NCBI GenBank assembly: GCA_028714695.1
Contig: JAQTLX010000002.1
Coordinates: forward strand, 62,001 to 126,000
Length of the DNA stretch: 64,000 bases
Direction: 5' to 3'
DNA from: Ignavibacteria bacterium
Lineage (GTDB): Bacteria > Bacteroidota > Ignavibacteria > Tepidaquicellales > Tepidaquicellaceae
Part shown: one piece after another, positions 1 to 64,000 of the stretch
Layout: the number at the start of each line of letters is the position of its first letter
Numbering within the stretch: the first letter of the stretch is position 1
The notes under the pieces: model-generated
Databases searched by the model: none
Seen by the model: the letters and a program-made list of their open reading frames with translations, nothing else
Told to the model about the DNA's origin: nothing
Program-made: the position numbers and the translations under genes

Positions 1-119
1 TATCTCATAAATCCCATGACAAGAACGGCAAACGCTGCGATTAAGCCCGCAATTACGGTAAGAAAGGAAATTAATCTCATCATGGAATATTCTGTGTTTT
101 CAAGAAAAAATTTTAGCAT
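1..119 (-). CDS. Small membrane protein downstream of phage connector (partial, runs off window)
   Basis: Reading the minus strand from an ATG at 119 gives an open frame to the window edge, about 39 codons. A short charged N-terminus (MLKFFLENTEYSMMR) is followed by one hydrophobic membrane segment rich in I, A, V and L. It lies 10 nt after the connector gene on the same strand, so it probably belongs to the phage-derived operon. Small membrane proteins in late phage operons are often holins or tail-region accessory proteins, but nothing visible proves either. The 3' end is missing. Confidence 0.5.
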   Translation of the reverse strand, partial: MLKFFLENTEYSMMRLISFLTVIAGLIAAFAVLVMGFMR

Positions 120-129
120 ATATGTTATT

Positions 130-756
130 TTAAATTTTAACCGATAAATATTTTTCAAGTATGGAATCGTAATTTTCGTCTTTATATGTGAACGAATACT
201 TAGTCTCGCTGCCTGAGTCTTTTTTGAGTATGTCCATGCGTTCCAGACCGATTCTCCGAGTCAGATTTTCATCGCCGCAATACTGAAAACTTTTTAGAAA
301 TGATTCTGCTGACATCATCAATGCAACCCATTTCAAATCAGGAGGTAATTCGTTTATCGGGTCATTTGCATTTTCGATATATCCTGCGAAATATTTTATT
401 CTGATATTGGAGTTTCCTGCAGGGAGTGTGAATCCGTTTAATAGGATAATTTTACCGCTGTCCTGTTCGCAGAATAGGTTTTCTTCAACCGGTTTTCCTC
501 CGAACAGATCTGCGCTGAAAGTACCCGTTTCTTCTCTTACCATAACGGAATCTACTTTCTCTACTGGATAGTTCGATAATCTTATAATATTCTCGTTCTT
601 GCCGCTGAGTATTTCATATATTCTCGAATAACTTAGTTTCCTTTTGCATAGATTGTTTATTCTGGCAGTTGTCATATCAATGATTTTGCGAAGGAAATTA
701 TCCTGGGAAGTATCCTTTATCCTGAGGAAATATTTTAAATCATCTATATTTATCAT
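130..756 (-). CDS. Phage head-tail connector (gp6-like) protein
   Basis: This 208-residue protein follows the capsid gene, the usual place of the gp6/DnaX-type head-tail connector in HK97-like phages. The N-terminal part is helical (IDDLKYFLRI, then DNFLRKIIDMTTARINNLC). A beta region ends in NSNIRIKYFAGYI, and a helix follows starting ELPPDLKWVALMMSAESFLKS. This layout of helices around a 'YxAGY' turn and a 'P.DL..A.....A' helix is typical of that connector family. The protein would form the ring under the portal that joins head and tail. It lacks a signal peptide and shows no damage. A hairpin separates it from the capsid gene, so it may be expressed at a lower level. Confidence 0.7.
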   Translation of the reverse strand: MINIDDLKYFLRIKDTSQDNFLRKIIDMTTARINNLCKRKLSYSRIYEILSGKNENIIRLSNYPVEKVDSVMVREETGTFSADLFGGKPVEENLFCEQDSGKIILLNGFTLPAGNSNIRIKYFAGYIENANDPINELPPDLKWVALMMSAESFLKSFQYCGDENLTRRIGLERMDILKKDSGSETKYSFTYKDENYDSILEKYLSVKI

Positions 757-786
757 TTTTATGTGTTTTAAATTCTAAATTTTATA

Positions 787-809
787 AAGAGGGAGGAATC
801 CTCCCTCTT
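787..809 (-). terminator. Strong hairpin between capsid and connector genes
   Basis: An 11-bp perfect inverted repeat, AAGAGGGAGGA / TCCTCCCTCTT, has a single-base centre. On the minus strand it sits 35 nt after the capsid stop codon and is followed by TTTATAAAATTT. It could be an intrinsic (partial) terminator or an mRNA 3'-end stabiliser that raises capsid message over the downstream connector message. Confidence 0.7.
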
Positions 810-843
810 ATTTGTTTATTCATTGCGGTATATTCTTCAAAAA

Positions 844-2535
844 CTATTCTACCGCCGTTTTCAGAACGGAAAGCGCAATCGGGTATGTGAATTTCACATC
901 GAATGAAGCATTGAAATTCAAACCTACGAGTCCGGATTGCCACAGATTGACGTTCTGAGTTCCCATCTGAACCGTAGCATCTTTGCTGAAATCTATCGTC
1001 AGATTATTTCTTAATCCGATTGCCATATAACTCAAATCACCGAATGCTAAAAATGCCCTGTCTGTTTCGGATTCGCTCAATGAGTAACAGGCATCCGATA
1101 ATTCGACCGGATATCCTTCAAGTATCATTTCTTTCCTGTCCTGCGGGCTGAGAACGTACTCGGAATTAGGCGCGTATTTCAGGGATTTTATCAATCCGTA
1201 AATGGTTCTGTTCATGTACCATTTTGAATTTTTCAGAGTATGCGATGGTACTGAAGAAACCGCTTCGATAAGATCATCATATGTTAAACTGTTGAAATCG
1301 GTGCCTGTTATTTCCATAACTTTTGCGCCGATGCCGTTTGTGAGCAATCCGTCGATATTTCCCGGAATACCCCTGAATGCGGCAGTATCTATTGTGTATG
1401 ACATAATCTGAGCGGCAAGATTTGTGACGAATCCCATGACATCAAATGCTTCATCTTCAAGCAGTTGCTTCGAGAACAGGACTATAAAACCGCCGTCCTT
1501 TCTTCTAAGAATTACCTGTGCGAAAGACGGGTTCGAAACGGGTTTTACCGTGCCTTCACTTACAAATGACCATGTAGGAAGCGTGTCGAGTTTAGGTATC
1601 ACAAGTTCGCGTCTTGTCATATTGTATATCGTTGCGTTTCGCATCGCTACACCGCCGGATTTTACGAGTGACATGATTCTGTCGTTCCATTCCTGAGGGA
1701 CCAAATAACCTCCGGCAGTGCCTGTAGATTCATTCAGGAAATCCCTGTAATTCACGGGCAGTAATTCCGGTTTACCATAAACGATTGACTTAAGAAAATT
1801 CCTTCCGTCCTGCACGGTCTTGCTTTCTTTATTAGCCGTATCTCTGAATCCTTCAGAGGGAATTTGCGTCGAAGTCAGATTTCCGATGTCCGCTATCTCC
1901 TTCTTTACAATTTCAGCGGCAACTTTTCTTGAAATTGCTTCAACTTTGTTTTCGTCGATTAATTCGACATTTGTGTTTTCATCCATTTTGTTTTTCCTTT
2001 CCTTGTCTGGATTTTTGATTGTGGGTTTTTGATTATTGTTATTATCAGGGAGCATTTCTTTGAGATGTACTTCCCTGAGTTCTTTTAAAATAAGATTAAT
2101 GCTGTCGGGATTTGCCGGTACGGGAACTGATGAATATTCTATTAATTCCCATTCGCTAACATAACTTACATCCTTTCCGTTTATTGATTTCCTTTCCGGA
2201 GGCGATTTCGGAATGAATCCGATTGACCATGCGTTCAGGAATCCTTCCTTATTAAGCCTGTAAAGTTCTTTTCCTGCCTGTGTATCAGCGAATTTAGTGA
2301 TTGCTTTAATTCCGAAATCGTCGGGGATAAGCGAAATGTTTTTTCCGATTACAAGATTTCTGGAATCATGGCAGAAAAGCACAACGGGGTTTTTTCTGTA
2401 GTTTGAATCGTCCATTCCATGCGGGTTTATTACTTCGCCGTATCTGTCAGGAGTCGATGTGGAGATGTAATGTTCAATTGTCATTTCGTTGTCGTTAAAC
2501 GACTTGACGGTGTTTTCAAATGTTTTGTAATTCAT
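844..2535 (-). CDS. HK97-family prohead protease fused to major capsid protein
   Basis: One 563-residue frame carries two phage domains. Residues 1-160 match the S78 prohead protease: candidate catalytic residues are H56 (VVLFCHDSRN), S104 (NAWSIGF) and E133 (WELIEYSSVPVPANPDS). Residues 160-245 are charged and low in complexity, like the delta/scaffold region. Residues 245-563 match the HK97-fold capsid, beginning near GTAGGYLVPQEW and including the E-loop and P-domain region. The protease would clear the scaffold during head maturation. Fused protease-capsid genes are known in some phages, while many HK97-like phages and RcGTA keep them separate. Met184 is preceded by a good ribosome site, so capsid may also be made alone. 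The portal gene lies 24 nt upstream. The gene looks intact. Confidence 0.88.
   Translation of the reverse strand: MNYKTFENTVKSFNDNEMTIEHYISTSTPDRYGEVINPHGMDDSNYRKNPVVLFCHDSRNLVIGKNISLIPDDFGIKAITKFADTQAGKELYRLNKEGFLNAWSIGFIPKSPPERKSINGKDVSYVSEWELIEYSSVPVPANPDSINLILKELREVHLKEMLPDNNNNQKPTIKNPDKERKNKMDENTNVELIDENKVEAISRKVAAEIVKKEIADIGNLTSTQIPSEGFRDTANKESKTVQDGRNFLKSIVYGKPELLPVNYRDFLNESTGTAGGYLVPQEWNDRIMSLVKSGGVAMRNATIYNMTRRELVIPKLDTLPTWSFVSEGTVKPVSNPSFAQVILRRKDGGFIVLFSKQLLEDEAFDVMGFVTNLAAQIMSYTIDTAAFRGIPGNIDGLLTNGIGAKVMEITGTDFNSLTYDDLIEAVSSVPSHTLKNSKWYMNRTIYGLIKSLKYAPNSEYVLSPQDRKEMILEGYPVELSDACYSLSESETDRAFLAFGDLSYMAIGLRNNLTIDFSKDATVQMGTQNVNLWQSGLVGLNFNASFDVKFTYPIALSVLKTAVE
1984..2004 (-). promoter_or_regulatory. 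Internal Shine-Dalgarno and in-frame ATG inside the protease-capsid gene
   Basis: On the minus strand AAGGAAAGG is followed after nine bases (AAAAACAAA) by an in-frame ATG at 1986 (residue 184, MDENTNVEL). Translation from here would give a 380-residue scaffold-capsid polypeptide without the protease, a simple way to make capsid in excess over protease. Confidence 0.5.
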
Positions 2536-2559
2536 ACTGGTTAGTTAAATGTTTAAGAT

Positions 2560-3702
2560 TTATTCGTTATTTGAGAAACCTTCTATTTCTCTTAATTCCT
2601 CGGTAGTCGCAATGCCGTATTTACTGTATATTTCAATTGCCTGCAATTGAAGTTCCCGGTCAACTTCAAATTCGTATTCCATTGTAATCTGCAAATCCTC
2701 ATCCTTATAATTATCATTAAGAAAGATGTTGAGTTTCGACTCGATGCAAATCTTTGCGAATGGCTTGATGACATAATCATTGAATATCTTCATGGATTCC
2801 CTTGCAGTTGCTCTGTTTACCTCCTCCGTTATGCCCAGGATTATCTTGGGTACACGGAACATTCCGAGTATTTCATCACGTATCATTTTTCTTGACGGTA
2901 GTATCTCAACGTCTTTCGGATATGCCTGATACGGCTTTGCTTTTATTCCTCCCTCAAGAATAATTGTCTTGCCGGCATTTTCGGCTCCTTCATACTGGTC
3001 TTTGAATTCATTTCGAAGTCTCTCGAACACATTGTCAGTAAGAGTCTTATCCGATTCCAGAAGCATACCTACAGCCGCGTCGTTTTTATAGAAATTTCTT
3101 TGATAAAGATTTTGGAGGAAATCTATTTCCTGTGTATAATTGAACCCGGATATTATTGATTTGCCGAGAAAACTATTATCCGGGTCCGGGATAAGAAAAT
3201 GAATTATATCTCGTTTATTATACTCAATGCTTGTTCTTCCGTTAAAGTAAATATATTTCTCGATGTGAGACATATCGGGATTCAGTTTTATCCTCACGGA
3301 TTTCGAGGGCAAGTGATAAAGCCCCGCAGGTTTGCCGTTATTTGCTCTGTGGATATACAGATACGAATTTCCGTAAAGGTCAAGAGATGAAGAAACCTTG
3401 TGCAGAAGTTCTTTGAAAGCATGTCCGCGTTTGTTAGGTCCTTTGATTAAATCAAGAAAAGGATGATCCGTAATTTCTTTCCGGAACTTTCCGTCACCGG
3501 TAGATTTGTATAGCAGAATATTGGCTTTGGAAACATTCTCTGCGCGAGTATTGATGCATGCATAAGCGTATGATTTATAATTATCGAATGTGCTGAGAAA
3601 ATTTAAACCGAGAGTACTGCCGCTGCTGCCCGAGAAAAATTTTGAATTGTTTTTGTTCTCGTTTTTCTCTCTGCCGAAAATTCTATTTAATATATTTTTC
3701 AT
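2560..3702 (-). CDS. Phage portal protein (HK97 family)
   Basis: The protein has 380 residues, close to the usual length of HK97-type portals. Diagnostic stretches are YAYACINTRAENVSKA near the N-terminus, DLYGNSYLYIHR (the 'GNAY' segment), YNKRDIIHFLIPDPD, LQNLYQRNFYKNDAAVGMLLE and EILGMFRVPKIILGITEEVN, ending with the helical crown-side region. The portal is the dodecameric vertex ring through which terminase pumps DNA. It is the first gene of the left phage block; protease-capsid and connector follow on the same strand. Its upstream region shares motifs with the region upstream of the terminase block. The frame is undamaged. Confidence 0.9.
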   Translation of the reverse strand: MKNILNRIFGREKNENKNNSKFFSGSSGSTLGLNFLSTFDNYKSYAYACINTRAENVSKANILLYKSTGDGKFRKEITDHPFLDLIKGPNKRGHAFKELLHKVSSSLDLYGNSYLYIHRANNGKPAGLYHLPSKSVRIKLNPDMSHIEKYIYFNGRTSIEYNKRDIIHFLIPDPDNSFLGKSIISGFNYTQEIDFLQNLYQRNFYKNDAAVGMLLESDKTLTDNVFERLRNEFKDQYEGAENAGKTIILEGGIKAKPYQAYPKDVEILPSRKMIRDEILGMFRVPKIILGITEEVNRATARESMKIFNDYVIKPFAKICIESKLNIFLNDNYKDEDLQITMEYEFEVDRELQLQAIEIYSKYGIATTEELREIEGFSNNE

Positions 3703-3758
3703 AATGGTGGATTAAAATTTATTACCATACAAAATTAAGGGATGTATGCCGAAATTAT

Positions 3759-3800
3759 TCAATAAATGACCACAGGCACATCTAAATACATGTTATTTAG
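3759..3800 (-). promoter_or_regulatory. Shared upstream motif of the portal operon
   Basis: On the minus strand this region reads CTAAATAACATGT (3800-3788), a spacer, then GTGGTCATTTATTGA (3773-3759), ending 57 nt before the portal start. The 15-bp box is identical to one 46 nt upstream of the terminase gene, and the CTAAATA(A)CATGT box is also shared. CTAAATAACATGTATTTAG (3782-3800) is close to a palindrome, as expected for a dimeric regulator. Which part is promoter and which operator cannot be told by eye. Confidence 0.6.
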
Positions 3801-3978
3801 TTATTAATCGATGGGTTGTGTTCGGTCGGAATTTATACTTCTTGAATTTGGGTTCGTAACGCATTACCTAATATCTTATAAAAACATCACTTATCAGTAA
3901 AAATACCTTGTTAATAAAAATAATACTTATTAGATTTTATTTAATTCCAATCAAAAAGCATATAATAATGAGAATATC

Positions 3979-5235
3979 ATGAAAAAATTCTTATTTGTGT
4001 TTGTCGCGATTTTCATTTCTTCAATTTCTTTTTCACAATCAAGTTGGCAAGTGGTTACGGTTTCTTTACCTGGGTTCTGGCTGGAAGCAATTCAGATGAC
4101 ATCGGCAAATACAGGATATGCCTGCGGTTGTTATCCAAATATTTCTTCCGGCGGTTTTATGAAAACTACTAACGGCGGTTTAAACTGGCAGTTCACTTAT
4201 AAACCGTCTCATAATGTAGATGACATCAGTTTCTTAAATGATTTGACAGGTTACGCGATTGAATATACAACTATACCCGGTTATTACCACGGTGGTATTT
4301 ATAAAACAACCGACGGAGCGGTCAGTTGGGTGTGTCAGGACAGTGTTGAGAACGGTAATTTCTTCAAAATAAAATTTTATGATTTAAATACGGGCTTGGT
4401 TGCAGGGAAATACGGCTCTGCATATTTTACTTCCAACGGCGGTGTAAATTGGCTTAATGTCAATAGTGGTTCGAACGGCTGGATGGAACCGCAAACAATA
4501 TGGTGTCTTGATGCAAACACATGGCTTGTTGGTGACGGTCAGTTATTGAATAAAACTACTAACCGCGGCGTAAACTGGATTATAAATGACTCAGTCCCTG
4601 CAAGTTCTATATATTTTTTCAATAACTCAACAGGAATTACGACCGGAGGCAATGGATGTATTTATAAAACGACAAACTCCGGTGGTAATTGGATTAGGAT
4701 TAATAACAGCCTTAACGGCTGGTTACTTTCTTTGATATTTACAGATCAGAATACAGGATATTGCTGCAGATATGGCAGTCCGTATATATATAAAACAACT
4801 GACGGCGGATATAATTGGACTGAACAATTGATTTATCCAAATAATATTTTGTCTGCTCTGCATTTTCTAAATAACAATACCGGATTTGCTGCCGGTTCGA
4901 GCGGCAGAATTTTCAAAACTACAAACGGCGGCTCTGTATTCGTAAGCAATATATCAGGTGAGGTTCCGGACAAATTTGATCTGGGACAGAACTACCCGAA
5001 CCCGTTTAATCAATCATCAATTATCAATCTTCAATGTTCAATGAAAGGCATGGTGACATTGAAAGTATTTGACATATCGGGTAGGGAAGTGCAGTCTCTT
5101 GTAAATGAAACTCTTAGTCCCGGAACATATCAGGTGCGGTTCGACGGTTCCGGATTATCCAGCGGTATTTATTATTACAAACTCACGGTCGATAATAAGC
5201 CGATAGCAATTAAAAAAATGGTGATGATAAAATAA
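3979..5235 (+). CDS. T9SS-secreted YCF48/BNR-like beta-propeller protein
   Basis: The 418-residue protein starts with a signal peptide (MKKFLFVFVAIFISSISFSQ). It then has about seven repeats with the pattern 'D.NTGYA.G..G.I.KTTNGG.NW', typical of YCF48/BNR-type propeller blades. The C-terminus is a type A T9SS sorting domain: GQNYPNPFNQSSIINLQ, VFDISGREV, FDGSGLSSGIYYYKL and a closing KKMVMIK. It should be exported by Sec, cross the outer membrane by T9SS and be surface-attached or released. The substrate or partner is unknown. A terminator follows at 5263. Confidence 0.85.
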   Translation: MKKFLFVFVAIFISSISFSQSSWQVVTVSLPGFWLEAIQMTSANTGYACGCYPNISSGGFMKTTNGGLNWQFTYKPSHNVDDISFLNDLTGYAIEYTTIPGYYHGGIYKTTDGAVSWVCQDSVENGNFFKIKFYDLNTGLVAGKYGSAYFTSNGGVNWLNVNSGSNGWMEPQTIWCLDANTWLVGDGQLLNKTTNRGVNWIINDSVPASSIYFFNNSTGITTGGNGCIYKTTNSGGNWIRINNSLNGWLLSLIFTDQNTGYCCRYGSPYIYKTTDGGYNWTEQLIYPNNILSALHFLNNNTGFAAGSSGRIFKTTNGGSVFVSNISGEVPDKFDLGQNYPNPFNQSSIINLQCSMKGMVTLKVFDISGREVQSLVNETLSPGTYQVRFDGSGLSSGIYYYKLTVDNKPIAIKKMVMIK

Positions 5236-5262
5236 TTACTAATTATTAATTGAAACAAAGCA

Positions 5263-5281
5263 GCCCGCAGGATTTGCGGGC
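5263..5281 (+). terminator. Intrinsic terminator
   Basis: GCCCGC / GCGGGC stem with a seven-base loop, followed by a T-rich run. It lies 27 nt after the stop of the plus-strand T9SS gene and between convergent genes. Confidence 0.7.
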
Positions 5282-5325
5282 TTCTTCGTTTATTGTATTA
5301 TGTTATGAGATTTATGTTCCAAGAC

Positions 5326-8300
5326 TTATTTGATAAGAACCATTTTGTTAATCAGTGATTTCGAAACGTCCTTTGAGTCAATTACCATTCTGCAGAAATA
5401 TGTGCCGCTCGAATAATTTGCCGCATCGAATTTATATGTGTAATAGCCGGGCACGAGTATTTCGTTTACAAGTGTTTTTATTTCGCGTCCTGTTATGTCA
5501 TAAATGATTAACTTTATTTTGCTTTCTGCGGATATATTGACGTCTATGTTTGTTACTGGATTGAACGGATTCGGATAGTTCTGTGATAATTTAAATTCTT
5601 TCGGAGTCGATATTTCAACGTCCGATGTAAGATTGTGATATTCGAAATTGCCGTTATTGTCTATTTGTTTGAGTCTGTACTGATATTTACCTGTGTTTAG
5701 TTTTCTGTCTTCGAATGTGTAAGTCGTAGGCGTCGTTTTTGTTCCGTTACCTTTAACGTATCCGGTTTTTGCCCATGTGCCTGCTCCCGTTTTTCTCTGT
5801 ATTTCAAAACCGTCATTATTTGTCTCGCTTGCGGTAATCCATTTTAGATTCACGTCTCTTCCGGAAACATTAGAAATAAATGATGACATTGAGACGGGAA
5901 GTTGTCCCTGTTGGCCTCCGGATATTGCGCTGAATCCTGTTACAGTGCCCGTCAATCTGTGATTGAAAGCATCTGCCTGATTCATTAAAAACCATCCCTG
6001 ACCCGCGTCATATTTGCTTGCCCACATGTTGTTTTCGTTTCCTGTTACGTCAGAGGATACGTACTGGCAGGTTACACTGCATGAAAAACTTGAGATACCC
6101 GATTGTGAAACTGTCCAGTATCTGTTTAAATAATCCGTTGAACTTGTATTATTCGGGTGCTTCGTCTCGGATAAGTTTACACCCGCATAGGCAGATGAAA
6201 ATGTTCCGCTTGTGAAATTCAGCGTTATCGGCGTATATTCGAAATCGGATATGTCGCCTATTGGATACGTAAACGAACCTGTTCCTGAAAATACTTTTCG
6301 CAATTGACCTGTACCTGACGCGATTATCATATTTGTTCCAGAAGGTGTTCCGCCTATAGAGGCGTTTGCACCAATTGTAAGGTTGCTTATTCCGAGAATA
6401 AAAAATCCGTTAGTTAAATTTAATTGATTTGAGACAGTGAAGTCACAATTTGAATTTACTCCCGCACTGTTATTCACTGTTAAATTGTACACCGTATAAC
6501 TACCGAATGCACCTGAAGAAATAGTCTGTGCAGTGGTGCCTCCGAAAATCAAAGTTGAATTTAAAGCATCGGATTTTATCTTAGCGCCGTTTGTAAGCGA
6601 TATGTCGCCTGTGATTGTAAGCGATTTGCCGTTGACATCAAGTATATATGTTGACTGTGAATTTATAACGCTTGCAACAGTCCTGTCCTGATCCAGAACG
6701 CAGCTATTGACCGGTGCGTTATCAAATACTACGCTTGAACCTGCGCCCGGAACCATATTGCATAACCAGTTGCTCGAAGTGTTGAAATCAGTACTTGTAG
6801 TTCCTTTCCAGATAAACCCCTCAAGAGCGCCCATTCTGGGTGTTGCACCTCTTGTTTTGCTTTCGAAGTCAGTCGTTAATCCTGCAATATTAATTCCGGC
6901 AAAATTAGCCGTTGGTAACAGACCGCTGTATGTAAAATTTGTAGTGTTTACATACGCCGGATTTGTATTCAAACTGTTTACATCCTGAGATGTTGCAGAT
7001 TGCCATGCAGCCAGGTTAGTTTTATTTGCTGAACAATACCCTAAAACACCTCCTGTACCGCCTGCATAATAATCATTGTAATCGCATGTCAGATTTGAAT
7101 TATCCTTTAAGTATATGGCGTAATGAGAACCTGAGCCGCCTGAGTTTGTTCTCGAATTTGAAAATATGTTGTTGCGTATGTTTTTTGCGTAATCAGTATA
7201 ATTATTATAAAAAGCATATGAACTTTGGTTGCCGCTTGCCCCCGTACCGCCTATATAAACAGTATTGAAGTAAACGAGCGCGCCAGAATAAACATTTATG
7301 CCTTTGAATTTAAGATTTGCAAGACTCGCACCCGCATTATCGTATCCGAGATAAATAATATTATTCCTTATTGTTCCGCAGTTAGTTGCATGATAAGAAT
7401 AAATGCCGTCGACTTCTGTACCCGAGCCGGTCGTTTTTAAATTCTTTATGAAATTCTTTTCTATCGTTGGGTTTGATACGCCCGAGTATATACCGTATAT
7501 ATTTGCCGGTCCGGATATATAATCAATCGTGTTTCCGCTTGCGGTCAAACCGCTTGTCCCAAAATACATACCGTAAACATCACCCGCAGAAGATGTGGAA
7601 GAAATATTTTTAACAATCGAATTTGAAACTGTCGTTGTAATATTTGAGGTCATATTCATGCCGTTTGTTCCTCCGGTAACGGAACCTGAACGCGTTATAT
7701 TTTGGACTGTATTGCCGCTGCAGGTGGGAGTAGTTGCCGCGGAAGTATATACACATATGCCGTCAAAAATTCTTATGTTGCCGCTTACATTTATACTGTT
7801 TGCAGTAGTTGTACTTCCGATAGTATTATTGTCTAAATTATTCAGAGCATGTGCGCCGTCCAGTTCAATTATTTCTGCATCGAAATTTTGTGTCCCGGTT
7901 ATATTCATACCGCTTATCGTGTTGCCGGTGCATTTGTCAATATTGACGGTACTCGAATATCCCGTGCATATTCCATATACTAATGAAAAACTTCCGGTAT
8001 TATTTACCGAGATATTTCCTGTCAAGTCCGTTCTTCCGATATTATTGTTCATTATATCGACGTATCCCATGCCTACCCATATTCCGCTGAACCGCGGTGA
8101 CATGGAGTTGGAACTGCCTGTTATATTTGATGATGAGAAACTTATATTTTGTATATAATTTCCGCTGATTGTCGATTTGTTTACCGTTGCCACGTCCATT
8201 AATTCAATAGCAACGAATCGGTTTATATCACCTGAGTATGTCATCGCCGTACCGCCGCAACTTGCGGATGTACCTCCGATATAATTACCCGATATCGTGT

Positions 8301-10725
8301 AACCGTCTCCCGTGCGTATATGAATGGGGGATATACATGCAGCACTTGAAACGGATACTGATGAACCCTGATAAAAACTGTTGTTTGTTATTGTCCAGAG
8401 ACTTGCACTGCCGTAGTAAAGATAAATTCCTGCATGCCTGTCAATTACCAAAGTACCTGCCCCGCCTACAAAATCATGTATGGTACAATGATCGACGGTA
8501 TTGAGTGTATTTCCATTCGAACTGTTATTGCTTCCTGCAACAATACACCGGGATGGTTTATTCGAACCCGACGGTCCGATATCGCAATAAGAAATAAGGT
8601 TGTTATTATTTGACCCCGCATCAAATGTTATAACACCGTCTGTATATGTTGTTGTCGATGGGTTTGAACCCTTTAATGTGCAATTTTTGACCGTGTTATA
8701 AGTTGCTCCCGCGCCGAATTTTATTGCACTTGAAGATGTACCTGTATTTGTATTTTCAAATTTCAGACTGTTGCCTCCGGTATTCAAACCGTCTATGGTA
8801 ACATAATCCGCTCCGTTTAAACTTACCAATGCTCCCGCTATACTGCCTGTAACTGATTTTGAAGTTCCTCCCTGCGGTCTGATAAGGATGGAAGTATAAC
8901 TTGCCGAACCGCTTCCGCTGTAATTTAATACGGCGGATGAAGTTTCGGTTGTATTCCCAATAATGCTTAATACTATAGCGCCTTTATGTGTACCCGCATT
9001 AATAGCATCAAAGGCGGCTTTTAATGTTGTAAAGTTAGCGGTGGTTGTACCCAGAGTCGCCGTCAAATTTATATTTGTTGTTGCTGCTTGTGTTAAGACA
9101 GTAACAACGTTGGAATTTACGCTAGAGCCCGCAGCATTGACCGAACGTACTCTGTAATAATACGTTGTGCTTGCCGATAAACCCGTAACAGTATAATTAA
9201 TCACGTTACCGACATCAAAATTATTGTATGAACCTACAAATGAAGCAAATGTTGAACTTGTCGATACGTCAATTTTATAAGTTGTTGCTGTTACCGATGC
9301 CCAATTTGCAGTAAATGATGTTGAAAGTATATTGGAAGCATAAGTAATAACAGGCGGTACAGGCAATCCTGTGCTTACAATATTAGAACTCATGCTTGTG
9401 TTGCTTGCGTTTGTTGCTCTTACTCTATAATAGTAAGTCACTCCCGACGTCAGCCCTGTTACAGAATAAGTTGTTACGTTACCAACGTCAAGGTTACTGT
9501 ATCCGGTTACGCATGCCTGAAAATAAAAATCGGTTGCGACATCAATTTTATATGATGTTGTTCCGCCAACGGAACCCCAGTTGGCAGAAAAAGAAGAACT
9601 CGTTTTGTTTGTGGCGTCTGTAGCAACCGGTGCTGAAAGTCCGCCTACGCTAATTATATTTGAACTGAAACTCTGTCCGTTTGAATTTGCCGCTCTTACT
9701 CTGTAGAAATATGCTATGCCCGCAGATAGTCCCGTTACGGATTTTGATGTAACATATCCGACATCAAGATTATTATAACCCGTTACAAATGTAGTAAAGT
9801 TTGCATCCGTTGAGACGTCAAGTTTATATGAAGTTGTATTGTCAACCGCATTCCAGTTTGCTGTGAAAGATGTGTTATTATAATTTGTTCCCGCCGTTGC
9901 CGTCGGAGTTCCGGGAGCGCTTGAATTAATCTGACCTGATACGGCAAGAATAATTGTTTTTCCCGTACCGGACTCATTCTTTGTAATTGTAATGCTTTTT
10001 ATAAGTTTTCCCAAATCTGCTCCTGATAAAGCAAGTGTGCAGTCATATAATCTCGGATTACTTGCATCGCCGTCAAACTGGTCGTATGTTTCACCGCTGC
10101 CGTCGGGAGTCCTGTTAACACGCCCTATTCCAAGTATTGCATAATTTGAACCGCCGTACCAATCGGCAACTGTAAAAGTATAAGACGAATTACTCGTTCC
10201 GTCGGTAAAATTTACCGTAACATTGAATGTGGAAGAACCCTGTCCGCTGGATGCAAGAATTGACAAAGCGCTGTAACAGCCCGGTGTGGTAAAAGTTAAT
10301 GTACCTGTAGAGTTAACGCCTGCCAGTCTTAAAACATTATTCCCCGTATAATTTGCCAGTTGATATCTTATATTAGTATTACTGGCGCTTATGATAAATC
10401 CATCATTGGTAAGACCGTAAGGCGGAGCGCCTGAAGGGTTATAGTCTCCCCGGAAATTCTTAGCGTACATAACGTGACTCGCGCCGTTGTAATTAGACGA
10501 ATCAAATGTAATAGTGGTTGTTGCATTAGCCTGATGGTTGGATCCTGTACCAACACCCTCTGCTATTACATCCTGATTAAATCCTGAAACAGGAATTACC
10601 TGATATTGCTGAGCAAATATTCCGGAGGATATAAAGAACACAAAAATAAACGAGAGAATAATTTGAGTTGTTCCGTGCAAATTATCTCTGCTCTTGTCCA
10701 AATCTTGTAAGTTAACTTTTCTCAT
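5326..10725 (-). CDS. Giant T9SS-secreted protein with fibronectin III and parallel beta-helix repeats
   Basis: This 1799-residue protein has a long N-terminal region before a hydrophobic export segment (IILSFIFVFFISSGIFAQ, about 22-39). Residues 40-270 form a beta-rich domain. Three fibronectin type III modules follow (about 270-545), each with 'SFTANW..V...T.YK.DVS' and 'GL.A...YYYRVR..N'. Residues 550-1280 contain many right-handed beta-helix turns (GNYI.N, GNTI, KNNIF). Then come a domain with repeated 'L.LTNG' turns, a region ending KGNGTKTTPTTYTFEDRKLNTGKYQYRLKQID that precedes many sorting domains, and the type A T9SS signal (NYPNPFNPVTNIDV ... NKMVLIK). It is probably a cell-surface adhesin or polysaccharide-binding protein; no catalytic site is evident. 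Confidence 0.82.
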   Translation of the reverse strand: MRKVNLQDLDKSRDNLHGTTQIILSFIFVFFISSGIFAQQYQVIPVSGFNQDVIAEGVGTGSNHQANATTTITFDSSNYNGASHVMYAKNFRGDYNPSGAPPYGLTNDGFIISASNTNIRYQLANYTGNNVLRLAGVNSTGTLTFTTPGCYSALSILASSGQGSSTFNVTVNFTDGTSNSSYTFTVADWYGGSNYAILGIGRVNRTPDGSGETYDQFDGDASNPRLYDCTLALSGADLGKLIKSITITKNESGTGKTIILAVSGQINSSAPGTPTATAGTNYNNTSFTANWNAVDNTTSYKLDVSTDANFTTFVTGYNNLDVGYVTSKSVTGLSAGIAYFYRVRAANSNGQSFSSNIISVGGLSAPVATDATNKTSSSFSANWGSVGGTTSYKIDVATDFYFQACVTGYSNLDVGNVTTYSVTGLTSGVTYYYRVRATNASNTSMSSNIVSTGLPVPPVITYASNILSTSFTANWASVTATTYKIDVSTSSTFASFVGSYNNFDVGNVINYTVTGLSASTTYYYRVRSVNAAGSSVNSNVVTVLTQAATTNINLTATLGTTTANFTTLKAAFDAINAGTHKGAIVLSIIGNTTETSSAVLNYSGSGSASYTSILIRPQGGTSKSVTGSIAGALVSLNGADYVTIDGLNTGGNSLKFENTNTGTSSSAIKFGAGATYNTVKNCTLKGSNPSTTTYTDGVITFDAGSNNNNLISYCDIGPSGSNKPSRCIVAGSNNSSNGNTLNTVDHCTIHDFVGGAGTLVIDRHAGIYLYYGSASLWTITNNSFYQGSSVSVSSAACISPIHIRTGDGYTISGNYIGGTSASCGGTAMTYSGDINRFVAIELMDVATVNKSTISGNYIQNISFSSSNITGSSNSMSPRFSGIWVGMGYVDIMNNNIGRTDLTGNISVNNTGSFSLVYGICTGYSSTVNIDKCTGNTISGMNITGTQNFDAEIIELDGAHALNNLDNNTIGSTTTANSINVSGNIRIFDGICVYTSAATTPTCSGNTVQNITRSGSVTGGTNGMNMTSNITTTVSNSIVKNISSTSSAGDVYGMYFGTSGLTASGNTIDYISGPANIYGIYSGVSNPTIEKNFIKNLKTTGSGTEVDGIYSYHATNCGTIRNNIIYLGYDNAGASLANLKFKGINVYSGALVYFNTVYIGGTGASGNQSSYAFYNNYTDYAKNIRNNIFSNSRTNSGGSGSHYAIYLKDNSNLTCDYNDYYAGGTGGVLGYCSANKTNLAAWQSATSQDVNSLNTNPAYVNTTNFTYSGLLPTANFAGINIAGLTTDFESKTRGATPRMGALEGFIWKGTTSTDFNTSSNWLCNMVPGAGSSVVFDNAPVNSCVLDQDRTVASVINSQSTYILDVNGKSLTITGDISLTNGAKIKSDALNSTLIFGGTTAQTISSGAFGSYTVYNLTVNNSAGVNSNCDFTVSNQLNLTNGFFILGISNLTIGANASIGGTPSGTNMIIASGTGQLRKVFSGTGSFTYPIGDISDFEYTPITLNFTSGTFSSAYAGVNLSETKHPNNTSSTDYLNRYWTVSQSGISSFSCSVTCQYVSSDVTGNENNMWASKYDAGQGWFLMNQADAFNHRLTGTVTGFSAISGGQQGQLPVSMSSFISNVSGRDVNLKWITASETNNDGFEIQRKTGAGTWAKTGYVKGNGTKTTPTTYTFEDRKLNTGKYQYRLKQIDNNGNFEYHNLTSDVEISTPKEFKLSQNYPNPFNPVTNIDVNISAESKIKLIIYDITGREIKTLVNEILVPGYYTYKFDAANYSSGTYFCRMVIDSKDVSKSLINKMVLIK

Positions 10726-11073
10726 AACGTATATTAGAATTTGAATATAAAAATCCTTTTAAAACATCCTTCGGGATGTCTAACAAAATCCGTGTTGTTA
10801 CCATTTTCAAATATTACTATGTAAATGAGGTTGTTGATTGAGTCTTTTCAAATATTGTGCCATAGTTGAATGACCAACTTTGTTTAAAAAATAACTATTT
10901 ATTTATTATATCTGTCTCAATTTGAGAATAATTCTCATTTTTTTTCATTTCACTTATTTCATACAATTGAAGATATAATTATGATATTTGAAGGCATTTC
11001 GTAAGAGTTTGGCAAAACCGGACATTGATTTTAAGCATATTATTACTCCGTTTTAATTTTTATTTTATAGTAT
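10726..11073. other. Divergent intergenic region without a gene
   Basis: This AT-rich 348-bp stretch separates divergent genes. It holds a small hairpin with a TTCG loop (10764-10779) in the leader of the minus-strand gene and the Fur-type palindrome at 10923-10937. No open frame looks coding. Confidence 0.6.
10923..10937. promoter_or_regulatory. Fur-family-type 7-1-7 palindrome
   Basis: TGAGAAT-A-ATTCTCA is a perfect 7-1-7 inverted repeat, the architecture bound by Fur, PerR and Zur dimers (classical Fur core TGATAATnATTATCA). It lies 136 bp upstream of the membrane/NTPase fusion gene and 198 bp upstream of the divergent T9SS gene. Confidence 0.45.
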
Positions 11074-12783
11074 ATGATTCAAAATTCAAGTGAAGTTAAT
11101 AGAAATAAAATAATCACAGACCGATGGATAAGAGCGTCGGTGCTCGGCAGTATATGGGCATCCACCGAAATTATTGCCGGAAATTTTCTTCATAATTTGA
11201 GAATTCCTTTTACCGGAGAGATACTTACATTTTTCGCCGTGTTTTTTCTTACGGCAGCAAGTGTCAGATGGAAAGTTAAAGGCATAATCTGGCGTGCCGG
11301 GATAATTTGCGCTCTGATGAAATTTTTCAGCCCCGGGGTTGCCGTTTTCGGTCCTATGATAGGTATCATATCGGAATCACTGGTTCTGGAATTCGGAATA
11401 CGCCTGCTGGGCTTGAATCTTGCCGGATTTATTCTCGGAGGCACTCTTGCAGTTTGTCTTCCGCTCGTTCAGAAAATTGTAAACTATCTGATAATGTACG
11501 GATGGAATCTTCTTATTGTTTTCGATAAGACGGCAGAGGTTATGATAAAACTGTTCGGATTGCAGGGGTTTAAATCTGTTCATCTTCTGATTATACTTTT
11601 TTCTATAAATGCATCACTCGGACTCATTGCTGCAATATCGGGATTTATAGCAGGAAAGAAAAAATCAGTTAAGGATTTTCAGTTTGAAATGAAAAATGCC
11701 GATGATAATCTTTATAATAACAATCCGGACGCAAATCCAAAGAGCATCATCATATCAATGATAATAAATGTTGTACTCACAATATCTTTGCTGTTCATAA
11801 TAAAATATGATATTCTAATTTCCGGAATTCTAATATTTGCTTTTATTGCTTATTCGCTGTTTAGATATAAAAATACCGCAAGGCTGTTCCGCAATTATAA
11901 ATTCTGGTTACAGATAATATTCTTTACATCTCTTTCGGGAATAATATTTGCTTATTTTTCCGGATTCGGACTATTGAAAGGCGTACTAACAGGAATTGAA
12001 ATGCTGGAAAGAGTATTGCTGCTTACCGTTGGGTTCGCTTTAATAAGTATTGAACTCCGAAAGCCCGAGTCAGTGAATTTCATTAGAAAAAAACTCAGCC
12101 CCAATCTGTCTCTGGCTCTGAATTCGGCTTTTAGCGCCGTACCGGAAATTATAAGTACATCGAAAGGTATATTCTCTCTGCTTCGTCCGTCTGTTTTTAT
12201 TCAGGAACTTACTTCCATGATGGATTATTGGTATGAAAAATTCAAACTTGATATGCAAAGCAATAAAATTATTATTATTACCGGGAGTCAGGGCGCGGGA
12301 AAAAGTACTTTGCTAAAGAGAATGAATGAAAAGTTTGTTGAAGAAAACAAAAATGTGACAGGGCTGATATCTGAAGTAGTTTATAATAACGGCGGGAGAA
12401 CTGGTTATGATGTCACGTTCCTTCCGACAGGTGAAAAGTATAATTTATGCAGGACGGATGGAAACAATCTCTTAAAACTCGGGAATTTCTTTTTTGACTC
12501 GAAAGTGTTTGATGATTTAAATGAAAGAATTATTAAATCTATTTCGGAATATTCGGATATCTTAATACTCGATGAAATCGGACTGCTCGAAAAAAGTAAG
12601 CAAGGCTGGTTTCCGATTATGAATATGATAAATCAACCCGGGAAAAAGCCGCTGCTAATAGCCGCAGTTCGGAAAAATATTCTCGAGGATATAAAATTGT
12701 TTTTTGGAAATCCGGAAATCCCTGTGTATGATCTCGATGTCGAAAGTCCCGACGGCATTTTCAAAGATTTAATTTCCAATTAA
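11074..12783 (+). CDS. Membrane (ECF-transporter-like) domain fused to THEP1-family NTPase
   Basis: The first 200 residues form a polytopic membrane domain (WASTEIIAGNFLHNLRIPFTGEILTFFAVFFLTAASVR and following helices) that resembles ECF substrate-binding components. After a hydrophilic linker comes a second membrane block (about 225-330) and a region (LERVLLLTVGFALISIELRKPESVNF) somewhat like the transmembrane T component. Residues about 398-569 are a nucleoside triphosphatase of the THEP1 (DUF265) type: Walker A GSQGAGKST at 404-412, the following GLISEVVYNNGGRTGYDV segment, and Walker B DILILDEIGLLE near 500. No standard ABC signature (LSGGQ) is seen. Energised vitamin or metal uptake is plausible but inferred. 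A Fur-type palindrome lies upstream. Confidence 0.6.
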   Translation: MIQNSSEVNRNKIITDRWIRASVLGSIWASTEIIAGNFLHNLRIPFTGEILTFFAVFFLTAASVRWKVKGIIWRAGIICALMKFFSPGVAVFGPMIGIISESLVLEFGIRLLGLNLAGFILGGTLAVCLPLVQKIVNYLIMYGWNLLIVFDKTAEVMIKLFGLQGFKSVHLLIILFSINASLGLIAAISGFIAGKKKSVKDFQFEMKNADDNLYNNNPDANPKSIIISMIINVVLTISLLFIIKYDILISGILIFAFIAYSLFRYKNTARLFRNYKFWLQIIFFTSLSGIIFAYFSGFGLLKGVLTGIEMLERVLLLTVGFALISIELRKPESVNFIRKKLSPNLSLALNSAFSAVPEIISTSKGIFSLLRPSVFIQELTSMMDYWYEKFKLDMQSNKIIIITGSQGAGKSTLLKRMNEKFVEENKNVTGLISEVVYNNGGRTGYDVTFLPTGEKYNLCRTDGNNLLKLGNFFFDSKVFDDLNERIIKSISEYSDILILDEIGLLEKSKQGWFPIMNMINQPGKKPLLIAAVRKNILEDIKLFFGNPEIPVYDLDVESPDGIFKDLISN

Positions 12784-12842
12784 AATATTTGCATAAACAA
12801 TTCGGTGTCATTTTATTATTTTATTATAATCAATCGTCTAAT

Positions 12843-14216
12843 ATGGATACGGCATTAATAATATTATATATTCTCCTTGGTTTGTTTATAGGGTTCGTGT
12901 TTGCTTTCATTATTGCAAAATACAAATATAAATCCGAATCGAAATATTCGGATTTAGACATACAGAATTTACAAAATGAATTATCGAAGTCTCAGAACGA
13001 ACTATCAGCGTCATACAAGCAGGCTGAAATAATTGGTAAAAATCTTGATGAAATAAAAGCACAACTTGCCGCAGAAAGAGAAAAAACATATCAATTAAAT
13101 TCCGGATTATCCGTCTCAAAAACAAACAATGAGAATTTAGAAAAACGACTTGCCGAACAAAAATCCGAACTCGAGCAGCTCGAAAAAAGATTTAAAACTG
13201 AATTTGAAAATCTTGCAAACCGGATTCTTGACGAAAAAAGTCTGAAATTCACGGAGCAAAATAAATCTAATATTGACCAGATTCTTCGTCCGTTAAACGA
13301 TAAAATAAAAACATTCGAAGAAAAAGTTGATAAAGTTTATAACGAAGATATTCGCGATAGAGCAACACTTCTTCAGCAAATAAAAAGCCTTCAGGAAATG
13401 AACCTGAAAATATCGGAGGACGCAAATAATCTGACGAAGGCTCTGAAGGGCGAAAGCAAAACGCAGGGAAACTGGGGAGAGTTCATACTCGAAAGCATAC
13501 TTGAAAAATCCGGTCTTGTTAAAGACAGAGAATATTTTATGCAGGAAAGTCATATTGGAGAAGACGGCAGAAGATATCAGCCCGATGTAATTATCAAACT
13601 TCCCGATGACCGCCATATTATCATAGATTCAAAAGTCTCGCTCAAAGATTACGAAATATATTCTTCAAGCGATAACGACGAAGACAGATCAATCGCTCTT
13701 AAAAACCACATAGGTTCTATAAGAACACACATAAAAAACTTAAGTTCAAAAACCTATCAGGATTTATACGGACTGAACAGCCTTGATTTCATAGTGATGT
13801 TTATGCCTATAGAACCGGCACTTTCAGTAACTGCGCAATCTGACGTAAATATCTGGAATGAAGCATTTGAAAAAAATATTGTAATCGTAAGTCCTTCAAC
13901 TTTACTGGCCACACTTAGAACCATCTCGAATATCTGGAAACAGGAATACAGGACAAGAAACGTTATGGAGATTGCCAAAGTCGGCGGTATGATTTATGAA
14001 AAATTTGAAGGGGCAATACAAAATCTTATTTCTGTCGGTAAAAAACTTGACGATGCGAAATCCGTTTACGAAGAATCCATGAAAAAGATGTATACAGGCA
14101 AAGGCAATCTGGTAGGGCAGTTTGAGAAACTCAAGGAACTCGGTGCAAAGACAAATAAATCACTTCCCGCGGAATTGCTTGAAAGAGCAGGCGATGATTT
14201 AATCGATAATGAATAA
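12843..14216 (+). CDS. rmuC: DNA recombination protein RmuC
   Basis: The 457-residue protein has an N-terminal membrane anchor (TALIILYILLGLFIGFVFAFIIA), a long coiled coil (about 30-150) and the RmuC core: KGESKTQGNWGEFILESILEKSGL, YQPDVIIKLPDDRHIIIDSKVSLKDYE, VMFMPIEPALS and SPSTLLATLRTISNIWK. The GE...E and IDSKV residues belong to its PD-(D/E)XK-like nuclease-fold core. RmuC limits inversions at short inverted repeats. I chose the ATG at 12843 because the upstream TTG at 12789 would put 18 extra residues before the anchor. The gene ends exactly where the convergent terminase gene ends, with no spacer. Confidence 0.9.
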   Translation: MDTALIILYILLGLFIGFVFAFIIAKYKYKSESKYSDLDIQNLQNELSKSQNELSASYKQAEIIGKNLDEIKAQLAAEREKTYQLNSGLSVSKTNNENLEKRLAEQKSELEQLEKRFKTEFENLANRILDEKSLKFTEQNKSNIDQILRPLNDKIKTFEEKVDKVYNEDIRDRATLLQQIKSLQEMNLKISEDANNLTKALKGESKTQGNWGEFILESILEKSGLVKDREYFMQESHIGEDGRRYQPDVIIKLPDDRHIIIDSKVSLKDYEIYSSSDNDEDRSIALKNHIGSIRTHIKNLSSKTYQDLYGLNSLDFIVMFMPIEPALSVTAQSDVNIWNEAFEKNIVIVSPSTLLATLRTISNIWKQEYRTRNVMEIAKVGGMIYEKFEGAIQNLISVGKKLDDAKSVYEESMKKMYTGKGNLVGQFEKLKELGAKTNKSLPAELLERAGDDLIDNE

Positions 14217-15413
14217 CTAAATTCTTCTTATTCTCATCTCATTTCTATCCCTGCAATGCGTATACAGTGCGTATCGCAGTGCGTCAAGCGCGTGGTCGTT
14301 GAATTTCACGGGTTCATCGTAAATATTCCCGTTCCTGTCCGTCTTATATGAATACGAAAGAACTTCCTTGTTCAAATTCTGATTCTCCGGCTTGCTGAAT
14401 ATTTTTTGTGATTTCAGAAAATCAATTCCGTCTTTTACATTCTTCAAAGCGGAGTGAACATTGAAGCCTGCTGTCTCCAATTCTTTGATTCTGTCAGGTT
14501 CTGCCGGGTCGCAGAAAATCATGTCGGTTTTATTTTTTATTGTTTTGTTCATAAGATTTATAAGTTCCGAGTTCGTCAATTTATTGCCGTATATCAGTTC
14601 CTCAGTGTAATAACATCCGTCCTTTATTTTAACTTTAATAAGCGCCGTAGGATTGTTATAGCCGAAATCAAGACCGTAAATCGTTTCATCATAATGAACA
14701 GGGTATTTTTGCAGTATCTCAAATGGTTTGAATATAATATTCTTCAGTGTGCCCCAGTTGCCGAGCGCATATATATCATAGTATTCTTTATCTTCATTCT
14801 TAAGATTGTTGAGTACATCAATGTAAGAATTATCCAGATAGGGATTGTCTTTGAAAGTAGTCTTAACTGTCAATGAATTATTAAGATGAGTGTTATGCAG
14901 CCAGTGATTTGCATCGACAGGGTTGAATGTCATTATTATCTGTTTGTAATTCGACGTCCTGTTCCTTAAACGTAAATCAATTTGCACAAAATCTTTTTTC
15001 GCGAGTTCGGTTGCTTCTTCTATCCATATTGAAGTTATTCCGTGTATTGATTTTAGTTTTTCCCTGTCATCGACCCCCACACTTATTATTGTGTTTGAAT
15101 TAAGTTTGTTCGTTATTGAAAGATCGGATTCCCTGAATCTGAATATAGAACTCAGGTTGGAATCTGAGATAAGAGTTTTAAGGAGACTGAACTGCGAATT
15201 CCTGATTGTCTTTGCAACCTTCCGGATTAAAAGAATCTTGTGATGATTCTCATACAGCATCCTGAATAATATTTTCTGTGCGGCAAAATAACTCTTGCCG
15301 GAGCCCGCTCCGCCGTACAGAATAAAATACCTCGATTCGTTTTCAAGATATTTTCTGTAGCATATATTTATTGAACTGTCGTCAAATTTATTTCTGGGAT
15401 ATGATGCTTCCAT
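14217..15413 (-). CDS. Phage terminase large subunit (PBSX/HK97-like)
   Basis: The 398-residue protein has both terminase halves. The ATPase has Walker A GGAGSGKS at 34-41 and Walker B IWIEEATE near 129-136, with the catalytic Glu present. A coupling motif MTFNPVD is near 161. The nuclease has the RNase H-like acidic residues D249 (YGLDFGYNNP), D302 (FCDPAEPDR) and D373/D377 (NDHALDALRYAL). It would cut and pump DNA into the capsid through the portal. It starts immediately after the small-subunit stop (TAA directly followed by ATG). The gene that should follow, portal, is 10.5 kb away. All key residues are retained, so function looks selected for. Confidence 0.92.
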   Translation of the reverse strand: MEASYPRNKFDDSSINICYRKYLENESRYFILYGGAGSGKSYFAAQKILFRMLYENHHKILLIRKVAKTIRNSQFSLLKTLISDSNLSSIFRFRESDLSITNKLNSNTIISVGVDDREKLKSIHGITSIWIEEATELAKKDFVQIDLRLRNRTSNYKQIIMTFNPVDANHWLHNTHLNNSLTVKTTFKDNPYLDNSYIDVLNNLKNEDKEYYDIYALGNWGTLKNIIFKPFEILQKYPVHYDETIYGLDFGYNNPTALIKVKIKDGCYYTEELIYGNKLTNSELINLMNKTIKNKTDMIFCDPAEPDRIKELETAGFNVHSALKNVKDGIDFLKSQKIFSKPENQNLNKEVLSYSYKTDRNGNIYDEPVKFNDHALDALRYALYTHCRDRNEMRIRRI

Positions 15414-15827
15414 TTATGAATTTGTAGTTAAACGTACAACCATTTCTTTCGGGAACAAACTTTCCGGTTCAGGCTCGCTGTCTTTCCATCCGAATCTTGT
15501 TCTCATTGTGAATATCCATACGGATGAATTAAATTTATTCCGCCCCGTGGATTTGTTTTCCCCTTTGCCGTCAATATGCGCTGCATCCACACCTAATTTT
15601 TCCCAGTATAATCTGGATTGACGATGTGCATTTTCAATCAATTGCCTAAGTGTATCATTATTATTTTGTTCATCAAGTTTATTGGCTTGCTCAAGAATAT
15701 CTTTGTAATCCATTTCAGGAAAAGACTTTGCGCTGTAACCTTTTTTCAGATGTTCGCAAAAATGTTTTATCAGCAGTATAGTTTTATCCACACTGTTATC
15801 GACGAAATTATTTTTTGCTTTTTTCAT
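15414..15827 (-). CDS. Putative phage terminase small subunit
   Basis: The 137-residue protein is directly upstream of and contiguous with the large terminase gene. The C-terminal half (RLYWEKLGVDAAHIDGKGE, FNSSVWIFTMRTRFGWKDSEPE) matches the small-terminase-like proteins of Bacteroidota phages, where 'WIF.M.NRFGW' is a frequent ending. The N-terminal region is helical (DKTILLIKHFCEHLKKGYSAKSFPEM) and could form the DNA-recognition helix-turn-helix. It would choose the DNA to be packaged; in gene transfer agents this subunit is often altered to permit non-specific packaging. Confidence 0.7.
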   Translation of the reverse strand: MKKAKNNFVDNSVDKTILLIKHFCEHLKKGYSAKSFPEMDYKDILEQANKLDEQNNNDTLRQLIENAHRQSRLYWEKLGVDAAHIDGKGENKSTGRNKFNSSVWIFTMRTRFGWKDSEPEPESLFPKEMVVRLTTNS

Positions 15828-15872
15828 AATTGTTTTTTACTTCAAAAATAATAAAAATATGAAGTACCGGAA

Positions 15873-15922
15873 TCAATAAATGACCACGCATGCATATTAA
15901 CTATTGATAAACATGTATTTAG
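15873..15922 (-). promoter_or_regulatory. Shared upstream motif of the terminase operon
   Basis: On the minus strand CTAAATACATGT (15922-15911) precedes GTGGTCATTTATTGA (15887-15873), which ends 46 nt before the small terminase start. The 15-bp box is identical to the one before the portal gene; the other box differs by one base insertion, and the spacing between boxes differs by about 8 nt, close to one helical turn. Confidence 0.6.
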
Positions 15923-16061
15923 GCGAGAGTCAATTCCGGTTTGATAAGTAAGATATAGAGTTTAATAAGAATAATCCGTAATATTCAAATAAATCCGGTT
16001 ATTTTAATTGCTTGAGAAATCAGAATTAGTTAATTTTAAGTTTTAAGCAAACATAGTAAAT

Positions 16062-17900
16062 ATGTGCGGAATTGTAGGTTACGTGGGCAAAAGAAATTCA
16101 TTGCCAATCATTCTTGATGGTTTAAAAAGAATGGAATACAGAGGATATGACTCTGCCGGTGTTTCTATCATAAACAGCGAAAATAAAATTATCAATTTTA
16201 AAAAAGCCGGGAAAGTAGATGAAATGAGTAAGTCCATCGATAAAGATATTTTTTCCGGTAATATTGGCATCGGTCATACAAGATGGGCTACACATGGTAT
16301 ACCGAATGATTGCAACGCTCATCCTCATTTTGATATGGATGATAATATAGTAATCGTTCATAACGGTATAATAGAAAATTATAAACAGATTAAAAGCAAA
16401 CTTGCCGATGAAGGGTATACGTTTAAGACTGAGACTGATACTGAAGTACTTGCAAATTTGATAAATTACTACTTTAAGCAGACAGGGGAATTCGAGAAAG
16501 CCGTCCGCCTTGCTTTAACAGACGTTAACGGAACATATGGAATAGCCTGTTTGTGCGCATCTGAACCCGATAAAATGATTATCGCAAGAAACGGGAGCCC
16601 TTTGCTTATCGGAATCGGCAACGATGAAACGATTGTATCCTCTGATGCATCCGCTGTAATCAACCACACCCGTAATGTTGTTTATCTTGAAGAAGGCGAT
16701 ATGGCAATAATAAAAGAAAACGGGTTCAAGATGAAAACAATATACGATGAAAGAATTTTCAGGGAAGCCAAAGAAATTGATTTCCTTATTGAGTCAATTG
16801 AAAAGGGCGGATATGATCATTTTATGCTTAAGGAAATTTGTGAACAACCTGATTCAATTCAGAATACATACAGAGGAAGAATAAATTTTGATACCGGTAT
16901 AACCAAACTCGGAGGTCTTGAAAGCGTTTTCGATAAAATGCTTAACGCGAAAAGGTTTATTATAACTGCATGCGGAACAGCCTGGCATGCGGGCCTCGTA
17001 GGCGAGTATATGCTTGAACAATACTGCAAAGTCCCGGTTGAAGTGGAATATGCGTCTGAATTCAGATACAGGCGTCCGATAATCAATCCTGATGATGTTG
17101 TAATCCTGATAAGCCAGAGCGGTGAAACGGCAGACACGCTTGCCGCGCTCAGAGAAGCAAAAAAATACGGTGCGACTACAATCGGCGTTGTTAACGTAAT
17201 CGGAAGTACTATTGCAAGGGAAGTCGACGCAGGTACATACGTCCATGCCGGTCCTGAAATCGGCGTTGCCTCGACTAAAGCATTCACAAGCCAGGTTATG
17301 TCTCTTGCCCTGATTACACTCATGCTTGCAGCCGAAAAGAAAACTATTTCAAAAGATTCTTTGAAGGAAATCGCTACCGAATTGAAATCGCTTCCCGGTA
17401 AAATTCAGAATATGATTGATATTAGGAATGAGTATAAAAAAGTTGCCGAACTCTTCAAAGACTCGCGTAATTTTTTATACCTTGGCAGGGGAATAAATTT
17501 CCCTGTTGCTCTTGAAGGTGCACTGAAATTGAAAGAAATATCTTACATACATGCGGAAGGATATCCCGCGGCAGAAATGAAGCACGGTCCTATAGCACTT
17601 ATTGACGAAAATATGCCTGTAGTATTTATTGCACCGAAAGACAGGATATACGAAAAAGTAATATCAAATATTGAAGAAGTAAGAGCAAGAAGCGGAAAGA
17701 TTATTGTTATTGCCACTGATGACGATAAGGACATAGGCTCATATGCCGACCATATTCTGAGAGTCCCAAGGTCAAGCGCTCTGTTTGCTCCTATACTTAA
17801 TGTGATACCGCTTCAGTTCCTTTCGTATTATATGGCGGTTGCACGCGGATGCAATGTTGACCAGCCGAGAAATCTGGCTAAAAGTGTAACAGTAGAATAA
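16062..17900 (+). CDS. glmS: Glutamine--fructose-6-phosphate aminotransferase (isomerizing)
   Basis: The 612-residue protein has the full GlmS layout. The N-terminal glutaminase begins MCGIVGYVG, so Cys becomes the nucleophile after Met removal, and contains the HTRWATHG and HNGIIENY motifs. Two SIS sugar-isomerase domains follow, with ITACGTAWHAG and ISQSGETADTLAAL, then LGRGINFPVALEGALKLKEISYIHAEGYPAAEMKHGP. The C-terminus ends RNLAKSVTVE. It makes glucosamine-6-phosphate for peptidoglycan and lipid A. A strong terminator follows. Confidence 0.97.
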   Translation: MCGIVGYVGKRNSLPIILDGLKRMEYRGYDSAGVSIINSENKIINFKKAGKVDEMSKSIDKDIFSGNIGIGHTRWATHGIPNDCNAHPHFDMDDNIVIVHNGIIENYKQIKSKLADEGYTFKTETDTEVLANLINYYFKQTGEFEKAVRLALTDVNGTYGIACLCASEPDKMIIARNGSPLLIGIGNDETIVSSDASAVINHTRNVVYLEEGDMAIIKENGFKMKTIYDERIFREAKEIDFLIESIEKGGYDHFMLKEICEQPDSIQNTYRGRINFDTGITKLGGLESVFDKMLNAKRFIITACGTAWHAGLVGEYMLEQYCKVPVEVEYASEFRYRRPIINPDDVVILISQSGETADTLAALREAKKYGATTIGVVNVIGSTIAREVDAGTYVHAGPEIGVASTKAFTSQVMSLALITLMLAAEKKTISKDSLKEIATELKSLPGKIQNMIDIRNEYKKVAELFKDSRNFLYLGRGINFPVALEGALKLKEISYIHAEGYPAAEMKHGPIALIDENMPVVFIAPKDRIYEKVISNIEEVRARSGKIIVIATDDDKDIGSYADHILRVPRSSALFAPILNVIPLQFLSYYMAVARGCNVDQPRNLAKSVTVE

Positions 17901-17910
17901 TTTTTATACC

Positions 17911-17947
17911 AAAGAAAAAGGGAGTTCTGGTGAACTCCCTTTTCTTT
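17911..17947 (+). terminator. Intrinsic terminator after glmS (possibly bidirectional)
   Basis: GGGAGTTC / GAACTCCC with a TGGT loop, flanked by an A-rich run before and a T-rich run after. It lies between convergent glmS and the minus-strand T9SS gene and could act in both directions. Confidence 0.85.
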
Positions 17948-17964
17948 TTACTAACTGTATGTTC

Positions 17965-20100
17965 TTATTTAACTACCATCATCTTTTTTGTACTCGAGAA
18001 ATTATCTGCGATGATTTTGTAGAAGTAAACACCGCTTGAAAGATTCGAAGCATTAAAGGTTGCCTCATATACTCCGGCTTTGTAATAACCATTCACTATC
18101 GATGAAACTTCCTTGCCTGATAAATCATAGACCTTCATCGTAACATTGCTGCTCTTCGGTATTTCAAATCTAATAGTTGTCGAGGGATTAAACGGATTCG
18201 GATAATTCTGTCCCAGCGTATATGTCTCCGGTATTGCAGTCCCGATATTCGAAACTCCTGAAACAACTTCTGATAAAGGTCTTCTCCATACGCCTAACCC
18301 GTTAAGTCCTATGAATACAGTCTGGTCATTCAGAACCGTAATACAAAAGACTTCCGATAACTGGGGTAAACCAAGATTGACTGAATAGAAATTTGCACCG
18401 CCGTTTTGTGATACGAAAATTCCATTATTGTAAGTCCCGGTAATTATCTTATTGCCGTTTTCATACGAATAAATTGAACGGATTTTTTTACCGTTAAGGG
18501 AATCATTTGATATTGAATTCCAGTTATCGCCGTTATTTGTTGAAACAAAGAGACCATTGAATCCCGCATATATTCTGCTGCCTGAAATATAAAGAGAACG
18601 TATATCGTATCCTGTCGGTAATCCGTTATTTATTGGAGTCCATGATGAACCTGACAGCGGATATCTGAATACTCCTCCATCAGCAGTTGCGGCATAGATA
18701 TAGGAGCCGTCATAATTCATATCCCAGACATTTAGATTTGTCAGTCCTGCATTGACTGCTGACCAGTTGGCGCCTTCGTTTACGCTTGTATATACTCCGC
18801 CTCCGAAACTGCCTGCATATAAAGTTGTGCCGATTTTTATTATTGCCTGAAAGTAATTTGTAGGAGTAAACGCATTTCCTATCCCTGTCCAGTTCGTACC
18901 GTCATTTACGGATTTGTAAATACCTGACGATGTAGCCGCATAGAGATTTGTTCCGTCATTTATCATGTCAAGAACATTGCTTAACGGCGGTAAACCTGAA
19001 TTTACCGTAGACCAGTTAGTACCGGAATTTATGGTTTTATATATCCCGTTTAATAATGTGCCGGTAAAAACATTCCCGTTTTTAACGCAAATAGTCCTGG
19101 GGGATGTGTTATATAAATTTGCTAATTGACTAAGCCAGTTAGAATAGTTTAATGAATAAAAGATTCCGTCACCCTGAGTTCCGATATAAATATAATTCGG
19201 AGCAGGTATGTATTGAATAGTAGAGACATACAAATTAGTCAGACCAACGTTAGCGGCAATCCAGTTAACTCCGTTATTGGATGTCTTGTAAACACCGCCG
19301 CCCTGAGTTCCTGCGAACAAATATGTGCCGTCATTTATCAAACAATTAATTGAGGAATTTCCAATATTGCCTGACGCATTCGTAAATGTAACACCGTTGT
19401 CGGTCGAAGAGTAAACTCCGGCTCTTGTCGCTACAAACAGAATTCCGGCCTTCACGTTTATTGAATATATCGCTTTGAAAGATGTAGCGAGACCGTTTGA
19501 ACTTACCATCCAGTTTGCGCCGTTATTTGTAGTTACTGCTATACCATCATTTGTTCCGGCATAAACATTCGAAGCATTGGAATAGAAACAATTTACAGTC
19601 AGACTTCCGGATGATAATCCGCTGTTTACAGATGTCCACATTGTACCGTTATTGGTCGAAAGAAAAATACCGGCACCGTTTGTACCTGCATAAAGATTCG
19701 TTCCGTTTGTTCCGAGAGAAATTATCGTTCTATTCGTCAGTCCTGTATTAACGGCGTTCCAGGAATTACCTTTGTTTGTTGAGATAAATACTCCTCCCGG
19801 CGTGTTTGGTACTTCGTATCCGCCGGCGAATAAATTATTACCTATAACCGCCAGCGCTCTTATGTCAAGTGTCGTCAAACCGTTGTTGGCTAAGTACCAT
19901 GCTGATCCTGTGCTCAATAATCCGAATACACCTCCATTAGTAGCTAAAAATGCATCATTTGACGAATTAAATACCTGCTGCCTAATAGTACCCCCAAGAG
20001 GTCCGTTTGACTGTATCCATTGAGATTGGGATATATTTGTTAACATGAAATATAGCAAAATCAATCCCGCGAGAAATACAGCTTTGTTCTGTCTTTTCAT
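17965..20100 (-). CDS. T9SS-secreted BNR/sortilin-type beta-propeller protein
   Basis: The 711-residue protein has a signal peptide (MKRQNKAVFLAGLILLYFMLTNISQSQ). It then has more than ten repeats of about 45 residues of the form 'LYAGT.G.GVY.S.NNG.NW..VN.GL', the pattern of BNR or sortilin-like propellers. The type A T9SS sorting domain is at the end: GQNYPNPFNPSTTIRFEIP, MKVYDLSGKEV, FNASNLSSGVYFYKI and a closing KKMMVVK. It should be surface-exposed or secreted. Function is unknown; proteins of this type are often adhesive or scaffold-like. No catalytic residues stand out. Confidence 0.85.
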   Translation of the reverse strand: MKRQNKAVFLAGLILLYFMLTNISQSQWIQSNGPLGGTIRQQVFNSSNDAFLATNGGVFGLLSTGSAWYLANNGLTTLDIRALAVIGNNLFAGGYEVPNTPGGVFISTNKGNSWNAVNTGLTNRTIISLGTNGTNLYAGTNGAGIFLSTNNGTMWTSVNSGLSSGSLTVNCFYSNASNVYAGTNDGIAVTTNNGANWMVSSNGLATSFKAIYSINVKAGILFVATRAGVYSSTDNGVTFTNASGNIGNSSINCLINDGTYLFAGTQGGGVYKTSNNGVNWIAANVGLTNLYVSTIQYIPAPNYIYIGTQGDGIFYSLNYSNWLSQLANLYNTSPRTICVKNGNVFTGTLLNGIYKTINSGTNWSTVNSGLPPLSNVLDMINDGTNLYAATSSGIYKSVNDGTNWTGIGNAFTPTNYFQAIIKIGTTLYAGSFGGGVYTSVNEGANWSAVNAGLTNLNVWDMNYDGSYIYAATADGGVFRYPLSGSSWTPINNGLPTGYDIRSLYISGSRIYAGFNGLFVSTNNGDNWNSISNDSLNGKKIRSIYSYENGNKIITGTYNNGIFVSQNGGANFYSVNLGLPQLSEVFCITVLNDQTVFIGLNGLGVWRRPLSEVVSGVSNIGTAIPETYTLGQNYPNPFNPSTTIRFEIPKSSNVTMKVYDLSGKEVSSIVNGYYKAGVYEATFNASNLSSGVYFYKIIADNFSSTKKMMVVK

Positions 20101-20253
20101 AAGTTTTGTATTAAGTTAAAATCTAATTAATGTAACAAAAAAATAAGAAATAAATTAAAGATAGATATATATTTCATCATATTTTTTATCATAATGATCA
20201 TATGATATATATCGTATGTTGTGAAGTAAAAGAAGCAACGGTCCTTTCTCCTA

Positions 20254-20269
20254 TCCGGATATATCCGGA
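20254..20269. repeat. Perfect 16-bp palindrome
   Basis: TCCGGATATATCCGGA is fully self-complementary. It sits directly beside the terminator hairpin at 20271-20299 and upstream of the T9SS gene that begins at 20100. It may be an operator or part of a compound terminator. Confidence 0.5.
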
Positions 20270-20270
20270 A

Positions 20271-20299
20271 AACCGCTTTACAAATATAATAAAGCGGTT
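20271..20299 (-). terminator. Terminator of the M14 carboxypeptidase gene
   Basis: A 10-bp stem AACCGCTTTA / TAAAGCGGTT encloses a nine-base loop. On the minus strand it lies 16 nt after the stop of the 20315-22075 gene and is followed by TTCC, so the T-run is weak. Confidence 0.6.
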
Positions 20300-20314
20300 C
20301 CCCAAAATCAACGG

Positions 20315-22075
20315 TTATTTTAAAAACATCATTTTTCGAACCTCAGAGTAATTTCCGGCTGTAAATTTGTAAAAGTATACGCCGCTCGGATATTTTGAAG
20401 CATCCCATTTAATGCTGTAACTTCCTTGTTTGTAGTTGCCGTTTGCGAGATTTGTAATTTCCTTGCCTGTTACATCGTATATTATAATTGAAACTTCTGA
20501 ATTTTCTCTGACGTCAAATTTTATATCCGTTTCGGGATTGAAAGGATTCGGATAATTTTGGTATAATTTGAAATTCTTAACCGTTAAATTTTCGTTTCCG
20601 GCTGATGTTGTAATGGGTCTTAAATAAACATCCTGATACGTTGTTGAATCGTATGCGGCTCTTATTCCCGAAATTGTTTTTGGATAATAATTCGGCGCTT
20701 TAAATGTAAAAGAATAAGTGCCGGGAGCAATCAATCTGTGATAGTCGCCGCAGATTGAATCCGAATAAATCCATGTTGTATCATTTTGTCCCGATACATA
20801 TACCTTCGATTTCAAAGGAGCACCGGTAACGGAATCCCTTACAATTCCACGGACTCCGTATAATGATTCATTTAAATAATTAATGAAAGATTTAAAGTTA
20901 CGCGCCCAGAATGTAGGTAATTGAGAAGCGGGGACCAATTTAGTTGACGAAATTTCCAGAGTTACTTCACGCCCTCCGTTAAAGAATGTCATGTAATCTT
21001 GTCTGCCGCCCGGTACTATATACCATGCAAAGCCGTTAACCAGTCCGGGAATATTCGGATAACCTAAATTGTCAACCATATATGACGGCGCAACGGCATG
21101 AACAGTATCGAGCCATCTTTTTCCGGCATGAATAAACCATGCATCATCGGGATGAAGTGCGGCTTTATGGTCCCACGGATAATTGAATACCTCTGATCCT
21201 CCGTGGAAGTTCATAGAAAGTGTGAAATTGTATTGTGCAAACTGATTCATGCTGGCAATTGTTTCAATTGTCCATGCATTACCGTCAGGATGCTGACCGG
21301 CTACCGGACCCGGGAAATTTCTGTTAGGGTCAATACCGTTCGCGTTGTATCTCCATGCATTGTTTACTGAATTATCTCCGCCGTGGTACGTACCATCGGG
21401 ATTTGCAAGCGGGCAAATCCAGATTTCGCAGTTTTTTACGAGTTCGGTAATTCTTTGATTATTTCCGTTTCCGCTTAATAATGTATCTATCAGCCTGAGC
21501 ATTAGCACATATCCTGTAGTTTCATCACCGTGCATTGAAGAAGAATACATCAATCTGGGTTTGGGCTTCCTTGTGTTTACGCTGTCGCTTATAACCGCAA
21601 ATAACAACTGCCTGCCCTGAACAGTACTGCCGATATTGACAATCCTGCATTGGTTCGGGTAGTTCGCAGCAAAATTATTCATCATTGTTACATATGCCGG
21701 ATAAGTCGGGTAAACGTCCCATGCCATAATTTCCTTTATATTGTCCGACATTTTTTCGTTGCCGTCGCCGGGATGTTTTAATAATGCGAAATCAATATTT
21801 TGTGCCGCGAAATAATCCATCTCTTTTGCCGATGCATAAGCGTATACTTCAAAAAATATTATTTTATCTATTACGTTGTCTATTGAAATATGTCTTCCAA
21901 GTTCGTTTATCCTGTCTTTAGAATTAATAGTGAATTTGAAATACAATTCACCTTTGGTCTTCAAATTATATTCAACTTTGTCTTTTTGGGAATTGAAACT
22001 TTTTAATTCCTGGGAAAATGACTGTGACGAAAATATAAACGTCAGGAGAATCAGCAGAGGTAAGATTTTGTTCAT
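20315..22075 (-). CDS. T9SS-secreted M14 family zinc carboxypeptidase
   Basis: The 586-residue protein has a signal peptide (MNKILPLLILLTFIFSSQSFSQ) and an N-terminal region of about 100 residues like the prodomains of this group. The M14 catalytic domain (about 115-400) has zinc ligands HGDE in SSMHGDETTGYV and the later His in SMNFHGGSE. It also has the substrate-binding NRNFPG and the catalytic Glu in REVTLEISST. A carboxypeptidase-regulatory-like beta domain (GVRGIVRDSVTGAPLKSKVYV) follows, then the type A T9SS domain (YQNYPNPFNPETDIKF ... RKMMFLK). It should trim C-terminal residues from peptides outside the cell. Confidence 0.92.
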   Translation of the reverse strand: MNKILPLLILLTFIFSSQSFSQELKSFNSQKDKVEYNLKTKGELYFKFTINSKDRINELGRHISIDNVIDKIIFFEVYAYASAKEMDYFAAQNIDFALLKHPGDGNEKMSDNIKEIMAWDVYPTYPAYVTMMNNFAANYPNQCRIVNIGSTVQGRQLLFAVISDSVNTRKPKPRLMYSSSMHGDETTGYVLMLRLIDTLLSGNGNNQRITELVKNCEIWICPLANPDGTYHGGDNSVNNAWRYNANGIDPNRNFPGPVAGQHPDGNAWTIETIASMNQFAQYNFTLSMNFHGGSEVFNYPWDHKAALHPDDAWFIHAGKRWLDTVHAVAPSYMVDNLGYPNIPGLVNGFAWYIVPGGRQDYMTFFNGGREVTLEISSTKLVPASQLPTFWARNFKSFINYLNESLYGVRGIVRDSVTGAPLKSKVYVSGQNDTTWIYSDSICGDYHRLIAPGTYSFTFKAPNYYPKTISGIRAAYDSTTYQDVYLRPITTSAGNENLTVKNFKLYQNYPNPFNPETDIKFDVRENSEVSIIIYDVTGKEITNLANGNYKQGSYSIKWDASKYPSGVYFYKFTAGNYSEVRKMMFLK

Positions 22076-22150
22076 ATAAAAAGTGTATTTAAAATTTATA
22101 TAATGAACAATTTACTAAAAATTCATGTTTGTTGTAATGAAGTTTTTAAT

Positions 22151-22200
22151 GTACACATAATAAAGAATTAAAAAATTATGAAAAAAATCTTCATGTGTAC
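22151..22200. repeat. Inverted repeat in the atpD upstream region
   Basis: GTACACAT (22151-22158) and ATGTGTAC (22193-22200) form a perfect 8-bp inverted repeat with a 34-nt AT-rich spacer. It lies 77 bp upstream of atpD. Its role is unknown. Confidence 0.35.
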
Positions 22201-22210
22201 TGCTTTCTAA

Positions 22211-23698
<1,488 letters not shown>

Positions 23699-23712
23699 AT
23701 ACGACGGAAGTT

Positions 23713-24123
23713 TTGGATAAAATATTAGATATTGAAATATTAAGTCCGGAAAAGATGGTTTTCAGAGGCAGCGGAAAAGTTGTTACCGTCCCCGGAGTAA
23801 ATGGTTTGTTTCAGGTCTTATATATGCACGCTCCGATGGTTTCAATGTTTGAAACGGGAATAATAACCGTTGAAGACGATAAAAACGAGAAAATAAACTT
23901 CTCTACACGCGGCGGTGTTGTTGAAGTACTCGATAATAAAGTTACTATACTCGCCGATGCCGCGGAAGCAAAAAGCGACATAGACGTAGAAAGAGCAGAA
24001 AAAGCCGCGCAAAGAGCAAACGAAAGACTCGGCTCAAAAGATAAAGGCATCGACAGGGAAAGAGCAAAACTCTCTCTGCACAGAGCCAGAATAAGATTAA
24101 AAGTAGCAGGTGTCTTAAAGTAA
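23713..24123 (+). CDS. atpC: F1Fo ATP synthase subunit epsilon
   Basis: The 136-residue protein follows atpD. The N-terminal beta sandwich has IEILSPEKMVFRGSGKVVTVPGVNGLFQVLYMHAPMVS, and the C-terminal pair of helices contains AEKAAQRANERL and ERAKLSLHRARIRLKVAG. It begins with TTG at 23713, with GGAAG just upstream; no ATG is available that would keep the conserved N-terminal strand. It couples the rotor to F1 and inhibits wasteful ATP hydrolysis. Confidence 0.93.
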   Translation: MDKILDIEILSPEKMVFRGSGKVVTVPGVNGLFQVLYMHAPMVSMFETGIITVEDDKNEKINFSTRGGVVEVLDNKVTILADAAEAKSDIDVERAEKAAQRANERLGSKDKGIDRERAKLSLHRARIRLKVAGVLK

Positions 24124-24163
24124 AATAAGTTATTAAGTTCTTAAAAAGATTATATAGTCAGCA

Positions 24164-24235
24164 GGGGATGTAGCTCAGGGGTAGAGCAACTGCCTTTTAA
24201 GCAGTGGGTCGGAGGTTCGATTCCTCCCATCCTCA
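24164..24235 (+). tRNA. tRNA-Lys (anticodon TTT)
   Basis: The 72-nt cloverleaf has acceptor GGGGATG paired with CATCCTC (one G-T pair), a D arm GCTC..GAGC, anticodon stem ACTGC/GCAGT with loop CTTTTAA (anticodon TTT), and a T arm GGAGG-TTCGATT-CCTCC. CCA is not encoded. An accessory region starts right after it, so it may be an integration site, though no second copy of its 3' end was found. Confidence 0.95.
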
Positions 24236-24321
24236 CAAGAAAGGTTCATTATCGAAAGATTTTGAGCCTTTTTTATTTTCTATTGTCATTTGAAAGTTAC
24301 CCATCTGAATTAAAAAGTTAC

Positions 24322-24639
24322 TTATAAGTTACCGATTATTAAAGTTGTATCCTTTGTAATACTGACATTATTCAAGTATAACTCAAAATTCGTGTATTGA
24401 TTAACCAGCACAAATCTGAAATCATAATTACCGTTCTGGATTGTGAATTTTGTAATATTTGTATCCTGAATAATGACATTATTATTTGCCATTACTTCAA
24501 TTAAGTTTGTACCTGTAATATTATTTGTTATCTGAATTGAACTTTGAGGAATTGACTGAATTGGATTTTGATTATTGCTGCAACCTGCAATTGTTAAGAT
24601 TATTGCAAATGCAATTAATAGATTAGATAAATTTTTCAT
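24322..24639 (-). CDS. Small secreted lipoprotein, unknown function
   Basis: Starting from the ATG at 24639, behind a good GGAG ribosome site eight bases upstream, the product has 105 residues. Its lipoprotein signal MKNLSNLLIAFAIILTIAGC is followed by a Thr/Asn-rich beta domain (ITNNITGTNLIEVMANNNVIIQDTN). An ATG further upstream would add 13 basic residues. It is in the island after the tRNA, on the same strand as two other small genes. No family was recognised. Confidence 0.65.
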   Translation of the reverse strand: MKNLSNLLIAFAIILTIAGCSNNQNPIQSIPQSSIQITNNITGTNLIEVMANNNVIIQDTNITKFTIQNGNYDFRFVLVNQYTNFELYLNNVSITKDTTLIIGNL

Positions 24640-24687
24640 TTTGAATCTCCGTTTAAGTTTAATATAAATAGTCTTCATTTTTATTTT

Positions 24688-24894
24688 TTATTGCAAATCG
24701 ATAAAATTTATTACATCCTGAATACTAGACGTAACATGACATAAACTAGCAACTAAACTCCAATCTTGATTTATTGTCTTTAATATCTTTGCGGATTTGT
24801 TTAGTTGTTTTAATTGTCTATCAAGAATTTTGAAATACTTTTCTGCCTTAATTTCAGGTTCCGTTTTTACCTTTTTTTGTGATTTGGTTTTCAT
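24688..24894 (-). CDS. Small Lys-rich hypothetical protein
   Basis: This 68-residue product is basic at the N-terminus (MKTKSQKKVKTEPEIKAEKY) and helical afterwards (FKILDRQLKQLNKSAKILKTI). It contains no membrane segment or known motif. It lies between two similarly oriented small genes, perhaps as an operon. The coding status is moderately supported by context only. Confidence 0.4.
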   Translation of the reverse strand: MKTKSQKKVKTEPEIKAEKYFKILDRQLKQLNKSAKILKTINQDWSLVASLCHVTSSIQDVINFIDLQ

Positions 24895-24924
24895 TGTCTT
24901 GGGTTTATAGTTTATAAAAGTTTG

Positions 24925-25218
24925 TTAGAATTTTACTGTGTAATAGATTTTTATTTGGTTAAAAGATTGGCTAACATAAATATCGTTAATTACATTTTTC
25001 GTGGTAAGTAATGTGTACAAAAAGTTTGCTAATGAATTGATTTCTTTTTTCAGTTCTGGATAACTAATTGAATCTGCAAGGGTTTTGTAAATTTGGAGAC
25101 CTGCAAAGGTATCTTTTGTTTTATAACCCTTTTTTTCTGCTTTTTCTTTTTCTTCTTTTTTCATTTTCAAAACCTTTCTTTTATTTGTTCTTGAATCTAT
25201 TGTAAACATAGAGACCAT
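24925..25218 (-). CDS. Small hypothetical protein
   Basis: The 97-residue product has a charged N-terminal helix (KMKKEEKEKAEKKGYKTKD), a helix around ELKKEINSLANFLYTLL and a C-terminal beta strand (FNQIKIYYTVKF). A GGAG is 16 nt before the ATG, rather far. No family recognised. It is the first of three small minus-strand genes after tRNA-Lys. Confidence 0.4.
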   Translation of the reverse strand: MVSMFTIDSRTNKRKVLKMKKEEKEKAEKKGYKTKDTFAGLQIYKTLADSISYPELKKEINSLANFLYTLLTTKNVINDIYVSQSFNQIKIYYTVKF

Positions 25219-25468
25219 TTTTTATGATATCAATCTCCGAAAAAGCGGGGGATTTCTTACATTAAAAAGTTTGATTTATATGTTTGTGGTAAGTATATCG
25301 GATTAAAAACCTCCTCGGTACCAATAAAATAATTATCGCTAATCCTGAGGTATCTGTGAGCAAATAGGGGCATTATATAGTGTATATTTGCGTTTTTAGA
25401 ACTTAAAAACCAGCTTTTTTAATAATATTATTATTGGTAATATGACTTAATAACAAACCAATTTATTT

Positions 25469-26140
25469 ATGCAAAAAAACAAGGATGCATTATCGCAGTA
25501 TATTCGTTTTGGATTAATCAGATTGTACAAAAATGATTTGTTGGAGATTATCAAAATACTTTCTAAAAATCTGGAAGAATTAAAAATTGAAATCAATGAT
25601 TACATTCTTGAAGAAAACGAAATTAGTAAATTTGATAATCACGAAAGCTATAAGATTACATTATCCGCGAAAAAATACAGTGAACCTGATAAAAAAGATT
25701 TTGAATCTATCAGGATATATTTACATAAGGATTCTTCATATATAAGTATAAGCAATATTGAAGTAGTAGAGTTAATGGGTGTTGCTAAAAGTATTGAGGA
25801 TATTTTAAGAAAAAATGAAAAACTTAAAATAGCAAGAGAATATTTAATAGGTTATTTGTTTTCATATGGTGTTTTATCAGCTATAATATCTATTTTTATT
25901 GTATCAAAAACTAAAATTGGTTTTATTGATACTGTTTATTTTGCAATGGGTGTATATATCATATTAATGATTATAGGCGTATATGTATATATAATTTCTG
26001 AAACAAAGCATAGCAAAATATTTTTTTGCGAAAAAGATAACGTTTCTTTATTCAATAAACATAAACGTAGAATCTGGGATGTGATTTTAGTGTTAATCGG
26101 AGTAATTGCTACATTAATTTTGCAGAAAATGTTTTCATAG
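25469..26140 (+). CDS. Membrane protein of unknown function beside a HEPN-like gene
   Basis: The 223-residue protein has a soluble N-terminal half (about 1-120) with helices and beta strands (ESYKITLSAKK, FESIRIYLHKDSSYISISNIEVVEL). Three hydrophobic segments follow: LIGYLFSYGVLSAIISIFIV, VYFAMGVYIILMIIGVYVYII and VILVLIGVIATLILQKMF. A soluble sensor domain plus C-terminal membrane segments is common in anti-phage and effector modules, but no motif identifies one here. The HEPN-like gene follows 106 bp downstream on the same strand. Confidence 0.6.
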   Translation: MQKNKDALSQYIRFGLIRLYKNDLLEIIKILSKNLEELKIEINDYILEENEISKFDNHESYKITLSAKKYSEPDKKDFESIRIYLHKDSSYISISNIEVVELMGVAKSIEDILRKNEKLKIAREYLIGYLFSYGVLSAIISIFIVSKTKIGFIDTVYFAMGVYIILMIIGVYVYIISETKHSKIFFCEKDNVSLFNKHKRRIWDVILVLIGVIATLILQKMFS

Positions 26141-26246
26141 GACTTTTTTGAGTATCCACTAAAACTTATAATTCAACTTCTGCAAAAAAATATCTACTAA
26201 TTCAACGGACCCAAGAAGTTTTCAACTATCATTTTTAATATATTAA

Positions 26247-27368
26247 ATGGAAACAATTATAGGAAACCTAAAAAGGGTTAATAGCAATCTAATTTGTAAT
26301 GATGTTTCATGCGAATTTAAATATGACGAATACGGGGGAATTAGCGAAGGGAAATTATTTAATATCAATATCTATCATAATGATATTAGTAATTATTGCA
26401 TTTTTAAAAATGAAACAATATCATTATATATTTACATAAAACGAATAGTAGTTGGAAATCAATTTATTGCATACTTTGACACTATAAGATTAAAACGATT
26501 GCTTGATGTTCCTGAATACGAAAATTGTCTTGTGTTTGTTACCGATACCGACTTGTTTTTTTGGCAAGAATTTAGTGTTGAATCCGAAAAGTATAAATTA
26601 GCTAGTTATCAAGGAATATCTGGCATAGGAATTCTTAATTCGACATTAATTGAACATAATAGGGTTGATAATATTAGGAATACTGTAGATACGATATTAT
26701 TATATATCCAATTAGTTCAGTTACATTACTGTAAGGTGTTTGGCTGCAAGTATAAGAATGTTCTATATTTAAACTACCAGTCCATAGATAAAAATAGCTT
26801 TACATATAGACGTTCGAAGAAAATCACTTCAAATAGCATTGAGAACTTTGTCTCAAAATTTCGGGTGTCAACCATTCAAAAGAGAATTGATTTAATTTTA
26901 CATAGATTGGTTTATGCGAATCAAGCTCATACTGTAGAAGTCTGCTATACATGGATAGTATTCATTTTAGAGGGCATTGTGAGTTTAATTAATAATAGGT
27001 TTGATTATAATCCTAAGAAATTTTTAAATGAAATATTAGATGAATATGTCTCAGATGTTGATATTTTAAAAGTGTATTACGAAAAAGGTGAAGGAACCTA
27101 TTGGAAACCTCTTTTATCCGTATATAGGAATAGGCATGTTCATTTTATCGAAAATAAAGAATCTTTAAAAGGTAAACCAAAATCTGGGCAAGGATACCTA
27201 CTCGATTATGTCTTTAAAGATGACCATGATATTTTGTTCGAAGAATTTGATAAATACATTTTCATTGTACAAAAGTTGATTTGTGTGTTATTGGATATAA
27301 ACTATGATGATGAAAAAGAATTTCTTAAGATTTATGAGGACATGTACAAACGTGAAAAACTAGTTTAA
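26247..27368 (+). CDS. HEPN-like protein (ApeA-type organisation), candidate RNase
   Basis: The 373-residue protein has a beta-rich N-terminal half (METIIGNLKRVNSNLICNDV ..., FNINIYHND, VFVTDTDLFFWQEFSVE). The C-terminal half is alpha-helical and carries LLSVYRNRHVHFIENKE, which fits the HEPN active-site pattern R-x4-H, followed by another helix (DKYIFIVQKLICVLLDI). A beta N-domain plus a C-terminal HEPN domain recalls ApeA-type phage-defence proteins; this comparison is by architecture only. It is AT-rich and lies in the post-tRNA island beside a membrane-protein gene and a dead IS. Confidence 0.5.
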   Translation: METIIGNLKRVNSNLICNDVSCEFKYDEYGGISEGKLFNINIYHNDISNYCIFKNETISLYIYIKRIVVGNQFIAYFDTIRLKRLLDVPEYENCLVFVTDTDLFFWQEFSVESEKYKLASYQGISGIGILNSTLIEHNRVDNIRNTVDTILLYIQLVQLHYCKVFGCKYKNVLYLNYQSIDKNSFTYRRSKKITSNSIENFVSKFRVSTIQKRIDLILHRLVYANQAHTVEVCYTWIVFILEGIVSLINNRFDYNPKKFLNEILDEYVSDVDILKVYYEKGEGTYWKPLLSVYRNRHVHFIENKESLKGKPKSGQGYLLDYVFKDDHDILFEEFDKYIFIVQKLICVLLDINYDDEKEFLKIYEDMYKREKLV

Positions 27369-27455
27369 GACTTTTTTAATTATTCTCCAATCGATATCAT
27401 CAATTTTAATGGTAATGTCTAATATTTTGTGTTTTTAAGAAAACTGTATTTAAAG

Positions 27456-27501
27456 GATATATCCAACAACGGGTTTAATAACCCGGGTTGTTGGATATAT
27501 C
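27456..27501. repeat. Long perfect hairpin between the IS end and the transposase start
   Basis: GATATATCCAACAAC and its exact complement GTTGTTGGATATATC flank a centre with a further GGG/CCC pairing. In RNA this would make a very stable stem just ahead of the transposase start. Known ISs use such hairpins to block read-through expression of transposase. Confidence 0.7.
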
Positions 27502-27541
27502 AGGATTTAAAATTAAATTTATAAACTTTAAATACAGAAAA

Positions 27542-28603
27542 ATGAAGAAGAAAGAAAAACAACCGCCCATACTTCCCTCGGAAGTATTCAAGAGCCTCAA
27601 GACAGGCAAAGACCTTAATGAATTTCTGGACAAGATATACAAACAAGGCGTAGAAGCTCTGCTCAATGCCGAGATGGACGAACATCTGGGCTATCCCAAA
27701 CACGGATTTAAACCGGAAGGTTCAAAGAACATCAGAAACGGCAGAAGCAGCAAGACGCTGAAATCAGACAACGGTGATATAGAAATAACCATACCCCGTG
27801 ACAGGGAAAGTTCATTTGAGCCGATAATTGTTCCAAAGCATCAACGAATGTCGGCAGAAATAGAAGACGTAATAATAGGAATGTACTCAAGAGGAATGAC
27901 AACCAGGGATATAGAAGAACAGATAAAACAGATATACGGAGTAGAATTAAGCGAGACATCGGTATCGAATATTACAGCAAAAATAATTGATAATGTAAAG
28001 CAATGGCAGTAACGTTCGTTAGAGAGCGTATATTATATTTTGTGGATGAACGGAATAAGTTTTAAAGTGCGTCATAACGGGAAAGTAATCAATAAAATGG
28101 TATATCTGGTAATAGGCTTGAATAAGGCAGGTATGAAGGAAGTACTGGGGATGTGGATAGATACAAGCGAGAGTGCATCATTCTAGCATAGCGTTTTAAC
28201 CGAATTAAAATCACGAGGAGTTGAGGATTTACTCATTGCCTCAACCGATAACCTGAAGGGATTTACCGATGCAATAAAAAGCTTATTCCCTCAGGCGGAG
28301 ATACAGTTATGTATAGTTTATCAAATCCGCAACTCAATATGGTACGTTATGTGGAAAGACAAGAAGGAATTTGTGACTAACTTAAAAAACGTTTATGGCT
28401 CACTCAACCGTCAATCATCATAAAAAGCTATGCTGGATTTTACGGACCAAAAGTGTTTATCCTGACGACTAATCCGTATTGAAATCGTTTTATCTCTCAA
28501 TAATGAATTAGAAAAAAGATGGAGCCACAATATAAGAAACTGGGGGCTTATTCTAAGTCAATTTTTAAATATCTTTGAAGATAGATGCAGGTTCAATTTT
28601 TAA
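27542..28603 (+). pseudogene. IS256-family (mutator-type) transposase, inactivated
   Basis: The first 156 codons are open: IKQIYGVELSETSVSNIT and GMYSRGMTTRDIEEQ are typical of IS256/Transposase_mut, and MDEHLGYPKHG lies near the N-terminus. A nonsense TAA at 28010 replaces a sense codon in WQ.RSLESVYYILWM. A TAG near 28183 stands where Trp is expected before HSVLTELKSRGVEDLLIASTDNLKGF. Further stops follow and about 50 codons are missing before the conserved end (ELEKRWSHNIRNWGLILSQF). The start is ATG 27542; the longer frame reads through the hairpin. Confidence 0.88.
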
Positions 28604-28757
28604 ATGCAGTTTTCCAAAAACACAAATTTATTTATAGACTCTAAAAAATACTCTAACTTTGAGTAAATGTGCGGAAAAATGACTGAAATGGGCATTATTT
28701 ATTATATTGCGTGGTCTCTTTATACTAAATATTGTATTTTAAATGAGTTATGTAGTA

Positions 28758-28812
28758 ATATCATATTAAAGTGTGATATATATTCAAAAAATATCATATT
28801 ATAGTGTGATAT
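28758..28812. promoter_or_regulatory. Tandem operators upstream of the mobile mystery protein A gene
   Basis: Two 22-bp near-identical sites (28758-28779 and 28791-28812) have the arms ATATCA and TGATAT around ..TATTA[A/T]AGTG.., and differ at one base. They repeat with a 33-bp period, about three helical turns, and end 18 bp before the start codon. This is typical of autorepression by a dimeric XRE-type antitoxin. Confidence 0.6.
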
Positions 28813-28830
28813 TTTTAAATAAAAAAGAAT

Positions 28831-29286
28831 ATGAATACGTTTGAAAATTTAAAAATATCGCAATTAGACAAAAAAGTAAGTGCTTTGTCTAATTTTGAAG
28901 TTCCAAAAACCGGATGGATTTATTTGGTTAGAAAAACACTCGGGATGACTTTTGCCTATTTGGCAAAAAAATATAATACTTCACCGCAGGTAATTAAAAA
29001 ATTGGAGCAAAACGAAATTGATGGTTCAATTACTTTGAATACATTACATAAGATTGCAGGTATTATGCATTGTCGATTTGTTTATGCATTCGTTCCGGAG
29101 GGATCGTTCGAAAAAATTATTGACGATAGTATAGAAAAAGTATCTGAGAATATGATTAATCGGGTATCAAATACTATGTCTCTCGAATCACAGTTACCGG
29201 GTAAAAATGAAATCCAAAGACAAAAAAATGAATTAAAGAATAATCTGAAAATGAATTACAAAAAAATCTGGAAATATGAAATTTGA
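28831..29286 (+). CDS. Mobile mystery protein A, XRE-type regulator (antitoxin-like)
   Basis: The 151-residue protein has a helix-turn-helix core (GMTFAYLAKKYNTSPQVIKKLEQNEIDGSITLNTLHKIAGIM), preceded by PKTGWIYLVRKTLGMT and followed by CRFVYAFVPEGSFE. These features are those of mobile mystery protein A, a DNA-binding partner of the Fic-domain protein B in mobile two-gene modules. The final 50 residues are charged and helical. Two tandem palindromes precede the gene. The partner gene is reduced to a 3' fragment directly downstream, so this is an orphan antitoxin-like regulator. Confidence 0.8.
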   Translation: MNTFENLKISQLDKKVSALSNFEVPKTGWIYLVRKTLGMTFAYLAKKYNTSPQVIKKLEQNEIDGSITLNTLHKIAGIMHCRFVYAFVPEGSFEKIIDDSIEKVSENMINRVSNTMSLESQLPGKNEIQRQKNELKNNLKMNYKKIWKYEI

Positions 29287-29294
29287 CTATCTAA

Positions 29295-29480
29295 AATGAA
29301 AACGGCAGGCATTCAAGATTGGTAACAGATATGCTAATGAAAAGTTTAAATCAAACAATATTTACATGGGGTAGCAAGGATTTATACCATGAGGGTGATG
29401 TAAGAAATAAATATATTTCGGCTTTGATTGAAGCTGATAAAAATAATTATAAACCTTTAATCGAATTTGTCAGAAAATAA
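29295..29480 (+). pseudogene. 3' remnant of mobile mystery protein B (Fic domain)
   Basis: An open stretch without its own start reads NENGRHSRLVTDMLM, then TIFTWGSKDL, DVRNKYISALIEADKNNY and KPLIEFVRK. NENGRH corresponds to the end of the Fic motif HPFxx(G/N)NGR, but the catalytic His and all preceding residues are gone. A stop codon immediately precedes the fragment. The toxin-like partner is therefore inactivated while gene A persists. Confidence 0.75.
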
Positions 29481-29542
29481 AAATATGAGCGAAAATTCTT
29501 CTTCAATATTACCCTTATTTTATTACAATTTATATTAAAAAA

Positions 29543-29595
29543 TACCCTAACTTTATAACAAATATTTACTATATTTACCCTAACTATATAACAAA
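29543..29595 (+). repeat. Tandem 20-bp direct repeat before the ATPase start
   Basis: TACCCTAACTTTATAACAAA (29543) and TACCCTAACTATATAACAAA (29576) differ at one base and repeat with a 33-bp period. The second copy ends two bases before the ATG of the ATPase gene. Likely a binding site for an autoregulator or part of the promoter and leader. Confidence 0.65.
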
Positions 29596-29597
29596 GT

Positions 29598-30956
29598 ATG
29601 TTTAATAGGCAAATTTTGAGGGTATTGAGTAACTGGGCTGAAAAAAAAGGCAGAAAACCCTTGATACTCAGAGGAGCAAGGCAGGTTGGCAAGACAACTG
29701 TCGTGAATCAATTTTCCATGCAATTTGATGAATATCTGTATTTGAATCTTGAACTCAAGGAAGATAAACAGCCGTTTATCAACTTTGATAATGTAGACAA
29801 ATTAGTAGAGGCGATTTTCTTTCTTAAAAATAAGTCATATTCGAAAAATAGTAAAACACTTATTTTTATAGATGAAATTCAGTTTGTACCGGAAGCAGTA
29901 AATATCCTCAGGTATTTTTATGAACTTTACCCGGATTTATATGTCATAGCGGCGGGTTCAATGCTCGAAAGTGTTTTCAATAATGAAATCACTTTTCCCG
30001 TAGGCAGGGTTGAATATTTAGTCCTGAGACCTGCATCGTTTCCGGAATTTCTTGATGCAATGAATGAGCAATCTGCTTTGACTCAATTGGGAAAAATCCC
30101 ATTAGAGGATTTCGCTTATAGCAAATTGCTTTCTTTGTTCCATACTTATGCATTGATTGGTGGTATGCCTGAAATAATAAACAATTATGCTAAGAACAAA
30201 GACCTGGCAGGTTTGAAGGGAATCTATGAATCACTTTTGGCTTCATACATAGATGATGTTGAAAAATACGGGAAGAATCCGAATCAGACACAAATTTTGA
30301 GACATACAATTAGGTCTTCATTTGCTGAGGCAGGAAAGCGAATTAAGTATCATGGTTTTGGTAATTCCAACTATGGTTCAAGAGAAATGGGAGAGGCGCT
30401 GAGAACGCTTGAAAAAGCCCTGCTTATAAATATAGTTTTTCCTCAAACAAGTACTGTTCTTCCGTTATTGCCGGATAAAAAAAAATCTCCTCGATTGCAA
30501 TTATTGGATACGGGTCTTATAAATTATTTTCTTGGTATCCGGAAAGAAATATTCAATTCTAAAGATTTGAACTCTGTACATAAAGGAACAGTTATCGAAC
30601 ACTTAGTCGGTCAGGAATTGCTCGCTCCGCAGTATGACGCATTGAGTGCTTTGAATTTCTGGGTAAGGGAGAAAAATACATCATTGGCAGAAATAGATTA
30701 TTTGTATCAATATGATACTAAACTTATACCTATTGAAGTTAAATCCGGTTCTGAAGGCAGATTAAAATCTCTTCATATTTTTATGGATCTGGTTCCTCAT
30801 AATATAGCAGTCAGATTTTATGCCGGTAAACTTGATATAACGAAAACCAAAACGCCGAATGGCAAAGAATATTTCATCTTAAATATGCCTTATTTTTTAG
30901 TCTCACAAATTAATTTCTACTTAAATTGGTTCGAAAATGAAATTATTCGATTATGA
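29598..30956 (+). CDS. AAA_14/DUF4143-type ATP-binding protein
   Basis: The 452-residue protein has Walker A GARQVGKTT near residue 23, Walker B LIFIDEIQFV near 92-101 and the sensor-like VIAAGSMLESVF. The C-terminal DUF4143 region has GKSPR-like KKSPRLQLLDTGLINYF, GTVIEHLVGQELL and the nuclease-like FWVREKNTSLAEIDYLY ... IPIEVKSG, whose E-ID-EVKSG pattern resembles the PD-(D/E)XK fold. Such proteins are widespread, mobile and poorly understood; a link to DNA damage or defence is often suspected. It is an island gene behind a tandem repeat. Confidence 0.85.
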   Translation: MFNRQILRVLSNWAEKKGRKPLILRGARQVGKTTVVNQFSMQFDEYLYLNLELKEDKQPFINFDNVDKLVEAIFFLKNKSYSKNSKTLIFIDEIQFVPEAVNILRYFYELYPDLYVIAAGSMLESVFNNEITFPVGRVEYLVLRPASFPEFLDAMNEQSALTQLGKIPLEDFAYSKLLSLFHTYALIGGMPEIINNYAKNKDLAGLKGIYESLLASYIDDVEKYGKNPNQTQILRHTIRSSFAEAGKRIKYHGFGNSNYGSREMGEALRTLEKALLINIVFPQTSTVLPLLPDKKKSPRLQLLDTGLINYFLGIRKEIFNSKDLNSVHKGTVIEHLVGQELLAPQYDALSALNFWVREKNTSLAEIDYLYQYDTKLIPIEVKSGSEGRLKSLHIFMDLVPHNIAVRFYAGKLDITKTKTPNGKEYFILNMPYFLVSQINFYLNWFENEIIRL

Positions 30957-31688
30957 GAAAAATCTATTTATCCTCTATCTAAATTTTATCTAAAAAGAAT
31001 TATCTGTTCCCAAATTTCTGCATTGACCGCAAATATCAAATACCATATATTATTATGGCACGTATAATTGTTCTTTGACATGACATGAAAATATTTACTG
31101 CAACAAAGCGGAATACAAATATTTTTTCGGCGGATTTCCAAAACAAAATGATACCTGAAATGATACCTGAGGTATCATTTGTAAGCAAATAAAAATCAAT
31201 AATTTATCATAACTTAACAGCGTTAATGATACCAAAATGATACCTTTTTGAAAAAAACCGCGAATTGTCTGTTTTTGTGCTGAAAATCAACTTTTTCACT
31301 TATACATGGTATCATCTGGTATCATTAAATATTGTCAGCCTGAATTCTAAGTAGTGTCAACTCATGTGAAATATTAAGTGCATGTTTTTCATCTGTTATC
31401 GCTGATAATAATTTTATTTGACATTTTCTTGCAATCTGCCTGAACTCGATATTCTCGCAGCGATATAATCAAAAACCTCGAGGCAGGCCTTGCAAATTTC
31501 AAAGAAATATTAACGTAACTGATTGGGAAATGATTATTGTTTTAATAGATTAGGCTCATAATAAGTCCCGCTATTTTTTAATAAATATTATCAATAAATT
31601 ACTAATATCAAATTGTCAATCATCACATGTCTTCTTATTCTGGAATTGAAAAATCAGAATAAGTATATTTATCTAAAATTATTTTAAT
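30957..31688. other. Gene-free region closing the accessory island
   Basis: These 732 bp contain no convincing gene. The first half carries the ATGATACC repeat cluster (31149-31325). The remainder is AT-rich and includes short frames with stop codons; nothing was identifiable in it. Confidence 0.6.
31149..31325. repeat. Cluster of seven ATGATACC motifs in both orientations
   Basis: ATGATACC occurs at 31149, 31161, 31226 and 31237, and its complement GGTATCAT at 31172, 31308 and 31318. Neighbours are 10-12 bp apart, one helical turn. Two copies form a perfect 11-bp-arm palindrome, AAATGATACCT-G-AGGTATCATTT read in two halves. The pattern looks like a multi-site protein-binding array (operator, iteron or recombination accessory sites). 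Confidence 0.6.
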
Positions 31689-32144
31689 ATGAATTCAAGG
31701 GAAGAAAAAGCAAAGGTTATATTTGATTCAGGTCGGAACTGTGCGCAGTCCGTATTATCAGCCTTTTCCGCTGATTTGAATTTCGATGCCGGCTCGGCAT
31801 TAAAAATATCATCAGCATTCGGCGGCGGTATGGGCAGGCTGCAGGAAAAATGCGGCGCCGTTACCGGAGCATTTATGGTTCTCGGTATTTATTGCAGCGA
31901 TAAATATACGGACGAAAAAGAAAGAAAAAATAATATAAATAGTCTCGTACAACAGTTTAATAAGAGATTTACCGATTTGCACGGTTCGTCAGTCTGCAGG
32001 CAACTTATGAATTGCGATCTCAACACTGAAGAAGGCAGAAAATATTCTGAGGAAAATAAACTTAAGGATAATGTCTGTGCAAAATGCGTCCGCAGTTCGG
32101 TAAGGATTATTGAAGAAATGATTGATGTAAAATCTGAGCAGTGA
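31689..32144 (+). CDS. C_GCAxxG_C_C family redox protein
   Basis: The 151-residue protein matches the C_GCAxxG_C_C family (TIGR01909). It has NCAQSVLSAF near the N-terminus, SSAFGGGMGRLQEKCGAVTGAFMVLG in the middle (CGAVTG fits the GCAxxG core) and C-terminal Cys residues in SSVCRQLMNCDL and DNVCAKCVRSSV. Members are thought to be redox or metal-binding proteins, frequent in anaerobes. It starts the ordinary chromosome to the right of the island. Confidence 0.9.
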   Translation: MNSREEKAKVIFDSGRNCAQSVLSAFSADLNFDAGSALKISSAFGGGMGRLQEKCGAVTGAFMVLGIYCSDKYTDEKERKNNINSLVQQFNKRFTDLHGSSVCRQLMNCDLNTEEGRKYSEENKLKDNVCAKCVRSSVRIIEEMIDVKSEQ

Positions 32145-32213
32145 AAAATATTTTAATCAATTTAAGAACATAAAATATTTATTAAATAATATATAATTTC
32201 AGGAGGAAATTTT

Positions 32214-32588
32214 ATGGAAAGTCTAACCGCAAACCTTTTCGTTAAAGACATAAACAAATCAGTCGAATTTTATAAATTACTTGGTTTCGAGATAATAATG
32301 ACAGTGCCTGAAACAGGTGACTTAGTCTGGGTAATGATGAAATCAGGTGATGTTATGATTATGCTTCAATCTTTTGTCAGCCTTGGCGAAGAACTTCCGG
32401 AAATCAAAAGAGGCGGAGGCGGCTCGCTGCTCCTTTATATAAAAACAAAAGACATACGCGGCTATTTTGATTCAATTAAAGACAAAGTAACTGTTGTTAA
32501 AGGTCTCGAAAAAACATTTTACGGCGCAACTGAATTTACAATTAAAGACTGCGACGATTTCTTGCTTACATTTGCCGAAGATGAATAA
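32214..32588 (+). CDS. VOC (glyoxalase/bleomycin-resistance fold) protein
   Basis: The 124-residue protein has the paired beta-alpha-beta modules of the VOC superfamily: ANLFVKDINKSVEFYKLLGFEI with the typical end WVMMKSGDVMIMLQ, then LLLYIKTKDIRGYFDSIKDK and FYGATEFTIKDCDDFLLTFAE. A strong AGGAGG site precedes the ATG. Substrate is unknown. Its stop overlaps the next start (TAATG), so the two genes are translationally coupled. Confidence 0.87.
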   Translation: MESLTANLFVKDINKSVEFYKLLGFEIIMTVPETGDLVWVMMKSGDVMIMLQSFVSLGEELPEIKRGGGGSLLLYIKTKDIRGYFDSIKDKVTVVKGLEKTFYGATEFTIKDCDDFLLTFAEDE

Positions 32589-33637
32589 TGAAGAAAGTTA
32601 ACTTCATATTATCATTGATAATATTCATCGCCGCGATTTGCGCGCCGCGGCTTACTTATGCAAACGATACGACTAAAGTACTATTTATCGGTAACAGTTA
32701 TACATACGTGAACGATTTACCATCAATGTTTATGAACCTTGCGCTGTCCGGCGGAAAATACGTAGTAACGGGAATGTCAGCCCCCGGAGGTTATATGCTT
32801 GAAAACCACAGAGCGGATTCTGTATCAATAAATTTAATTCGACGGGGGACATGGAATTATGTTGTTCTGCAGGAACAAAGCCAGACTCCCGTCATAAACT
32901 ATTACCGTTATAACAGCATGTATCCTTCAGGCAGATATCTTGACAGTCTTATAAAGTCTTATAATCAGCAGACAATGTTTTTTATGACCTGGGGGAGACA
33001 AAACGGCGGACAGCAATGTATCGATTCATTTTGCAGTCCTGTCTTCACAAGTTTTTTTCACATGCAGGATTCATTAAAATCTGCTTACACTGAATTATCT
33101 CGAATGCTCAATGCTTTTCTTTCGCCTGTCGGTGAAGCATGGAGGACGGCTAAAACACAGCAGCCAAATATAGATTTGTGGCAGTCTGACGATAGTCATC
33201 CGTCATTGAAAGGTTCTTATCTCGCTGCCTGCGTTTTCTTTATGAAAATTTTCAATACATCGCCGGTCGGTCTGTCATATACCGCAGGATTGTCACAGCA
33301 GGATGCATTGTTCCTGCAGAACTGCGCATTTCAGACGGTATCGGGCATAAATGAAAACACAGCGATAGTGCCGGATGAAATTACATTGCTTCAGAATTAT
33401 CCTAATCCTTTCAATACCGAAACTGTAATTACTTTCAGTCTGAATAAATCTGCGAAAGTCAATCTGCGGATATTCGATATTACAGGAAAAGAAATTTTAA
33501 AAATTGATTACGGTATGCTTAAGAGAGGTCAATATACCGGACGCATAGATGCTTCGCTTCTTTCAAGCGGAATATATTTTTATAATATAAAATCAACTTT
33601 CTCAAATCTTACAAGAAAAATGATTTTATTAAAATAA
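32588..33637 (+). CDS. T9SS-secreted SGNH-type hydrolase (DUF4886-like)
   Basis: The 349-residue protein has a signal peptide (MKKVNFILSLIIFIAAICAPRLTYA). An SGNH-type domain follows: block I VLFIGNSYTYVNDLPSMF with the nucleophile Ser, the middle WNYVVLQEQSQTPV block, and block V DDSHPSLKGSYLAACVFF with Asp and His. The end is a type A T9SS domain (NYPNPFNTETVITFSL ... RKMILLK). It is probably an esterase or acylhydrolase acting outside the cell. The upstream VOC gene overlaps it by one base. Confidence 0.85.
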   Translation: MKKVNFILSLIIFIAAICAPRLTYANDTTKVLFIGNSYTYVNDLPSMFMNLALSGGKYVVTGMSAPGGYMLENHRADSVSINLIRRGTWNYVVLQEQSQTPVINYYRYNSMYPSGRYLDSLIKSYNQQTMFFMTWGRQNGGQQCIDSFCSPVFTSFFHMQDSLKSAYTELSRMLNAFLSPVGEAWRTAKTQQPNIDLWQSDDSHPSLKGSYLAACVFFMKIFNTSPVGLSYTAGLSQQDALFLQNCAFQTVSGINENTAIVPDEITLLQNYPNPFNTETVITFSLNKSAKVNLRIFDITGKEILKIDYGMLKRGQYTGRIDASLLSSGIYFYNIKSTFSNLTRKMILLK

Positions 33638-33649
33638 TATTAGTACGGA

Positions 33650-34594
33650 TTAAAATTCAATTCTACGAAGATTCTCTTTTACTGAATTGAACTCGGATAC
33701 GATTTCTTCTATTATTTCTTTCGCACTTTTTATGCTGTTAATGTAAGCCGCAATCTGGCCTATTTCAAGTTCGCCGTTATCCATTTCACCTTCAAACATG
33801 CCTTTTTTGGCTCTTCCTTTACCGAGCAATTCTCGTAATTCGTTTGATGTAATGCAGTTGTCTTCGGCTTTCTGTACATCCTCAAAAAATTTATTTTTTA
33901 AAAGTCTTACGGGAACAAGTTTTTTCATCATTAATTTTGTATCACCTTCTCCCGCTTCTACAATTTTTTGTTTGAAGGAAGGATGAGCCGAAGATTCAAC
34001 AGATGCCGCAAATCTTGAGCCTATTTGTACTCCGTCCGCTCCAAGCGCAAATGCGGCCGCCATTCCGCTTCCCGTTGCAATACCGCCTGCTGCTATAACC
34101 GGAATGCTGACCGATTTTCTGACGAGGGGAATTAATGTCATTGTTGTCGTTTCCTCAATGCCGTTATGCCCGCCCGCTTCGAAACCTTCAGCGACAATTG
34201 CATCGACTCCCGCATCCTCGCTCTTTTTTGCAAACTTAGCGCTTGCGACAACGTGAACAACGGTTATACAGTTTTCCTTGAATCTGCCCGTATATTTTGC
34301 CGGACTTCCTGCAGATGTAAAAACGATTTTTACGTTTTCCTTGATAATAATATCAACAATATCGTCTATCTGCGGATAGAGTAAAGGAACATTGACTCCA
34401 AACGGTTTGTTCGTTGCATCTTTGCATTTTTTAATATGCTCAAGAAGCAATTCCGGGTGCATCGAACCTGCACCTATAAGCCCGAGTCCGCCTGCATTGC
34501 TTACTGCTGATGCGAGTTTCCACCCGCTGCACCATACCATTCCCGCTTGTATAATTGGATATTTAATATTCAATAAATTTGTTATAATATTCAT
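33650..34594 (-). CDS. Nitronate monooxygenase / FabK-like enoyl-ACP reductase family flavoprotein
   Basis: The 314-residue protein is a TIM-barrel FMN enzyme of the NPD family: YPIIQAGMVWCSGWKLASAVSNAGGLGLIG, PFGVNVPL, DAIVAEGFEAGGHNG (catalytic His region) and PVIAAGGIATGSGMAAAFALGADGVQIGSRF (FMN phosphate site). FabK and nitronate monooxygenase share these motifs; AEGFEAGGHNG and length (314) fit either. No fatty-acid gene is adjacent to decide. It is convergent with the preceding T9SS gene. Confidence 0.85.
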   Translation of the reverse strand: MNIITNLLNIKYPIIQAGMVWCSGWKLASAVSNAGGLGLIGAGSMHPELLLEHIKKCKDATNKPFGVNVPLLYPQIDDIVDIIIKENVKIVFTSAGSPAKYTGRFKENCITVVHVVASAKFAKKSEDAGVDAIVAEGFEAGGHNGIEETTTMTLIPLVRKSVSIPVIAAGGIATGSGMAAAFALGADGVQIGSRFAASVESSAHPSFKQKIVEAGEGDTKLMMKKLVPVRLLKNKFFEDVQKAEDNCITSNELRELLGKGRAKKGMFEGEMDNGELEIGQIAAYINSIKSAKEIIEEIVSEFNSVKENLRRIEF

Positions 34595-34644
34595 ACTTTT
34601 TTAATTTTATAATACTAATTTCCGTGAAATTGAATATAAAAACT

Positions 34645-35541
34645 ATGAAATTCCTTGCCCCGGTTTTATTATTTCTTATGTGCTGTGTTATTCCGTCATT
34701 TACTTTTGCTCAAATTAAAATGATGCACGAGACTGAGAAAGCAGAATTGGACAAAGTTATGCTAATGAAAGATGAAGGAATCCGGCGACTTTATATTTAC
34801 AGATTTGACATCGATGAAGTCGATTGGCAGCAGGATTCTTCCCTTGTTTCGGATATGAAATATGACCCTTCGAATCAGAAGTTTTCGGAAATATCAACAG
34901 TGCCTGTATATTCCGAGAGCGTAATAAGAATAAACACCGAAAATAAAATACTTTCTCGTGAAATATTCGACAGCAAGAATAATCTGACAGGAAAGACATT
35001 GTACCATTATAATTCAAATTCTCAACTCGATAAGAGGGAAATATTTCTTGGGGATACGAAAACTTTTGACGAACTTTATGAATATGAAGATAATATGTTG
35101 AAGAAGATGAAATACACAACATCGGATGGACTTCTTTTTAGTTATTCGGAATTCGACAGTGACAAATGGGGCAATTTAAGCGAAGAAACCAAATATAACA
35201 ATAAGGACGAAGTTGAGTATAGGTATGCTTATACATTTGATGCAAAATCCAATTGCCTCGAAGAAAAGATAAGTCTCGGCGATAAGATTTCAACTATAAT
35301 TAGTTATGCTTATTCAAAAGGAAGATTGACTGAAAAAATCACGAAAGACGGTGAAGGTAAAATTCTGAGCAGGTCTTCGTTTGAATATGACGGGAAAGGA
35401 AGACTGGCTTCCGAGAAAAATGAATCACCGTCAGTAAGTAACATAAAGATGTATCAGTATGATAATGATCGGTTGCAGCAAATAAAGATTACCGACGAAA
35501 AGGAAGCAAGTAATTATCTGCTGAAATATTATTATGAATAA
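34645..35541 (+). CDS. Secreted hypothetical protein with YD-like repeats
   Basis: From ATG 34645 the product has 298 residues with a signal peptide (MKFLAPVLLFLMCCVIPSFTFAQ); a GTG at 34624 would add seven. The C-terminal two thirds have repeated strand pairs such as LTGKTLYHYNSNSQLDKREIF, FDELYEYEDNMLKKMKYT, FSYSEFDSDKWGNLSEETKYN and SSFEYDGKGRLASEK, resembling YD/RHS-type 'YDxxGRL' repeats in isolated form. Probably periplasmic or outer-surface; function unknown. Confidence 0.7.
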   Translation: MKFLAPVLLFLMCCVIPSFTFAQIKMMHETEKAELDKVMLMKDEGIRRLYIYRFDIDEVDWQQDSSLVSDMKYDPSNQKFSEISTVPVYSESVIRINTENKILSREIFDSKNNLTGKTLYHYNSNSQLDKREIFLGDTKTFDELYEYEDNMLKKMKYTTSDGLLFSYSEFDSDKWGNLSEETKYNNKDEVEYRYAYTFDAKSNCLEEKISLGDKISTIISYAYSKGRLTEKITKDGEGKILSRSSFEYDGKGRLASEKNESPSVSNIKMYQYDNDRLQQIKITDEKEASNYLLKYYYE

Positions 35542-35543
35542 AC

Positions 35544-36770
35544 CTAAATAAGTTTACCGGCGCAGATATCCATAAATTCTTTAAAATATCTATTCGTTTC
35601 GGTTCTTATATTTTCGCTTAACGGGAAGGGACTTACATGATCGTAATCAAATGGAAAATCCAGTTCCCGTACTTCTATACCGGGTTCATTATTGTTTCCG
35701 GATAAGACTTTTTTTACCGAAGCAGGAGGCATAACTTCGTCCTTTGTGAGACAGACCGCGAGAATATTATTCCGGATTCTTTTAAGAAAAGTCTCTCTGT
35801 TATCTTTAAACCTGTTGAAGTTTAACATGCTTCTGTATGCCAAAGAACCTTCCGGAAAATTTGCAAAAAAATTACTGAGATAGTTGTCTCTTTTAATTGC
35901 TTCTTCAAAATCATTAACATAAAAACTCGTTATGGACTCGGCTGTTTCCGTATCATAAATATATTTCGATGCAGGATACATAAGGTCCACAGTCGGTCCT
36001 CCGCAAAACAGTACAGTCCCTGAATCTTTGAAAAGTTCATAATTCGACATCAGCAATATTTCTATCAGAAATGCACCAATTGAGTAACCGAAGAAATTTA
36101 TTTCAGATCCTTCCTTAATGAAATCGAATTGCCCGCATTTTATTAAATTTATAAGATTAAGTATGTCATGATATGTTCGCAATCCTGACCAGAAAAATAA
36201 TTCGGTTGCGAACTGAAGTCTTGTACTAATAGCGGCATTGACGAATGAAGTTTCTTTCAGTCCGTCAAATATCATTTTTCTGTCTTTTGAGAGCGTGTTC
36301 ATTTTTCTTGAATCAATCCAGAACTTTGGTCTCCGATTAATATGGAATGAAATTGGGAACAGAATAACGGGATTACACGTTAATTCGACAAGTCTTTTAG
36401 CCCATGTGTGGTATTTGTCCCAACTGCTTTCGTTTAAACCGTGAAGAAGTATGGTAACTTTTGAAAATTTTGAATCTTTTTCATAAGTATAAACCGGATA
36501 TATAAAATCCGTATTACATATTATCCCTTTATTATTCTGACTTATGAATTTCAATACCTCGCCGGTACTTTTCTCTTCAAAATTAATATCCGGGTGGCTG
36601 CTTTCCTTTTTGAAAATGTCTTCGAAATACTTTTCTTCCGGAAAATACTCGTTATCATTGGAATGAAAAGAAAAATTCTTAATGAGTATATTGCTGTCAG
36701 GAATGTTGATTATACTTTGCGTTTCAGTATATGTATCTTTCAGAGTGTAGTAATCCTCAAGGTAGCCCAT
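35544..36770 (-). CDS. Alpha/beta-hydrolase-like protein (DUF6051-like)
   Basis: From Met21 of the longest frame (36770) the product has 408 residues. KVTILLHGLNESSWDKYHTWAKRL is the oxyanion strand-turn of an alpha/beta hydrolase and NFFGYSIGAFLIEILL carries the nucleophile elbow G-Y-S-I-G. A candidate His lies in FPFDYDHVSPFP and a candidate Asp in CLTKDEVMPP. The longest frame starts at 36830 inside the start codon of the divergent gene, so the later start is more likely. Substrate unknown. Confidence 0.7.
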   Translation of the reverse strand: MGYLEDYYTLKDTYTETQSIINIPDSNILIKNFSFHSNDNEYFPEEKYFEDIFKKESSHPDINFEEKSTGEVLKFISQNNKGIICNTDFIYPVYTYEKDSKFSKVTILLHGLNESSWDKYHTWAKRLVELTCNPVILFPISFHINRRPKFWIDSRKMNTLSKDRKMIFDGLKETSFVNAAISTRLQFATELFFWSGLRTYHDILNLINLIKCGQFDFIKEGSEINFFGYSIGAFLIEILLMSNYELFKDSGTVLFCGGPTVDLMYPASKYIYDTETAESITSFYVNDFEEAIKRDNYLSNFFANFPEGSLAYRSMLNFNRFKDNRETFLKRIRNNILAVCLTKDEVMPPASVKKVLSGNNNEPGIEVRELDFPFDYDHVSPFPLSENIRTETNRYFKEFMDICAGKLI

Positions 36771-36824
36771 GAAAATTATAGGTTTAATTTTAAGAGAAAT
36801 TATCGGAAAAATAAAATTTTTTAT

Positions 36825-37289
36825 ATGCATTTATTAGAGACAAAGCAAAAATTGCCGGTGGACTTGAAAACTGCCTGGGAATTCTTTTCTTCACCGGACA
36901 ACCTCAAAGAAATTACTCCGGAATATATGGGCTTCGATATAATATCCGTATCTTCCGCGAAAATGTATCCCGGGATGATAATCAGATATAAAGTCAGACC
37001 GATGTTAAATTTCCCGATAGACTGGGTAACCGAAATTACGCACGTAAGTGAACATGAATATTTTGTCGATGAACAACGTTTTGGACCTTACAAATTCTGG
37101 CACCATACTCACAGATTTATTGAAATTAATGGCGGAGTGGAAATGTCGGACACGCTTTATTATAAGATTAAATTCGGCATCATCGGCAGAATGGCAAATG
37201 GACTGTTTGTTAGAAGAAAACTGAAAGAAATATTCGACTATAGATTCGCCAAAATCGAGGAAATACTGGGCAAATATAACTCAGAATAA
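36825..37289 (+). CDS. SRPBCC (START-like) ligand-binding protein
   Basis: The 154-residue product begins MHLLETKQKLPVDLKTAWEFFSSPDNLKEITPEYMGF, a hallmark of the SRPBCC/cell-division-inhibitor-like group. WVTEITHVSEHEYFVDEQRFGPYKFWHHTHRF and the closing helix RRKLKEIFDYRFAKIEEIL complete the fold. I take the ATG at 36825; the longer frame from 36594 lies over the opposite gene. It probably binds a hydrophobic ligand. It precedes lpxA by 48 nt. Confidence 0.85.
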   Translation: MHLLETKQKLPVDLKTAWEFFSSPDNLKEITPEYMGFDIISVSSAKMYPGMIIRYKVRPMLNFPIDWVTEITHVSEHEYFVDEQRFGPYKFWHHTHRFIEINGGVEMSDTLYYKIKFGIIGRMANGLFVRRKLKEIFDYRFAKIEEILGKYNSE

Positions 37290-37337
37290 TTATTTCACTT
37301 CTTATCTTATTAGTATTTATTAAATTACTTAATACTT

Positions 37338-38090
37338 ATGATCAGCGGAAAAGCAAAAATAGGAAACAATACGGACATCCTTCCCTATACGGTAATTGAA
37401 GACGATGTAGTTATTGGGAATAACGTGAAAATCGGTCCCGGCGCTTTTATAGGAAACGGTTCAAGGATATCCGACAATGTGATTATTTTGCACTCAGCAT
37501 CAATAAGCATATGGCCAAACTCTACATCCTATGCCAACGAACCCACTAATGTAGAAATCGGAGAAGGAACAATCATAAAAGGATTAACTACTATATGCCG
37601 CGGGACAACTTACAGTTATAAGACTGTTGTCGGGAAAAATTGCTATTTGATGAATCACGTTCATGTAGCCCATGATAACATTATCGGTGACAATGTGGTT
37701 ATGACAAACGGTGTAAACCTGGGAGGTCATGTTACTGTCGGCAGCAATACAAATATAGGAGGTCTTGTCGGAGTGCACCAGTTTGTGAAAATTGGCGACT
37801 ACGTAATGATTGAATCAAGTGCAAAAGTATCGAAAGACGTGCCTCCTTATGCTCTAGCAGGAAGATATCCTTTGAGATTTATGGGTATCAATTTCAAAGG
37901 ACTTAAAAGAAAAGGTTTTACATCCGAAACAATTCAAAATATCAGAGAAGCCTACCGGATTATCTATGATTCAGGGCTTAACTTTAGCGACTCTTTGAAA
38001 AAACTTAAAGACGAAATGGAAGCAACGCCGGAAATATTGAATATTTCCGCTTTCATGGAACAAAGCGAAAGAGGGATTATACCAAAATAA
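37338..38090 (+). CDS. lpxA: Acyl-ACP--UDP-N-acetylglucosamine O-acyltransferase
   Basis: The 250-residue protein is built of left-handed beta-helix hexapeptides ([I/V]G.[N/D].. repeats) over residues 1-190. The conserved His pair is in YLMNHVHVAHDNIIGDN, aligning with the catalytic region of LpxA. GVHQFVKIGDYVMI, RYPLRFMGINFKGLKRKGF and a helical C-terminus (IQNIREAYRIIYDSG) are also diagnostic. It catalyses the first step of lipid A synthesis, transfer of a 3-hydroxyacyl chain to UDP-GlcNAc, in the cytoplasm. No lpxD/lpxB neighbour is present. Confidence 0.88.
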   Translation: MISGKAKIGNNTDILPYTVIEDDVVIGNNVKIGPGAFIGNGSRISDNVIILHSASISIWPNSTSYANEPTNVEIGEGTIIKGLTTICRGTTYSYKTVVGKNCYLMNHVHVAHDNIIGDNVVMTNGVNLGGHVTVGSNTNIGGLVGVHQFVKIGDYVMIESSAKVSKDVPPYALAGRYPLRFMGINFKGLKRKGFTSETIQNIREAYRIIYDSGLNFSDSLKKLKDEMEATPEILNISAFMEQSERGIIPK

Positions 38091-38210
38091 TCTACACACC
38101 ATCCGAACTACTTCGAAATATTTGCACTAATTTTTTTATATGGAAAATGGTAAATAGTTTTTCAATATTCTATCTTTAATTTTGTTATTTTTATAATTAA
38201 ATATACAAAT

Positions 38211-38645
38211 ATGGGACTGATTAAGGAGTTTAAAGCGTTCATAATGAAAGGCAATGTTCTTGATCTTGCTGTGGCTGTAATTATCGGCGGAGCATTCGGC
38301 AAGGTTGTGACATCACTTGTAAGCGATATTATCATGCCTCCGATTGGGCTGATTCTTGGCAAAGTGGATTTCAAACAACTCAAACTCGTAATACAAAGCG
38401 GCAAAGAGGCAGTTATGAACGGAACCCAGATTGTCACTCCTGCGGTTTCGGAGGTATCACTAAATTACGGAATGTTCGTGCAGAATATCTTTGACTTCGT
38501 TTTGATAGGGTTCTGTATTTTCATTGTACTGAAGGCTTATCAGAAAGTATCCCCCAAGAAGGAAGAAGCGCCTGCACCTAAAGAGCCAACTAACGAAGAA
38601 AAACTCCTGACTGAAATCAGAGATATTTTAAAAAGTAAAAATTAA
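38211..38645 (+). CDS. mscL: Large-conductance mechanosensitive channel
   Basis: The 144-residue protein has the MscL layout: an N-terminal amphipathic helix (GLIKEFKAFIMKGNVLDLAVAVIIGGAFGKVVTSLVSDIIMPPIGLI), TM2 (YGMFVQNIFDFVLIGFCIFIVLKAY) and a C-terminal acidic helix (TNEEKLLTEIRDILK). It opens as an emergency valve under hypo-osmotic shock. It lies 8 nt upstream of a lipoprotein gene. Confidence 0.95.
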   Translation: MGLIKEFKAFIMKGNVLDLAVAVIIGGAFGKVVTSLVSDIIMPPIGLILGKVDFKQLKLVIQSGKEAVMNGTQIVTPAVSEVSLNYGMFVQNIFDFVLIGFCIFIVLKAYQKVSPKKEEAPAPKEPTNEEKLLTEIRDILKSKN

Positions 38646-38652
38646 TAAAAAA

Positions 38653-39510
38653 ATGAAAAACATTTTATTGATTGGGTCGGTATTGTTTCTGTTCCTGGGA
38701 TGCGGTAAAAAAAATGAAGCATACGATAATAAAGATGCTGCTAAAAATCAGACAATGCAGGTTGTCGGCCAAAAAGCAGGTGAAAGTAATACTTCTGCCC
38801 CTGACTCTATGTTGTACGAAATGAAAAAATTCGTAAAAACATATAAAGGTTGTAAAGAGGACAGCGAAAACTGCTCCTATTTAAAAATGGAATATCCCGT
38901 GTTTTCATCAGGGAAATCTTATAATGAAATAAATAAATTCATCTACGGTTTTCTCGCTGACAGTATTTATAACATCGAAGAAGGCAGACCGAATAAAACT
39001 CTGGAAGCGCTTGCCGATAATTTTTTGAAGGATTATGAAACTATGAAAAACGAACAGCCTGACAGGGAACTTGGCTTTGCTCTTGACCTGACCGGTTCTG
39101 TCGTATATAATAAGAATAATATACTAACCGTCGATATCGGGTATTATATCTTCACAGGCGGCGCGCATCCCAATTCATACGAAGGGTATTTTGTTTTCAA
39201 CACTGATAACGGCAAACTGCTGCACACTAAAGACATTTTCGTAAATGGTTTTGAATCGAAACTGAACAAACTTATAGATAAAAAATACAGGGAATTTAGA
39301 GGGATATCCGACAAAGAAAGGCTTGACAGCGAAAAAGGGATGCTCTTTGAAAATAAAATTTCTTTCAACGATAATGTCGGCTTGCTTAATGACGGAGTAG
39401 TCTTCTTTTATAACAGTTATGAAATAGCGGCGTACGCGGTGGGACAGACAGAACTTAAGTTTACATACAAAGAACTCTCCGATTTATTGAGACCTGAATT
39501 TAAAAAATAA
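38653..39510 (+). CDS. Lipoprotein with DUF4163/DUF3298 (RsiV-like) domain
   Basis: The 285-residue protein has a lipoprotein signal (MKNILLIGSVLFLFLGC). It then has the pattern of DUF4163 plus DUF3298: YLKMEYPVFSSGKSYNEINKFIYGF, VDIGYYIFTGGAHPNSYEGYFVFNTDNGKLLHTKDIF and FFYNSYEIAAYAVGQTELKFTYKEL. In the RsiV anti-sigma protein this fold binds lysozyme; the lipidated form here has no anti-sigma region. Role is unknown, perhaps envelope sensing or inhibition. Confidence 0.8.
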   Translation: MKNILLIGSVLFLFLGCGKKNEAYDNKDAAKNQTMQVVGQKAGESNTSAPDSMLYEMKKFVKTYKGCKEDSENCSYLKMEYPVFSSGKSYNEINKFIYGFLADSIYNIEEGRPNKTLEALADNFLKDYETMKNEQPDRELGFALDLTGSVVYNKNNILTVDIGYYIFTGGAHPNSYEGYFVFNTDNGKLLHTKDIFVNGFESKLNKLIDKKYREFRGISDKERLDSEKGMLFENKISFNDNVGLLNDGVVFFYNSYEIAAYAVGQTELKFTYKELSDLLRPEFKK

Positions 39511-39528
39511 AATATTTTACTGATAGCA

Positions 39529-39550
39529 GGTGGGGATTTATATCCCCACC
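39529..39550. terminator. Bidirectional terminator between lipoprotein gene and purB
   Basis: GGTGGGGAT / ATCCCCACC-type stem (nine pairs, short loop) is followed by CTTTT on the plus strand. It spans the stop codon of purB on the other strand. Confidence 0.7.
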
Positions 39551-40830
39551 CTTTTAAATATATAATCCACATTCTTTCTGGATTTCCCGTAATCAAATAT
39601 TTCGTTTAAATCTTTTTCTTTCAGATATTTCATAACATAATTGTCATTGCCGACTAAAGTTCTGAAATCTGTTTTCGTTTCCCAGCATTTCATTGCAATA
39701 TTCTGAACTATTTTGTATGCGTCTTCTCTTTTCATGCCTTTGTCTATAAGCCTAAGAAGCAGGGTCTGCGAGAATATCAAGCCGTTTGTCAATTCGAGAT
39801 TCTTTTTAATGTTCTTTTCATAAACAATAATATTTTCAATCAATGTCCGGAATTTCTTCAGAATATATCCAATCAAAATAGTAGAGTCCGGCATTATGAT
39901 TCTTTCGACGGATGAATGCGATATGTCCCTTTCATGCCAGAGAGGTATGTTTTCATACGCCGCAAGCATATTTCCTCTTAATACTCTTGCCAGTCCGGAT
40001 AATTGTTCTGACGTTATGGGGTTCTTTTTATGAGGCATGGCGGAAGAACCTTTTTGTCCTTTTGTGAAACACTCTTCAAGTTCAAGAACTTCCGTTTTCT
40101 GCAAATGCCTTATTTCCGTTGTGTACTTTTCAATACATGTTGCTATCATTGCAAGCACAGACATATATTGAGCATGCCTGTCACGCTGTATTATCTGCGT
40201 TGTGATTTTTGCAGGTTTGAGTCCAAGTTTCCTGCAAACATAGGCTTCCACTTTAGGTGATATATGTTCATAAGTGCCGACCGCTCCTGATATTTGTCCG
40301 ACTGAGATTATTTTGATTGCTGATTTTAATCTTTCAATATTTCTGCCAGTTTCATCATACCATAAAGCAAATTTTAGACCTAGCGTAACCGGTTCGGCAT
40401 GTATGCCATGAGTCCTGCCTATCATCGCCAGATGTTTATATTTCCGGGCTTTCTTCTTAAGTATATCTTTTACTTTAATAAGGTCTTTCAATAATATTTC
40501 GCCTGCCTGTTTCATCTGAACAGAAAGAGTTGTATCCAGAACATCCGAACTGGTCATTCCCATGTGGATGAATCTTGAATCCTTACCGACATATTCGGCT
40601 ACATTTGTCAGGAAAGCAATAACGTCATGTTTTACTGTTTCTTCAATCTTAAGCACTCTCTTCGTATCGAATTTTGCTTTTTTCTTAATTACATCGAGAG
40701 ATTTTTTGGGAATGCGGCCAAGGCTGCATTGCGCCTCACATGCAAGAATTTCTACTTTCAGCCAGATATCAAATCTGTTTTCGTCAGACCATATTTTTGA
40801 AATTTCTTCTCTGGAATATCTTGGAATCAT
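39538..40830 (-). CDS. purB: Adenylosuccinate lyase
   Basis: The 430-residue protein has the fumarase/aspartase superfamily motifs: MIPRYSREEISKIWSDENRF at the start, HDVIAFLTNVAEYVGKDSRFIHMGMTSSDVLDT, IGRTHGIHAEPVTLG (catalytic His) and the signature GSSAMPHKKNPITSEQLSGL with the catalytic Ser loop. It acts twice in purine synthesis (SAICAR to AICAR, adenylosuccinate to AMP). Full length and intact. Confidence 0.97.
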   Translation of the reverse strand: MIPRYSREEISKIWSDENRFDIWLKVEILACEAQCSLGRIPKKSLDVIKKKAKFDTKRVLKIEETVKHDVIAFLTNVAEYVGKDSRFIHMGMTSSDVLDTTLSVQMKQAGEILLKDLIKVKDILKKKARKYKHLAMIGRTHGIHAEPVTLGLKFALWYDETGRNIERLKSAIKIISVGQISGAVGTYEHISPKVEAYVCRKLGLKPAKITTQIIQRDRHAQYMSVLAMIATCIEKYTTEIRHLQKTEVLELEECFTKGQKGSSAMPHKKNPITSEQLSGLARVLRGNMLAAYENIPLWHERDISHSSVERIIMPDSTILIGYILKKFRTLIENIIVYEKNIKKNLELTNGLIFSQTLLLRLIDKGMKREDAYKIVQNIAMKCWETKTDFRTLVGNDNYVMKYLKEKDLNEIFDYGKSRKNVDYIFKRVGI

Positions 40831-40963
40831 AGTTGTTGTTTTTTATTGTGTAATGTAAATATATTATTAATGCTGATGTAAATAAAGTTCATTTTCAGGG
40901 TGTATCTGAAACGAAATACTTATCTTACTTGTTTAATTATTTTAATCGTTATATTTTATACTT

Positions 40964-41248
40964 GTGAATAAGAGAAATAAAACAATATTAATCGTTCTTA
41001 TAACCCTTTCGTTTCTTACGATGTCGGGCTCCGATATTTTTCATAATCACAGCGACGGTTTACAGCACAATGAATGTCCTGTTTGTATAATGAATTCGGT
41101 TTTACCGGTTTTTGCAATAATTACAGTTACGGCGTTTTATTTCCTCCAAACTAATACGACGAAAACTTCTTACGCGGAAGTTACATCTCAAATTCGAAAT
41201 AATTATCTTTCTTTCCATTTTCCCGACAGGGCTCCGCCTTCTTTATAA
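40964..41248 (+). CDS. Small Cys/His-rich membrane protein upstream of a TonB receptor
   Basis: The 94-residue product starts at GTG 40964. It has a signal-like segment (TILIVLITLSFLTMSG), then SDIFHNHSDGLQHNECPVCIMN (HNH, H and CxxC, a likely metal site), and a second hydrophobic segment (VLPVFAIITVTAFYFL). The Cys/His cluster between two membrane segments resembles DUF2946-type proteins that accompany metal uptake genes. It lies 40 bp before the TonB-receptor gene. The metal is unknown. Confidence 0.6.
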   Translation: MNKRNKTILIVLITLSFLTMSGSDIFHNHSDGLQHNECPVCIMNSVLPVFAIITVTAFYFLQTNTTKTSYAEVTSQIRNNYLSFHFPDRAPPSL

Positions 41249-41288
41249 CTCCATACAGTCGTTTTTTTATTAATCTAAATTAAATTGT

Positions 41289-43604
41289 ATGTTCAGAGTT
41301 ATTATTATATACATACTGTTGTATTCAACATGTATGTTAGCGGAAAACAAATCGGGTCAGATAAACGGAAAAATTACAGACCTCGATAATAAGCCGATTT
41401 CAGGCGTTTATGTATCAATAAATGAACCCGGTATTTCGGGTTATTCGGATAGGGAAGGGATGTATAAATTTGACGGTGTTCCATACGGGCATTATCATAT
41501 CACTTTCTCAAAAACAGGATACGTATCAAAAACTTTGTCGGTTGAAATAAATAATGACGAATCTTCGTTCGATACATTTCTTGAAAAAAGTCTCATTGAA
41601 ACTGCAACAATAGATGTTACAAGTTCTTTCGAAGCGCAGGATATTTCTCAAAGTACGTTTTCGTTGTCAACTTTAAATTTGAAAAGCCTAATTCAGGAAC
41701 GATCACATAATCTTGGTTCAACAATTGAGAATATTCCGGGTGTAAACACAATAACCACCGGAATTGGTTTAGGGAAGCCGGTAATAAGGGGACTATCTTC
41801 AAACAGTGTCTTAGTTGTTCACGATGGAGTCAAGCAGGAATCACAGCAATGGGGCGATGAACATGCCCCTGAAGTCAGTTTGTATGATTTAGACAGAATA
41901 GAAATTTTAAGGGGACCTGCAAGTCTACTATATGGATCCGAAGGCATAGGCGGAGTTATTAATATTATTTCAAAGCCGTTGCAATTTTCGGGTACCGATA
42001 AAAATATTGTGTACGGAGATGTTGACCTCGGCGGATTTTCAGTGAATAAAGAAGGAACCGGAAATGTTATGTTAGGATTAGGATTGAAAAATATTGGTAT
42101 GAAAGGACACATTGGAATTAGAAATTCAGGTAATGTAAAGACACCTGACGGTACATTGCTTGTTAATACACTGAATACGTCAATCAAAGATACTATACAA
42201 GGTGGTACTTTATCAAATAGTGGGATAAATGAAATAGAAGGAGGTGTCACGTTAGGATACAGAGGCAGTTTCGGATACATTGATGCAGGTTTTGAGACAT
42301 TCAACAGAGAAATTCAAATGCATGATCCCGACCCATTGGCAACGGGTAATCAAAAACTGAATACGAATCAATTTGAAGTAAGCGGAAATTTTCAACTAAG
42401 CAAGAAATTTCATCTTGAAACAATACTTTCGTACCAGATACATAATCGTAAAGAATATGAAACAACAGCAGATAAGGAAATGGACAGTCCAAACCTATTC
42501 TGGAAATTAACTAATTTTCAGGGAGATATAAGGCTGCATAATGATTTTAAAAAAGACCTATCAGGGACATTCGGGCTTTCGGTGACGAATATGGTGAATA
42601 AGAGTCTGGGAATTGAAAAACTTATTCCTAATTTTAACTCAACAAGTTTTGGCGTTTATGGATTCGAGAAATATAATATAAATAAATTTACTTTTTCTGC
42701 TGGTTTAAGATATGATTTTAAAAAGGATAATATAGAATATACGATTATGGATAAAGATTCTCTGGGAAATATAACAAAGCAAATAAATCCAAGAAGCATT
42801 AATCTCAGCGCTTTTTCAGGTTCTTTTGGTATTGTGTACAGACCAAATGATATGATTGATTTATTCTCAAATGTCGGAAGGGGATGGAGGGCGCCGTCGG
42901 AATTCGAATTGTATGTTGACGGTGTTCATGAAGGTACCGGCAGAGTAGAAAGAGGAATAATAACACAAAGCCCTGATGCCTCGCCTGTACCGGAATCTTC
43001 ACTGAATTTAGATTTAGGTATAAGAACAAGGTTCAAAAATATATATGCAGAAATATCATTGTTCAATAATGTTGTAAATGATTTTATTTACCCGTCTCCT
43101 ACAAATGAGATTGACCCTGACAGCGGGTTGCCTATATATAATGTAAAACAGGATAGAAGTACATTCAGGGGAATAGAATATTCTTTCCAATATCAGCCTA
43201 TTAGTTACTTATTGTTATCTATAAACGGCGATTATGTGTTTACAAATAATCAGGCAACTAATTCTCCGCTGCCTTTTACGCCTCCAATGAAGAATATTAT
43301 CGGCATAAAATTTCAGAAACAAAATATAGGTCCCTTTTATAATCCTTATCTGAAGATGTCGGTAAGAATTGTATCGCCGCAGAATGATGTTGACCCACTT
43401 GAAACTACAACGGCGGGATATGCGTTACTTAGTATAGGACTCGGTATGGATTTGATTTTTCCGAAGACAATAGCGTCTTTTGATTTTAATGTTGATAATG
43501 CCGGGGATGTGAAATACGTAGACCATCTAAGCAGGTATAAAATGTATGCGCTTAATCCGGGCAGAAGTTTCAATTTGAAAATAACTGTACCGTTCAGATT
43601 GTAA
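41289..43604 (+). CDS. TonB-dependent outer-membrane receptor
   Basis: The 771-residue protein has a signal peptide (MFRVIIIYILLYSTCMLA), then a carboxypeptidase-regulatory-like domain (GKITDLDNKPISGVYVSINEPGISGYSDREGMYKF). The plug follows (about 125-235: TIENIPGVNTITTGIGLGKPVIRGLSSNSVLVVHDGVKQ, DLDRIEILRGPASLLYGSEGIGGVINII). The 22-stranded barrel ends in an aromatic-poor but typical C-terminal strand. The plug loop QQWGDEHAPEV recalls zinc receptors of the ZnuD type, which carry a His/Asp-containing loop there. With the Cys/His-rich partner upstream, metal uptake is the best guess. Confidence 0.9.
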   Translation: MFRVIIIYILLYSTCMLAENKSGQINGKITDLDNKPISGVYVSINEPGISGYSDREGMYKFDGVPYGHYHITFSKTGYVSKTLSVEINNDESSFDTFLEKSLIETATIDVTSSFEAQDISQSTFSLSTLNLKSLIQERSHNLGSTIENIPGVNTITTGIGLGKPVIRGLSSNSVLVVHDGVKQESQQWGDEHAPEVSLYDLDRIEILRGPASLLYGSEGIGGVINIISKPLQFSGTDKNIVYGDVDLGGFSVNKEGTGNVMLGLGLKNIGMKGHIGIRNSGNVKTPDGTLLVNTLNTSIKDTIQGGTLSNSGINEIEGGVTLGYRGSFGYIDAGFETFNREIQMHDPDPLATGNQKLNTNQFEVSGNFQLSKKFHLETILSYQIHNRKEYETTADKEMDSPNLFWKLTNFQGDIRLHNDFKKDLSGTFGLSVTNMVNKSLGIEKLIPNFNSTSFGVYGFEKYNINKFTFSAGLRYDFKKDNIEYTIMDKDSLGNITKQINPRSINLSAFSGSFGIVYRPNDMIDLFSNVGRGWRAPSEFELYVDGVHEGTGRVERGIITQSPDASPVPESSLNLDLGIRTRFKNIYAEISLFNNVVNDFIYPSPTNEIDPDSGLPIYNVKQDRSTFRGIEYSFQYQPISYLLLSINGDYVFTNNQATNSPLPFTPPMKNIIGIKFQKQNIGPFYNPYLKMSVRIVSPQNDVDPLETTTAGYALLSIGLGMDLIFPKTIASFDFNVDNAGDVKYVDHLSRYKMYALNPGRSFNLKITVPFRL

Positions 43605-43750
43605 ATATAAACTCTGTTAAATCATGATATTATGAATATAAGCGTTGAGAAACTGCTGTATATATCTGGATATCGGAAATATTTGCGGAATAAGTTACTT
43701 TTATATAATTTTATATGTTGATTAATCAGTAATATATTAATATTTTATTT

Positions 43751-43797
43751 TTACTGTAATACAGTAATTATAAATCAGTTTGTAATTACTATATTTG
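43751..43797 (+). promoter_or_regulatory. Promoter region of the YtxH gene with a perfect palindrome
   Basis: TTACTGTAATACAGTAA (43751-43767) is an 8-1-8 perfect palindrome. AGTAATTA (43763) and TAATTACT (43783) form an overlapping second inverted repeat. TATATTTG at 43790 fits the Bacteroidota -7 box TAnnTTTG, 36 bp before the ATG. A dimeric regulator probably acts at the -33 region. Confidence 0.55.
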
Positions 43798-43832
43798 CAG
43801 TGAATTATTAACTTTAATTCAGGGAGTAAAAA

Positions 43833-44258
43833 ATGGAAGAAAATAGAATGACAAAAGGGCTAATGCTGGGGTTTCTGACCGGCGGAATAGTTGGTGCGGT
43901 TGTAGCGTTATTATATGCACCAAAATCAGGAAGAGAACTAAGAAGCGACATTAAGTTAAAAAAAGACGAGTTCATCGATGATACTTCCGAGTATATGAAG
44001 ATTGCAAAGTCAAAAGCCAGCGATTTAATAAACGAAGGAAAAAAGAAATCGGAACAAATAATCAGAGATGCAAAAGAAAAAGCAAATACATTGCTCGAAG
44101 ATGCTAACAGCGTACTAAGCGATGCAAAAGTAAAAGCATCCGAAAAATTCGGTACAACTAAAGATAAAATTTCAGTTGAAACCGACAGAATAAAAGATGC
44201 ATTCAAAGCAGGCATCGATGCCTACAAAGAAGAAAAATCAAAAGGTTCTGAAATCTAA
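43833..44258 (+). CDS. YtxH domain (stress-associated membrane) protein
   Basis: The 141-residue protein has an N-terminal membrane segment (GLMLGFLTGGIVGAVVALLYAPKSGRELR), the signature of the YtxH family. A long charged helix full of K/E/D/A residues follows (KSKASDLINEGKKKSEQIIRDAKEKANTLLED). A GGGAG ribosome site lies 7 nt before the ATG. Such proteins respond to envelope or general stress in Bacillus; the function remains unclear. The next gene follows after 11 nt. Confidence 0.85.
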   Translation: MEENRMTKGLMLGFLTGGIVGAVVALLYAPKSGRELRSDIKLKKDEFIDDTSEYMKIAKSKASDLINEGKKKSEQIIRDAKEKANTLLEDANSVLSDAKVKASEKFGTTKDKISVETDRIKDAFKAGIDAYKEEKSKGSEI

Positions 44259-44269
44259 ATTTTATTAAA

Positions 44270-44824
44270 TTGACATTGGAGATTTTAAATATTGTTTCTG
44301 TAATCATTCAAATTATTCTTTTCATCACGGTAATAATTGTTGTGATGACGCTAATCAAGTATGTCAAAATGCTGATGGTAAAGGTTGATGTTCTTGAAGA
44401 TGACTTCAGTAAATTCAAAGCACGGGTTGAACCCATGATTGATGATACACGGACACTTATTCAGAAATTGAATAAGATTTCGGATAAAGTTGATGATAGT
44501 TACAAATACGTTGCATCAATGATAGAAAAAGTAAAAGACACCGTAGATGATATTATCGACTTTAAAGACAGAATCATCAGAAAAGCAGAACCGCCCATCT
44601 TCGATACTATAAGCGCATTTACTGCAATCGTAAAAGGCGTTAAAACCTTTTCGGATACTTTGCACAGGAATAGACCTATAAGAAAATCGTACATTCATGA
44701 AGACGATAATCTTCTTTTCGATGATAACGGCGATGCCGAATTCGAACTCGAAAGGCAGTATGATGACATCAATAAAGAATTGAATGAGGTCAGGAAAAAA
44801 CTCGAAGAGATGAAAAAAGTTTAA
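44270..44824 (+). CDS. DUF948-like membrane-anchored coiled-coil protein
   Basis: The 184-residue protein begins with TTG (44270) and a membrane segment (LNIVSVIIQIILFITVIIVVMTLIKYV). It continues as a coiled coil (VLEDDFSKFKARVEPMIDDTRTLIQKLNKISDKVDDSYKYV), like DUF948 proteins that follow YtxH genes in many genomes. The C-terminus is acidic, then helical (YDDINKELNEVRKKLEEMKK). Probably part of the same envelope-stress operon. Confidence 0.75.
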   Translation: MTLEILNIVSVIIQIILFITVIIVVMTLIKYVKMLMVKVDVLEDDFSKFKARVEPMIDDTRTLIQKLNKISDKVDDSYKYVASMIEKVKDTVDDIIDFKDRIIRKAEPPIFDTISAFTAIVKGVKTFSDTLHRNRPIRKSYIHEDDNLLFDDNGDAEFELERQYDDINKELNEVRKKLEEMKKV

Positions 44825-44850
44825 TGCTTTTTTTATCGGTATAAGTTTAA

Positions 44851-44885
44851 GGTTAATTGCTAAATGCAATTAACCTTTTTTATTG
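44851..44885 (+). terminator. Strong intrinsic terminator
   Basis: Perfect 10-bp stem GGTTAATTGC / GCAATTAACC with loop TAAAT, followed directly by TTTTTTA. It closes the YtxH operon and lies between convergent genes. Confidence 0.9.
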
Positions 44886-44898
44886 TCAAAATGTTTGT

Positions 44899-45681
44899 TC
44901 AGACTAAGATTTCAAGAACGATAGGGCAATGGTCGCTGCCCATTACATCGGAAAGAATTCGTGCGGATTTAACTCTGCTAACAAAATCATTAGATACCAT
45001 GAAATAATCTATTCTCCATCCCACATTTCTTTCCCTTGCTCTTGTAACGGTGTCCCAGTATGTATAATGCCCGGGTCCTTCTTCGAATTTTCTGAAAATA
45101 TCGGTATAGCCAAGATTTATAATATTGTCAATCCATGCTCTTTCTTCCGGCAAAAAACCTGAGTTCATGACGTTCTCTTTTGGTCTCGCAAGGTCAATTT
45201 CCTTATGTGCCGTGTTGTAATCGCCGGTTACAATTACTCCTTTTCTGCCGTAATAATTTTTCTGCAGAAGAAAGAATAATTCATCATAAAAATCCAGTTT
45301 GTATTTGACTCTGTCGGGACCGCGTCCGCCGTTAGGAAAATAACAATTGACAAGCACAAAGTCTTTGTACTCCAGAATAATTGCCCTTCCTTCGTTATCG
45401 AAGTGCTCATTTCCAATTCCCATTATTGCATTCTCGGTTTTTACTCCCGAATAGACCGCTACCCCCGAATATCCTTTCCGCTTTGCCGAATGATAATAGA
45501 CGTCATATCCTTTTATTGTCATTAATTCTTTCGGCAATTGTTCCGGTAGCGCCTTCGTTTCCTGAAGGCATAAAACGTCCGGTTTTTCCGTTGCGACCCA
45601 CTCCATCAGTCCCTTTTTGTGGGCAGCCCTTAAACCATTGACGTTCCAAGAATATATTCTGATTGTTTTTGTTTTTCCCAT
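44899..45681 (-). CDS. xth: Exodeoxyribonuclease III / AP endonuclease
   Basis: The 260-residue protein has the EEP-fold signature: RIYSWNVNGLRAAHKKGLMEW (Asn), DVLCLQETKA (catalytic Glu), YSGVAVYSG, GRAIILEYKDFVLVNCYFPN, VIVTGDYNTAHKEIDLARPKEN (Asp-Asn pair) and the closing DYFMVSNDF and SDVMGSDHCPIVLEI (Asp-His). It removes abasic sites and 3' blocks in DNA repair. Start ATG 45681 matches the family start. Confidence 0.95.
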   Translation of the reverse strand: MGKTKTIRIYSWNVNGLRAAHKKGLMEWVATEKPDVLCLQETKALPEQLPKELMTIKGYDVYYHSAKRKGYSGVAVYSGVKTENAIMGIGNEHFDNEGRAIILEYKDFVLVNCYFPNGGRGPDRVKYKLDFYDELFFLLQKNYYGRKGVIVTGDYNTAHKEIDLARPKENVMNSGFLPEERAWIDNIINLGYTDIFRKFEEGPGHYTYWDTVTRARERNVGWRIDYFMVSNDFVSRVKSARILSDVMGSDHCPIVLEILV

Positions 45682-45784
45682 AATTTAAAATACAACAAAA
45701 ATAAGTAATTATTTATTCCATTTCTTTTGCAAATCATATGGATTATTTTTATATGTTTACCCAAATATTTTACATTTCCTGAAA

Positions 45785-48472
45785 ATGAGTGCTTTAAAAC
45801 TTGATAGTTTTTTTCATCCGCACAGAATAGCTCTGATTGGTGTTTCAATTAATCCTAACAGTGTAAGCGGTAAAGTGTTAACAAATTTGGTCGGCAGCGG
45901 CTTTAAAGGCGTTGTTTATCCTATAAATCCTACCAGCGAGGCAGTTATGGGAATACCGTGTTATCCCGATTTGAAAAGCCTTCCAAAGGTTCCTGATCTG
46001 GCAATTATATGCACGGCTTCTCAAATTGTTCCGAAAACGGTTGATGAATGCGGTGAGATTGGAATTAGAAATATAATTATTATGTCCGCAGGATTCAAAG
46101 AAGCAGGCGCTGAAGGGAAAAAACTTGAAGAAGAAATTAAATTATATCTGAAAAAATATGAAGGGATGCGTATACTTGGTCCGAATTGTCTCGGAATCAT
46201 TGTCCCGGGCATTAATCTTAACGCCAGTTTCTCTTCCGGCATGCCTAAATCCGGAAACATTGCTTTTATTTCGCAATCGGGCGCGTTATGCACATCGGTT
46301 CTTGATTGGGCAATTGAAAAGAAAATCGGCTTTTCATATTTCATTTCAATAGGCAATGCAATAGATATAGATTATTCTGATTTAATTGATTTCATAGGCG
46401 AAGACGATAAAACAAAATCCATTATTCTTTATATAGAATCCGTAACGCAGGCAAGAAAATTCATGACTGCCGCCCGTTCATTTGCAAGAACAAAGCCGAT
46501 TGTCGCGTATAAAGCAGGCAGGTTCCCGGAGTCGGCAAAAGTTGCAGCATCCCATACAGGCGCTATGGCAGCGGAAGACGCAATTTATGATGCAGCATTC
46601 AGAAGAATGGGTGTTGCTAGGGTTTTTGATATTGGAGATATCTTCGATGTTGTCGAACTTATAAGCAGAAATAAAATTCCGAAAGGTCCGCGTCTCGGAA
46701 TTGTTACTAATGCAGGCGGACCCGGAGTTATGGCTACAGACGCTTTGATAGCAGCCGATGGAACGCTGGCAGAATTAAGCGGGGAAACATTTGCAAAACT
46801 AAATGCCAGTCTTCCCGAATTCTGGTCAAAAGGAAATCCGGTTGATGTGCTCGGTGATGCAAACTCCAAGCGCCTTGCAAAGGCTACTCAAATCTTGTTT
46901 GAGGATAAAGATATAGATGCCGTACTTGTTATTCTAACTCCGCAGGCGATGACTAATCCTACTGCTGCTGCTCTTGAACTGAGCAAACTTGGTGAAACTT
47001 CAAAGAAACCTCTGCTTGCAGCGTTCCTTGGCGGTGAAAAAATGCGTGAAGGCGTTAGAATATTAAATGATAACGGTATTCCGGTTTATTCTACTCCCGA
47101 GCAGGCTGTCAGGGCATTTATGTCATTGGTCGCGTATTCACGCAATCTTGTTACGTTGTATGAAACGCCGGAAGATATTAACGTTAACTTTTCTCCCGAC
47201 AGAGAAAAACTGAGAAAAAGTTTCGATAAATTAATTCCGGAAACAACTAACATACTCTCGGAAAATTTATCAAAATCCGTACTCGAGGCTTACGGCATTA
47301 TTACAGCGAAGCCAAAGAAAGCAAAGACCTCAGAGGAAGCCGTTAAAATTGCAGATAAAGCCGGTTATCCGGTTGTAATGAAAATTGATTCGGATGAGAT
47401 AACTCATAAAACTGATGTCGGCGGCGTTATTCTGAATATTGAAGATTCGGAAATGCTTAAACATTCTTTCAACAGAATGATTGCCGGTGTGAAAGAAAAA
47501 ATGCCTTCCGCTAAAATAAAAGGCGTTACGATTCAACCGATGATTCGCGAAAAGGATTCCATTGAAATGATTTTCGGAATTAAAAAAGACGAAACATTCG
47601 GAACTGTTATTATGGCAGGCATGGGCGGTACCGGTGCGGAACTTTTCAAAGACCGTTCAATCGGTTTTCCTCCGCTCAATGAGAGCCTTGCATACAGAAT
47701 GCTTGAATCCCTTAAAATATTTCCTCTTCTTAAAGGTTACAGAGGAAGTACTCCTGTCGATATAGATAAACTTGTGGAAACTCTTATTAGGCTTTCATAT
47801 CTGGCTGCTGATTATCCTGAAATTGTAGAACTCGATATTAATCCGCTACTTGTTTCTTCTAAAGGAACCGTAGCACTTGACGCAAGAGTAGTAGTTGATA
47901 AATCGATAAAGGCAGCAGACAGAAAGACTTATAATCATCTTGCAATCTGTCCTTATCCCGAAGAATTGGTGAAGCATATTAAACTTCAGGACGGAACGGA
48001 TGTAACGTTTAGACCGATTAAGCCGGAAGATGAACCGATGTGGATGGAAATGCTGGCAAGTTGTTCAAAAGAATCCATATATTCAAGATTCAGATACTTC
48101 TTCCAGTGGGACTCGCACGAAGTCGCAACAAGATATTGTTACATCGACTACGACAGGGAAATGGCAATCGTTGCCGAAATAAACGACGGCGATAAGAAAA
48201 AACTTGTCGGTGTAGGAAGATTAATTGCTGATCCGGACCATGAAACTGTTGAATACGCAATTTTGATTACCGATATATGGCAGAATAAAGATCTGGGTGG
48301 AATTCTCACTGATTACTGTTTTGAAATAGCGAAGAAATGGGGACTGAAGAAAATCGTCGCGCAGACAACAACCGATAACAAGAGAATGATTGCAGTATTT
48401 GAAAAGAGGGGATTCTCTGTGGATTTTGATCCCCGTAGTTCACTTGTAGAAGTTGTAAAACCTCTGGACTAA
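45785..48472 (+). CDS. ADP-forming acyl-CoA synthetase fused to a GNAT acetyltransferase domain
   Basis: The 895-residue protein has four parts. CoA-binding (about 1-130): FFHPHRIALIGVSINPNSVSGKVLTNL. Flavodoxin-like ligase (about 145-450): GNIAFISQSGALCTSVLDW and VAASHTGAMAAEDAIYDAAF, whose His is the phospho-acceptor. ATP-grasp (about 480-705): AGYPVVMKIDSDEITHKTDVGGV. GNAT (about 720-895): DVTFRPIKPEDEPMWMEML ... YAILITDIWQNKDLGGIL. This matches the acetyl-CoA synthetase (ADP-forming)/Pat architecture. In Pat the ligase domain is degenerate, but here the catalytic His is kept, so it may be both enzyme and lysine acetyltransferase. A paralogue follows 32 nt later. Confidence 0.9.
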   Translation: MSALKLDSFFHPHRIALIGVSINPNSVSGKVLTNLVGSGFKGVVYPINPTSEAVMGIPCYPDLKSLPKVPDLAIICTASQIVPKTVDECGEIGIRNIIIMSAGFKEAGAEGKKLEEEIKLYLKKYEGMRILGPNCLGIIVPGINLNASFSSGMPKSGNIAFISQSGALCTSVLDWAIEKKIGFSYFISIGNAIDIDYSDLIDFIGEDDKTKSIILYIESVTQARKFMTAARSFARTKPIVAYKAGRFPESAKVAASHTGAMAAEDAIYDAAFRRMGVARVFDIGDIFDVVELISRNKIPKGPRLGIVTNAGGPGVMATDALIAADGTLAELSGETFAKLNASLPEFWSKGNPVDVLGDANSKRLAKATQILFEDKDIDAVLVILTPQAMTNPTAAALELSKLGETSKKPLLAAFLGGEKMREGVRILNDNGIPVYSTPEQAVRAFMSLVAYSRNLVTLYETPEDINVNFSPDREKLRKSFDKLIPETTNILSENLSKSVLEAYGIITAKPKKAKTSEEAVKIADKAGYPVVMKIDSDEITHKTDVGGVILNIEDSEMLKHSFNRMIAGVKEKMPSAKIKGVTIQPMIREKDSIEMIFGIKKDETFGTVIMAGMGGTGAELFKDRSIGFPPLNESLAYRMLESLKIFPLLKGYRGSTPVDIDKLVETLIRLSYLAADYPEIVELDINPLLVSSKGTVALDARVVVDKSIKAADRKTYNHLAICPYPEELVKHIKLQDGTDVTFRPIKPEDEPMWMEMLASCSKESIYSRFRYFFQWDSHEVATRYCYIDYDREMAIVAEINDGDKKKLVGVGRLIADPDHETVEYAILITDIWQNKDLGGILTDYCFEIAKKWGLKKIVAQTTTDNKRMIAVFEKRGFSVDFDPRSSLVEVVKPLD

Positions 48473-48504
48473 TTAAAAAAAGATTATAAAATAATTTTAT
48501 TTAT

Positions 48505-50619
48505 ATGAACAACGACCTTAACAAATTTTTTTATCCGAAGTCAATTGCGGTAATAGGCGCTTCCTCAAAACCCGGAACGCTTGGTTATGAATTACTCGGC
48601 AACCTTATTAAATTCGGTTATAACGGAAAACTATTTCCTGTAAATCCGAAAGCAGATGCCATACACAGCATAAAATCATATAAATCGCTTCTGGAAATTA
48701 AAGACGAAGTTGATCTGGTGATTATCATGCTTGGAAAACACCTTGTATTAAATGCAGTCGACGAATGCAAAAAGAAAAAAGTCAGCGCTGTTATAGTAAT
48801 TACCGCGGGATTTAAAGAAGTCGGCGACGAAGGCGTGACTCTGGAGCAGGATTTAATTGCAAAAATCAGGAAATATAAAATGAGGCTCGTTGGACCGAAT
48901 TGCATGGGCATTATTAATACGAAAAGTGACGTTCTGATGAACGGCACATTTATTAAAGGAACACCTGTTGCAGGCGGAATAGGATTTGTATCACAGAGCG
49001 GCGCTCTTGGCGCTTCAGTTCTCAAGATTATAGAAAAATACGACATAGGATTTTCACAATTTCTAAGTATTGGAAATAAAGCGGATGTTTCGGAAAATGA
49101 TTTAATAGATTACTGGAAAGACAATCCTGACGTAAATGTTATAACGGCTTATCTGGAATCATTCAGCGACTCAAAACAGTTTCTTGATGTCTGCAAATCG
49201 GTTACAAAAAACAAACCTGTCATAGCTATTAAAGCCGCTAAAACATCCGCAGGTATGAAAGCCGCATCTTCTCACACAGGTGCACTTGCCAGCGCCGATA
49301 CAGTCGCTGAAACTCTTTTTGAACAGTCGGGAGTGATAAGAGTAAATACTGTCGATGATATGTTCAACCTTGCAAAGGCATTCGACCGTGCAAAACTTCC
49401 TCTCGGAAAACGCGTCGCAGTTCTTACGAACGCAGGCGGTCCGGCAATTCTCACTGTTGATGAAGCGGCAAACTGCGGTCTCGAGATTGCGGAACTTTCT
49501 AAAGAAACACAAGCCAAACTCAGAGAAATAGTTGTTCCTGAAGCATCCGTGCAGAATCCGGTTGATCTTCTTCCTCCCGCAACAGCGCAGGTTTACGGGA
49601 AAGCAACTGAGATAGTACTTGCCGATAAGAATGTTGATGCAGGTATTCTTATTCTAGGTCCTCCGCTTATGTTCGATACCGTTGAAATAACAAGATATAT
49701 TTGTGACGCAGCAAACAGAAACGGCAAGTGTGCCATTGTTGTTGTTATGTCGCAGGATGAAATAATAGCCGAGGTGGCTAAACAAATGCCCGTGCATCCG
49801 CCTTTATTCAACAGTGCGGAAAAAGCAGCGTGGGCAATATCAGAAATGTATAAATACAAACAGTGGAAGGAATTACCTGAAGGGAAGGTCAAAAAAATAA
49901 ACGTTAATACTAAAGGTGTTCGGAGTATAATTAATAAATATAAAAAAGGCGATTGTTATCTTGACTTTAACGATGTGTACGATATACTGAATCATTATAA
50001 AATGCCGATTATAGAAACACGTATTTCGAAAAATGTCCAGCAATCAATATATGATGCTAATAAAATCGGTTTTCCAGTCGTGGCTAAAGTATTCGGCAGG
50101 GAACTGGTGCATAAATCCGATGTTGGAGGTGTTGCGCTTAATATTCAGGATGAAGAAGATCTGATAAACGTTGAAAGCCGCATAATAGCGGGATTGAAGG
50201 AAAAGGAAATGGATTCCAAACTCGAAGGATTCATTATCCAGCCGTTTGCAAAAATCGAAGAGGGTGTCGAGACAATTCTGGGCGCTGTGAAAGACTCTAA
50301 AGCAGGGCATTTGCTAATGTTCGGTCTCGGCGGTATATTCGTAGAGGTTTTCAAGGATGTTAAGTTTAAAATTGCGCCTTTGACTGATATAGACGCAAAA
50401 ACAATTGTGCATTCCATTAAGAGTTACGAAATTCTGAAAGGCGTAAGAGGAAAGAAATCGGTTGACCTGGATTTTGTTGAAGAGAACATAATGAAATTAT
50501 CGCAGTTAGTAACTGACTTCCCGGAATTCATCGAAATTGACTTGAATCCGTTTGTTTTCTCGCCAAGCAGAAGTAAATCGAAAATACTCGATGCAAGGAT
50601 ACGGCTGGTCAAAAAATAA
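48505..50619 (+). CDS. ADP-forming acetyl/acyl-CoA synthetase (alpha-beta fusion)
   Basis: The 704-residue protein has the CoA-binding fold (SIAVIGASSKPGTLGYELLGNLIKFGY), the ligase fold with the phospho-His segment (GMKAASSHTGALASADTVAETLFE) and an ATP-grasp domain (GFPVVAKVFGRELVHKSDVGGVALNI, ending ASIDLNPF-like IEIDLNPFVFSP). It lacks the GNAT tail of its upstream paralogue. Such enzymes convert acetyl-CoA or branched acyl-CoA, ADP and Pi to the acid and ATP in fermenting and amino-acid-degrading organisms. It shares an operon with the GNAT-fused copy and is closed by a terminator. Confidence 0.92.
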   Translation: MNNDLNKFFYPKSIAVIGASSKPGTLGYELLGNLIKFGYNGKLFPVNPKADAIHSIKSYKSLLEIKDEVDLVIIMLGKHLVLNAVDECKKKKVSAVIVITAGFKEVGDEGVTLEQDLIAKIRKYKMRLVGPNCMGIINTKSDVLMNGTFIKGTPVAGGIGFVSQSGALGASVLKIIEKYDIGFSQFLSIGNKADVSENDLIDYWKDNPDVNVITAYLESFSDSKQFLDVCKSVTKNKPVIAIKAAKTSAGMKAASSHTGALASADTVAETLFEQSGVIRVNTVDDMFNLAKAFDRAKLPLGKRVAVLTNAGGPAILTVDEAANCGLEIAELSKETQAKLREIVVPEASVQNPVDLLPPATAQVYGKATEIVLADKNVDAGILILGPPLMFDTVEITRYICDAANRNGKCAIVVVMSQDEIIAEVAKQMPVHPPLFNSAEKAAWAISEMYKYKQWKELPEGKVKKINVNTKGVRSIINKYKKGDCYLDFNDVYDILNHYKMPIIETRISKNVQQSIYDANKIGFPVVAKVFGRELVHKSDVGGVALNIQDEEDLINVESRIIAGLKEKEMDSKLEGFIIQPFAKIEEGVETILGAVKDSKAGHLLMFGLGGIFVEVFKDVKFKIAPLTDIDAKTIVHSIKSYEILKGVRGKKSVDLDFVEENIMKLSQLVTDFPEFIEIDLNPFVFSPSRSKSKILDARIRLVKK

Positions 50620-50643
50620 TATTAAAATTGAAAAGTGAAAATA

Positions 50644-50670
50644 AAAAACCGGGTTACCCCGGTTTTTTAT
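50644..50670 (+). terminator. Intrinsic terminator of the acyl-CoA synthetase operon
   Basis: AACCGGG-TTAC-CCCGGTT-type stem flanked by AAAA before and TTTTTT after. It also lies between convergent genes. Confidence 0.88.
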
Positions 50671-50710
50671 TATGTAAAAATATTTAATAAATTTTTTAAA
50701 ATAAGCAAAT

Positions 50711-52440
50711 TTATTTCAGGATAATCATTTTCTTTACCTGATAAAAGTCTCCTGCCGTAAGTTTGTATAAATAAACTCCGCTTGAAATGTTATCAGCGTT
50801 AAATTTGACTTCATAGGTTCCTGCTGTTCTGTTACTATTTACAAGTTCGGTTATCTTTCTTCCGAGCATATCATATACAGAAATATTTACAAACGAACTT
50901 TTTGGCAGTGCATATTTAATGGTTGTAACCGGATTAAATGGATTCGGATAATTCTGAGATAATTCGAATTTAGCAGGTAAAATACCTGTATTATTCTGTA
51001 TTCCGATTGTTCCGCCTTCGGTTAAATTCAAAATCATATTTGGTGTGACATTTGTGAAGGTCTGTGTTAAGCCGCTGTACCATTTCACAATGAGAGTGTC
51101 AATAATTACTGACTGCTTAATGCCGAACTCGACCGGCAATGAATTTTGTCCCTTACCTCCCGAACCTCCTTCGACTTCCCTGATTTGCGTGATATTTCCG
51201 GTTTTGACTGTTACTCTTGTTCCTATTGCGGAACGGTTTGTGTTAGTCCCTTGCAGATTCATTATTAGCCAGTTATTCTTAGTTTCTCCGTTGTTCTTGT
51301 AAAGACGATTTGCCGTGCCGTTATTATTAAGATATAAATCGAGATATCCGTCATTATTATAATCACCCCATGAAATACAACTGGAATGTCTTAAATCGTT
51401 AGTCCCGGCAGTTCCTGAAATATCGGTGAATGTACCGTTACCGTTATTTCTATACAATTTATCCGCAGTATTCTGACCTCTCGCAAAATAAAGGTCAAGG
51501 TCACCGTCGTTGTCAACATCCGCCCAGCCGGTTGAATAGGATTGTGCGCAATCGGATATTCCAAGGCTGTCAGTTACTTCGGTAAAAGTACCATCGCCGT
51601 TATTTCTGAATACCTGAGAATTGAAATTCGTGTTTGCCAATGCGATATCCATATATCCGTCATTATTATAATCACCCCATTCCGCACCCCATGTGTAGTT
51701 GAATGTAACCAACCCTGACGAAACGGTCACATCTGTAAACGTACCGTCGCCGTTATTTTTATATAAAATTCCTGTGCCGACCGCAGGCTGAACGCTTTGA
51801 GAACCGACGAAGAAATCAATTAATCCGTCGTTATTATAATCAGCGGCGGCAATTGCTAATGTTGATAGACTATCTACAAGACCGGATTGATATGCAACAT
51901 TTGTGAAATTTATCAAATTATTATTCCTGAAAAGATAATTGTAATGCGGAGGTATCCCATCGTTTGCAAATAAGAAATCGATTTTACCGTCATTGTTATA
52001 ATCAATCCAGTTTATTGAGCCGCCGTAGCCCGGCAGATTAACACCTGAACTTATTGAAACGTCGGAGAATGAAGTGCCGAGATTTTTGTAAAGAATAATC
52101 GGGCTATTGTAGTTTCCGACAGCAACATCAATAAAACCATCGTTATTAAAATCCGCACACGATATACCTCTTCCGGGTGCAGTAACTGCCACATTCCATG
52201 CAACTGAAGATTCTACGAAGGATGTACCGTTGACGTTAATATAGAGTTTGTTTTGATTGTTATTGTTCACTAAAAAAATATCTAGAAAACCGTCGTTGTT
52301 AACGTCTACGAAAACACAGCCCTGAGCCGCTCCCGGATCATTTACTCCAAGTTGCCCCGATACATCCGTAAAAGTTACCTGTGATTTCGCGATAGAAATG
52401 AAAATAAAGAAAAGAATTAAAATAGTAATGTTTTTTTCAT
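50711..52440 (-). CDS. T9SS-secreted FG-GAP/ASPIC-UnbV protein, frameshifted near its start
   Basis: The main open frame (to 52270) has six or more FG-GAP/VCBS repeats (ADYNNDGLIDFFVGSQS, WGDYNNDGYMDIALANTN, Ca-binding DxDxDG-like loops), then an ASPIC/UnbV domain (SAIGTRVTVKTGNITQIREVEGGSG ... EFGIKQSVIIDTLIVKWYSG) and a type A T9SS domain ending KKMIILK. Upstream of the GTG at 52270 the same frame continues with a first repeat and a signal sequence (ILILFFIFISIAKSQ). It joins the ATG at 52440 only if the run of seven A after ATG AAA were eight. So the gene is off by one base in a homopolymer, from sequencing error, mutation or slippage. Confidence 0.8.
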
Positions 52441-52625
52441 ATTTAAAGTGAATTATGTTGACTTATTTTATTCATAAGTTATTGAAAAATCAATACCGAA
52501 TTATGTATAGCATCGATAATCATCACTGCTAATTCGCATGAAAACTTGAAACAATTTTTTTATCATGAGTAAATGAATGGAATTAAGAAACCGATATGAA
52601 TATATTTGTAAAAATAAAAATTACG

Positions 52626-53048
52626 ATGAAAATAGCTAAAGAGTTCAGATGGGAAATGGGTCACCGGCTTCCGAATCATCCCGGTTTATGCAGGAATATA
52701 CACGGGCATTCATATTATATGATAGTCGAAATTGAGGGTGACGTAATGGGTAACGGTATGATAATAGATTTTTACGACCTTGGTATTATTATAAAACCTC
52801 TGCTTGGAAAACTAGACCATTCTTTTCTGGTTTATTCAAAGGATAAAAAGGTGCTCGATTTTCTGAAAAAAAATAAAATGAAAATGGTTGTTACGGATTA
52901 TCTTGCTACGGTTGAAAATATCTGTAAAGATATGGTTGAAAAAGTAGTTAAAGAATTCCGCAAAAAGAAATTCAAAAACATTGAACAGGTAACAATAAAA
53001 ATTTACGAAACTCCGAATTCACACGCTTCAATGACAATGCAGGTATGA
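52626..53048 (+). CDS. queD: 6-carboxytetrahydropterin synthase / PTPS-like
   Basis: The 140-residue product from ATG 52626 has AKEFRWEMGHRLPNHPGLCRNIHGHSYYMIVEIEG. This gives the zinc ligands His (GHRL, HGH) and the candidate catalytic Cys in CRNIHGH. DFYDLGIIIKPLLGKLDHSFLV is typical, and TVENICKDMVEKV and YETPNSHASMT (Glu, His) complete the site. It makes a queuosine precursor from dihydroneopterin triphosphate. The true QueD/PTPS split is not certain from sequence alone, and no other queuosine gene is near. Confidence 0.8.
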   Translation: MKIAKEFRWEMGHRLPNHPGLCRNIHGHSYYMIVEIEGDVMGNGMIIDFYDLGIIIKPLLGKLDHSFLVYSKDKKVLDFLKKNKMKMVVTDYLATVENICKDMVEKVVKEFRKKKFKNIEQVTIKIYETPNSHASMTMQV

Positions 53049-53053
53049 TAAGG

Positions 53054-53854
53054 TTATTTCGGAAATCTGACTGAAAATCCTCCGCCTATAAAATAATCAG
53101 GTTTTAATTTTGTGTTTTGTCCGTAATAAATATCAACCTGCGTATTATTTTTTACTAAGAATGAAAATCCGAAATCTATATTGTAATCAGGGTCAGAGCC
53201 GTTCTGATAATTGGTATAAGATTCGATGAACATAGATGCAAGTTGAGTAGGGGAATAACCTAAAGATAATGTATAGAACCCTGTCTTTGTTCTCCCTTCC
53301 GTATCCCAGGATACACCCAAATTATATGTTATGTCAAATTTTTCCGATAACTCATTATTCATCGCAAGTTTTAATTCGGGATTGAAATGTTTTAATCTGA
53401 ATGATTCCTGCCCTATGCCCGGTACATCTGTAGTAACGAGAACCGCGGTCTTAGGAATAAATTTTTCGCCTTTGATGAAATTGTACTTGATGCTTAATGA
53501 AGGAGGCCTGAACCCGTTAATATTGTTTGACGAAGATGAAGAATTCCCCGAAAATTCTTCTGCTCCCGGAAAATGCTTTTCATAAGCGTACTCCATTCCC
53601 AGCCTTACTTCAAGATTCTTAAGAAGACCATATCTAATAAGTATCTCCGGTACTGAGAGTGCATAATCCGTCAATGCCGGATCATTATGAAAACTCTGGT
53701 ATTTCAGTCCGGATTCTATCTGCAAAAACCCTTTGTATAACGCCTGCGGTGATTCAGACTGGTCCGGCCTGTCGGTAAAGATACTCTCGATTTCCTGAGA
53801 ATATAGATTACCGAAACTAATAAATAACAGGATAAACAAAATTTTCTTTTTCAT
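53054..53854 (-). CDS. Outer-membrane transporter-like protein (phenol MetA-type)
   Basis: The 266-residue protein has a signal peptide (MKKKILFILLFISFGNLYSQ). It then has TDRPDQSESPQALYKGFLQIESGLKYQ, a start typical of 'MetA-pathway of phenol degradation' beta barrels, and alternating strands to the end (DYFIGGGFSVRFPK). It probably forms a small outer-membrane barrel. The next gene upstream on the same strand is also a barrel-type protein. Confidence 0.75.
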   Translation of the reverse strand: MKKKILFILLFISFGNLYSQEIESIFTDRPDQSESPQALYKGFLQIESGLKYQSFHNDPALTDYALSVPEILIRYGLLKNLEVRLGMEYAYEKHFPGAEEFSGNSSSSSNNINGFRPPSLSIKYNFIKGEKFIPKTAVLVTTDVPGIGQESFRLKHFNPELKLAMNNELSEKFDITYNLGVSWDTEGRTKTGFYTLSLGYSPTQLASMFIESYTNYQNGSDPDYNIDFGFSFLVKNNTQVDIYYGQNTKLKPDYFIGGGFSVRFPK

Positions 53855-53886
53855 ATTGAATCTTATAAATTAATAAATCAACAGAC

Positions 53887-54483
53887 CTAAAAATTTTCTA
53901 TTATCTTAATTCCAACAAGTAATCCTATAAAACTATACCAGTTTCCGCCATTACGCGAATCGTAATAATTGTGATATAAAATATTCAGATCTATCAATGA
54001 ACCCTTAGTGATGTGTCCGTCTATACCGATACCAAAATTGAATCCGAAATTTGATTGTGTTTCGAATACTTTATGCGGTATCAAACCGGTTATTGCCTCA
54101 GTCTTATATATTCCCGCTCCGGACTCAATGTATGCCGACGAATGTTTGCTGTCAATTTCGAAAGCATATTTGCCATTCAGTAAAAAGCAGCCGTAACCTT
54201 TGGACTTTTTCGGATAACCGTCAAAATTACCTAACTGAGGGAAAAAAATTAAATTAAAACCCGTGTAAATATGTTTATTCAGTCTGATTTGATAAAAAGC
54301 ATTGATCGCCGGCATATAATCATATATTTCGTTAAGATTACCTAACGGCCATCCGGTGCCGACTCTGAAGCCGAGGATGCCTTCATAATACGAAGAAGGT
54401 TCCGGTATGCTGTCTTTGTTTTGTGCTGATGCAGAAAGAAATAAAGACAGTAGAATGAAAAATGAGTATAAGGATATTTTCAT
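53887..54483 (-). CDS. Outer-membrane beta-barrel protein of unknown function
   Basis: The 198-residue protein has a signal peptide (MKISLYSFFILLSLFLSASAQ) and amphipathic strands that alternate with Gly-rich turns (GFRVGTGWPLGNLNEIYDYMP, SAYIESGAGIYKTEA, FGFNFGIGIDGHITKGSLIDL), ending in WYSFIGLLVGIKIIENF. The pattern is that of porin-family OmpA-like barrels. It shares a strand and small spacing with its neighbours on both sides. Confidence 0.7.
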   Translation of the reverse strand: MKISLYSFFILLSLFLSASAQNKDSIPEPSSYYEGILGFRVGTGWPLGNLNEIYDYMPAINAFYQIRLNKHIYTGFNLIFFPQLGNFDGYPKKSKGYGCFLLNGKYAFEIDSKHSSAYIESGAGIYKTEAITGLIPHKVFETQSNFGFNFGIGIDGHITKGSLIDLNILYHNYYDSRNGGNWYSFIGLLVGIKIIENF

Positions 54484-54498
54484 TGCTGATTATATTAT

Positions 54499-54942
54499 TT
54501 AATTCGCCGTAATCTTCACAATTGCGCTTGCTATCTGTGTGTTCGGTTCTTTCATCAGCATAACGCGGTATACACCTGGTTTGGTAAATTTTAGATTTTC
54601 CGTATCAGTAAAGAAAATATAATCCCATGATGGGTCAACTGTGAATTTTACTACATCAAGTACCTGCTCTGTAGAGTAGAAACCGTTTGCATCGGCAATC
54701 ATTGTAATTTCAAGCGCTACGTTGCTTTCTCCTATAGTAATGCCCATTGGTCTTAAATCCAGCATGGCTGTAAGATATCCTGTCGTAAATGTATTGCTGA
54801 CGTTTTTTTCTTCACCGTTCTCATAACTCTCGCAGAAATACAAATGAGGTACATCCTGCTGCGCACCGGCTGTTTTTGAAAAAATGGAAATAAAAGCAAT
54901 CAGAATAAAAAATGCAGAGAATTGTTTCATAATTGTTTTCAT
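54499..54942 (-). CDS. Secreted hypothetical protein
   Basis: The 147-residue protein has a signal peptide (MKTIMKQFSAFFILIAFISIFSKTAGAQ). A beta-rich domain follows (LYFCESYENGEEKNVSNTF, ALEITMIADANGFYSTEQVLD, GVYRVMLMKEPNTQIASAIVKI). It lies 2 nt after the substrate-binding lipoprotein gene on the same strand. No family recognised; probably periplasmic. Confidence 0.6.
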   Translation of the reverse strand: MKTIMKQFSAFFILIAFISIFSKTAGAQQDVPHLYFCESYENGEEKNVSNTFTTGYLTAMLDLRPMGITIGESNVALEITMIADANGFYSTEQVLDVVKFTVDPSWDYIFFTDTENLKFTKPGVYRVMLMKEPNTQIASAIVKITAN

Positions 54943-54944
54943 AA

Positions 54945-56636
54945 TTATTTTTTAGTGTATTTAAGTACAATGTTATTTAATCCGTCGAGATAAAACCCTT
55001 TTACATCCTTTTGAAGAAGGTATATTCTCTGATTATAATACAGATAAATCCAAACAGCGTCGTCAATTACAATTCTTTCCATTTCGTTGTAAATCTTCTT
55101 CCTTTCATCAAAATCTGTGACCTTTATGGAGCGTTCGTACAATCTGTCGATTTCCGGATTTGCGTATCCCGTCTTGTTGGGTCCGAACGGAATAATATTC
55201 TTCGAATAAAAAAGCGCCATAAAGTTCTCGGGGTCGAAATAATCCGCGCCCCAATTTCCGCGCGTGAATGCATACTCGCCGTCCTGTTGTTTCGTGTTCA
55301 GTGTTGCCTGTAGCACCTGTTCAAGTTTAAGATTAATGCCGACATCTTTGAGTTGTTCCTGAATTGCAATCGATATATTCTTTTGCAATTCGTCATTCGA
55401 TATTACAAGAGTAAGGTCCAGTCCCTTTCCTCCCGAATATCCCGCTTCTTCAAGCAGTTTCTTCGCTTTTTCAGGATTATAACTATAACCTTTAACGCTC
55501 GAATCAAATCCCGGCATTCCATTCGGCAAAGGTCCGTTGTTTGCCGATGAGCCGCGGTTCTTTAAAACAAATTTTACAATCTTATCTTTGTCTATAGCAT
55601 AGTTTACTGCCTGCCTTAATTTTTTGTTCCCGGTAAACGGACTTGTTTTGCCTGCCGGCAGCGATTGATTCTGAACCATTATCAAGTAAACAGTATTCAG
55701 CCAAGGCTGTTTGACCATCGTATAATCTTTTTCCTCCGGTTTCACAAGATTGCCGTTATCATCCGTCAATGCATCTATTATCTCTGCGGAAGGCTCGTGA
55801 TAATCGTACTTGCCGTTTAGGAAATCAAGGAATTCCGTTTCAACAGATTTAGTAAATGTTATTTCTATTTGTTCAAGATAAGGCAATTTGGTATTCGATG
55901 AATCGAATTCGTAATAGTTTTTGTTTTTTATAAGAGTAAGTGTCTTGTCAAGTTCCCATCTTTTGAACGAAAAAGGACCGGTACCTACAGGATGTGATGC
56001 GAAATTTTCTTTATAATAATCTACCGCTTCTTTAGGATAAACATAACCGTATGTCATCGTAAGCAGACTGAGAAACGGTGCAAACGGTTCATATAACTCG
56101 ATAATAAGCGTTGAATCATTTGGTGTTATCAATCCTGTAATTTCTTTTGCTTCCGCTTTGCTTTTTCCTGCTTTATATTCATAAAATTCTCTTGCCCCTT
56201 TAATCTTATCCCTGAAAACCCATAGTCCTCGCGTTTTTGTCGAAGGGTCATTGACCCTTTCAAGGCAATATTTAAAATCTCCGGATGTTATGATACGACC
56301 TTTGCCGTTCGGGAAACATTCGTCATCCTGAAACTTAATATTTTTGTTTATGTGAAAAGTATAAATTAATCCGTCTGAAGAAATATCCCATTTTCTCGCT
56401 ACCTGAGGTACAATTTCATTCCGGTTATTGTATGAAACTAGTCCCTCCATAATATTCGCCAGCACCCAGATTGTCTGCGGCGAATTTGACATGACCGGCT
56501 CGAGTGTCTCGAGTCCAAGCGGGAAATTCAGTCTGAAAACATTCCCTTCGTTATATCTTTTAACCGTGCAGGAAGATAATGCTATTATTGCAGCCAGTAG
56601 TATTGAAATTAAACTATATTTGAAGTAATTATTTAT
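54945..56636 (-). CDS. Oligopeptide-type ABC transporter substrate-binding lipoprotein
   Basis: The family core (SBP_bac_5) is clear: MEGLVSYNNRNEIVPQVARKWDISSDGLIYTFHI, GTGPFSFKRWELDKTLTLIKNKNYYE, LRQAVNYAIDKDKIVKFVL and DYFDPENFMALF. The first ATG gives 515 residues without a signal. The same frame extends upstream through RLNFPLGLETLEPV and a lipoprotein signal (NNYFKYSLISILLAAIIALSSC) to 56636, where the codon is ATA, seven bases after AGAAAGG. So the natural start seems to be ATA at 56636, giving about 563 residues. Peptide or oligosaccharide uptake; no permease genes are adjacent. Confidence 0.8.
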   Translation of the reverse strand: MNNYFKYSLISILLAAIIALSSCTVKRYNEGNVFRLNFPLGLETLEPVMSNSPQTIWVLANIMEGLVSYNNRNEIVPQVARKWDISSDGLIYTFHINKNIKFQDDECFPNGKGRIITSGDFKYCLERVNDPSTKTRGLWVFRDKIKGAREFYEYKAGKSKAEAKEITGLITPNDSTLIIELYEPFAPFLSLLTMTYGYVYPKEAVDYYKENFASHPVGTGPFSFKRWELDKTLTLIKNKNYYEFDSSNTKLPYLEQIEITFTKSVETEFLDFLNGKYDYHEPSAEIIDALTDDNGNLVKPEEKDYTMVKQPWLNTVYLIMVQNQSLPAGKTSPFTGNKKLRQAVNYAIDKDKIVKFVLKNRGSSANNGPLPNGMPGFDSSVKGYSYNPEKAKKLLEEAGYSGGKGLDLTLVISNDELQKNISIAIQEQLKDVGINLKLEQVLQATLNTKQQDGEYAFTRGNWGADYFDPENFMALFYSKNIIPFGPNKTGYANPEIDRLYERSIKVTDFDERKKIYNEMERIVIDDAVWIYLYYNQRIYLLQKDVKGFYLDGLNNIVLKYTKK

Positions 56637-56842
56637 TTTTAACCTTTCTGCCGTATTCAGAAATTATATTTTCATAATAATTGTTAAAATATTATTAATC
56701 TATGATTTATTCCATACTTAAAAGAAAATGAGCGGTTTTTTAAGGGGATAGTACGCATCGGACATTTTCGGCTTTTAAGAGGAATGAAGAAAATATATCG
56801 ACGGTTTGGGATTTTATAACTTTAAAATACAGATACAAATAA

Positions 56843-58888
56843 ATGGCAAAGAAATCGAATTACTTAAAGGATAAAGAGAATTTTTTCGGTCTTTCGGAGA
56901 TTCAGTTGATTGATGCATATAAGGTAATGGTTACCTCCAGACTTATTGACGACAGGGTTGAAACGCTTATAAAGCAGGGGAAAGCGGCTTTTCTTATTTC
57001 AGGCTCCGGTCATGAGGCAGTACAAATTGCAACAGCAATGGCGATGAAACCCGGAAAGGACTGGTTCTATACTTATTATCGAGACGATGCACTTGCGCTT
57101 GCATTGGGCATAACTCCCGAAAATATTTTTCAGCATTCGATGGGTAAAGCAACGGACCCTTTCACTGCAGGCAGGCAAATGGCAACGCATCTGGGCAGCA
57201 AAGAGCTGCGTATGCCTACGGCATCATCGCCTACGGGTTCACAATATCTTCAGGCAGTCGGAACTGCTTTAAGTTGCGTGCTTCGGAACACGGATGAGGT
57301 GGTATATGTCTCGGGAGGCGAAGGCTCTACTTCCGAAGGCGAATACTTTGAAGCAGTCAACTGGGCTACAAGAAAGAAACTTCCCTTAATATTTTTAATT
57401 CAGAATAATAAGTATGCAATTTCAGTTCCTGTGGAAGACCAGGCAGCAGGCGGCTCTATATTCAAAGCCTGTTCAGGTTTTGAGGGATTGAATAAATTTC
57501 ATATAGACGGTACTGATTTTCTCGAAAGTTACGGCACCGCGAAAGAAGCGGTCAGACTTGCACGTGAAGGCAAAGGACCTTCATTGATTTATGCGGACGT
57601 TGTACGCCTGCGCTCGCATTCCGCCTCGGATGCTCAGGAAAAATACAGAAGCAGAGAATCGCTCGATGAAGACAGAAAAAAAGACCCTCTTGATGCTTTG
57701 GAAAATCTACTTATGAAATCGAAAATTCTAACATCCGATAAAATAGAAGAAATTAAAAAAGCCATATTTGAAGATTTGATGAACATTGCGGATGAAGTGT
57801 TCAAACAGCCCGCACCTGATGCTTCGACAGTTGAAATGTATATGTACTGCCCTGAAGAAGAACAGACAAAAATTGTGTATGAAAAAAATAAACCGATTGG
57901 CGAACCGGTCGTAATGGTAGATGCCATTAATCATGCTTTGCACGAAGAAATGGAGAATAACCATAACATGATTATATATGGTCAAGATATTGCCGATGGA
58001 AAGGGCGGTGTATTCACGGCAACCAAAGGTCTTTCCACTAAATTCGGAGAAGACAGGGTCTTCAATTCACCGCTTGCGGAAGCGTCTATCATCGGAACTG
58101 CTATCGGTGCTGCGATTACCGGAATAAAACCAGTCATAGAAATTCAATTCGCTGACTATATATTTCCCGCAATGATGCAGATCAGGGATGAACTTGTAAT
58201 GTACAGATACCGTTCGAACAATCAGTTTACTTGTCCTGTTGTAATAAGAACTGCATGCGGAGGGTATATCGGCGGAGGTCATTATCATTCACAGAATATC
58301 GAAGCAATATTTGCGAAATGCCAGGGAATGTATATCGCATATCCTTCAAATGCAGCGGATGCAAAAGGACTTTTAAAAACCGCCTGCAATCTGAATGACC
58401 CCGTTTTGTTTCTCGAACATAAGTTCCTTTACAGGCAGGGCTTCGCAAAATCTCATGAACCCGATGCAGGTTACTATCTGCCTTTCGGAAAAGCATGCGT
58501 GAGACGTGAAGGAGATGATATCTCGATAATAACGTACGGGGCTATGGTTGAAAAAGCATTACGTGCTTCAAGGGAAATGGAAAAGCAAGGGGTCGGCGTT
58601 GAAGTTGTTGATTTACGGACAATCGTTCCGCTTGATATTGAAACGGTTCTTAACTCAGTCAGAAAAACGGGTAAAGCAATTGTGTTCTATGAAGATTCAA
58701 AATTCATGGGATTCGGCGCTGAGATTTCCGCTGAAATATCAGAAAAAGTTTTTGAATATTTAGATGCTCCTGTAAGAAGAGTTGCGGGTTTGAATGTTCA
58801 CGTTCCGTTCCACCCTAATCTCGAAAAAGCAGCATTGCCGCAGGACAACTGGATACTAAAGGCATGCGAAGAGATGGCGGCATATTAA
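56843..58888 (+). CDS. Fused alpha-beta E1 component of a 2-oxoacid dehydrogenase (branched-chain type)
   Basis: The 681-residue protein joins E1-alpha (about 1-340: YTYYRDDALALALGIT, YVSGGEGSTSEGEYFEAVNWA, LIFLIQNNKYAISVP for ThDP and Mg) with E1-beta (about 345-681: YGQDIADGKGGVFTATKGLSTKFG, SPLAEASIIGTAIGAA, EIQFADYIFPA). The length and joining pattern match the Bacteroidota 'dehydrogenase E1 component alpha/beta' proteins, mostly for branched-chain 2-oxoacids. It would work with E2 and dihydrolipoyl dehydrogenase; the latter gene lies 1.2 kb on, past a convergent channel gene. Confidence 0.92.
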   Translation: MAKKSNYLKDKENFFGLSEIQLIDAYKVMVTSRLIDDRVETLIKQGKAAFLISGSGHEAVQIATAMAMKPGKDWFYTYYRDDALALALGITPENIFQHSMGKATDPFTAGRQMATHLGSKELRMPTASSPTGSQYLQAVGTALSCVLRNTDEVVYVSGGEGSTSEGEYFEAVNWATRKKLPLIFLIQNNKYAISVPVEDQAAGGSIFKACSGFEGLNKFHIDGTDFLESYGTAKEAVRLAREGKGPSLIYADVVRLRSHSASDAQEKYRSRESLDEDRKKDPLDALENLLMKSKILTSDKIEEIKKAIFEDLMNIADEVFKQPAPDASTVEMYMYCPEEEQTKIVYEKNKPIGEPVVMVDAINHALHEEMENNHNMIIYGQDIADGKGGVFTATKGLSTKFGEDRVFNSPLAEASIIGTAIGAAITGIKPVIEIQFADYIFPAMMQIRDELVMYRYRSNNQFTCPVVIRTACGGYIGGGHYHSQNIEAIFAKCQGMYIAYPSNAADAKGLLKTACNLNDPVLFLEHKFLYRQGFAKSHEPDAGYYLPFGKACVRREGDDISIITYGAMVEKALRASREMEKQGVGVEVVDLRTIVPLDIETVLNSVRKTGKAIVFYEDSKFMGFGAEISAEISEKVFEYLDAPVRRVAGLNVHVPFHPNLEKAALPQDNWILKACEEMAAY

Positions 58889-59920
58889 TTAGAGTTCCTG
58901 AAGGATTTCTCGCATATCGGAAATCTGCTTCCTGTTGCCGAGTACAATTAATTTGGTGTTCGGACCGATTATCGTTTCCGGTAAAGGGTTTATTGTGTAT
59001 TTGCCTTCGGGGAGTTTTAAACCAATAATATTTGCTCCTGTTTTATTTCTTATATCAAGATCTTTTATCGTTTTTCCTACGGATATTTCACTTAACGTGA
59101 GTTCTTCGAATGTCAGACTTATATCATTGTCCTGACCGATTAACTGTGCAATGAATTCCATTATATCCGGTTTCATCACAAGCGCTGCCATGTGTGCTCC
59201 GCCTATTTTCTCGGGCATTATTATGTTGTTTGCGCCTGCGCGTTTAAGTTTATTAACGGATGATTCATGAGAAGAACGGCTGATTATAGTAATATCAGGA
59301 TTTAACTCTCTTGAAGAAAGTACTACATAAAGGTTTTCCGGGTCTTCCGGAAGGGTTGTAATTATTGCTTTTGCACATTTTATGCCTGCCTCAATCAGCA
59401 CTTCTTCGTCTGTTGCATCACCGTCAATAAATAATATCGCCGGGTTTGTTTTTATATCTTCAATAATAAGTTCTCTTTTTTCAATGACCACAAACGGCTG
59501 CCCGTCATCTTCGAGTTCGAGACAGACCTGTTTGCCGTTTCTTCCGTAACCGCAGACGATTACGTGATTTTTGAGACTTTCGATTTTTTTGTTCACGTTA
59601 TAATTTTTAAAGAAGTTTCTAAATTCTCCTTCGATTATGAATCCCGCTATTGTCGTAGCGCCGTAGAAAAATATTCCTATGGCAGTTATCAGCAGAAATG
59701 ATGTAAACATTCTTCCTATATTCGAAAGCGGATGCACTTCCATAAAACCCGCTGTCGAAATAGTGATTATAGTCATATAAAATGCTTCAACGAATGTATA
59801 ATTTTCGATAATCATATAACCTATGACACCAATAAAAAGCGATAAAAAGAGAAGAAATATAATGATTATTATTCTTCTGAAATGAGGGTAGCCCGATTTA
59901 TAATACATTAACAGATTCAC
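58889..59920 (-). CDS. Ion channel with TrkA-N/TrkA-C (RCK) regulatory domain
   Basis: The 343-residue protein has two membrane helices around a pore helix: IIIIIFLLFLSLFIGVIGYMI, FVEAFYMTIITIS and FTSFLLITAIGIFFYGATTIAG. The TrkA-N domain has GxGxxG in HVIVCGYGRNGKQV (about 117) and the nucleotide-pocket Asp/Glu, followed by RCK_C (SEISVGKTIKDLDI). The selectivity filter reads T-A-G-F-M (residues 56-60, TAGFMEVHPLS), unlike the TVGYG of K+ channels. Ligand-gated cation conductance is expected; the ion is uncertain. The gene meets the E1 gene with zero spacing at the stops. Confidence 0.85.
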   Translation of the reverse strand: MNLLMYYKSGYPHFRRIIIIIFLLFLSLFIGVIGYMIIENYTFVEAFYMTIITISTAGFMEVHPLSNIGRMFTSFLLITAIGIFFYGATTIAGFIIEGEFRNFFKNYNVNKKIESLKNHVIVCGYGRNGKQVCLELEDDGQPFVVIEKRELIIEDIKTNPAILFIDGDATDEEVLIEAGIKCAKAIITTLPEDPENLYVVLSSRELNPDITIISRSSHESSVNKLKRAGANNIIMPEKIGGAHMAALVMKPDIMEFIAQLIGQDNDISLTFEELTLSEISVGKTIKDLDIRNKTGANIIGLKLPEGKYTINPLPETIIGPNTKLIVLGNRKQISDMREILQEL

Positions 59921-60081
59921 GTCCGTTGTTTTATATTGTCATAGTTAAAGAATCTATTTAAATTAGTATTAATAAAGAATTAATTCAACAAATAATTACC
60001 TGGGAACTTCAAAAGAAATTTATATATTGTATCCTTTGTAATAGCACTATATGTATAATTTAAAAAATAAAACATAAAATA

Positions 60082-61488
60082 ATGCAGGAATTTGATTTAA
60101 CAGTTATCGGAAGCGGACCGGGCGGATATACCGCTGCTATCAGGGCTGCGCAACTCGGTTTTAAAACCGCTGTAATTGAAAGAGACAGACTTGGCGGTGT
60201 ATGCCTTAACTGGGGTTGTATCCCGACAAAAGCGCTCATAAAAAGCGCCGAATTGATGAATAAGTCCAAACATATGAATGATTACGGAATTAACGTCGAA
60301 AATAAAGGCTTCGATTTCCCTAAAATTATTCAAAGATCACGAAAAGTGGCGGAAGCATCTGAAAAAGGCGTGCAATTCCTTATGAAGAAAAATAAAATAA
60401 CCGTTATAAACGGAACAGCCGTATTCAACGCTGATAAAACAATAGCAGTCAAAGATAAAGACGGTAACGTGATAGATACCGTGAAGTCAAAGCATACTAT
60501 TGTTGCTACAGGCGCAAGAGCAAAGTCGATACCGGGAATTATATTTGACGAAAAGAAAATTCTTTCTTCAACAGGCGCAATGCTGCTGCAGGAAGCGCCC
60601 GCGAAAATGACTATAGTCGGAAGCGGTGCAATCGGAATGGAATTCGCTTATTTCTATAATGCGTTCGGAACGGAAGTTACGATTATTGAAATGCTTCCTC
60701 AGATTCTTCCTGTTGAAGATAAAGAAATATCCGAAACAGTAGCGAAAGAATTCAAAAAACTCGGAGTTAAGATATACACAGATACGAAAACCGAAAGCGT
60801 AGAAGTCAAAGACGGTAAAGTATTCACGAAAGTAAGCGGCAAACTTAACGAAACGCTTGAGTCGGACGTTGTACTTCTCGCAATAGGTATCACAGGTAAT
60901 ATTGATAGTCTGGGATTCGAAAATTTAGGCGTGGAATTATTCAGGAATGCCATTAAAGTTGATGTGAATTATAAAACAAACGTAGATGGTATATATGCAA
61001 TAGGGGATGTTGCTTTAATCAATGAAAAAGGTAAACCATGGCTTGCTCACGTAGCATCCGCCGAAGCAATTAACTGCGTCGAAAAAATTAATGGCATCCA
61101 TGCTGAAGATATTGACTACGGAAAAATACCGGGCTGTACATACTGTCAGCCGCAGGTCGCTTCTGTCGGCATGACTGAAGAAAAAGCAAAAGCGGCTGGA
61201 TACGAATTAAAAATCGGGAAATTCCCGTTTGCTGCTAACGGAAAATCAAGAGCCGCAGGCGAAACAGCCGGTATGGTGAAACTCATATTTGATGCGAAAT
61301 ACGGAGAATTGCTCGGCGCGCATATCGTAGGTGCCGAAGCAACTGAATTGATTGGCGAACTGGTTATGCTGAAATCTCTGGACGGCGTGGGGGAATCAAT
61401 ATTAAAAACCGTACATGCTCATCCGACTTTATCGGAATCGATACTTGAAGCGGCAGGCGTGGCATACGGCGAAGCGATAAATATTTAA
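60082..61488 (+). CDS. lpdA: Dihydrolipoyl dehydrogenase
   Basis: The 468-residue protein has FAD-binding GSGPGGYTAAIRAAQLG, the redox disulfide GGVCLNWGCIPTKAL (Cys pair), NAD-binding MTIVGSGAIGMEFA, the FAD-contacting YAIGDV and the catalytic His-Glu in KTVHAHPTLSE. It reoxidises the lipoyl groups of 2-oxoacid dehydrogenase complexes, so it probably serves the E1 encoded upstream. A terminator follows. Confidence 0.96.
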   Translation: MQEFDLTVIGSGPGGYTAAIRAAQLGFKTAVIERDRLGGVCLNWGCIPTKALIKSAELMNKSKHMNDYGINVENKGFDFPKIIQRSRKVAEASEKGVQFLMKKNKITVINGTAVFNADKTIAVKDKDGNVIDTVKSKHTIVATGARAKSIPGIIFDEKKILSSTGAMLLQEAPAKMTIVGSGAIGMEFAYFYNAFGTEVTIIEMLPQILPVEDKEISETVAKEFKKLGVKIYTDTKTESVEVKDGKVFTKVSGKLNETLESDVVLLAIGITGNIDSLGFENLGVELFRNAIKVDVNYKTNVDGIYAIGDVALINEKGKPWLAHVASAEAINCVEKINGIHAEDIDYGKIPGCTYCQPQVASVGMTEEKAKAAGYELKIGKFPFAANGKSRAAGETAGMVKLIFDAKYGELLGAHIVGAEATELIGELVMLKSLDGVGESILKTVHAHPTLSESILEAAGVAYGEAINI

Positions 61489-61506
61489 AAAGAAAAACAC
61501 ATACGA

Positions 61507-61532
61507 AAAAACCCGCTTTAGGCGGGTTTTTT
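61507..61532 (+). terminator. Intrinsic terminator after lpdA
   Basis: AACCCGC-TTTA-GGCGGGTT stem, with A-rich bases before and TTTTTT after. It lies between convergent lpdA and the nucleotidyltransferase gene. Confidence 0.9.
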
Positions 61533-61539
61533 ATTTGTA

Positions 61540-62529
61540 TTATATCTCTGAAAACTCTCCTAAATTCAGATTAAGTTTTTTCTTGATAATCTTCGAATTT
61601 CTTCCGACAAGCGAATCGGTAATTACCGCATTTTCTATATGACAATTGTTGTCAATTATCGAATTGTCAACTATGCTGTTTACAACTCTGCATCCGTCAT
61701 TGATTGTAGCATGCGGTCCAATGATACAGTTTTCAAGTATTACGTTTTTTCCAATATATACCGGATTGTTTATTTTACTTCCCTTGATATTGTACTTATT
61801 CGATTTTTTATCGAGAAGGTATCTATTTGTTTCAAGCAATGTTTCCGGTTTACCGCAGTCAAGCCAGCCGTTTACATCGTATGTTACCATTTTTTCGTTC
61901 TGTCTCAGCATAATTTCCAGCGCATCCGTTAACTGATATTCGCCTTTTGTCGTTACTTTATTGCGGATAATATGTTCGATTGAATCAAAAAGTATTGTCG
62001 AATTTTTTAAAAGATAAATTCCTACAATAGCCTCGTTAGAGGGGGACACTTCTTTGGAAGCAGGTTTTTCTACAAGCCTCTTAATGAATCCTTTTTTGTC
62101 TTTTTCTACAACACCGAATCGTCTCGGGTCATCCACTTTCTTTACGCCGATTACGGAATATTTGCTTTTGACAACATCTTTAAGGTTGACGTCAAAAAGC
62201 GTATCACCCAGTATTATTAGAACTTCATCCTTTTTAATCGGATCGAATTTCCCTTTAGCGCACAGTATTGCGTGCCCCAGTCCGAGAGTCTCTTTCTGTT
62301 TAACGTAATCGAATTTGAAATTAAATGTACTGTTTAGATAATGTTCGATTTTCTCACCCTGATGTCCTGTGATGAAAATAATGTTATCCGCTATTTTCTT
62401 TTTAATCAGTTCATCCACAATATAATAAATCATCGGATGTCCTGCTACATTCAGAAGAACCTTCGGCTGCGTAATAGTATGAGGTCTTAAACGTGTTCCA
62501 ACGCCCGCTACGGGAATAATCACTTTCAT
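61540..62529 (-). CDS. Sugar-1-phosphate nucleotidylyltransferase
   Basis: The 329-residue protein has the nucleotidyltransferase start MKVIIPVAGVGTRLRPHTITQPKVLLNVAGHPMIYYIVDEL, with the GxGTRLxP and PK motifs. Later come LGLGHAILCAK, VLIILGDTLFD and VEKPASKE. The C-terminal ~80 residues are a short left-handed beta-helix (KINNPVYIGKNVILENCIIGPHATINDGCRV). This is the plan of glucose-1-phosphate thymidylyl- and mannose-1-phosphate guanylyltransferase-like enzymes. Sugar and nucleotide cannot be decided. It would feed surface polysaccharide or O-antigen synthesis. Confidence 0.88.
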   Translation of the reverse strand: MKVIIPVAGVGTRLRPHTITQPKVLLNVAGHPMIYYIVDELIKKKIADNIIFITGHQGEKIEHYLNSTFNFKFDYVKQKETLGLGHAILCAKGKFDPIKKDEVLIILGDTLFDVNLKDVVKSKYSVIGVKKVDDPRRFGVVEKDKKGFIKRLVEKPASKEVSPSNEAIVGIYLLKNSTILFDSIEHIIRNKVTTKGEYQLTDALEIMLRQNEKMVTYDVNGWLDCGKPETLLETNRYLLDKKSNKYNIKGSKINNPVYIGKNVILENCIIGPHATINDGCRVVNSIVDNSIIDNNCHIENAVITDSLVGRNSKIIKKKLNLNLGEFSEI

Positions 62530-62541
62530 AATTCAAAATTT

Positions 62542-62562
62542 AAAGTTCAAAGTTCAAAGTTC
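62542..62562. repeat. Three tandem AAAGTTC copies
   Basis: AAAGTTC repeats exactly three times between the nucleotidyltransferase start and alaS. It is a short simple repeat of the kind that changes copy number; its effect on the downstream promoter is unknown. Confidence 0.6.
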
Positions 62563-62586
62563 GAAATTGCAAATTTATAAATATTA

Positions 62587-62627
62587 AATATCAAAAATTT
62601 TATTTGTTATATTTGATTTTTGATATT
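62587..62627 (-). terminator. Inverted repeat at the 3' end of alaS
   Basis: AATATCAAAAA (62587) and TTTTTGATATT (62617) form an 11-bp inverted repeat that overlaps the last alaS codons and its stop. On the minus strand it is followed by TTTAATATTTATAAATTT, so it may act as the terminator. Confidence 0.45.
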
Positions 62628-64000
62628 CGCAACGAAGTTGCTCAACGCTTCATCAAGTTTCTCAACATCTCTTGCACCTGCGGTCGCTATTTGCGGTCTT
62701 CCTCCGCCGCCTCCGCCGAGTTCTTTGGCGGTACCGGATATAAGTTTACCGGCGCTTAATCCTTTATCTTTTATAAGATTATCGCTTACAACGCAAACAA
62801 GATTTATTTTGCCTTCTATTATTGTTGCAAATAACGCAACACCGTTTTTCATTATCTTTCTGATTTCTTCGCCTAATTCTTTGAATTCATCAGGAGAATC
62901 GATATCAAGTATGCCCGATAAAATTACATTGCCGTTAATTACATCCGCTTTTTCAATCATAGATTTTATATTCTCGATATGTTTCCCGAGATTTTGTTTC
63001 ATAAGTTTCTTCTGCTGTACCTTTTTCTCTTCAATGTATCTCTCGCGCAGTTCCTGCAGCGATTTTATCGTATTATCCTGAGAATCAATCATTAACTTCA
63101 TAAGAGAAATATCCCTGAAATCCGCCTGCTTAAAGCCGACACGAATATTCTCAAGTCCTGCTTTGAAATTGGCGGCATATTTATCCGGGAGTTCTGATAT
63201 TATTTTTTCTATCTCATTGATTTTATCTCCCAGTAAAACGAGAATCCCTTCTCCGGTGCGCGCGAATATTCTTCTCACGCCTGAAGATATACTTTCTTCT
63301 TTTACAATCTTGAAGAGACCTATATCGCTTGTATTTGCAACGTGCGTGCCCCCGCAGAATTCAATACTGAATTTATCGTCCATTTTAACAATTCTAACCA
63401 GATCGCCGTATTTGTCACCGAAGAATTTTTTTACATTCGGGATTTTATTAGCCTCTTCAAGCGGTAAATTCTCGAGTGTTTCTACTTTTAGTCCTTCGCT
63501 TATTTTTGAATTTACTAAATCTTCGATTCTTTTGATTTCTTCATTCGTAGGTTTCTGGAAATGCGGAAAATCAAATCTGAGATATTCATCGGATACCAGA
63601 GAACCCATTTGCTTGACATGATTGCCGAGTACTTCCCTTAATGCTTCATGCAGAAGATGTGTCGCGGAGTGGTTTCTCTGTATTGCGCGCCTTCTTTCGT
63701 AATTAATATATGCTTTTACCTCTTTGTGAAACAAATTTCTGTGATCGTAGTTTTTCACATATATGAAATGGTTGTTCTTTACATCTATAACATCGAGTTC
63801 GTATCCGTCGGAGAATACTAGTTTGCCTGTATCGCTTACCTGACCTCCCGATTCCGAATAGAAAGGATTATCTTTCAGTACAAGAACTTCGATGTCAGAG
63901 CCTGCAATTCTTTTCGCCTGAAGCAAAGTTGTCTTGATTCCTTTGTCGGTAATATCATAAGGATTGTAAACCGGATTTTCTGCTTTGAGTTTGTCGTCTA
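62607..64000 (-). CDS. alaS: Alanyl-tRNA synthetase (3' part; N-terminus beyond window)
   Basis: The visible 464 residues are the C-terminal half of AlaRS. The editing domain has the zinc-binding HSATHLLHEAL and FCGGTHVANTSDIGLFKIVKEESISSGVRRIFARTG. A coiled coil follows (about IEEKKVQQKKLMKQNLGKHIENIKSM), then the DHHA1 C-Ala domain with GGGGGGRPQIATAGARD. The frame is open to the window edge (residues DDKLKAENPVYNPYDITDKG precede). The catalytic aminoacylation domain lies outside. A putative terminator follows at the 3' end. Confidence 0.96.
   Translation of the reverse strand, partial: DDKLKAENPVYNPYDITDKGIKTTLLQAKRIAGSDIEVLVLKDNPFYSESGGQVSDTGKLVFSDGYELDVIDVKNNHFIYVKNYDHRNLFHKEVKAYINYERRRAIQRNHSATHLLHEALREVLGNHVKQMGSLVSDEYLRFDFPHFQKPTNEEIKRIEDLVNSKISEGLKVETLENLPLEEANKIPNVKKFFGDKYGDLVRIVKMDDKFSIEFCGGTHVANTSDIGLFKIVKEESISSGVRRIFARTGEGILVLLGDKINEIEKIISELPDKYAANFKAGLENIRVGFKQADFRDISLMKLMIDSQDNTIKSLQELRERYIEEKKVQQKKLMKQNLGKHIENIKSMIEKADVINGNVILSGILDIDSPDEFKELGEEIRKIMKNGVALFATIIEGKINLVCVVSDNLIKDKGLSAGKLISGTAKELGGGGGGRPQIATAGARDVEKLDEALSNFVANIKNQI

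Follow-up and report, generated by a model that had tools for sequence, protein, structure and literature searches.

Intact genes for a phage-type capsid and for DNA packaging, lying on either side of a block of host-like genes, raise the question whether a bacterium of the Ignavibacteria maintains them for a use of its own or carries the debris of an old phage. We analyzed the stretch of 64,000 nucleotides holding both gene groups, termed the window (G000:C2:62001-126000, from the 3.85-Mb draft genome G000), together with related genomes. The preliminary description had read these genes as a vertically kept particle of the gene transfer agent (GTA) type in an Ignavibacteria-like lineage. The lineage assignment was correct, and the interpretation as a whole appears largely supported; the dispersed loci hold, whereas tail genes, unlike in RcGTA, were not found, and lysis genes, described as absent, are present. 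With a probability of roughly two in three, we consider the genes to be a domesticated, vertically inherited and co-regulated phage-derived system for DNA packaging and lysis, a GTA-like viriform of one Ignavibacteria family. Judged from sequence, the system is best called GTA-like rather than a proven GTA. In the following, the portal, protease-capsid, connector and lysis genes are termed locus A and the TerS-TerL pair locus B:

C2:60804-61244, outside the window: M15-type endolysin (PHROG endolysin 3.7e-8)
C2:61246-61851, outside the window, next after the holin-like gene: spanin-like protein
1..158 of the window, minus strand, extending left of it (whole ORF C2:61871-62158): holin-like transmembrane protein
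130..756, minus strand: gp6-like head-tail connector (adaptor; Pfam PF05135, Phage_connect_1, 1.1e-6; phrog_442, 3.8e-14)
844..2535, minus strand: prohead protease S78 fused to an HK97-fold major capsid protein (Pfam PF04586, 9.8e-16; PF05065, 2.5e-32)
2560..3702, minus strand: portal protein (Pfam PF04860, Phage_portal, 6.7e-57)
3979..14216: host-like genes between the loci (BNR/Por-secreted protein, 1799-aa surface protein, NTPase, RmuC)
14217..15413, minus strand: large terminase TerL (Pfam PF04466, Terminase_3, 4.9e-47; PF17288, Terminase_3C, 9.8e-10)
15414..15827, minus strand: TerS candidate, assigned by its place upstream of TerL and by homologues in the same place elsewhere

As previously described, TerS, TerL, portal, protease-capsid and connector are intact and encoded on one strand (ORFs, Pfam, PHROGs), and 10.5 kb of host-like genes separates the two clusters. 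An erroneous assembly join is an unlikely cause of this arrangement, as G001 and G002 repeat the gene order at both loci. The catalytic residues are kept as well: Walker A (34-41), D249, D302 and D373 of TerL as well as H56, S104 and E133 of the protease are invariant across the family. Profile comparison identified the RcGTA portal as the closest solved structure to the portal and the RcGTA capsid among the matches for the capsid domain, the closest phage capsid showing ~27% identity. TerL has wider phage relatives, with 51% identity in Thermoanaerobacterium phage THSA-485A. The TerS candidate is predicted to be all-helical, and at nine other loci a homologue of it immediately precedes TerL; the candidate yielded no protein-family match in Pfam or PHROGs and no PDB match in a fold search. 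TerS is absent beside TerL in G001 and G002, and this gap, along with the missing fold match, counts against the GTA-like reading.

Directly left of position 1, the holin-like, spanin-like and endolysin genes continue the line begun by the connector gene and form a lysis module. Of the earlier statement that no integrase, replication or lysis gene is near, the part on integrase and replication stands, whereas the part on lysis is true only within the window. Likewise, the leftward extension proposed for finding tail and lysis genes recovered the latter; over 20 kb to the left of the window it revealed no recognisable tail, integrase or replication gene. The structure model of the spanin-like protein is of low confidence (pLDDT 61); its gene was found in all but two of the 12 TerL-positive genomes, with just one weak match elsewhere, in G017. 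The endolysin is of the M15 type in most genomes and of the Amidase_2 type in G028, G018:C167 and the IMG/VR contig L178; the spanin-like gene of G009 instead adjoins another amidase-like ORF, a homologue of an endolysin in G018:C69. Such an exchange of the enzyme with the lysis position kept would be anticipated for a lysis function under selection. An HNH gene and a gene for a phage-type protein (phrog_10048) are located at C2:54807-55906, ~5 kb past the endolysin.

Among 98 relatives, portal and TerL have close homologues (49-81% identity) only within the same family, mostly on separate contigs. In the complete genome G028, a single 2.4-Mb contig, portal (C1:634142) and TerL (C1:96936) are 537 kb apart; in G011 they lie on separate contigs, and in G009 loci A and B lie within 12 kb of each other, scrambled in order and strand. 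Among the 29 family genomes, ten carry both loci, two TerL only (G018, G026), none the portal only and 17 neither, the last class including G025, which carries very distant versions. This joint presence and absence corresponds to a Fisher p of 3e-6, a value uncorrected for kinship. The two TerL-only genomes count against the GTA-like reading, as do the broken portal or capsid frames in the draft assemblies G023 and G008.

Locus B lies between glmS and rmuC in G000, G001 and G002, and the latter two match the glmS-terL-rmuC-NTPase order as well as the BNR-type gene next to the portal. The split synteny with these flanks that had been suggested for relatives is thus borne out by G001 and G002, with loci A and B also apart across genera, but G003, of the same genus, retains rmuC close to glmS without the terminase and also lacks a close form of locus A. 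Close relatives do carry the locus, as the preliminary description would have it, yet two of the five genomes of the genus have lost it. In G008, from another genus, rmuC adjoins TerS, further flanks of locus B are common to G008, G011 and G023, and TerL and glmS are separated by ~20 kb in G011 and by 45 kb in G028. Scans of IMG/VR for locus A outside cellular genomes gave two locus A records among the matches listed, both of chromosomal appearance, one of them a 7-kb fragment with a host-like gene at its end and the other the flank of a Mu-like prophage. Contig L178 was considered as a phage carrying locus A together with a tail and rejected: over its full length it joins two unrelated units, a Mu-like prophage that has a head and a tail of its own and, next to it, a locus A of chromosomal appearance, so that it provides no evidence for a tail.

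The strongest evidence that these separate loci belong together comes, in our assessment, from a shared promoter motif, alike within most genomes tested and unlike between lineages, which the preliminary description had not foreseen. In the window it is found at two positions:

3730..3771, minus strand: motif preceding locus A, GGTCATTTATTGA ... TAATTTTG, spanning 42 nt up to and including the -7 box
15843..15885, minus strand: motif preceding locus B, GGTCATTTATTGA ... TATTTTTG, spanning 43 nt up to and including the -7 box

In G000, G001 and G002, GGTCATTT is located upstream of both loci, usually followed by nTYGA and then by the box TAnnTTTG, which we take to be the Bacteroidota-type -7 box, and the spacing from motif start to box end is the same in the three genomes, 42 nt for the A promoters and 43 nt for the B promoters. 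Loci A and B share AATCATTATATTTGA in G028, TTTTCTTAATATTTGAC in G019, AATGTCAATATTTTTCAT in G011 and CCGGCAATATTGAAATCA in G009. Measured against the upstream regions of other genes, the match between A and B was significant in seven of nine genomes, with a combined p=2e-6 for one genome per genus; a first null set, which held homologous promoters, was replaced for these p values. The pairs of G008 and G023 were not significant, which counts against the GTA-like reading.

The motif is also sparse. Its matches in 480 kb of G028 (20% of the genome) are the A and B promoters only, even with one mismatch allowed, and A and B are the only copies in 59 kb of G011 and in 26 kb of G019. All five copies in 98 kb of G009 precede cassette units, namely TerS, portal, protease-capsid and two lysis units. 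For G000, motif and box occur together six times in 965 kb: at A, at B and before four non-coding intergenic repeats of one family; Rfam gave no match for the one repeat element tested. The regulon in G000 may thus be wider than the two loci, and the copies at the repeats count against the GTA-like reading. In genus g16 the motif overlaps a probable -33 promoter element, and the A/B match there may therefore be partly core promoter. Overall, the motif apparently joins the separate loci into one regulon, since motifs matched at separate loci but differing between lineages point to a trans-acting regulator under selection and not to drifting relics.

In the mechanism that we propose, at least two separate loci would be switched on together by one trans-acting regulator via the lineage-specific promoter motif, so that some cells, under some signal, would transcribe loci A and B. 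Capsids would then assemble around the portal, TerL would pump DNA of the cell into them and the connector would close the filled head, after which the holin and endolysin set would lyse the cell and release the DNA-filled heads. Entry of the DNA into a recipient could occur by competence uptake, through an unrecognised short tail or by means of a borrowed tail.

This last step depends on whether a tail exists. We searched with PF10145, PF04984, the hub-like protein of a Mu-like phage and phrog_28, as well as with home-made hub/c55 profiles, built for a tail hub (A5) and for a small tail protein that is conserved (A6); phrog_28 and the hub/c55 profiles were added because PF10145 is a weak tail test, missing the tape measure of G000's own prophage. 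None of the profiles used, which might miss a tail that is podovirus-like or strongly divergent, found a match in the TerL-positive genomes G028, G011, G001, G002, G009, G019, G023 and G026, and this negative result counts against the GTA-like reading. Apart from a weak match in G025, the matches came from genomes that possess phage-type tail modules, namely G000, G008, G018, G021 and several without the loci. The cluster c19, located near phage genes, proved to be an AcrB-type efflux pump.

Within the GTA-like reading, one variant is a conventional tailed GTA whose tail genes form a third locus, diverged beyond the reach of the profiles. Most known GTAs are tailed and spread over several loci (PMC9662315), and Faecalibacterium prausnitzii splits head genes and tail/lysis genes over two operons (PMC12946183). 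Moreover, G018:C69 combines a tail module with a relative of the spanin-like lysis gene, which hints at a trace of an ancestral phage or at a tail locus retained in that genome. We nevertheless regard this variant as less likely than not: the profiles found no tail in these eight of the TerL-positive genomes, even though the c55 profile has homologues in nine family genomes, and the motif scan revealed no third operon in 480 kb, or 20%, of G028. Tentatively, we put forward a tailless GTA as another possible form, in which the lysis cassette would free DNA-filled heads without any tail, the scattered loci being tied only by the promoter code. Recipients would then have to acquire the DNA in some other way, for instance through competence, and the promoter code would co-evolve with the regulator in each lineage.

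The loci could also be fragments of a dead prophage, an old phage that broke up and whose pieces survive by chance. Consistent with such decay, presence in the family is patchy, extra degraded terL copies occur in G019 and G009, and TerS is gone beside TerL in two genomes. We consider this unlikely. In the trees of TerL and of the portal the same clades are recovered and the members of g1, g8 and g16 group by genus, and distances of the two proteins correlate (r=0.79, p=5e-5), also for seven genomes from six genera (r=0.57, p=0.009). Both further track GlmS distances (p=0.015 and 0.006, seven genomes; the misjoined GlmS of G008 was excluded). While dS is saturated in most genome pairs, G001 versus G002 gave dN/dS values of 0.05 for the protease-capsid and 0.058 for the portal, in line with the expectation set out beforehand of purifying selection on the genes where it is measurable (0.05-0.06). 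The cassette genes are conserved about as well as their neighbour RmuC, TerL showing 71-73% and RmuC 74-75% identity. Together with the conserved flanks, these data support vertical inheritance of both loci under strong purifying selection, as had been supposed. Frames and active sites that stay intact over dS-saturated divergence at a dN/dS of about 0.05, separate loci that are present or absent jointly and promoter motifs matched at both all argue against survival by chance. Nor do the loci look like an ordinary temperate prophage, as no integrase, att site or replication genes that would complete one were found around them; in contrast, the tailed prophages of G000 (C2:200-216 kb, C8:122-138 kb) end in a recombinase-like gene.

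Still less probable is a tail-stealing satellite that builds its own heads and takes tails from resident prophages or helper phages, in the manner of capsid-forming PICIs. These are compact, integrase-bearing mobile islands with head and terminase genes of their own and no tail genes. The set found here, of HNH, TerS, TerL, portal, protease, capsid and connector genes and no tail, resembles theirs, and G000 does carry tailed prophages. However, the present loci lack an integrase, are dispersed over >500 kb in G028, descend vertically and bring their own lysis genes, and the profiles used found no tail gene in G028, G011, G001 or G002. Least probable of all is a capsid serving another purpose than DNA transfer, for instance a lysis-released shell: HK97 shells can be domesticated as encapsulins and the lysis genes are linked to the capsid, but a cargo shell needs neither a portal, here in line with the capsid, nor a TerL, here with all catalytic residues kept and the motif shared.

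The GTA-like system thus favoured agrees in several respects with how GTAs have been characterised (PMC9662315): it uses caudoviricete-derived proteins, is fully endogenised across multiple loci (537 kb apart in G028, on separate contigs in G011), and its trees, GlmS distances and flanks indicate that it has been inherited mostly vertically and has diversified along with its host. Its own genome likely cannot be fully packaged, as hundreds of kb separate the loci in G028. GTAs have been documented experimentally in only a few lineages (PMC9662315), and the literature searched held no paper joining GTAs with Ignavibacteria, to which our reading, if true, would extend them. The build would be unusual, with the terminase apart from the capsid genes, lysis genes in line with them and no detectable tail. 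Furthermore, a motif matched within a genome and diverged between lineages offers a sequence-only test for telling domesticated dispersed phage systems from relics, and it makes the regulator findable.

HK97-type heads, multiple loci and vertical descent are shared with RcGTA (Rhodogtaviriformidae) and CcGTA, which are under the direct activator GafA (PMC6363796). The main cluster of RcGTA includes a complete tail, whereas locus A goes from the connector straight into lysis genes and no contiguous head-tail cluster (tail tube, tape measure, hub) was found; sequence similarity is remote, and promoter motif and host differ. BaGTA (Bartonella) and BhGTA/VSH-1 (Brachyspira) are likewise domesticated phage modules with genes at several places (PMC9662315), but tails are reported for BaGTA and BhGTA, some BaGTA reports describing tailless particles or short tails, and their hosts belong to other phyla. 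The nearest parallel is FpGTA of Faecalibacterium prausnitzii, with two operons and particles without an identifiable tail. FpGTA is common across its genus, and its head/packaging operon and second operon are ~125 kb apart in one strain (PMC12946183). That second operon comprises baseplate, fibre and lysis genes, while here lysis accompanies the capsid, the terminase stands separately and no tail or fibre gene was found; the host of FpGTA belongs to the Bacillota and that of the present system to the Ignavibacteria, and the motif code also sets the present system apart.

Apart from the dispersed phage head and lysis system formed by locus A (portal, protease-capsid, connector and lysis genes) and locus B (TerS-TerL), the genome of the window, G000, carries two mutually related prophages of ordinary make-up, which have their own tape measure, tail, TerL-like and portal genes and terminate in a recombinase-like gene:

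G000:C2:200001-220000 (stretch L083), prophage
G000:C8:122001-142000 (stretch L084), prophage

The locus A portal shares only ~30% identity with the portals of these prophages. A far more divergent split version (~40% identity) was found in the relative G025 (C18, stretch L085; C343, stretch L086), where TerS-TerL adjoins repressor-like, replication-like and RusA-like genes and the portal-protease-capsid-connector block has host genes on its flanks. Many TerL relatives were present in a single MAG, G009 (stretches L075, L095, L073, L074, L089, L090 and L094), including phage-like early regions ending in lysis genes, HNH and TerL, as well as degraded copies.

Two neighbouring features were judged from sequence:

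L327:14041-19515 (G028), putative Cas9-like protein (1394 aa) accompanied by putative Cas1- and Cas2-like genes, at a distance of ~25 kb from locus B
L004:1108-1734 (G000), putative LexA-like repressor gene, ~17 kb left of locus A

The latter could be a candidate regulator.

G000 also contains a family of at least eight non-coding intergenic elements packed with ATGATACC / GGTATCAT repeats, some members also containing ATGAGCCAT:

Intergenic repeat elements
window 31148-31325
L360:11511-11668
L362:10025-10202
L374:914-1190
L376:7035-7202
L380:6309-6475
L386:15960-16150
L388:11708-11877

An Rfam search with one member gave no match. Near four elements of the family lies a GGTCATTT...TAnnTTTG promoter, as at loci A and B.

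The relative G018 has a tail module (C69, stretch L321) comprising tape-measure-like, hub and fibre-like genes, to which lysis functions are linked: an endolysin, a holin-like protein and a gene homologous to the spanin-like one. This module is possibly a third locus or the source phage. Finally, the viral record IMGVR_UViG_3300050581_000215 (stretches L260 and L261) consists of a Mu-like prophage plus a bacterial-looking flank, which calls for caution among database users.

Follow-up and report, generated by a model that had tools for sequence, protein, structure and literature searches.

Introduction

BOX, REP/BIME and RU elements are modular interspersed mosaic repeats that are partly transcribed. 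Pneumococcal BOX elements are short intergenic repeats that occur in many copies and are probably mobile (PMC3049150). The family described here is like BOX, REP, BIME and RU elements in that it consists of short modular intergenic repeats, has many copies and is probably mobile; it is unlike BOX in its rRNA-type promoter and boxA, in words that differ by unit and species, and in relatives that bear an HTH gene. The term 'boxA' as used for BOX elements is unrelated.

CRISPR arrays with boxA leaders share with the family a promoter and boxA placed before an untranslated repeat array, and the same leader was found at L167, L169 and L170. The family differs in having words of 6-9 bp at steps of 10-12 bp instead of repeats of 30-50 bp with unique spacers, and no cas gene was recognised by eye beside its copies in the source genome. 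A CRISPR array was rejected as the identity of the locus, where no identical repeats (about 20-50 bp) alternate with unique spacers.

In SPP1, the pac site lies at the small terminase gene and comprises three sets of direct repeats, and the SF6 domain was found to have little sequence preference for the repeats (PMC4737164). The likeness here lies in a small protein with an N-terminal HTH and further helices, encoded beside direct repeats. The difference is that no large terminase, capsid or other phage gene was noted near the units, and that the copies are scattered over the chromosome.

The array in the window

The window is the whole 64-kb stretch of DNA that was analysed, and the features of the element that it contains are listed in Table 1. 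The original prediction had described seven sites, four forward and three reverse, within 177 bp at 31149-31325. An exact-match scan of the window for ATGATACC returned the same count, with four sites on the plus strand (Table 1) and three on the minus strand (31171, 31308 and 31318); the end position was right, and the start was off by one, at 31148. Start-to-start steps inside the groups were measured as 12, 11, 11 and 10 bp, in agreement with the 10-12 bp proposed, and the palindrome with 11-bp arms that had been reported is present as AAATGATACCT-G-AGGTATCATTT. In the calculated fold, a nested double stem can form between words 3 and 4 and the inverted words 5 and 6.

Table 1. Coordinates of the element and its parts in the window.
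Feature	Position	Strand	Basis
Extent of the window copy common to at least one other copy	31010..31392	+	all-against-all blastn of 24 loci, segment -137..+245 relative to 31147
Promoter TTGACC, 17 bp, TATATT, in conserved CCATATATTATTATGG (31043-31058)	31023..31051	+	sequence
boxA-type antitermination site GTTCTTTGACAT	31070..31081	+	12-mer pattern GTTCTTTGAMAT
Words 1 and 2 (ATGATACC)	31148..31167	+	starts 31148, 31160; 12 bp apart
Palindrome of word 2 and inverted word (31171-31178)	31158..31180	.	inverted-repeat search; pairing over 22 copies
Words 3 and 4 (ATGATACC), then TTTTT	31226..31249	+	starts 31226, 31237; 11 bp apart
Inverted words 5 and 6, 10 bp apart	31308..31325	-	site scan, inverted-repeat search, fold

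The cluster had been judged far beyond chance, and this was borne out: ATGATACC occurs nine times in the whole 64-kb window against 2.06 expected, none of 100 shuffles reached nine, and the Poisson probability of seven in 177 bp is about 4e-20 at the shuffled rate of 2.06 per 64 kb. The flanking genes end at 30956 and start at 31689. The sole frame of at least 50 aa that overlaps the array is one of 50 aa on the minus strand (31036-31188), so that no gene explains the array, as had been stated.

Elsewhere in the window, a gene for Mobile mystery protein A was read at 28831-29286 (TIGR02612, E 5.1e-38) and is followed by a short frame (29319-29480), which may be a remnant of the Fic partner of that protein. 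A truncated Mutator-family transposase lies at 27488-28012 (Pfam 3.6e-36, profile positions 12-152 of 379).

A dispersed family in the source genome

The assembly from which the window was taken (G000; 3.85 Mb in 37 contigs) was searched with a 321-bp query, and 24 matches were obtained at 22 places. The figure of 22 copies is a lower bound; a loose first look scored 40 of 70 candidates. In a genome-wide motif search, as had been suggested with the original prediction, AATGATACC was counted 142 times, and its reversed control 21 times. Among full-length copies, the one nearest to the window copy has 75% identity to it over 306 bp. All copies are intergenic and their flanking reading frames differ from copy to copy. 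Copy extents vary, and neither clean ends nor target duplications were defined by the alignment and the all-against-all blastn. Units of the same genome also have modules with ATGAGC, TGACAC, TGATAG or ATGACAT words.

In the alignment of the 22 copies the shared order is word 1, word 2, inverted word, spacer, word 3, word 4 and T-run. Word 1 and word 2 are 12 bp apart in every copy (22/22), and words 3 and 4 are 11 bp apart in 16 and 10 bp apart in 2 of the 18 copies in which both are recognisable. Words 2 and 3 are separated by either 55-56 or 66-68 bp, two classes that differ by about one helical turn, except in one copy with a changed word, where the distance is 78 bp. These classes admit no common frame. 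The array is thus neither a decayed coding sequence with M-I-P-E repeats, which had been named as the outcome that would overturn the prediction, nor the remnant of a repeat-rich gene end, an option also offered at the outset: the copies are intergenic and their word spacings vary by non-multiples of three.

Tandem sites one helical turn apart resemble cooperative operators, and an operator array of a host regulator with other targets was considered for that reason. It is very improbable. The genome holds 37 TGATACC pairs (control, 0). Every one of them is inside an element copy, so that no outside regulon is visible; 18 of the 22 copies account for them, and the remaining four have drifted words. 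Moreover, the adjoining genes differ, and by reading the orientation of the element to its neighbours is mixed. The array is part of a larger intergenic element and not a lone operator. The proposal of an operator array was right to the extent that gene-bearing relatives of the dispersed element encode an HTH protein.

The suggestion of a lost mobile element held in so far as the array belongs to a dispersed element with 22 copies, and was not supported in its iteron-like origin: the copies are chromosomal and dispersed, and no replication gene was found among the ten window neighbours tested against Pfam. Nor were recombinase accessory sites supported: no recombinase adjoins the array and the four Y1 transposases of the genome lie elsewhere. 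A REP/RAYT system was rejected on the same four Y1_Tnp genes, within 1.5 kb of which only one isolated inverted word was seen, at one of the four, and no boxA. A viral origin was also set aside: 26 viral contigs hold a AATGATACC pair, a number roughly estimated to be near chance, and some of them hold 3-9 word copies, none with a boxA beside the pair. No viral relative was found for gene 2 of L237 or for the gene 1 alignment (both described below), and no relative in plasmids or phages for gene 2 of L238.

In a comparison with MITEs, the gap between Ppx and BshA was examined: G000 has a copy there, and the two relatives with both genes on the fetched locus have none (about 84 bp without a copy in G011, an unrelated gene in G001). 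The fetched loci of the six other genomes queried gave no BshA. The G000 array itself was absent at the DNA level from 38 relatives, in which three short matches were promoter-like or due to chance.

Tandem repeats specific to the locus crowd the downstream ends of units (L031, L036 with a 58-bp unit, L026, L028, L040 and L027), among them GCCCCATCGGGGC 58-mers and TTCTAAC- or TTCTTGA-like heptads.

Promoter and boxA

In the window copy the boxA lies 11 bp downstream of the CCATATATTATTATGG block, and both are just upstream of the array. Close placement of boxA downstream of a promoter on the same strand is, at the sequence level, the arrangement of boxA-led antiterminated transcripts. The 12-mer GTTCTTTGAMAT occurs 31 times in G000 (control, 0). 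With a slightly looser pattern, applied from 450 bp before to 250 bp after word 1, a same-strand boxA was assigned to 20 of the 22 copies; one of the other two matches on the opposite strand. Nearly every copy examined has a promoter together with its same-strand boxA. Eleven boxA sites of the genome remained, three of which are array units without ATGATACC pairs (L057, L058 and L059) and eight of which lie, by reading, in coding or leader sequence. Membership of the window array in a dispersed element family with an rRNA-type leader is almost certain.

The promoter type of the window (CCATATNTTNNTATGG followed by boxA) has 12 occurrences in 3 of 29 family genomes (control, 0), namely four each in G000, G011 and G023. 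It is missing from four congeners of G000, a hint of horizontal movement. Promoter type 2, GGTCATTTNT-N-TTATNTTTGTA with GGTCATTTNT about 33 bp before TTATNTTTGTA, was found 16 times in G000, eight times and once in the congeners G001 and G002, and in none of the 26 other family genomes; the control gave 0 everywhere.

The same 12-mer is the boxA of rRNA operons in the bacterial family. It was read in the 16S leader of G012 (L134), between tRNA-Ile and 23S in L094, ahead of tRNA-Ile in both L184 and L193, and immediately ahead of tmRNA in L180. Ten matches were obtained when named genomes were scanned for TTATWTTTGTA together with boxA. Three, in Bacteroidota, lead CRISPR-type arrays (L167, L169 and L170, with 8, 17 and 6 repeats by pattern) and two are array units of 'Bacteroidetes bacterium MS_R2_34'; one of the other five leads, by reading, a tRNA-Leu-like sequence that ARAGORN does not call as a tRNA.

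Further leaders were noted in passing. A boxA stands in the leader of a gene that reads as rare lipoprotein A (rlpA) in three genomes (L054, L181 and L196), where mRNA antitermination is possible. In G003, six similar leaders (L111, L113, L114, L115, L116 and L120) consist of GGGTCAA, a few bp, a second GTCAA/GGGTC and boxA, and for several of them a secreted-looking protein starts a few hundred bp downstream. At L231 (1501-1900, reverse strand of the locus) a type-2 promoter and an ATGAGC module lie directly upstream of an apparent groES, and this unit may touch the expression of that core chaperonin gene.

Pairing and folding of the array

A leader of this kind raises the reading of the element as an untranslated RNA gene, in which an rRNA-type promoter and boxA would give a long stable RNA whose words and inverted words form the stems of alternative hairpins, as an attenuator, sponge or scaffold. 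The exact same boxA leads 16S, 23S/tRNA, tmRNA and CRISPR arrays, and the orientation of boxA is nearly constant. The palindrome of word 2 and the inverted word keeps its pairing over the 22 copies (Watson-Crick pairs in 184 of 198 cells, a value equalled or exceeded in 21 of 10000 shuffles), with two-sided changes at 2 of 9 positions, and the mean folding z is about -3.5. Against this, folding has no strand preference (z of -3.5 for sense vs -3.7 for antisense, sense being lower in 10 of 22), and wobble mismatches of the antisense-only kind are as common as sense wobbles (4 vs 3). No Rfam family was matched, the search giving weak sub-threshold matches only. Conservation of the palindrome and folding are equally compatible with DNA and RNA and do not separate the two. 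One module, which has direct words and no visible inverted partner, favours a bound tandem site over a stem. An RNA gene is regarded as rather improbable.

Gene-bearing relatives

Five loci, all found through the boxA or promoter pattern, carry genes behind the promoter: L237, L238 and L058 in G000, L225 in G001 and L102 in G011. A gene for a small HTH-type protein (gene 2) is present in all five, and in three it is preceded by a gene for a second small helical protein (gene 1). Gene 2 spans L237:5827-6282, L225:2261-2806, L102:1823-2365 (minus) and L058:1842-2366 (minus). These three have type-2 promoters followed by two small adjacent or overlapping genes (L236/L237 and L232/L238 in G000, and L225 in G001). 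By tblastn on the fetched loci, gene 1 is 30-36% and gene 2 35-46% identical among L237, L238 and L225, with 46% for gene 2 of L237 against L225 and 38% against L238. L058 and L102 hold weaker relatives of gene 2 (E 6e-5 and 4e-7, respectively, with L238 as the tblastn query), by reading alone behind the promoter.

A word array and a boxA or boxA-like site follow gene 2 in four of the five loci. These are a TGACAC module and a degenerate boxA in L237, ATGAGCG words at the stop codon and then boxA in L058, boxA and then TGATAA-type words in L225, and the GCTACGTACTGCAAC block of L129/L194 and then a boxA-like site in L102; L238 ends with its contig after gene 2. An inverted word (GGTCATTT, i.e. 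AAATGACC) is found at the promoter of four of the five units. In all four loci tested the DNA 3' of gene 2 matches gene-less units: L058 vs L040 (96% over 51 bp), L102 vs L129 (82% over 73 bp), L237 vs L028 (73% over 153 bp) and L225 vs L121 (82% over 77 bp), matches of L225 from simple repeats being left out of the count. Gene-less units thus look like promoter and array minus the gene. None of the gene-bearing units was found to have the word ATGATACC; L238, the one that could have it, is cut by the contig end. A relationship of the window family to HTH-encoding units is quite probable.

The HTH assignment was examined with profiles and models. Pfam HTH_23 was above the cut-off in one of the five gene-2 proteins (L238, 4.5e-7) and below it in three, just below in that of L102; for L237 there was only a sub-threshold hint of a sigma-70 region-4 HTH. 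Taken each alone, three of the five proteins have HTH similarity far below the Pfam cut-off. The AlphaFold model of gene 2 has a confident three-helix HTH (residues 2-41), long helices and a disordered tail (mean pLDDT 68.5), and that of gene 1 is helical and of low confidence. Fold matches of gene 2 in the PDB are weak and confined to the HTH or the long helices; they include the phage protein 2ao9 and, with Z 7.6 and 2.0 A over 51 residues, 2lvs, which binds CRISPR repeats. No weight beyond 'HTH' was given to these matches. PHROG gave weak matches to terminase small subunit for gene 2 of L238 (E 8.9e-4) and L102 (1.2e-4) and none for that of L225, L058 or L237; fold matches of gene 1 were weak and included some small terminases next to unrelated folds, with Sf6 TerS at Z 5.6 and 3.7 A over 79 residues. 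With PADLOC, gene 2 of L238 gave one weak match (6e-5), which covered part of a candidate model, and no other match was below 0.009. None of the products of the gene-bearing units was above the cut-off for a transposase family.

Words in related genera

Related genera have the same layout with other words (GGTAC, GTTTCC, GTTGC and GTGATACA), and the module of word, word and T-run is common across genera despite the different words. TGACAC/TGATAC words are found in units of G001; GGTACAAAAT, GTTTCCC and GTTGC in G011; GTGATACAAA, three times and followed by T8, in G023; and TTGACCGTTT and TGCCACCG in G007. A boxA site in a relative is not always an array unit, many of the sites viewed being in coding sequence. 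Within G011, L128 and L130 have GGTAC words in common, and L129 and L194 align over promoter and boxA and have GTTTCC vs GTTGC as their words, which differ together in both direct copies and in the inverted/direct pair. In G007, the array unit L095 is about 400 bp from the start of a divergent cas9 gene; this was taken as coincidence, as its sister copy L110 lies elsewhere.

Template switching can make a word and an inverted word change together. A neutral mosaic repeat of the BOX/BIME kind, non-autonomous and without a binding protein, its words being kept alike by copying, by slippage and by template-switch correction at quasi-palindromes, would agree with such paired changes, with the dispersed copies in unrelated intergenic places, with the lineage-specific presence of the element and with the crowding of other tandem repeats around the units. 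It fits less well with a spacing of 12 bp in every aligned copy, with a module held in common by genera whose words are different, with the conservation of boxA and promoter as a pair, and with the HTH genes of related units. This reading is considered unlikely.

Proposed model

The array is tentatively read as the core of a dispersed modular intergenic element whose words are read by the HTH protein of the unit, a view that we hold at slightly below an even balance; the same measure of belief is given to the more general proposal that the words could be binding sites of the gene-2 HTH family. The repeated word is likely to be read by the small DNA-binding protein of the gene-carrying relatives, and the window copy would be a gene-less, probably mobile derivative. 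Binding, movement and benefit of the element are what we infer.

According to this model of an HTH-read element, the words of each unit would be bound by the HTH protein of that unit, and several such proteins would sit next to each other on tandem words one helical turn apart. By way of the inverted word at its promoter the protein would control transcription of its own gene, and with boxA RNA polymerase would not stop within the array, which is untranslated and rich in hairpins. Having promoter, boxA and array and lacking the gene, the window copy would be a non-autonomous derivative that can be bound in trans.

An extension of the model would make these units a new class, in which a small-terminase-like HTH protein has its own tandem word code that diverges unit by unit, with several private codes per genome and gene-less arrays as tags read in trans, e.g. 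packaging or transfer signals of a phage-like or gene-transfer machine. The extension as a whole is doubtful, and a role of the units as packaging or transfer tags is viewed as a long shot. A literature search, mostly of open-access journal papers, returned no published account of such units, and the element family is taken to be previously unrecognised.

A seemingly meaningless cluster of repeats is hereby tied to a transcribed-looking element family with an rRNA-style leader and an associated DNA-binding protein. If protein and word are matched pairs, the units would be a natural series of diverging protein-DNA codes inside single genomes, and boxA antitermination would be seen in use outside rRNA, tmRNA and CRISPR.
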